This document shows, one piece after another, positions 1-20,531 of a DNA stretch of 20,531 bases. The position numbers were made by a program, and so were the translations under genes. Every line of letters begins with the position of its first letter. The first letter of the stretch is position 1. The stretch lies in IMG/VR virus record IMGVR_UViG_3300009104_000148, positions 1 to 20,531 of that record. One strand, given 5' to 3'. Below the pieces are notes generated by a model, which saw nothing but the letters and a program-made list of their open reading frames with translations, had not been told where the DNA came from and did not search any database. This DNA is from a virus.

Positions 1-252
1 GACTCCCATTAGATACGCAGCCGGTAACTGGTACGCATAGGTCCATTCATTCAGCGGCGTATCGGTGAGTTGTCCGAGCTGAGATTTCGCCGATGCAAAC
101 CGCCATCGGTGAACCGTTAATAAAGACTCATAGGTTGAATCGTAGAGGTTCGAGGCTACTTCAGCACCGGCCCCGCCCTCGGTAAAGCTCGAGATTGTGC
201 CGTGACCGATCATCAGCAGGGCGTTCGAGCACATTGCGATACTGGTCGCCAT
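1..252 (-). CDS. Tail tubular protein A-like (gp11-type) head-tail adaptor, partial
   Basis: The first 84 codons of a gene that runs off the left edge. The N-terminus (MATSIAMCSNALLMIGHG, then a stretch with EVASNLYDSTYESLL and HRWRFA) is the typical start of T7 gp11-like tail tubular protein A of podoviruses, which forms the upper tail ring below the portal. That role is family knowledge; only the N-terminus is seen. The ATG at 250-252 is preceded on the minus strand by AGGGG at suitable spacing. It is the first tail gene after the head module, separated from it by a strong terminator, as tail genes are in T7. No frameshift or stop is seen in the visible part. Confidence 0.75.
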   Translation of the reverse strand, partial: MATSIAMCSNALLMIGHGTISSFTEGGAGAEVASNLYDSTYESLLTVHRWRFASAKSQLGQLTDTPLNEWTYAYQLPAAYLMGV

Positions 253-262
253 ACCTAACCCC

Positions 263-305
263 TAAAAAAACGAAAGGACAGAAGCCGACGAATCGGCCCC
301 TGTCC
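263..305 (-). terminator. Rho-independent terminator between head and tail genes
   Basis: On the minus strand GGACAG (300-305 side) pairs with CTGTCC (276-281 side), with an inner stem GGCCGA/TCGGC closed by a TTCG tetraloop (289-292). A T-rich run follows (T7 from positions 264-270). It sits just after the 88-aa gene and only about 10 bases before the tail gene start. It would therefore lower, rather than abolish, expression of the tail genes relative to capsid, like the T7 terminator between genes 10 and 11. Confidence 0.85.
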
Positions 306-355
306 TTCCTGGTTGTGATCCCCCACAACAGAGGAACCTTGTACCGAGCAACCGA

Positions 356-622
356 TTAGTCGGAGTCGGTTTCTGCGATGGCCGTGCCATCAGAAATATC
401 AACAACACCTGATGCGTTGGACAGGACACTACAGATACTGGTTGTCGGTGTGTTGGTATCACACACGAAAATAATATCTCGCACCTGTAACAAATCGCTG
501 GCGTCATTAAAGTACGCCGCCGTGTTGACGGTTGCGATTGCATCGGTTGTTGAATAGACCCAAATGCGGGGAGCATTCCCACCAGGGCCAACCTGCTGCA
601 AACCACTTAATGCATATGCCAT
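356..622 (-). CDS. Small capsid-associated structural protein (88 aa)
   Basis: An 88-residue protein directly downstream of the capsid gene (13-base gap). The sequence MAYALSGLQQVGPGG, then WVYSTTDAIATV, AAYF and VRDIIFVCDTNTP, matches a family often found right after the major capsid gene in podoviruses. Its residues suggest a small beta-rich protein with a short flexible C-terminal tail (TAIAETDSD). Position and likely strong expression before the terminator fit a head decoration or other virion protein, but that role is inferred. Confidence 0.7.
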   Translation of the reverse strand: MAYALSGLQQVGPGGNAPRIWVYSTTDAIATVNTAAYFNDASDLLQVRDIIFVCDTNTPTTSICSVLSNASGVVDISDGTAIAETDSD

Positions 623-634
623 GATGATTACCCC

Positions 635-1459
635 TTACTGGTAGGAAACGGACACAATGCCGTCGCCATCTCGAGACACTGAGCCGGCTTTCATCACGCC
701 GTTACAGAGCCACGAGGTTTTTTGTGGGACGTAATTGACTTCGGTTTTGATGTCGATGCCAATCGCCAGGCCGACCGAGCTATCATGCCACGCAAAACCT
801 TCGGTCGTGCCACCTGATACGGTGAGCCCGCCCTCCGATCTTGACTCGATCATGTGCCATTTGAAGCCCATCCACGAGTCCATTTCACCGGACATCAACA
901 GACGAACACTGTTGTAGTCTGCGCTGGTGACGGTCGAGATGTTCAGCAAATCTTCGAGCCCTGCGGCTGAGATAGCGAAGTGCCTGCCTTCCGGTGGTAC
1001 GCCTTTGTCGTTGAGATGCTTGGCAGCTTCGACGACTTTAGCAACTGTCATACCAGCAGAGCCGTGGGCAATCGTACCCGCGGGGCTGGATTCAGCGCCA
1101 AGTGCGTCGATAATCAACTGGTCGAGCCTACGACCCAACGCGCCCGCTATGGTTTGCGCCAGTTCGCGCTGCTCGTCGAAGTTGACTTCGGCAGCATCAA
1201 AGATATCGGTGTACTCCGGTGCGTTCCAATTGCCAAGAGTGCAATTGATTAGAGAGTGTGAAACGTCCATCGGCGTTACGTCCGCCTGGGTGGCCTTCTG
1301 ATTAGCTAGACCTTTCCCCATCTTGCGGAATTTATAAATATCGCCGACCACGCCGTTTCTCACTGTGACGGTGTTGCGTAGCGTGCCTGACGACTGAAAG
1401 GCGTGCTTTACATCATCGTCAAACTGTTGCTGGGCAACAGCAGACAGATTGATAGACAT
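635..1459 (-). CDS. Major capsid protein
   Basis: A 274-aa protein beginning MSINLSAVAQQQFDDDVKHAF, with the segments YKFRKMGKGLANQK and DIFDAAEVNFDEQRELA. These resemble the HK97-fold capsid family common in BPP-1-like and marine podoviruses (Phage_capsid_2-type). Length, and position downstream of portal, Bbp19-like and scaffold genes, agree. GAGGACC upstream of the ATG is a good ribosome site. A leader of about 200 bases lies between it and the preceding small gene, with a candidate promoter, a palindrome and a hairpin, so the gene may have its own control in addition to operon readthrough. Confidence 0.85.
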   Translation of the reverse strand: MSINLSAVAQQQFDDDVKHAFQSSGTLRNTVTVRNGVVGDIYKFRKMGKGLANQKATQADVTPMDVSHSLINCTLGNWNAPEYTDIFDAAEVNFDEQRELAQTIAGALGRRLDQLIIDALGAESSPAGTIAHGSAGMTVAKVVEAAKHLNDKGVPPEGRHFAISAAGLEDLLNISTVTSADYNSVRLLMSGEMDSWMGFKWHMIESRSEGGLTVSGGTTEGFAWHDSSVGLAIGIDIKTEVNYVPQKTSWLCNGVMKAGSVSRDGDGIVSVSYQ

Positions 1460-1482
1460 GAGTTGGTCCTCAATAAATGTCC

Positions 1483-1506
1483 AAAAATGCTCACCCTAGA
1501 ATGAGC
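1483..1506 (-). other. Hairpin with T-run in the capsid leader
   Basis: On the minus strand GCTCA pairs with TGAGC around an 8-base loop, followed by ATTTTT. The stem has only 5 bp, so it is either a weak terminator/attenuator or an mRNA processing or stabilising structure ahead of the capsid ribosome site. Confidence 0.35.
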
Positions 1507-1624
1507 GCCTTTCGACATTCGGGTATCCGCACCAGCGGGCCGACGTCTAACGGCGTACGTGCCGTATGATCCGACTCCCCTATGGGCTCGGAGAGGACCG
1601 AGGTATCCAGATTAGGAGCTATAG

Positions 1625-1639
1625 GATACGAATTGTATC
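1625..1639 (-). promoter_or_regulatory. Palindrome GATAC-N5-GTATC, copy 1 (capsid leader)
   Basis: Perfect 5-bp arms with a 5-base spacer. On the minus strand it reads AGATACAATTCGTATCCTAT, nearly identical over 20 bases to copy 3 before TerS. It overlaps the -10 box of a candidate capsid promoter, so a bound protein would block or reset that promoter. Half-site starts are 10 bp apart, one helical turn, as for a dimeric HTH protein. Confidence 0.6.
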
Positions 1640-1659
1640 TATTTGTGCGTTGCGTTCAA
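1632..1659 (-). promoter_or_regulatory. Candidate promoter for the capsid gene
   Basis: On the minus strand TTGAAC (1654-1659) and TACAAT (1632-1637) are 16 bp apart, a fair sigma70-type match. It would give a capsid transcript with a leader of about 165 bases. The -10 box lies inside palindrome copy 1. This is a motif match only. Confidence 0.4.
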
Positions 1660-1663
1660 CAAT

Positions 1664-1762
1664 TTACAGAACTGTGAAGTTTGCCCACAACACAATACCT
1701 ATCGGTACACCGATAATCATTGCAATCATTGCGAACGCAAAAACAAGTTCACCCTTTTTCAT
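1664..1762 (-). CDS. 32-aa single-span membrane peptide
   Basis: A short gene whose ATG overlaps the scaffold stop codon (ATGA), reading MKKGELVFAFAMIAMIIGVP and ending NFTVL. A Lys-Lys start followed by a hydrophobic stretch of about 20 residues gives one transmembrane segment. Translational coupling to the scaffold gene and a clean frame make it a credible gene despite its size. I do not recognise the family. It could be a small membrane effector or just a conserved micro-gene of the head operon. Confidence 0.55.
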   Translation of the reverse strand: MKKGELVFAFAMIAMIIGVPIGIVLWANFTVL

Positions 1763-2517
1763 GCCGCCGCCTCGTCGTACTTGCGGGCATAAGCCGCATC
1801 GACCTGGCGTTTATATTCGGGGTCGATAGCAATACGGAGCTGCCCCGCCTCGGTCTTGGCATAGCGCATCTGACGCAATTCCTCGGCGGTATCCGAGGTG
1901 TCCATCGTCTGTGTTTGCGGGTCCCGAGCGAGTTTAGCCTCGCGGGTTTTGCCGATCATCGACTCCAGCAGCTCGACACCGACCGCAGTAGATGCGACAC
2001 CTTTGAATATCTCCCATTGCTCTGCCGACAGATTACCCTGACCCCAATCGGCCAGGTCGGTCAGGCGGGATTTGGCGTTGTCGCCCAGGGCAGCCAATTC
2101 ACGCTGCCGATTAAATGTAATGAGCTGCTGCTCGGCAGACAGATAACCGCTCACAAATTTATCAAATGTTTCCTGGTCCATATCCGATTCGCGGGCTGCT
2201 TCCTTAAACCAGGCGACCATTTCGTTGTCCTCGAGGACGCCCTCATCAAGCCCCTGGACTTCCGGCACAGTGTAATCATCCTCTGGTGCGCCCTTGAATC
2301 CGCCCATCTTCTTCTCGAGCTCGGTGTACGCTTTGGCCTGGTCCTCGACCGTCTTGTATTTATCCTGTTTGAACCATTCGGGGATATCTGCATCACCTTG
2401 TTCCGGCTCTGGTTCTGACAACAGCGACACGCCAGGTATCGCCTCCTCGGCGGGCTTGGGTGCTTCTTCAGTTTGTGGGGCTTCGGCTGGCGCTTGTACT
2501 TCTTGTTCTTCACTCAT
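1759..2517 (-). CDS. Capsid scaffold / assembly protein (T7 gp9-like)
   Basis: A 252-aa acidic protein. The N-terminus is low complexity, rich in Glu, Pro and Ala. It is followed by a conserved block (DIPEWFKQDKYKTVEDQAKAY, YTELEKKMGGFKGAPEDDY) found in T7 gp9-type scaffold proteins, then a helical region and a basic C-terminus (EYKRQVDAAYARKYDEAAA) that in such proteins docks on the capsid. It lies between the Bbp19-like gene and the capsid gene, the usual position. Its start overlaps the upstream stop by four bases. It should help assemble the prohead and then leave. Confidence 0.85.
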   Translation of the reverse strand: MSEEQEVQAPAEAPQTEEAPKPAEEAIPGVSLLSEPEPEQGDADIPEWFKQDKYKTVEDQAKAYTELEKKMGGFKGAPEDDYTVPEVQGLDEGVLEDNEMVAWFKEAARESDMDQETFDKFVSGYLSAEQQLITFNRQRELAALGDNAKSRLTDLADWGQGNLSAEQWEIFKGVASTAVGVELLESMIGKTREAKLARDPQTQTMDTSDTAEELRQMRYAKTEAGQLRIAIDPEYKRQVDAAYARKYDEAAA

Positions 2518-2807
2518 TGGTCGATACCTCGTTCTGCTAGTTCAATGTTTGCCATGATTTGGCGGACGATATCGGCGCGGCCTTCTTTGATGCCGGCCTC
2601 GAATTGTGTTGATTCGGGTGTAACAGTGGGGCGGAGTATGGTGATGTTGATAAGCCGATCCAGAACAAACCGACCGGACTCGGTTCTAAAGCATTCATGG
2701 AACCGCGACGCAATCTCGCGGCCTTTAGCCTCATCCTCTTTGGATTGGTTAGGGCTATCTATATCAAGCGAGGCCCACCCGCCACGCTCGGCGAATGGGT
2801 CGATCAT
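2514..2807 (-). CDS. Bbp19-like small phage protein
   Basis: A 97-aa protein between portal and scaffold. The central pattern (ASRFHECFRTESGRFVLDRL, then a C-terminal FEAGIKEGRADIVRQI) is that of the Bbp19-like family named after Bordetella phage BPP-1. Those are small proteins found next to the portal gene in many podoviruses. Its function is unknown; position suggests a head-assembly role. Both ends overlap the neighbouring genes by four bases, so it is translated within the head operon. Confidence 0.7.
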   Translation of the reverse strand: MIDPFAERGGWASLDIDSPNQSKEDEAKGREIASRFHECFRTESGRFVLDRLINITILRPTVTPESTQFEAGIKEGRADIVRQIMANIELAERGIDQ

Positions 2808-4345
2808 GCAGCCATTTCAGCTTGAGCGGCCTGTGCCTGGGCTTGTGCCGCCTGCTCTGCCAGTTCCTCCCTTTCTGCTTCGGTCCTCAACAGGTCCGAC
2901 TCTATGCCGAGCTTCTTACCCAACCATTGCGGCAAGTTCTCGAGCTTTGTTCCCAACCCCAATATTTCGGGACCGAGCTGACCGACTGTCGCCAGGTACT
3001 GATTCATTGCCACCAGCTCGTCCTGGTCCTGTGCGCGGGCCAATGGGCTGGTGTGCTTGATTGTGACCTCACGCCCGTCAACCGTAATCGGCGGAATCTT
3101 GCCGGCCTGCTTTAATACCGAGACTGTCCGCTTGATGACCTTCTCTACGAATTCACTCTGCAGCCGACCGAACGCACTACCGGAATCCTGTACGAGCTCC
3201 TGATTGCGTAACGCCATCTCGGTCGCAGACTTCACCGGTTGGTCGAGCTCACCAAAAGGCTCGGCATAAAGAGCTTTATTAATACGTGTTCGCAAGTCAT
3301 CCAGTATCAACGCCGAGAATTGGATATCACCCGAACGATCCAGCGGCCTTAATGTGGGGTTGCGGGTGTCGTTGCTGCCGACCGGAATAATGGCGCCTGG
3401 CGTCAGCCGCACATTGTATGGGTTAATCACACCGTCATCCGCTGCGGTGTAAACGCCGGCAATTGACAGGGCTGCGTTCTTTAACGTGTACTCGACGACC
3501 TTGTTTGCCGTCTTTACGTCGGGGAGCACTTGCATTACCCGACCGCGGCCCAGGGTTTCACCAGGCACAACGTATTCTCTGAACACAATCCAGGGTGATA
3601 CGTCATATTCCTGGGTGAAGATAACGTGCTTTTCGTTTCGCTCGAGGACGCACTGATACCAAGTCATCGTTTTCGGGTTGTAAACCGTGCCCTCGATCAG
3701 TGGTATTTTGTCCTCGGGCTTATCGTTGGCTCGTTTCTTGAGCTTTTCTGATAGTTCCGCACCAATCCATAAGCGGTCTATATGCCTGGCTGGCACTTTG
3801 TGCTCACGCCATACCGTTTCGATAGTGCCCCAGGGGCCGGCCTCGGGATAAATCTCGGCCAGTGGTGCGGCATGGAACTCGAGCAGGGATTGCGGGCCCT
3901 CGCTCATTTCACAGGACAGCACACCGGTGGAGACTGACAGGTCGAGAAACGCCTCATGTGCCTGGGTCGAGAAATTGCTGTGGTTGATGTGGTCAAAAAT
4001 GATCCTGGTCACATCATCGAGAATCGGCTGGACTTTTTCGTGCTCCGCCTCGGGGATATCCGAGCCCGGCACCAGGATGGACCAGTGCCGCCAGGGCGGT
4101 GTCAATGTTGCCTGCAAACGGCTGGCGAACTTCTGCACACCGACCACAGCAGTCGCGTCGTAAATATCCGTATTTTTCTTCTGCCCTTGTGAGTGGGCTG
4201 TCAGTGTTTCACGTTGCGGGAGTGCGTACTGATAACACTCTCGCAGATGGGTATACCAGTTGGTTCGAGCCTTCTTTGCTGAATCGAACCGTTTGATTAA
4301 ATCCTCGGGAGAACCCAACTCCTTCGGGATTGAATATTTCGCCAT
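2804..4345 (-). CDS. Head-to-tail connector (portal) protein, T7-type
   Basis: A 513-aa protein of the T7 gp8-type connector family. It has YTHLRECYQYALPQRE near the N-terminus, TLTPPWRHW about 90 residues in, and a C-terminal helical region leading to an Ala/Gln-rich tail. This length is normal for the family. It forms the dodecameric ring at the packaging vertex through which the terminase pumps DNA. It sits three bases after the stop of the 212-aa gene and overlaps the Bbp19-like gene. Confidence 0.9.
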   Translation of the reverse strand: MAKYSIPKELGSPEDLIKRFDSAKKARTNWYTHLRECYQYALPQRETLTAHSQGQKKNTDIYDATAVVGVQKFASRLQATLTPPWRHWSILVPGSDIPEAEHEKVQPILDDVTRIIFDHINHSNFSTQAHEAFLDLSVSTGVLSCEMSEGPQSLLEFHAAPLAEIYPEAGPWGTIETVWREHKVPARHIDRLWIGAELSEKLKKRANDKPEDKIPLIEGTVYNPKTMTWYQCVLERNEKHVIFTQEYDVSPWIVFREYVVPGETLGRGRVMQVLPDVKTANKVVEYTLKNAALSIAGVYTAADDGVINPYNVRLTPGAIIPVGSNDTRNPTLRPLDRSGDIQFSALILDDLRTRINKALYAEPFGELDQPVKSATEMALRNQELVQDSGSAFGRLQSEFVEKVIKRTVSVLKQAGKIPPITVDGREVTIKHTSPLARAQDQDELVAMNQYLATVGQLGPEILGLGTKLENLPQWLGKKLGIESDLLRTEAEREELAEQAAQAQAQAAQAEMAA

Positions 4346-4348
4346 GCG

Positions 4349-4987
4349 TTACCCGCCGAGCGTGGTTGTTTTCGGTATGCCGAGCTCCGAACCAAACAGT
4401 AGCGACAGCCGCCCGTACTTGCGGCCGGACTTTTTCAGCTTCTTCTTATGCTTTGTAGTGGCCTCGGTTAGCTTGGCGAGCTGATCTGCCTGCTGCTTAG
4501 TGGCCGCATCCATTTCAGATTGAAACGCCGCGAGTTGGGCGTCGTACTTGGTCTGCATATCCGCCAGCAGTTTCGAGTAATCTGTTTGTGCTGTGTCTAC
4601 TGCCGTGGTCGTCGTGCCTGTCGTCGCTGCTGTGGTATCGGTTCCGGTCGTCGTTGCTGTGGTTTGTTCGGCTGCGGCTTCTTCCTCTGCCTTTTTCCTT
4701 GCATCCTCCCTTGCTACCGCTGCCAAGTGGGCATCCTCATTACCTTCTCTCTGAGTGCCGTGAGCTATTTCATAGGAGGCATTAAGATTTCTCTGCCTGG
4801 AGGCATCGGACAGACGCATAATGTTAGCCAAAGGGCTGCGGGGTGTTGTCAACGCATTGTGTGCCCCTGGGGTTATCGCTACACCAGTTACACTCTCGGC
4901 GTATTGGTCCTGTCCCGCTTTGGTTCTAAAGCTCCTCGCGTCTTGCCTGGTTTGTCGACCAGCATCTCCGCCGCCTCTATCACCCAT
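4349..4987 (-). CDS. Head-module protein with Thr/Ala linker and basic C-terminal motif
   Basis: A 212-aa protein. Residues about 90-105 are Glu/Ala/Lys-rich, 107-135 a Thr/Ala repeat-like linker, 135-170 a likely coiled coil (MQTKYDAQLAAFQSEMDAA). It ends in a basic patch (KHKKKLKKSGRKYGR) and a Gly/Leu tail. Proteins with a similar basic-plus-Gly tail lie next to the portal in other podoviruses, but I cannot name a function. GAGG lies upstream of the ATG. Lying between the 125-aa gene and the portal, it may be an internal head protein or assembly factor. That is inference. Confidence 0.65.
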   Translation of the reverse strand: MGDRGGGDAGRQTRQDARSFRTKAGQDQYAESVTGVAITPGAHNALTTPRSPLANIMRLSDASRQRNLNASYEIAHGTQREGNEDAHLAAVAREDARKKAEEEAAAEQTTATTTGTDTTAATTGTTTTAVDTAQTDYSKLLADMQTKYDAQLAAFQSEMDAATKQQADQLAKLTEATTKHKKKLKKSGRKYGRLSLLFGSELGIPKTTTLGG

Positions 4988-4988
4988 A

Positions 4989-5366
4989 TCATAATCCTCG
5001 TAAATGTTTCCAGAGCTGCCGCGGTGTCAGGACCCAAGGCGCTCGAACACCGACCAACGCCTTAATCTGCTCAACACAAGTCCAGGGCCCAAATACCCAA
5101 GGCAACCGGATACGATCTGTATCCAAGTGGTCGAAGTCTACCCTACACAGTCCAACAATTTCCATGTTTTCCACAATGCGAACAATATCCTCCTCGAGCT
5201 CGTAGTCGTACAGCACCTGTACCTCCAAGTAGCTGATACGCGGATGCACCATCACCCAATACCGGCCTGTCCACTTCAACGCGAAAACGTGCAACGCCTG
5301 GGGATGCAAAAAGTGATTCCACCACCGCGGATCGCCACGGTTTTTGAAGCAGACCAAATAGTACAT
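4989..5366 (-). CDS. Conserved packaging-module protein, possible papain-like fold
   Basis: A 125-aa protein starting at the base after the TerL stop (TGAATG). It has WWNHFLHPQALHVFALKW near the N-terminus and GPWTCVEQIKALVG followed by VLTPRQLWKHL near the C-terminus. The spacing of His26 and Cys97 resembles a circularly permuted papain-like or NlpC/P60-type arrangement, but catalytic activity is only a guess. Proteins of this shape are often found after TerL in podoviruses. Palindrome copy 2 lies inside its coding region. Confidence 0.65.
   Translation of the reverse strand: MYYLVCFKNRGDPRWWNHFLHPQALHVFALKWTGRYWVMVHPRISYLEVQVLYDYELEEDIVRIVENMEIVGLCRVDFDHLDTDRIRLPWVFGPWTCVEQIKALVGVRAPWVLTPRQLWKHLRGL
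5109..5123 (-). promoter_or_regulatory. Palindrome GATAC-N5-GTATC, copy 2 (ahead of the portal module)
   Basis: The longest arms of the set: GGATAC-N5-GTATCC, a perfect 6-bp inverted repeat. It lies within the 125-aa gene, about 120 bases before the start of the 212-aa and portal genes. Minus-strand reading GGATACAGATCGTATCC follows the same consensus as copies 1 and 3. Confidence 0.6.
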
Positions 5367-6770
5367 TCACGCGAACACCGACCAGCCCTGGTCCGATTGA
5401 ATGGTTTTTTGTGGGCCTGGTGCGTGATGTCGAACGATAGCCCTGCCCTCGCCCGCGCCGAGCATCAGATATTGAGCAGCCTCTGCAACGTGTGAGTATT
5501 GGTTCTTGTCCGGTTTGTCGTGAAACCGCTCATCGCCGGAAACCTGGACCCGCTTGTAAGCATAGCCGCCACCCATCGCCTTGCGTAATGTCTGACACTT
5601 CGGAGAGATCGAGAGCCCAGGCTCGCCGTCCACCAGGCGGGACAGCGGCACAGCCACAGCCTCACGCCGTAACGTGAAATCATTAGTCGGTGCTGGCCTG
5701 GCGCGGATGCCCCTGGCACGAAGAATCTGGAACGGTGTTGTCTCGTCGGTCTGACTGCGCTGCTCACCCGCCGGATCACCCCACACCTGGAACTCGAACC
5801 CTGGAAACTTCTGCTGCATCTCAGCCGCCAGGAGCTCACCAAATCGGACCGCACCCATATCCTCAGTAACGAGCTCATGCAGCCATCGCCAGCGGCCTCG
5901 AACGTCACGCTGCCCAAACACCGCTGCTGGCGTCAACCCGAAGTCGATACCCACATAAACCGGCTCGCCGTTAATGGTTTCGATGGGCTGCTGCGCGATG
6001 TGCAGATGATCGCGGAACTCGGGATAGACCGGTCGGCCCTCGCTGATAAATCCGTACTCACCATCGACATAGACCCGAATCCACTCCTGGTCCTTACCAG
6101 CCTCGAGGCGTTCGTAATAACCAGCCGGCAGATTCTCGATATTCTCAGCACCCTCCCGCCGTCCACTCGGCTGCTTAAACAGCATCCAGCCCTTGGGTGA
6201 TGTTTCCTCGAACAGGCGATACCACCAGTGATCGTTGTCTGGTGGGTTGGTATCCATGATGACGCCGAACCAAGTGGGCCCGCCTTCCCGCTTGGATGGG
6301 TAGCGACCGACACGACCTTGTAGCATATCAATGACAGCTCGAGGGACCTCCCTGGCCTCATTCACCCAGGCGCCGGTTAGCTCGAGCGATAGGAGCTTTT
6401 TAACATCCTGGGGCCGGTCGAGAGCTCGAAACATAATCTCAGCCTCGACATCTGCGAACTTGATGCGATGCGTCATATCCTGGTTATTCCAATGACCAAC
6501 CGCCTCGAACCAATCCCGCCAGGTGTTGAGTGTGGTGTCCGTCAGCTCGCGGTAGGTGTTACGGACTACCGCCCATCGAGAACGCCGAATGCCATCAGCG
6601 CCAGGCGCTTGTTCCTGTAACCGTCTGAACATTTCCCAACAGCAGGCCGTCGACTTGCCGGAACCTACCGGACCCATCACACCCCGAACGAAAGCACCGC
6701 ACTGGTGGAATCTCCACAGTGTCGGGCTCGCATGGTAATCAATCTGTTGAGTCGGCTGGCTTGTCTGCAT
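5367..6770 (-). CDS. Terminase large subunit
   Basis: A 467-aa packaging motor. The N-terminal ATPase has Walker A GPVGSGKST (residues 33-41) and downstream LSLELTGAWVNEARE as a candidate Walker B/catalytic Glu region. The C-terminal RNase H-like nuclease has VYVGIDFG, WGDPAGEQRSQTDE and HVAEAAQY, carrying the expected acidic residues. It cuts and pumps phage DNA through the portal. The ATG at 6770 is chosen because the domain begins shortly after it; upstream codons in this frame only shadow TerS. It overlaps the TerS gene by 32 bases, which suggests translational coupling. Confidence 0.92.
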   Translation of the reverse strand: MQTSQPTQQIDYHASPTLWRFHQCGAFVRGVMGPVGSGKSTACCWEMFRRLQEQAPGADGIRRSRWAVVRNTYRELTDTTLNTWRDWFEAVGHWNNQDMTHRIKFADVEAEIMFRALDRPQDVKKLLSLELTGAWVNEAREVPRAVIDMLQGRVGRYPSKREGGPTWFGVIMDTNPPDNDHWWYRLFEETSPKGWMLFKQPSGRREGAENIENLPAGYYERLEAGKDQEWIRVYVDGEYGFISEGRPVYPEFRDHLHIAQQPIETINGEPVYVGIDFGLTPAAVFGQRDVRGRWRWLHELVTEDMGAVRFGELLAAEMQQKFPGFEFQVWGDPAGEQRSQTDETTPFQILRARGIRARPAPTNDFTLRREAVAVPLSRLVDGEPGLSISPKCQTLRKAMGGGYAYKRVQVSGDERFHDKPDKNQYSHVAEAAQYLMLGAGEGRAIVRHHAPGPQKTIQSDQGWSVFA

Positions 6771-7158
6771 TCGGTGCGAGCATATTGAAGCTAATGCCCT
6801 GTGGTGTGGTGAGCTCCTTTTTGTCAACCAGGAGGCCGTGTAGCTTGGCCTTGCCCATCGTTGCCTGCACAGCAGCAGCCGGCGCACGCTCCTCGAGGGC
6901 GACCTGTCGGTTTTCGTCGAGCTCGGTTGTGATGGTGTCGACTGTGATGTTGTGCCGTTCGAGTGCCTGTGCCTGCAGCTCTCCGATCCTTACCTCGACC
7001 CCGCTGTGCAGATGGGCGAGTTTCCACGCCTCGGACTTCACAGCCTCATCACTCATTCCATCGGCGTCGTAGGCGTCGCGGTATGCTTTCGACAACGCAC
7101 CCGACATTTCGACTACCGCCTGGGCGAACCTTTCCTGTTTCAGTGTGAGATTACTCAT
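6739..7158 (-). CDS. Terminase small subunit
   Basis: A 139-aa protein of the common small-terminase family (Terminase_2 type). It has an N-terminal HTH region (LTLKQERFAQAVVE, SKAYRDAYDADGMSDEAV), a coiled-coil section (RIGELQAQALERHNITVDTI) and a C-terminal AAVQATMGKAKLHGLL motif. It recognises phage DNA and hands it to TerL. No clear Shine-Dalgarno precedes the ATG; instead palindrome copy 3 ends two bases upstream. Its start overlaps the end of the RusA gene, so it may be translated by coupling. Confidence 0.88.
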   Translation of the reverse strand: MSNLTLKQERFAQAVVEMSGALSKAYRDAYDADGMSDEAVKSEAWKLAHLHSGVEVRIGELQAQALERHNITVDTITTELDENRQVALEERAPAAAVQATMGKAKLHGLLVDKKELTTPQGISFNMLAPNADKPADSTD

Positions 7159-7513
7159 AGGATACGGATTGTATCTCTACCTCGAGCTGGCCGCCTGGTG
7201 TGACCTCGCCGCGTTCGATGTATAACCTGTCCACCTGGTTATCGTCCTTGAACACTTTGGCGTGCTCGAGTGAGTCGAGGGTGCATTTCAGTAGGTTGTC
7301 GATGTCTCGACGGCGCCGATCCGGCGGGAACGCTGTGATAGCCACCTGTAGCCTGGTATCAGCTCCGAACCGGCCCAGGTTGGCGACCTCCTCGATCACC
7401 CTCTCTCGATAGGCTCGCCCTTTGGCGCTGATGTAAACGTGTGTCTTGGTCTTTAGCCAGTAGTTATTGACAGATGGCGGCCAGGGCAATGTCAGCAGCA
7501 CACTATTTGTCAT
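7151..7513 (-). CDS. rusA: RusA-type Holliday junction resolvase
   Basis: A 120-aa protein starting MTNSVLLTLPWPPSVNNYW, the typical RusA opening, with FPPDRRRRDIDNLLKCTLDSL and VFKDDNQVDRLYIERGEV containing the acidic metal-binding residues. Length equals that of E. coli RusA. It cleaves four-way junctions during phage replication and recombination and can resolve branched DNA before packaging, fitting its position right before TerS. The start at 7513 is chosen from the conserved N-terminus. It overlaps the end of the preceding small gene. Confidence 0.9.
   Translation of the reverse strand: MTNSVLLTLPWPPSVNNYWLKTKTHVYISAKGRAYRERVIEEVANLGRFGADTRLQVAITAFPPDRRRRDIDNLLKCTLDSLEHAKVFKDDNQVDRLYIERGEVTPGGQLEVEIQSVSYE
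7161..7175 (-). promoter_or_regulatory. Palindrome GATAC-N5-GTATC, copy 3 (just before TerS)
   Basis: Perfect arms; minus-strand sequence AGATACAATCCGTATCCTAT differs from copy 1 by a single base over 20. It occupies positions -3 to -17 relative to the TerS start, where a ribosome site would be, and lies in the last codons of RusA. A protein bound here would act on transcription entering the packaging genes. Confidence 0.6.
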
Positions 7514-7745
7514 CGTTTCTTGGTCGACCGATTCGGAACTCCCGAAAGATGCGCTCATAACGAGCTCTGGTTGGGACCGTCTTAGGTGGGTCACGCTGTA
7601 CGCCGTACAGGACGAACTGCTCGAACTCTTTGCAGGCCAGCTTTTCTTTCTTGCATTTGTAGGCGAACCAGCAATCCTTATCACACGGTGCTATCGCCTC
7701 GACGATGTATGTCTTTATGGGCTGCGATGTCTTTACGAAGCTCAT
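7503..7745 (-). CDS. Small cysteine-containing phage protein
   Basis: An 80-aa protein, MSFVKTSQPIKTYIVEAIAP followed by CDKDCWFAYKCKKEKLACKEF, with four Cys (CxxxC, then two more) in a basic stretch that could bind a metal. It ends in an Arg-rich tail (RIFREFRIGRPRNDDK). It lies in the replication operon between the P-like gene and rusA and overlaps both neighbours. I do not recognise the family. The start is uncertain: ATG 7745 overlaps the previous gene by 65 bases and lacks a good ribosome site. Confidence 0.55.
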   Translation of the reverse strand: MSFVKTSQPIKTYIVEAIAPCDKDCWFAYKCKKEKLACKEFEQFVLYGVQRDPPKTVPTRARYERIFREFRIGRPRNDDK

Positions 7746-7887
7746 CGAGGGTGAGCCCGAACGTTCTGCGGAACCATTCTCCCCAAGTGAATTTTCCTGA
7801 TGGCGTGAGCTGGTGTCGTCGGGGCCAGACGCTCCTGGCGGCACAAAGACGCATAAACGCCAGGTCGTCATCGCTAGGACCGGCCAA
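7681..7887 (-). CDS. Small hypothetical protein of the replication operon
   Basis: A 68-aa protein with a TTG start at 7887 (GGGGAG upstream); an in-frame ATG exists 11 codons later. Visible pieces are LCAARSVWPRRHQLTP and WGEWFRRTFGLTLDELRKDI, a predicted helical and basic-aromatic protein. It overlaps the end of the P-like gene by 14 bases. The family is not recognised. Its place suggests a replication accessory role, with no direct evidence. Confidence 0.5.
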   Translation of the reverse strand: MAGPSDDDLAFMRLCAARSVWPRRHQLTPSGKFTWGEWFRRTFGLTLDELRKDIAAHKDIHRRGDSTV

Positions 7888-8314
7888 GCACTCCCCGCAT
7901 TTTCTTCAACTGCTCACGGATAAAGACCGGATCGACCTCGGGCGGTGGCAATGCAGGCCCAAACATCCGATGATATGGCGCTGCCCTTTTCTCTCGACAC
8001 AATCCCATAAATGCGGGTAATGTCGGCGGCCATTCATCGCCTCGTTCTATGAGCTTTTCGAACGCCTGGCGTATCTCATTGAGGGAATATCGACCCAATC
8101 CCTGGGCCCAAGTCTGTGCCGCACTTGTAAGTGTGCCGTCAGGGTTTGACACTTCCCCCCAGGCGCTTATCCACCGGTGTCCGTACAGTTCCGTCATCCG
8201 TTGCCAGATGCGGGCCATTACTCGCTCGTTTGTCGACGCGACCCGTTGCGAGCTCTGCCCGTTCGGTTGCTGAGAGCTTTCTCGGGTGATAATTTCGTCT
8301 TGTTTGTATTGCAT
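7874..8314 (-). CDS. Replication protein P-like (helicase loader-type)
   Basis: A 146-aa protein. The core MARIWQRMTELYGHRWISAWG, then WAQGLGRYSLNEIRQAFEKL and WPPTLPAFMGLC, matches phage replication P-type proteins, which in lambda load the host DnaB helicase at the origin. It is shorter than lambda P. The start at 8314 is favoured by a strong Shine-Dalgarno (GAGGTGAG, about 6 bases upstream), which gives a 176-base out-of-frame overlap with the HTH protein gene. A start at 8218 (MARIWQ) would remove most of the overlap but lacks a good ribosome site. Confidence 0.65.
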   Translation of the reverse strand: MQYKQDEIITRESSQQPNGQSSQRVASTNERVMARIWQRMTELYGHRWISAWGEVSNPDGTLTSAAQTWAQGLGRYSLNEIRQAFEKLIERGDEWPPTLPAFMGLCREKRAAPYHRMFGPALPPPEVDPVFIREQLKKMRGVLGRS

Positions 8315-8699
8315 CTTTACTCACCTCACTAAGAGATAGATTAGTTAGAGAGATAGGTTCCTTACTGACAGGTTCTGTGTAACTTTCGTATACAGGGGGG
8401 TGTGCTTCTAAAGCACAGGGGGGTCGGGTCCCAGGCATCACGATATAAGTGTTCGAGCGATTACCCCCATCCTCTCGAAACCGATGCTGAATCCGAATCA
8501 GGCCCTTGCCCTCGAGCCGTTTCATCGTGCGGTTAATAGTCGCCCTAGTAAGCCCCGAGCGCCTGGCGATGTAGTTCTGCGAAGGCCAGCACTTGCCGGT
8601 TTCATCATCAGCGTGGTCCGCCAGGAGAATCAGCAGCAGTTTCTCGTTTGCCGGCAGATCGGTTGTCTCGAGAGCTGCCAGGATTCGGCGAATGCTCAC
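8139..8699 (-). CDS. HTH replication initiator-like protein (O-like)
   Basis: A 186-aa protein. Residues 1-95 form a winged-helix domain (RILAALETTDLPANEKLLLI, CWPSQNYIARRSGLTRATIN, RTMKRLEGKGLIRIQHRF) typical of phage O-type initiators and RepA-like helix-turn-helix_36 proteins. The rest is a hydrophilic, basic tail. Followed by a P-like gene, it fits the lambda O-P layout: it would bind the origin and recruit the loader. An inverted/direct repeat cluster lies inside the gene at the domain-tail junction, as lambda ori lies in O. Its start overlaps the upstream regulator by four bases. Confidence 0.7.
   Translation of the reverse strand: MSIRRILAALETTDLPANEKLLLILLADHADDETGKCWPSQNYIARRSGLTRATINRTMKRLEGKGLIRIQHRFREDGGNRSNTYIVMPGTRPPCALEAHPPVYESYTEPVSKEPISLTNLSLSEVSKDAIQTRRNYHPRKLSATERAELATGRVDKRASNGPHLATDDGTVRTPVDKRLGGSVKP
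8392..8424. repeat. Repeat cluster in the initiator gene (candidate origin)
   Basis: Two direct copies of ACAGGGGGGT, 23 bp apart (8392-8401 and 8415-8424), flank an inverted repeat TGTGCTT-CTA-AAGCACA (8401-8417). It sits just after the DNA-binding domain in the O-like gene, where lambda has its origin. An AT-rich stretch (8338-8391) lies next to it. No classical iteron array is seen, so the call is tentative. Confidence 0.35.
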
Positions 8700-8923
8700 T
8701 CGGGATCACCGCTCGAGGAGTAAGCCATCGCTGCCATTTTGTTCGGCGGCTCAAATGCCTCCGGCCTCAACAGTCTCAGGTACAACAGTCTCGCCTGGGG
8801 AATACCATTTTTTCGCCATTCGGACACACTCGCCGGCTTAATCTCGCAAAGAGCCGCCGTTGCCGAGGTCCCGCCCAGGCGGTCGATAATCCAGCTTGCG
8901 ACTTCGGGTTGGTCTGTATTCAT
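8696..8923 (-). CDS. YdaS/Cro-like antirepressor-type HTH regulator
   Basis: A 75-aa DNA-binding protein, IIDRLGGTSATAALCEIKPA then SVSEWRKNGIPQARLLYLRL, the recognisable YdaS/Cro-type HTH with the usual GIPxAR element. It is the first gene of the leftward operon (replication, packaging, head). The -10 box of its promoter lies only about 10 bases before the ATG, so the mRNA is nearly leaderless. An operator overlaps that -10 box. As with Cro, it probably turns down the opposing repressor and early genes after induction. Confidence 0.8.
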   Translation of the reverse strand: MNTDQPEVASWIIDRLGGTSATAALCEIKPASVSEWRKNGIPQARLLYLRLLRPEAFEPPNKMAAMAYSSSGDPE

Positions 8924-8932
8924 GGGTGCAGT

Positions 8933-8961
8933 ATTTTAGGTAAACCTTACGAATAAATCAA
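8933..8961 (-). promoter_or_regulatory. Leftward promoter of the lytic/late operon
   Basis: On the minus strand TTGATT (8956-8961) and TAAAAT (8933-8938) are exactly 17 bp apart. Transcription would begin near 8926, only a few bases before the ATG at 8923. The operator at 8937-8949 covers the -10 edge and spacer. Confidence 0.65.
8937..8949. promoter_or_regulatory. Repressor operator 1 (TAGG-N4-CCTTA)
   Basis: TAGGTAAACCTTA, a near-palindrome inside the leftward promoter. The same pattern recurs at 8984 and, reversed, at 9872. Its position means a bound repressor would block the replication/late operon. Confidence 0.6.
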
Positions 8962-8983
8962 CCAAACCTTACCTACACTATGT

Positions 8984-8996
8984 TAGGATAGCCTTA
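8984..8996. promoter_or_regulatory. Repressor operator 2 (TAGG-N4-CCTTA)
   Basis: TAGGATAGCCTTA, 47 bp from operator 1, on the repressor side of the divergent region. A related half-match (TAGGTAAGG on the minus strand, about 8967-8975) lies between them. This is the three-part arrangement usual for lambdoid switches. No convincing rightward promoter for the repressor could be placed nearby. Confidence 0.55.
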
Positions 8997-9139
8997 CTTC
9001 GAACAAAGCAATCTATGAGGCTATAGGGGGGTATTCCAAAATGATATGCACCAATGTATTCCGCCAAACGAATCGGGGAATTCTTAGACACCGCGATAGC
9101 AAACCGCTATTAAAACTATACAGGTTTGACAAAATCTCA

Positions 9140-9523
9140 ATGCCAGAAAATCTTTGGAACGATAGAATGAGGAAAGCGAGGGAATCCCTCGACCTCAAGC
9201 GCAATGAGTTCGCTAGACGAGTCGGCGTTTCAGCAGCAACCGTATCAGATTGGGAGAGTGGCAAGATTAAACACCTGTCCTCTGAAAATCTCACCAAAGT
9301 CTCACAGGTGCTCGGGATAAGCCCCGAGTACATCCTATCGGGACGCACCGCTGCAGAATCCAAACCCAACACCAAGGGTCGTTGGATTGACGGATTCGAC
9401 CTCACTGATGACCAGAAAGATTCGGTCCTCAAGATGGTCGACGACTTCGAGATAGAGAACGAACGCGCTCGGGACATCGTTAGACAGTTGGATGCCTCGA
9501 AAGCCAAGCGCAAGAAAGCCTGA
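9140..9523 (+). CDS. Lysogeny repressor-like HTH (XRE) protein, no peptidase domain
   Basis: A 127-aa protein. The XRE-type HTH spans about residues 8-60 (MRKARESLDLKRNEFARRVG, SAATVSDWESGKI, LTKVSQVLGISPEYIL). A short C-terminal helix-rich part ending in KAKRKKA follows. There is no S24/LexA-like peptidase, so RecA-driven self-cleavage is not expected. Divergent from the YdaS/Cro-like gene, it is the natural owner of the TAGG-N4-CCTTA operators. ATG 9140 fits the domain; an upstream in-frame ATG at 9041 has a G-rich ribosome site and would add 33 residues of no recognised character. Confidence 0.75.
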   Translation: MPENLWNDRMRKARESLDLKRNEFARRVGVSAATVSDWESGKIKHLSSENLTKVSQVLGISPEYILSGRTAAESKPNTKGRWIDGFDLTDDQKDSVLKMVDDFEIENERARDIVRQLDASKAKRKKA

Positions 9524-9731
9524 CGCCTGGCGCACCAGAACCCTCGCCCTACTCGAGGAGCGGGAGCTCACTCACAGGGACCTCGCCGAGGCCCTCGGGG
9601 TAACGCGTGGTGCTGCCACGCATTACCTCAATGGCAGGCGGGACCCTACCCTCGAACAGCTCCTCGAGGTCGCTGCCTGGTTGGATGTTTCGGTAGGCTG
9701 GCTTTTGGCCGGCGACGGGCCAAAACCATAG
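9492..9731 (+). CDS. Second XRE-family HTH regulator (79 aa)
   Basis: A small Cro/C1-type DNA-binding protein, almost only HTH: RTLALLEERELTHRDLAEAL, GVTRGAATHYLNGRRDPTLE and VSVGWLLAG. It overlaps the repressor gene by 32 bases, so the two are co-translated. Its role is unknown. It could be a partner of the repressor or the protein that reads the GATAC-N5-GTATC sites, which differ from the switch operators. The second idea is inference only. Confidence 0.75.
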   Translation: MPRKPSARKPDAWRTRTLALLEERELTHRDLAEALGVTRGAATHYLNGRRDPTLEQLLEVAAWLDVSVGWLLAGDGPKP

Positions 9732-9842
9732 ACAAGATATGACCTGTCTAGTCGGGTCAAATTTTATACACGGCAATGAACTAACTGGAACCGGATATTT
9801 TTTTGCCTGGAAAATAAGGTAAAACTATCTTATTAGGTAGGC

Positions 9843-9871
9843 TTGACTTATCGTTTCGGTGGCCTTATTAT
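9843..9871 (+). promoter_or_regulatory. Rightward early promoter
   Basis: TTGACT (9843-9848) and TATTAT (9866-9871) are 17 bp apart, a strong sigma70-type promoter. It reads into the small-gene early operon starting at 9903. Operator 3 begins at the base after the -10 box. An inverted repeat GCCTTA-N4-TAAGGC (9862-9877) covers the -10. Confidence 0.75.
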
Positions 9872-9884
9872 TAAGGCATACCTA
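9872..9884. promoter_or_regulatory. Repressor operator 3 (early promoter)
   Basis: TAAGGCATACCTA, the reverse complement form TAGG-N4-CCTTA of operators 1 and 2, placed over the start point of the early promoter. It ties the early operon to the lysogeny repressor. Confidence 0.6.
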
Positions 9885-9902
9885 ACAAAGCCAGGAGGCA
9901 AT

Positions 9903-10064
9903 ATGGAATTTGATACTGGAAAAACGAATATTGAATTGGCTGAGATGGTTGTGAAGTATTTGAACGATACGTTTGAGGGTGTTGCCATGACTGACTCGGA
10001 AACAATCGAGGCCACCGTGGCAGCGGAGGTGTTAGAGGCTCGATTAAAGGAGGAGGCAGCATGA
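9903..10064 (+). CDS. Early operon gene 1 (53 aa, acidic)
   Basis: First gene after the repressor-controlled promoter, with a perfect AGGAGG seven bases before the ATG. The protein (MEFDTGKTNIELAEMVVKYL, ending EARLKEEAA) is acidic and probably all helical. I do not recognise a family. Its promoter, strong ribosome site and small size are those of a phage early effector acting on the host, but no target can be named. The stop overlaps the next start by four bases. Confidence 0.6.
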   Translation: MEFDTGKTNIELAEMVVKYLNDTFEGVAMTDSETIEATVAAEVLEARLKEEAA

Positions 10065-10255
10065 CCAGAGTAGAGGAATTGAGACTTCGGAATCGAGAGC
10101 GAGCCCACGGTCGCGAAGCAAATTTCGGTAGCGGTCGAGTTGATGGGCTCTCCAAGATGTTTGGAAAGCTGAAAGATGAATACGCGATTTACGAAACCAA
10201 CGCCAGCGCCTTGGGTTGGCGGATTAAATCTTTCAATGAGTGGTTAAACAGCTAG
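10061..10255 (+). CDS. Early operon gene 2 (64 aa, basic)
   Basis: Basic protein MTRVEELRLRNRERAHGREA with a C-terminal GWRIKSFNEWLNS. AGGAGG precedes the ATG, inside the end of gene 1. It is probably helical and may bind nucleic acid because of its charge; this is inference. The family is not recognised. Its TAG stop forms the first bases of the next gene's TAGGAGG ribosome site. Confidence 0.55.
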   Translation: MTRVEELRLRNRERAHGREANFGSGRVDGLSKMFGKLKDEYAIYETNASALGWRIKSFNEWLNS

Positions 10256-10263
10256 GAGGCCGC

Positions 10264-10602
10264 ATGAGCAATGTCATTTTTAATGCTCTGGCAGACGCCC
10301 GCGATCCTTCGGTGATCCTGGCGCTTGAGTACATAGGGAAAGCTAATTTCTCCAGGGCGCCAGGCGATGTCGAAGTGTTCGAGATTTTCGTCAGCAATGA
10401 CGAGGACGTCAGTTATGACGGGTGGGATGTCAGAAAGGCGGAACCCAAGGAAGATGGTAATTATTTCGCTCGGTACGCTAATCACGAAGTACCGGAGTGG
10501 GAGTCGCTCGACCCCAGCGAATGGAAACTTGGGGAATATGTGGAACCGGTCTTACTGCGTGACAAGATCGGTTTCGATCCAGGTGAGTACGATTTCTATT
10601 AA
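10264..10602 (+). CDS. Early operon gene 3 (112 aa, strongly acidic)
   Basis: A 112-aa protein with about 25 Asp/Glu against about 10 Lys/Arg (VEVFEIFVSNDEDVSYDGWD, then PEWESLDPSEWKLGEYVEP). The acidic residues and size recall DNA-mimic inhibitors such as T7 Ocr (116 aa). No sequence match is claimed; many early phage proteins are acidic. ATG 10264 is set by TAGGAGG upstream; an earlier in-frame start would lie inside the previous gene. Confidence 0.6.
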   Translation: MSNVIFNALADARDPSVILALEYIGKANFSRAPGDVEVFEIFVSNDEDVSYDGWDVRKAEPKEDGNYFARYANHEVPEWESLDPSEWKLGEYVEPVLLRDKIGFDPGEYDFY

Positions 10603-10618
10603 CAATCTAGGAGGTAAT

Positions 10619-10894
10619 ATGATGTATGTAGTTAAATTGGCCGCGAATCATCCAGCAAACGTGATGATAATGACGGTCGCAATGCCGTACAACACGAAGG
10701 GGTACGTTCCCTGGGATGCCATCAAGTACGACGATAACGTCGTCGACGTTTCCGATAAGGTATCCAAAGAGGTTGAAATGGCCTGGACAGCCGGCTCGAT
10801 GTGGGGCTGGCACGTTCCTGGTGCTAAAGCTGCTCACGATTTCGTGAATGGGCGCAAGGCGATGGATGAAATGATTGGGAAGCTCCCAATCTAA
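10619..10894 (+). CDS. Early operon gene 4 (91 aa)
   Basis: MMYVVKLAANHPANVMIMTV with a later MWGWHVPGAKAAHDFVNGRK. Preceded by TAGGAGGTAAT, near-identical to the leaders of genes 1 and 6. The N-terminal part suggests a beta strand-rich small domain; no family is recognised. The start is at the first of two adjacent ATG codons (10619/10622). The stop overlaps the next small gene (TAATG). Confidence 0.55.
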   Translation: MMYVVKLAANHPANVMIMTVAMPYNTKGYVPWDAIKYDDNVVDVSDKVSKEVEMAWTAGSMWGWHVPGAKAAHDFVNGRKAMDEMIGKLPI

Positions 10895-11052
10895 TGAAAG
10901 CGGCCCCGCTCCTTAATTTAACCGGTAGGTTTGAACGAACACTGTATGTTGTGGCGACATTAGTGAACGGTGGAGCGGGGTCGTTTGGTGCTGTGACCTG
11001 GCGAACAACGGACGAGGCTGTGGCGCGAAAGCGGTGGGTGGCGAGCGGTTGA
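10894..11052 (+). CDS. Early operon gene 5 (52 aa)
   Basis: A small open frame, ATG overlapping the previous stop (TAATG), reading MKAAPLLNLTGRFERTLYVV and ending ARKRWVASG. It fills the otherwise empty stretch between genes 4 and 6 and has no ribosome site of its own, so it would be coupled to gene 4. A match such as TWRTTDEAVARKRW looks like real protein, but nothing is recognised. Confidence 0.4.
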   Translation: MKAAPLLNLTGRFERTLYVVATLVNGGAGSFGAVTWRTTDEAVARKRWVASG

Positions 11053-11083
11053 CCAGCGCCAGGTCATTTAACTAGGAGGCAAT

Positions 11084-11446
11084 ATGGAAATTATCATGTA
11101 TCGAGGTAGTCCCACCTGGGTTGACGAGGACGGCAAGCCGTTTCCGTCTGAGGTTATCGTCTGCCCGCGATGCCGTGGTAAGGGGTCCCACCTGATTGAT
11201 GGAATGCGGGAGCACGCTTACACGGTCGAGGAAATGGACGAGGACCCGCAGTTCTTCGAGGATTATATGAGCGGCGCCTATGACAAGACTTGCGACGAAT
11301 GCCACGGGCGTCGAGTGTCCGCCAGGCTGATTGAGACAGGTCTAAACGCCGAGGATTCCGAGCGACTCAGGGAGTATTACGCGGAGGCAGAGCGTGAATA
11401 CTACGACCGACGCGAGAGTGAAATGGAGCGGAGGATGGGTGCGTGA
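11084..11446 (+). CDS. Zinc-ribbon early protein (120 aa)
   Basis: Two Cys pairs, CPRCRGKG (near residue 27) and CDECHGRR (near 70), make a DnaJ-like zinc finger. Between them is an acidic helix (EEMDEDPQFFEDYMSGAYD); a charged C-terminal helix (LREYYAEAEREYYDRRESEM) follows. TAGGAGGCAAT precedes the ATG. The fold suggests protein or nucleic acid binding. Similar small Cys-ribbon proteins are common in phages and of unknown function. Its end overlaps the next start. Confidence 0.65.
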   Translation: MEIIMYRGSPTWVDEDGKPFPSEVIVCPRCRGKGSHLIDGMREHAYTVEEMDEDPQFFEDYMSGAYDKTCDECHGRRVSARLIETGLNAEDSERLREYYAEAEREYYDRRESEMERRMGA

Positions 11447-11727
11447 CTAACCTCGCTCGCCGTTCCGATCCTTCAACCTCGCACCAGGCGGCCAGCGATC
11501 TGGTCGCCTCTGGCCGGCACTCGAACCAACTCGAACAGGTGCTCGAGGCGCTGAAGGAATCACCGAAACCACTAACGTCCGCGGAACTTGCTGAACAGAT
11601 GGGCGCGGACCGTTACCTCACCGCCAGGCGGTTGCCTGATTTGAGAAAGCGCGGCCTGGTTGAACAGGGTGGGAGTGTCGCCTGCACAGTACGCGGCACT
11701 CGCGCCGTAACCTGGAGAGCACTATGA
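11443..11727 (+). CDS. Winged-helix DNA-binding protein (94 aa)
   Basis: GTG start overlapping the previous stop (GGTGCGTGA). The N-terminus ARRSDPSTSHQAA is a known phage motif, and the rest (QVLEALKESPKPLTSAELAE, then ARRLPDLRKRGLVEQGG) is a winged-helix of MarR/ArsR shape. It may be a transcriptional regulator of the early operon or of the host. The target is unknown. Confidence 0.65.
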   Translation: MTNLARRSDPSTSHQAASDLVASGRHSNQLEQVLEALKESPKPLTSAELAEQMGADRYLTARRLPDLRKRGLVEQGGSVACTVRGTRAVTWRAL

Positions 11728-11834
11728 GCGCATGGATTGTGGTTGCTGGATTTGCGATCTGCCTCGCTGTTGGCTGGAAGTTCTGCGAGTGGTACGAGGA
11801 TTATCAGAATTGGGAGAAAGAAAATGCCGACTGA
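11724..11834 (+). CDS. 36-aa membrane peptide
   Basis: MSAWIVVAGFAICLAVGWKF followed by an acidic-aromatic tail (CEWYEDYQNWEKENAD). One transmembrane segment of about 17 residues starts right after the N-terminus. It overlaps the previous gene by four bases (ATGA) and the next gene by 11. It is a credible small inner-membrane protein of the early operon, of unknown function. Confidence 0.5.
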   Translation: MSAWIVVAGFAICLAVGWKFCEWYEDYQNWEKENAD

Positions 11835-12117
11835 AGAAAGCGCATTTTTAGTAGAGCGGGCCGAACGACAGATGGAAAAACTCGAGGATGCGCTCGAGCA
11901 TTACCTCCACATCCTAAAGAATCGGCGGCTCGAGAATGTATCGCCCGCGGGCATCGAACAGTTTCTCCTCGACATCAGGGACCCACAGACAGATATCAAC
12001 CTGGCAAAGGCGGAACTGCGTCAGATTGAAATCAACCTTGAAACGCACGACATCCGAAAGGACAACGAGCGTGGAGCATTCACATTCAACCGGCGCGTCG
12101 CGGCGTCGCAGAGCTAA
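11824..12117 (+). CDS. Coiled-coil early protein (97 aa)
   Basis: MPTEESAFLVERAERQMEKL and later DINLAKAELRQIEINLETHD show a long amphipathic helix with heptad-like spacing, so a coiled coil is likely. GGGAGAAAG is upstream of the ATG. It is the last gene before the operon terminator. No family is recognised; a structural or partner-binding role is possible. Confidence 0.6.
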   Translation: MPTEESAFLVERAERQMEKLEDALEHYLHILKNRRLENVSPAGIEQFLLDIRDPQTDINLAKAELRQIEINLETHDIRKDNERGAFTFNRRVAASQS

Positions 12118-12143
12118 CCTCCTGGCTCACCGCGGCATTATTC

Positions 12144-12183
12144 GGGGCGTTGCATCCCACCAGCGGCAGCGCCCCAATTTTTT
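12144..12183 (+). terminator. Rho-independent terminator of the early operon
   Basis: GGGGCG (12144-12149) pairs with CGCCCC (12170-12175), extended by further partial pairing, with AATTTTTT directly after (12176-12183). It lies between the last early small gene and the recombination genes. No promoter is visible between it and 12208, so those genes depend on readthrough or antitermination, or on a promoter I cannot see. Confidence 0.75.
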
Positions 12184-12207
12184 CCCCACAACAACGGAGT
12201 ATTCAAA

Positions 12208-13149
12208 ATGCTTAACATTGTGAAACGCGAGGACCCGATTGAATTAAGTCAGTTGGCTGTCCTTATCTACGGAGAACCAGGCGCAGGCAAAACCAGCCTG
12301 GGATTCTCCACCGAAAACCCTATCCTGTTGGATTTCGACAGAGGCGCCCATCGTTCTGAGTTTCGCGGCGATACCGTCCAGGTGGAATCCTGGGATCAGG
12401 TCGCAAACCTGACAGCGAAGGACCTCGAGGGCTATTCGACTGTAGTTGTTGATACGGTTGGCCGGCAACTCGATCTCATCACCGCATACCTTGCGGCGAA
12501 CGATCCCAAACTGACCAGGCGAACAGGCGAACTGTCGCTCCAGGGATACGGCGCACTAAAGGCGACCTTCAACTCATGGATTCACAGGCTGCAGACGTTT
12601 GGCCTGGATATCGTGATGGTTGCCCACGCTCGAGAGGACAAACGGACCGGCGATGAGGTTGTGCAACGGCCCGACATCCAGGGCGGCAGCTATGCCGAGG
12701 TTTTGAAACTCACCGATATGGTCGGATTCTTGTCTCGAGGCGATAAAGGGATACTCGATTTCTCGCCAACTGCTACACACATCGGCAAGAACGCACCAGG
12801 GCTACCCCCCCTTGTCGTTCCGTCATTACACAAAACGCCGACGTACCTGGGGGATGTCATTGCACAGGCTAAAGCCACAATCAACGAGCGAAACCATGTC
12901 AGCCAGGTTGTTGCCGACAAAGTTAAGGAAGTCCGCGAGCTTGTCGAGGCGGCACAGTCAGCCGATGAAGTGAATGGCCTGGTTACTGAGCACGTTATGC
13001 CCTTGAAGGAGTCCGAGGTTAAAGAGGACCAGGCGGCGGCTGTCCAGGTTGGCAATCTGCTCAAGCAACAGGCAAAGGAACTCGGCCTACGATACGACAA
13101 GGCTGAGAGCAAATTCATCGCACCGGAGTCGGCCAGTGTTGCGGCTTAG
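12208..13149 (+). CDS. Sak4-like RecA-fold ATPase (single-strand annealing)
   Basis: A 313-aa protein with Walker A GEPGAGKTS (residues 22-30), Walker B-like YSTVVVDTVGRQ, and motifs DIVMVAHAREDKR and RPDIQGGSYAEVLKLTDMVG typical of the Sak4/AAA_24 family. Sak4 proteins are remote RecA relatives that anneal single strands and work with a cognate SSB, as in phage HK620. The C-terminal third is a charged helical extension. It begins the recombination set with exonuclease and SSB-like genes. CGGAG precedes the ATG. Confidence 0.85.
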   Translation: MLNIVKREDPIELSQLAVLIYGEPGAGKTSLGFSTENPILLDFDRGAHRSEFRGDTVQVESWDQVANLTAKDLEGYSTVVVDTVGRQLDLITAYLAANDPKLTRRTGELSLQGYGALKATFNSWIHRLQTFGLDIVMVAHAREDKRTGDEVVQRPDIQGGSYAEVLKLTDMVGFLSRGDKGILDFSPTATHIGKNAPGLPPLVVPSLHKTPTYLGDVIAQAKATINERNHVSQVVADKVKEVRELVEAAQSADEVNGLVTEHVMPLKESEVKEDQAAAVQVGNLLKQQAKELGLRYDKAESKFIAPESASVAA

Positions 13150-13783
13150 TGCGACACTTCTCGAGAGCACCCGCCTTTACCAGGCGGGCGTGATCGACGC
13201 CGACAGCCTGATTGATGCGGTGGCAGGGGTTCGACACGAAACGCCACAGATGGCGCTTGGCAGCGCCTTCCACGCGGTGTTTGAGGAGCCCGATAAACAC
13301 CTGGACCTCTATATGGACGCCGGCGTTTACGTTCGAGGAGAGCACGTTTTTGACGCCCAGGTAGTCGACTCGAGCCTGGGCGACATTTGGGGCCTGCAGC
13401 CTGTAATAGAGGCCAAGGCCGAGGACCTAGTGCTCCAGACCGACTACGGACCTGTTCGAATCGTCTGTCAGGCGGACGCCCTGGCGGGCCTGGAATGTTG
13501 GGAACTCAAGACAACCGAGAAACCGCTCAAACCCGAGCGTTACATGGAGTCGATGCAATGGCGAGCCTATGTCCTGGCGTTTGGCGCGAATCGAGTGACG
13601 TACCGGCTCATCAAACTCAAGCACCTAAAGGACGCCGACGTTTACACCATTGATGATCGGGCCACGATCTCGATGTTTCCGTATCCACAAATTACCCAGG
13701 ACGTCAACGCAATGGCGAACGAGCTCACCCGCTTTATCAACATCAACAAACTTGAGGAGTACCGCCTCGAGGAGGCCGCATGA
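13136..13783 (+). CDS. PD-(D/E)XK exonuclease (recombination partner)
   Basis: A 215-aa nuclease. The D...ExK core is visible: RIVCQADALAG followed by CWELKTTEK, then QWRAYVLAF. Upstream ALGSAFHAVFEEP matches the Cas4/lambda exonuclease-like PDDEXK_1 family. The GTG at 13136, with GGAG seven bases before it, is chosen because the domain begins just after (VLRLSATLLESTRLYQAG). It overlaps the end of the Sak4 gene by 14 bases. It would resect DNA ends to supply strands for annealing. Confidence 0.8.
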   Translation: MLRLSATLLESTRLYQAGVIDADSLIDAVAGVRHETPQMALGSAFHAVFEEPDKHLDLYMDAGVYVRGEHVFDAQVVDSSLGDIWGLQPVIEAKAEDLVLQTDYGPVRIVCQADALAGLECWELKTTEKPLKPERYMESMQWRAYVLAFGANRVTYRLIKLKHLKDADVYTIDDRATISMFPYPQITQDVNAMANELTRFININKLEEYRLEEAA

Positions 13784-13998
13784 GAAGGACCCACACCCTG
13801 AGAGCTGCAAACGGAACCTACACCAACAAGGAAGGTGAGGAGAAAACGAGCTGGATAACCGTCGGCGCCCTGATGGATAAGGATGGCAAACCAGTTATCA
13901 AATTCGACTCAATACCTGTCGGCAATACCTGGGATGGTTGGATACAGGCTTTTCCTGTGGATGAAGATTCAAACTTTGACGACAAAATACCATTTTGA
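13780..13998 (+). CDS. SSB-like protein with acidic DDKIPF tip
   Basis: A 72-aa protein whose C-terminus, NFDDKIPF, matches the acidic tip by which bacterial SSB binds partner enzymes. The rest (KTSWITVGALMDKDGKPVIK, then WDGWIQAFPV) could be a minimal OB-type fold but is much shorter than SSB (about 170 aa). With Sak4 and the exonuclease directly upstream it likely coats single strands or recruits host repair proteins. Start overlaps the nuclease stop (ATGA). Confidence 0.6.
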   Translation: MRRTHTLRAANGTYTNKEGEEKTSWITVGALMDKDGKPVIKFDSIPVGNTWDGWIQAFPVDEDSNFDDKIPF

Positions 13999-14036
13999 CA
14001 GATGAAACAATCAAAGAAAAAGCCCACAAAGGAACG

Positions 14037-14849
14037 ATGCGATACTCCCGATCTATCTTAAACGTCCTATCTCTAGGTGCTGGAGTGCAGTCATCCGCGA
14101 TGGCACTCATGGCAGCACACGGTGAGATCGAGCCAATGCCTGACTGTGCCATCTTTGCGGATACCGGCGCAGAACCACAGCACGTTTATGACCAGTTGGA
14201 CCTGGTTGAGGCGAATGTACCGTTTCCGGTGTATCGGGTGATGGAAGGGGATGGCCTGGAAAAAGCGGTCATCCGTTCAATCGAAGGCGCACGATACGCT
14301 GGTCCTCCCTTTTTTACTGAATCCGCGCATGGGGGGGGGATGTTACGTCGGCAATGCACCCGCGAATACAAAATTATGCCGATTGAACGCAAGGTGCGGG
14401 AATTAGTCGGACTCAAAAAGGGACAACGTGGTCCGAAAGAAGTAGCGGTAAGTCAGTGGATTGGTATCTCGATGGACGAGATTGTTCGGATGAAACCCAA
14501 TCCAACCAAGTGGATTCTGAATCGCTGGCCTTTGGTTGAGATGCAGATGTATCGGTATGACTGTCTACGCTGGATGGATGAACACAGGTTTGAGGAACCT
14601 AAGAAATCAGCGTGTTATTTCTGCCCGTATCATGACAACTCGACGTGGCAGAACATGATGGATCACGACCCCGAATCGTTTGCAAAAGCGGTCAAAATGG
14701 ATGAGTTGATTCGAGATGGTGTGCGTGGAACAAAGGAAAAGCTCTACCTGCATCGATCTATGGAGCCTCTAAAGGACTGTGACTTCGACCCTGACCGTGA
14801 CCAGTTCGATATGTTTGATAATGAATGTGAGGGGATGTGTGGGGTATGA
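14037..14849 (+). CDS. PAPS reductase-like PP-loop protein
   Basis: A 270-aa protein of the adenine nucleotide alpha-hydrolase (PP-loop) superfamily. It has the modified loop LSLGAGVQSSAMALMA, then FADTGAEP, RRQCTREYK, and a CYFCPYHDNSTW cluster with CLRWMDEH upstream. Many phages carry it, annotated as PAPS reductase; its true job (sulfur or nucleotide chemistry, perhaps modification) is not settled. ATG 14037 is preferred over TTG 13995 because AAAGGA lies upstream and the domain starts soon after. The region seems AT-richer than its neighbours and has a G8 run (14331-14338). Confidence 0.75.
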   Translation: MRYSRSILNVLSLGAGVQSSAMALMAAHGEIEPMPDCAIFADTGAEPQHVYDQLDLVEANVPFPVYRVMEGDGLEKAVIRSIEGARYAGPPFFTESAHGGGMLRRQCTREYKIMPIERKVRELVGLKKGQRGPKEVAVSQWIGISMDEIVRMKPNPTKWILNRWPLVEMQMYRYDCLRWMDEHRFEEPKKSACYFCPYHDNSTWQNMMDHDPESFAKAVKMDELIRDGVRGTKEKLYLHRSMEPLKDCDFDPDRDQFDMFDNECEGMCGV

Positions 14850-15127
14850 ATAATCGATCTTTCGTGACGAAGCATCCTTTGTCTTACGATGACCTTTACG
14901 AGCGGATTTCTCGATTAGAGCGGAGTAACCGAGCCCTAAGGGCGCATCTTAAGACTACAAAAGCAGTGATGAAAACGCGAGAAGAAGAAATTACCCAGCA
15001 GCGCCAACAGATAGACCATTTATGTGCTGCAGAAATAAGCAAAAAGGAAATGCACAAAATCATCTGTGACCAGGCACAACTCATCACCGAGTTATTACGG
15101 GAAGGAAAAGAAATTACAGGTGATTAG
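14846..15127 (+). CDS. Coiled-coil protein (93 aa)
   Basis: ATG overlaps the PAPS-reductase-like stop (ATGA). After a polar start, LYERISRLERSNRALRAHLK and a following charged helix (REEEITQQRQQI) form a coiled coil. A second region (KIICDQAQLITELLREGKEI) is also helical. The family is not recognised. Tight coupling suggests it belongs with the PP-loop gene or is a small DNA-associated protein of the integration module. Confidence 0.6.
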   Translation: MNNRSFVTKHPLSYDDLYERISRLERSNRALRAHLKTTKAVMKTREEEITQQRQQIDHLCAAEISKKEMHKIICDQAQLITELLREGKEITGD

Positions 15128-15129
15128 CA

Positions 15130-15411
15130 ATTAAAACTTATCTCAAACTAGATGAGGCAGCCGCATATTGCGGGACGACGCCCGAATTATTCGAGCGTCG
15201 AGCCCCTAGTTTGGGCATACACCCATTCCCTTTTTTGGGCGAACTGATGTATCGTTGTGCTGATATTGAGGCAGCACTGAACCGAGCATGGCGCGACTCT
15301 ATCAACGAAACCGATCCTGGTATCTCGACTACCACAAAGAAGGCTCACGACACCGTGAGTCACTTGGTCCAATTTCCAAAGCCGAAGCCGAGGCCCACAA
15401 GAAGGCACTAG
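15130..15411 (+). CDS. Excisionase-like HTH protein, apparent ATT start
   Basis: The frame reads KTYLKLDEAAAYCGTTPELF, then GIHPFPFLGELMYRCADIEA, the MerR/excisionase-type winged HTH used by phage Xis proteins. No ATG, GTG or TTG precedes the domain; an in-frame stop lies at 15121-15123. The only plausible initiator is ATT at 15130, seven bases after AGGTGA (15117-15122), a near-perfect ribosome site. The 93-aa product overlaps the integrase start by 124 bases. It would direct excision by bending att DNA. Alternatives are a sequencing error or a TTG start at 15211 that would lose half the domain. Confidence 0.65.
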   Translation: MKTYLKLDEAAAYCGTTPELFERRAPSLGIHPFPFLGELMYRCADIEAALNRAWRDSINETDPGISTTTKKAHDTVSHLVQFPKPKPRPTRRH

Positions 15412-16247
15412 AGCGCCGGCTCGATAACGTCCTACCCGCCGCCGGCCCCGAATTTATCACCTGGGCCAACGAATACACCGCCTGGCATTGTTCCGAATAT
15501 CCCGATTCGTACTACAGAGTCGAGCAGATAATTCGCACCCACCTAGTTCCGGCCTTTGCCGGCCTAGCTATCGGCATGATAAGCCCTCGAGAGGTTGAGG
15601 CATTCAAGCACGCCAGGCTCGAATCGGCTGCACCAGCAACCGTTTCCAAGGAATTACGAACCCTCCAGGCGATGATAAATCTTGCGGTCCTGTGGGATGT
15701 CATACCCAGGAACCCAATCAAACGAGTGAAAGCGCCCCGCAACGTCGTCAGTAAGCCGCCCAGGTGGTACACAAAAGAGGAGCTTTCGGACCTTTACAAG
15801 CAGAACAGCTATCCCCACATCTGGCGGCTGCTGGCCTGCACCGGCATCCGTCGAGGCGAGCTGTTCAATCTAACAAGGCGTGACATCGGTAAAAATGAAA
15901 TGCGAATCGTCAGCCTGGCAGGCGCTCGAACCAAGTCAGCGAAGTGGCGGACCGTTCCCCTGTCAGACAGCGCACAAGACGCTCTAATGGCGCTGAAGGA
16001 TACAAACCGTATCGCCCCTGACGTTACCCCTTACTCGCTCTCGAGGGCGTTCAGCCGCGATCTGAGGCGCCTGGAGCTCGGCGGGACCCTGCACTGTCTA
16101 CGTCACACCTATTGCAGCCATTTAGTGATGCAAGGTGAGCACCTGGCGGTGGTTAAAGAGCTCGCCGGACACAGCACAATCAAGGTCACAGAGCAGTACG
16201 CACACCTGGCGCCGGACTTTCTCAAGGGTGCGGTGGTGAACCTTTAG
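15288..16247 (+). CDS. int: Tyrosine integrase
   Basis: A 319-aa site-specific recombinase. The N-terminal arm-binding part (MARLYQRNRSWYLDYHKEGS) and core-binding SAM-like domain precede the catalytic domain with Arg in TGIRRGEL, HxxR in LHCLRHTY, His in AGHST and the nucleophile Tyr in VTEQYAHL. It integrates phage DNA at the tRNA-Glu site beginning 62 bases after its stop. The start overlaps the Xis-like frame, as xis/int overlap in lambda. Palindrome copy 4 lies inside its 3' part. Confidence 0.93.
   Translation: MARLYQRNRSWYLDYHKEGSRHRESLGPISKAEAEAHKKALERRLDNVLPAAGPEFITWANEYTAWHCSEYPDSYYRVEQIIRTHLVPAFAGLAIGMISPREVEAFKHARLESAAPATVSKELRTLQAMINLAVLWDVIPRNPIKRVKAPRNVVSKPPRWYTKEELSDLYKQNSYPHIWRLLACTGIRRGELFNLTRRDIGKNEMRIVSLAGARTKSAKWRTVPLSDSAQDALMALKDTNRIAPDVTPYSLSRAFSRDLRRLELGGTLHCLRHTYCSHLVMQGEHLAVVKELAGHSTIKVTEQYAHLAPDFLKGAVVNL
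15999..16013 (+). promoter_or_regulatory. Palindrome GATAC-N5-GTATC, copy 4 (in integrase)
   Basis: GGATAC-AAACC-GTATCG, within codons near the integrase's 3' third. In the plus direction, the direction of this gene, it matches the shared consensus GATACANNYCGTATC; in copies 1-3 that orientation is minus, also along transcription. Confidence 0.5.
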
Positions 16248-16252
16248 GCCAG

Positions 16253-16269
16253 TGGCACAACCTGGCACA
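16253..16269. repeat. attP arm-type sites, P arm (TGGCACA x2)
   Basis: Two direct TGGCACA copies 10 bp apart (16253-16259, 16263-16269) between the integrase stop and the tRNA-like core. The same heptamer recurs twice on the other side of the core. Repeats on both sides of an att core are the expected arm-binding sites of an integrase N-terminal domain. Confidence 0.6.
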
Positions 16270-16308
16270 ATCAGTAAATGCTAATAAACTCCTAACTCAT
16301 TGATTTTA

Positions 16309-16356
16309 TGGCGTCCCCAAGGGGATTCGAACCCCTGTTGCCGCCGTGAAAGGGCG
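16309..16356 (-). other. attP core: 3' half of tRNA-Glu(TTC)
   Basis: On the minus strand it reads CGCC, the anticodon loop CTTTCAC, GGCGG, then the T arm (GGGTTCGAATCCC region), acceptor strand and CCA, the last 48 bases of a tRNA-Glu. The sequence 5' of it shows no D arm or acceptor partner, so it is not a whole tRNA. Phage integrases commonly use such 3' ends so that the host tRNA is restored on insertion. The match to the gammaproteobacterial tRNA-Glu points to the host group. Confidence 0.9.
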
Positions 16357-16392
16357 CATTGACTCGCTTATTATCAATCACTTATATGTTGC

Positions 16393-16414
16393 CTGTGCCA
16401 CTATACTGGCACAG
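16393..16414. repeat. attP arm-type sites, P' arm / hairpin
   Basis: CTGTGCCA-CTATAC-TGGCACAG, an 8-bp inverted repeat containing two more TGGCACA heptamers in opposite orientation. It is probably an arm-type integrase or Xis site. On RNA it could also act as a weak stop for the minus-strand operon, whose last gene ends here. Confidence 0.6.
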
Positions 16415-16583
16415 ATGTTTGTTTCTGAACGCTCGATTGTACTAGCTTTTCCTTCTTTTCCCACCACTCAGGAGGTGCATTACTGTTAATCCCGAACCGA
16501 TTACAGAAATCAAAGAGGACAGCTAACGCCTGGCTTTTGTTTTTGCTCTCAATGATTGCGGTCTGTAGTTGGGGGATTGTCAT
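16401..16583 (-). CDS. Hypothetical protein at the end of the late operon (60 aa)
   Basis: MTIPQLQTAIIESKNKSQAL, then FDFCNRFGINSNAPPEWWEK and a polar tail. The ATG at 16583 has GGAGAATAACGCA upstream, a good ribosome site. An earlier in-frame start at 16685 overlaps the previous gene (ATGA) and would add 34 residues without recognised features. The family is not recognised. It is the last minus-strand gene before attP. Confidence 0.55.
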   Translation of the reverse strand: MTIPQLQTAIIESKNKSQALAVLFDFCNRFGINSNAPPEWWEKKEKLVQSSVQKQTSVPV

Positions 16584-16681
16584 TGCGTTATTCTCCGGTG
16601 TTAATGTAAAAGCTATTGGGCAACTGAACTCGCGCCGGCCAGGGTCCGGTTCGAGGTGTTCGGGGTGACTCCTTAATAAAC

Positions 16682-16867
16682 TCATTGCAGATGCCTCGGG
16701 CGATGACTTGGCCCCAGGAGCTCGTCGATGAGCTCCGCTGCGTAAGCATCTGCGAGCACGAGCTCAATCGTTGCTGGTACTTCCGCGTTCGAACGCTTCA
16801 CGATCAGCAAGTCCTCGTATTCCACCTCGATCTCAGCCCCGCTGTCCAACTTGACGAGGATGGTCAT
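16682..16867 (-). CDS. Small hypothetical protein (61 aa)
   Basis: MTILVKLDSGAEIEVEYEDL and a later IELVLADAYAAELIDELLGP, probably beta strands followed by a helix. It overlaps the metallophosphoesterase stop by four bases (ATGA), so it is coupled to it. No family is recognised. Confidence 0.55.
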   Translation of the reverse strand: MTILVKLDSGAEIEVEYEDLLIVKRSNAEVPATIELVLADAYAAELIDELLGPSHRPRHLQ

Positions 16868-18030
16868 TTCAGCATAGCCACATCGACGCGATGACGCTCG
16901 ACCTCACCATGCTTCTTGTGATGGACAATCGCGTACATATCTCGCCCCGAGCGATACCCTCGCCCACTCGTCCACGCATCCTTTGCCGCTAGAGTCCTAA
17001 AGGATTCCCAAATAACTCCAGGGAACTCAATCAATGTCTGGGTGTGGATGTGGCCTGTGTACCAGTAGCGGTGTTTCGTCTTTCCCCACTCATCTGCCTG
17101 GTCGGATGCCATGATGCCGGCGAGCTGCTGCGGCTTCGTCATATCCCCATGCGTCGAACCAAACAGGACCTTGCCGAACTTGTAATACCAGAACCTCGAG
17201 GGGGTGTCGTGAATCTCGATCCGGTCGTTGTTCTCGTAAAAGAGCGCCAGAGCTATCGAGAGCATTTGGCTGGTATGGTCGTCGTGGTTGCCTATGCAGT
17301 TACGAACAATCACCCGCTCATGCTTGCGAGCTGCTGCCTCGATGCAAGTCATCATCGCTCGAATACCGGCCCGCAAGACTTTCGACCATCGGGTATCGAC
17401 ATCGAGGGCGTGGCCGCTGCGTAGTGTCCGGTTATCCTGGGTGTCGCTGTGAAAGAAATCGCCCAGGTTCAACAGTATCGCGGTCTTTGATTTGGGAGAA
17501 CACGCCACCAGGCGGCTTACCGCCTCGCACAAATTATCCTCACCAATCTTTAAATCGAAGTCGTCGCCGCTTTCCTTCCCCCAGGCGAACATCCCCAGGT
17601 GCGGGTCGCCCATCGGGTATACCGTTAGCAGATCATCCTCGGAATGTTTTGGCGCCATACCAGGGCGAGACTTACCTCGCCAATCCTCGAACGCCTCGAT
17701 AATGAGCTCACGCAGCTCCTCCTGGCGTTGAGATTCCGCGGTTGTCTTAACCCATTGGGCCCGCTGCTCACCATCCTGGTCGTAGAGAGTGCTGACACCT
17801 TTAACCGCGAACCCGTCGGGCGCGGTATGTGTCATATCGTGATCGGGAGCATAGCCCTGGTGGGCCGCCTGTTTCTTGATGCGGCTAAGACACTTGTACA
17901 CCATACGCTCGGTGATGCCGAGCTGCTTTGCAGCTTTCGCTCGATGGCCTTTGGCATCCACCAGGGCGCCGATTAGACTCCGCTGGTGTTCCGTCGTGCA
18001 GTAGGGGATTAACCCGATATCGTTCGGCAT
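16864..18030 (-). CDS. HTH-metallophosphoesterase phage protein
   Basis: A 388-aa two-part protein. Residues about 30-50 form an HTH (AAKQLGITERMVYKCLSRIK), then a conserved linker (HDMTHTAPDGFAVKGVSTLY). The C-terminal calcineurin-like phosphoesterase shows metal ligands in MGDPHLGMF, LNLGDFFH, IGNHDDH, GSTHGD and TGHIHT. This combination is common in phages, its substrate unknown; the HTH suggests it acts on DNA, but that is inference. ATG 18030 is chosen over an upstream GTG at 18042; either overlaps the preceding gene. Confidence 0.85.
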   Translation of the reverse strand: MPNDIGLIPYCTTEHQRSLIGALVDAKGHRAKAAKQLGITERMVYKCLSRIKKQAAHQGYAPDHDMTHTAPDGFAVKGVSTLYDQDGEQRAQWVKTTAESQRQEELRELIIEAFEDWRGKSRPGMAPKHSEDDLLTVYPMGDPHLGMFAWGKESGDDFDLKIGEDNLCEAVSRLVACSPKSKTAILLNLGDFFHSDTQDNRTLRSGHALDVDTRWSKVLRAGIRAMMTCIEAAARKHERVIVRNCIGNHDDHTSQMLSIALALFYENNDRIEIHDTPSRFWYYKFGKVLFGSTHGDMTKPQQLAGIMASDQADEWGKTKHRYWYTGHIHTQTLIEFPGVIWESFRTLAAKDAWTSGRGYRSGRDMYAIVHHKKHGEVERHRVDVAMLK

Positions 18031-18233
18031 GAGATAACGCACCCGATTGGCATGGCTGTGATACCGCTTATTTCACCGCCATCCGATAGAGTGTTTCCGA
18101 TTTTGAGAAACTGTTTATCCCTGGAGGCTAACCACCCCACGGACTTAACAACAGGGCAGGCTACCGCCTCATGTGTTGACCAGGACCCGTCCTGTAGGAT
18201 GTCCCACCATTCAACAATGCAGAGCTCGGCCAT
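18009..18233 (-). CDS. Small Trp-rich late-region protein (74 aa)
   Basis: MAELCIVEWWDILQDGSWST, with VVKSVGWLASRDKQFLKIG and a C-terminal ISGITAMPIGCVISCRTISG. Small proteins with this VGWL-centred layout occur in many phages near lysis or replication genes, with unknown function. It follows the lipoprotein gene by three bases and overlaps the metallophosphoesterase start by 22 bases. Confidence 0.65.
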   Translation of the reverse strand: MAELCIVEWWDILQDGSWSTHEAVACPVVKSVGWLASRDKQFLKIGNTLSDGGEISGITAMPIGCVISCRTISG

Positions 18234-18236
18234 ACA

Positions 18237-18596
18237 TCACTTTGCTTTTTTTCGCTCGAGAGGTCCTGGCAATATCCAACCGAGGATCATAGGAACAGCA
18301 AACAGGAGCAGCAGCCAGTAAGATGCTTGTGTAATCAGAGCCTCTACAATGTCGAAAAAGTTTGTCGGCGCACATTCCATTTTTTTAGCCCTCTTTGTTT
18401 TTACCGCGTCCACAATTACAGTGCTCGCACCGGCAGTTATTCCGGTCGCCAGAATGGCAGGGGCAGTCCCCGCCACAGTTTTCACAATCGCACCTGTGCC
18501 CATTGTCACGCCTGCCGATACCATCCCCTTCTTGAGGCTCGAGCACCCCGTCACCAGGAGCAGACATACGCTAACCAGCAATATTTTGTATGACAC
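18237..18596 (-). CDS. Lipoprotein with C-terminal membrane helix
   Basis: GTG start. The signal MSYKILLVSVCLLLVTGCSS has a lipobox, so Cys18 is the probable lipidation site. A Gly/Ala/Thr-rich central part (GAIVKTVAGTAPAILATGIT) could also sit in the membrane, and a C-terminal helix (SYWLLLLFAVPMILGWIL) follows, with a short basic end. The set resembles an unusual spanin or envelope protein and lies among other small membrane genes. A two-membrane role in lysis is inferred from position. Confidence 0.6.
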   Translation of the reverse strand: MSYKILLVSVCLLLVTGCSSLKKGMVSAGVTMGTGAIVKTVAGTAPAILATGITAGASTVIVDAVKTKRAKKMECAPTNFFDIVEALITQASYWLLLLFAVPMILGWILPGPLERKKAK

Positions 18597-18672
18597 CGAT
18601 GACCACTATTGCAGCGATCACCCCCAGGATGACCTTTGTTTTCATTGGTTTTGCTTTGAACCACTCCATCAT
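18571..18672 (-). CDS. 33-aa membrane peptide
   Basis: MMEWFKAKPMKTKVILGVIA continuing to IQNIAG, a basic start and one transmembrane segment. Its ATG ATG overlaps the TGA of the upstream gene, and it overlaps the lipoprotein gene by 26 bases. It is too small for most gene finders. It could be a holin-like or accessory lysis peptide; no family is recognised. Confidence 0.5.
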   Translation of the reverse strand: MMEWFKAKPMKTKVILGVIAAIVVIGVIQNIAG

Positions 18673-18854
18673 TGTTCTCTCTCCAGGTGTTTATTGAGTG
18701 AATAAATGGCTTCAGACCCGTTATGCACCAGGGCCCAGGGGGCCAGGCCATGCACAACAAATATCAGACCAGCTTTGAAACTACGCCAGGCAAGATGCCA
18801 GGCAAACTTGCGATGTCGGTTCCAACTCAGATTGATGTCCTTGAGATGACTCAT
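18669..18854 (-). CDS. DUF6356-like small protein
   Basis: A 61-aa protein, MSHLKDINLSWNRHRKFAWH, with LAWRSFKAGLIFVVHGLAPW as a single hydrophobic region, the pattern of the DUF6356 family of small proteins found in phages and bacteria. Function is unknown. ATG 18854 overlaps the previous stop by four bases; an upstream ATG at 18869 is less likely. Confidence 0.65.
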   Translation of the reverse strand: MSHLKDINLSWNRHRKFAWHLAWRSFKAGLIFVVHGLAPWALVHNGSEAIYSLNKHLEREQ

Positions 18855-19135
18855 CCGCGTCCGTTCCATAATTTTCTAACAATCTTGTCTACTTGTTTTT
18901 CAAGCTGTTCGATCTTGAGATTCTGTTTTGTATCCGAGGGTAGCTCACCGCTCCCGTAGCGACCGACAGGCCAATCACGAACAAAAATTGAATTCTTCTC
19001 GACATCGTTAGACATCATTTGAATCTGGTAATTGTTATGACTTACCTTTGCTGAGAGTGTTGATGCCCACCATACAATCCCGCCGGCCTGGACCAACAGT
19101 GCAACTCCCAACGTAATGATGAACTTCGAGTCCAT
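18851..19135 (-). CDS. Membrane-anchored coiled-coil protein, paralogue B
   Basis: MDSKFIITLGVALLVQAGGI VWW begins an N-terminal membrane segment. The periplasmic or cytoplasmic rest ends in a coiled coil (KIEQLEKQVDKIVRKL). The start matches the previous gene (MNVDSKVITVALFLLVQ, then VWWGSGLSSKV), so they are tandem paralogues. Such proteins occur in marine phages next to lysis genes; they may be accessory holin or spanin-like parts. The start overlaps the previous stop (TGATG). Confidence 0.65.
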   Translation of the reverse strand: MDSKFIITLGVALLVQAGGIVWWASTLSAKVSHNNYQIQMMSNDVEKNSIFVRDWPVGRYGSGELPSDTKQNLKIEQLEKQVDKIVRKLWNGRG

Positions 19136-19545
19136 CAGTTATACCCGTACCCCTTAATTGATTGCTGTTGCATCGGACCAGCGTTCTGTAGAGCGGTGAA
19201 TATGGATTCATGTTGAGCCATGATCTCGTCCATCGTCTTTCTTTGGGCTACATCACTAGCAATCAACGCACCGATCTCTTTTTCAGTAGTACGCCTTAAC
19301 TCATCTACTTTGAAGGCAAGCACATCTAATCCAGAAGTTTCAGCAGTCAGTTCTTTGATGCGCTCGATCTGCTGCCCCTGATCGTGGATTGCCACAGCGC
19401 AATTCTGCGTTTCCTCAACCAAACCAGGTTGTATACTCGACAACTGTTCGACCTTAGAACTCAACCCACTGCCCCACCAAACCGCAGTCGCCCCCTGGAC
19501 GAGTAGGAACAATGCGACCGTTATGACTTTGCTATCGACGTTCAT
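19135..19545 (-). CDS. Membrane-anchored coiled-coil protein, paralogue A
   Basis: A 136-aa protein with an N-terminal membrane segment (VITVALFLLVQGATAVWWGS) and a long helical, partly coiled-coil remainder (QGQQIERIKELTAETSG and RTTEKEIGALIASDVAQRK). Start at 19545 is preferred to 19557 because it overlaps the upstream stop as ATGA and aligns with paralogue B. Probably derived from the same ancestor by duplication. Role unknown; likely inner membrane. Confidence 0.65.
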   Translation of the reverse strand: MNVDSKVITVALFLLVQGATAVWWGSGLSSKVEQLSSIQPGLVEETQNCAVAIHDQGQQIERIKELTAETSGLDVLAFKVDELRRTTEKEIGALIASDVAQRKTMDEIMAQHESIFTALQNAGPMQQQSIKGYGYN

Positions 19546-19748
19546 TGATTCATCCATTTAGTTACGAGTGAAGTTATGACCGAGGTTCCACCGATTGCCA
19601 TCAGGAAGATTCCGATCCCCATACCTTTGGCCTTGGTCAATTCTTTCTCAAGAACGTAGAGTCGAGTGTTGTTGTCACGGATTGTTTTTTCGAGAGTGTC
19701 AACTTTCTCGATGAGTTTCCCAATCTCCACATCCGTGATTTCGCTCAT
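19542..19748 (-). CDS. XhlA-like coiled-coil and C-terminal transmembrane protein
   Basis: A 68-aa protein: a coiled coil (IGKLIEKVDTLEKTIRDNNT, RLYVLEKELTKAK) and a C-terminal membrane segment (GMGIGIFLMAIGGTSVITSL). This layout matches the haemolysin XhlA family, holin partners in phage lysis. Four-base overlaps on both sides place it in a translationally coupled cluster. It is the best candidate here for a holin-associated protein. Confidence 0.65.
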   Translation of the reverse strand: MSEITDVEIGKLIEKVDTLEKTIRDNNTRLYVLEKELTKAKGMGIGIFLMAIGGTSVITSLVTKWMNQ

Positions 19749-20134
19749 GTTTCCGTATCCTTGTTCAACTCACCCATTGGATGATCCGGCGGCCTGACAA
19801 AAACTTTTCGATCCTCACCTGAGAAAGCAATGCAACTTTGATCATCCGTGATCATCAACACACCAGCCAGCCCATTGTGTGGGTTCTCCATGATCACTAC
19901 CCTCTGGCTTTGGTCAGGACTACTTGAGAATGTCATCGATATATGGACGCCATAATCTTGAATAAGCGCCCCCATGAGAACAGCGAAATGATTTTTTGCT
20001 GCTGTTGCTGGTAAGCACATCGCAGGGATTGGAACCATCTGCCTCACCATGCCTTCTGGTGGACCCGCCTGGAGATACGAAACGTATCCCCCCAGGGCAA
20101 AAAAAACCAAAGCCGCTAGGAGTGTGTGCCTCAT
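19745..20134 (-). CDS. Secreted or membrane-anchored protein (129 aa)
   Basis: A signal-like start (MRHTLLAALVFFALGGYVSY) precedes a soluble domain with AMCLPATAAKNHFAVLMGAL, ISMTFSSSPDQSQRVVIMEN and a second Cys in MITDDQSCIAF. The two Cys could form a disulfide in the periplasm. Proteins like this lie in the late region of several marine phages; function unknown. Palindrome copy 5 lies in its first codons. Confidence 0.6.
   Translation of the reverse strand: MRHTLLAALVFFALGGYVSYLQAGPPEGMVRQMVPIPAMCLPATAAKNHFAVLMGALIQDYGVHISMTFSSSPDQSQRVVIMENPHNGLAGVLMITDDQSCIAFSGEDRKVFVRPPDHPMGELNKDTET
20074..20088 (-). promoter_or_regulatory. Palindrome GATAC-N5-GTATC, copy 5 (lysis-like cluster)
   Basis: AGATAC-GAAAC-GTATCC on the plus strand. 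It lies in the first 20 codons of the 129-aa gene, so at the head of the coupled membrane gene cluster. Its spacer fits the consensus less well than those of the other four copies. Confidence 0.5.
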
Positions 20135-20143
20135 GGTTAGCGA

Positions 20144-20311
20144 TTAAGAGGCATCCTCAATCGTATTCCCTTCCGCCACCCAATCTAGTATCATTTGGTA
20201 ATGACGGTTATCGGGATTGATCGGCACAGAAAATGTTTCACCGTCAATAACTGCGTTTATTGACACGTTGACACCGTTGTATGCGCTATATTTTGCTGAT
20301 GTAATGTTCAT
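20144..20311 (-). CDS. Small tail-region protein (55 aa)
   Basis: MNITSAKYSAYNGVNVSINA, ending ILDWVAEGNTIEDAS. Proteins with the ending (H)YQxILxWVAEGNTIE are frequent next to tail-fibre genes of aquatic phages and are of unknown function, perhaps virion or chaperone parts. It starts two bases after the previous stop. Confidence 0.65.
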   Translation of the reverse strand: MNITSAKYSAYNGVNVSINAVIDGETFSVPINPDNRHYQMILDWVAEGNTIEDAS

Positions 20312-20313
20312 TG

Positions 20314-20520
20314 TTATAACTCCGCATCAAAGGCTAAAAATTCTCCCACACGAAATTGAGCGACATGACCTGCTGATGGAGATGTGCCTGTTCCTGCATT
20401 TCCTATTTGGGCAAAAAATGAACCAGAGGCGTCACCAGAATGGTTTACTGCTGTCACACTGCTCTGCGCCGCTGTATTGGTGTTGGTTTTATTTGAAATC
20501 GTAAAAGATGTTTTAGCCAT
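20314..20520 (-). CDS. Small Ser/Thr/Asn-rich protein, probably tail-associated
   Basis: A 68-aa protein, MAKTSFTISNKTNTNTAAQS, with HVAQFRVGEFLAFDAEL at the end. Composition fits a virion surface or fibre-associated protein. Only 11 bases of upstream sequence are in the window and show no ribosome site. The family is not recognised. Confidence 0.5.
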   Translation of the reverse strand: MAKTSFTISNKTNTNTAAQSSVTAVNHSGDASGSFFAQIGNAGTGTSPSAGHVAQFRVGEFLAFDAEL

Positions 20521-20531
20521 AGAAAAGGATG

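Follow-up and report, generated by a model that had tools for sequence, protein, structure and literature searches.

Forty-eight base pairs at positions 16309-16356 (minus strand) of the window, as we call the 20,531-base IMG/VR virus contig that was analysed whole and that makes up its entire record, are an exact match to the 3′ half of tRNA-Glu(TTC), and they almost certainly constitute the core of the attP of a temperate phage, lambda-like in layout and used in the way set out below. The attachment site is an ordinary attP, of the textbook anticodon-centred kind in which the host tRNA is restored. A sequence-only reading of this DNA had proposed an attP with 48 bp of tRNA-Glu(TTC), this tRNA as the integration target, a molecule not captured as a prophage, and a host readable as gammaproteobacterial; the first three parts of this interpretation stand, whereas the last is not supported.

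The identification of the site itself is confirmed: the match is the exact 3′ half of the tRNA, running from a point within the 5′ strand of the anticodon stem to the encoded CCA. The 48-mer occurs once in the window and in 0 of 100 shuffles, and differs from E. coli gltT at two of its 48 positions. In all 16 host loci that were fetched (L039-L048, from 17 matching genomes, and L063-L068, from 12), the identical 48 bases belong to a complete tRNA-Glu(TTC) gene, as its 3′ part; beyond them the window reads cattgac, whereas the host loci read gtgtcc or atgtcc. A complete tRNA, which the sequence-only reading had named as evidence against itself, was sought with ARAGORN and none was found in the window, nor were there Rfam matches in the window at E values up to 1. 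The integrase ORF ends 61 bp from the 48-mer, and the CCA end is directed towards int; this orientation, which would let integration rebuild the tRNA, is shared by all 14 related contigs that carry such a half (half-type contigs, the window included), irrespective of the direction of int. The exact half and the adjoining integrase together support tRNA-Glu(TTC) as the predicted integration site. By position, the 7-bp overlap would correspond to the anticodon loop, CTTTCAC (16346-16352, minus strand), with the flanking arms of the anticodon stem as the putative core-type sites; crossovers centred on the anticodon are a named class in the Islander work (PMC4383910).

The 48-bp extent first assigned to the site was too narrow, as putative arm-type and IHF-like sequences stretch it to about 16253-16413 (~160 bp). 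Four copies of the repeat TGGCACA surround the core, three on the plus strand (16253-16259, 16263-16269 and 16407-16413) and one inverted (16394-16400, minus strand), a number equalled by 0 of 500 shuffles, and only two copies occur elsewhere in the window's other 20 kb. Perfect matches to the IHF consensus, which for scoring we took to be WATCAANNNNTTR, lie at 16293-16305 (AATCAATGAGTTA, minus strand) and 16372-16384 (TATCAATCACTTA, plus strand). Eight of the 14 half-type loci carry such a match no more than 120 bp from the core; the background, taken from the remaining sequence of 13 loci, is 0.014 per 240 bp. On one side of the core the matches fall at -16 (window, L005 and L011), -15 (L084) and -28 (L012), and on the other side at +13 to +16 (window, L009, L012, L013 and L015), L013 and L015 being relatives that share the same 13 bases at this position; none was found within 120 bp of the core in L006, L007, L008, L010, L014 and L085, the first three of which have one-mismatch matches at +15. 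Regarding the arm repeats, L011 carries six copies of GGTGCAA, reached by 0 of 500 shuffles, those of L006, L007, L008 and L012 were reached by 17-29 of 500, and those of L005, L009, L010, L013, L014 and L015 were no better than shuffles, so that a clear excess is seen only in the window and L011 among the loci L005-L015 and the window. Arm-type and IHF-like sites thus flank the core in the window, and in its relatives only in part.

The neighbouring gene (15288-16247, plus strand) encodes a tyrosine integrase of 319 aa (PF00589, 2.8e-15; phrog_1, 7.6e-57), in which R188, K216, H269, R272, H295 and Y304, presumably the catalytic residues, are invariant in a 12-row alignment. Its best matches among named phages are 25-35% identical (best 20 of 797 records), and a scan of viral contigs with this single sequence gave no match. 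The start of int is overlapped by about 120 bp, in another frame, by a small Xis/AlpA-like HTH ORF (15124-15411, plus strand), which has a weak match to the phrog_66 excisionase (E 0.014) and no Pfam match. This ORF has no ATG, GTG or TTG before 15211, and an ATT at 15130 is aligned with the ATG of L080; the missing usual start may be due to initiation at a rare codon or to a fault in the assembly. A similar ORF is found at the same place in the loci of 11 relatives (L005-L011, L017, L080, L081 and L084) and is absent upstream of int in L012, L013 and L015. Among the seven Xis-like ORFs scanned, six matched the phrog_66 excisionase weakly (E 0.0018 to 0.32) and four matched PF12728 below the cut-off (E 0.0035 to 0.12).

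The association with tRNA-Glu(TTC) extends to the whole integrase family, defined as contigs with an integrase at least 40% identical to the query used, across 250 or more of its residues (18 including the window) and assembled by integrase-alignment searches, whose short peptide patterns may miss relatives, together with a 20-mer scan. A tRNA-Glu(TTC) sequence lies at int in 18 of the 18 contigs, as a half in 14 and as a whole gene in four, with neither in none, a count that includes close copies such as L081 and L082, which agree at 11,007 of 11,011 positions. The exact 48-mer is present in three other viral contigs, each with a homologous integrase (65, 49 and 46% identity). Across the 12 half-type loci compared, the tRNA sequence stops within about five bases of one point and the flanks beyond it differ. 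In L012, L013 and L015, int is inverted relative to attP, which is upstream of int, with the CCA end still towards int. In the closest relatives of the clade with whole tRNA genes, L009 and L010, the half is separated from int by 2 kb (6017-8018) and 0.7 kb (3133-3861), respectively.

Beyond the family count, two distant viral matches, L016 (32%) and L086 (35%), showed no tRNA-Glu half in the DNA examined. Only L017 is close among the 20 loci of the genome scan; the other 19, left out of the count of 18, are 23-44% identical, those at 41-44% (L025, L028, L034 and L036) over 40-67 residues only. No tRNA-Glu anticodon arm was found near the integrase in these 19 loci, and L032 has one four-mismatch match to it, 7 kb from the integrase. 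In L077 the half tRNA is present with no A2-type integrase within the 7.3 kb examined, and in L078 genes for tRNA-Asn, tRNA-Glu and tRNA-Asp stand side by side, with no A2-type integrase in the DNA examined. ARAGORN calls a 71-nt tRNA-Glu over the half of L015 (3512-3582; same contig as L002), which is probably a false call on the attP half because its 5′ part is unlike that of the host; tRNA miscalls of this sort on attP halves have been described (PMC9897764).

In the mechanism that we propose, the integrase would bind the TGGCACA arm sites and the core, with host IHF probably bending the DNA at the two flanking sites, and the strands would be exchanged within the 7 bp that encode the anticodon loop in the host's tRNA-Glu(TTC) gene. 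Integration would join the host 5′ half to the phage 3′ half at the int end, restoring a complete tRNA, and the displaced host 3′ half would then mark the far end of the prophage, while the overlapping Xis-like ORF probably directs excision. It could be argued that the half, besides serving as attP, also acts as an RNA, either as a terminator for int or as a decoy for tRNA processing or for defences that cut tRNAs, for in the window it is convergent to the 3′ end of int and has retained both T-arm and 3′ acceptor strand. We consider this improbable, as the half lies upstream of int in L012, L013 and L015 and its conservation is explained by the restoring of the host tRNA alone.

That the 48-mer is instead an attR, or the decayed remnant of an integrated prophage, seems very improbable. 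Half tRNA genes are known to mark island ends, as the Islander report describes (PMC4383910), but an attR would adjoin host DNA on its CCA side, where the window has int, and an attL would hold a complete tRNA, of which the 5′ half is absent here. On the side opposite to int, phage genes follow, including one for an exonuclease-like protein (phrog_704, 3.9e-114), and both neighbours of the half, int and the exonuclease-like gene, are retained in L003; the nearly constant end point of the tRNA sequence in the 12 half-type loci, with differing sequence beyond, also speaks against this reading. The geometry is accordingly that of attP, in agreement with the earlier claim that the molecule was not captured as a prophage, although the same geometry could in principle come from a tandem prophage junction. 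That the fragment is a decayed phage tRNA gene retained for translation is hardly credible: some phages carry tRNA genes and the sister clade has a complete tRNA-Glu, but the break falls at nearly one place within differing flanks, by the integrase in 14 of 14 half-type contigs, and the window has arm-type and IHF-consensus sites.

Returning to the lambda-like attP, the surrounding genes are those of a phage, as the sequence-only reading had described the flanks, with integrase, Sak4-like, portal, capsid and terminase families represented. A candidate CI-type HTH repressor (9041-9523, plus strand; HTH_3, 1.6e-14; phrog_8, 3.5e-16) is consistent with a temperate life style. A PAPS-reductase-family protein is encoded just upstream of the integration module (13995-14849; phrog_424, 4.6e-45). 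The nearest portals among the matches listed are 36-38% identical and belong to Pelagibacter phage EXVC031P, a faecal record and Methylophilales phage MEP301; the marine phages in this list of best portal matches, two in number, measure 34-35 kb, so that the record, at 20.5 kb, is probably a fragment. The terminase (5367-6887) has a 44% match to 'Dunaliella viridis virus SI2', a record listed with an algal host that may itself be a phage. No match was obtained by megablast of the window against phages.

The host could not be read as gammaproteobacterial from the half tRNA. In the class to which a MAG titled Gammaproteobacteria belongs (the class of G001, which includes the genome of L017), 12 of the 369 genomes sampled have the exact 48-mer; in another class of the same phylum, 17 of 78 have it. 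These 17 were the only matches among 398 genomes of a phylum-wide sample around the Gammaproteobacteria MAG holding L017, and all of them fall in a single order of 78 genomes, which is the whole of that class and has no member in the class sample of the L017 genome. A pattern one base shorter was found in 29 of the 78 genomes and in 0 of 99 genomes in the phylum of a Planctomycetota MAG. Since the exact 48-mer occurs in two classes of one phylum, the half is not diagnostic of Gammaproteobacteria; going by these matches, it may indicate the phylum. Judged by its size (78 species in one order, with genomes of 1.2-3.1 Mb), the second class may be the Zetaproteobacteria. A 16S was recovered from 3 of 22 genomes; that of G040 is 85.3% identical to that of E. 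coli, 85.7% to that of G666 and 85.0% to that of G030, values that point to no particular class. An exact tRNA half therefore does not identify the host class, and an earlier warning that the tRNA-half method alone gives a broad host assignment only is found in the work on pelagiphages (PMC3861242).

A check proposed together with the earlier claim, a search for prophages at tRNA-Glu accompanied by the window's integrase, returned no integrated copy in the genomes searched. There was none in the 78 genomes of the order of G107 and none in the 369 genomes of the class of G001, where only the contig of L017 and one relative matched; the integrase of the latter (G626) is 26-36% identical to 12 family members, and no tRNA-Glu was present in the 7.1 kb read. 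The 17 genomes of the second class with the exact 48-mer hold no close copy of the integrase, the best match being in G107 (1.9e-42), on another contig.

Four members of the family (L017, L080, L081 and L082) carry a complete tRNA-Glu. L017 has a complete tRNA-Glu(TTC) at 2848-2923 and a separate 20-bp core at 3012-3031, 88 bp past the 5′ end of the tRNA; this core has exactly the sequence of the anticodon arm in the MAG's native tRNA-Glu (L037). A scan with the 20-mer core yielded five viral contigs; in L075/L081, L076/L082 and L079/L080 the integrase is 91% identical to that of L017 and tRNA-Glu lies 72-74 bp from the core. The complete tRNA-Glu(TTC) is at 6029-6105 in L080, L081 and L082, oriented like the half in the window, and these three contigs were recovered again by integrase search alone. 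A short core with a complete cognate tRNA is accordingly found in four of the four contigs. The L017 site is an attP; its interpretation as the attL of a prophage was rejected because the host keeps its own tRNA-Glu (L037) and the separate 20-bp core has non-tRNA flanks on both sides. As only 20 bp are common, integration would not rebuild the T-arm and acceptor of the host gene, and the carried gene would therefore have to replace the host tRNA. Around the short core of L017, 7-mer repeats were reached by 15 of 500 shuffles, which is suggestive, and no repeats beyond those of shuffles were seen in L080 and L081; no IHF consensus was found near the short core in L017, L080 and L081.

The carried tRNA-Glu genes score 53-57 bits against RF00005 (three scanned), compared with 55 and 61 for two host tRNA-Glu genes. 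Their anticodon stems, read by eye, are unlike that of the core but still paired, one pair being G-U: they read CTGGC/GCCGG, CTGGC/GCCAG and CCAGC/GCTGG, the corresponding stems being CCGCC/GGCGG (E. coli) and CCGCC/GGCGA (the MAG's native gene), and pair 30-40 is flipped in all of them. It is our conjecture that the altered stem shields the carried gene from the phage integrase. An additional base in the T-loop of L080 and L081 argues to some degree against full tRNA function. In the integrase tree, which took in three of the four whole-tRNA contigs and whose long outgroup rows leave the root unsure, these group together (100/100), beside L009 and L010 (100/97), within the half-type family, and with such nesting one switch suffices. 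As a tentative reading, which we hold possible without favouring it, this one lineage (L017, L080-L082) would have exchanged the 3′ half of tRNA-Glu for the complete gene next to a 20-bp core, giving a tRNA-dependent lysogeny in phages of Pseudomonadota, in which the anticodon stem is rewritten without loss of pairing, so that the carried gene escapes recognition by the phage's own integrase, and this gene, after integration, is transcribed from the split host gene's promoter, which lies immediately upstream. The window itself, with its 48-bp core and no tRNA gene in the fragment available, is of the other kind.

Among known systems, phage lambda has the order xis-int-attP, with arm sites and IHF sites flanking the core. 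The window resembles it in this order and in its flanking arm-type and IHF-consensus sites, and differs in that its core is half of a tRNA gene, its arm sequence is TGGCACA and its xis-like ORF overlaps int. The site is a sign of a temperate phage whose attachment site is lambda-like and whose predicted host target is tRNA-Glu(TTC). The 'A' site class of Islander (PMC4383910), as presented there, likewise has a tRNA 3′ fragment in attP, an adjoining integrase and a tRNA restored on integration, and 2083 islands with an anticodon-centred site are listed; against this class, the window is set apart by its target, tRNA-Glu(TTC), and by an integrase at most 35% identical to those of named phages (best 20 of 797 records). 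Among marine phages, an HTVC019P-like pelagiphage is described with an integrase and 46 bp of tRNA-Leu as attP (PMC3861242), an exact tRNA fragment that was used there for host prediction; the window shares this arrangement, and its portal family has a Pelagibacter phage as the best named match among those listed, but the tRNA is different and the nearest portals listed are those at 36-38% identity. Similar tRNA replacements are reported in Sinorhizobium (PMC11476347), and another group of Sinorhizobium prophages is described without such replacement (PMC12429752). The tRNA-dependent lysogeny reported for actinobacteriophages in 2024, where cores measure 8-17 bp (PMC10865867), differs from the window, which would restore the host tRNA; outside actinobacteriophages that paper names one Lactobacillus prophage, and under that phrase no such lysogeny of Gammaproteobacteria with tRNA-Glu was found among the literature titles and abstract beginnings listed. 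The sister clade of L017, L080, L081 and L082, known from sequence alone, resembles the phages of that paper in its short core, in a complete cognate tRNA near int and in half-type relatives with related integrases, and differs in a core of 20 bp instead of 8-17 and in a tRNA that is Glu. Half-type and whole-tRNA-type attachment sites here stand under one integrase tree, which makes two questions raised there (PMC10865867) testable, namely whether the short core or the carried tRNA came first, and whether such lysogeny is common outside actinobacteriophages.
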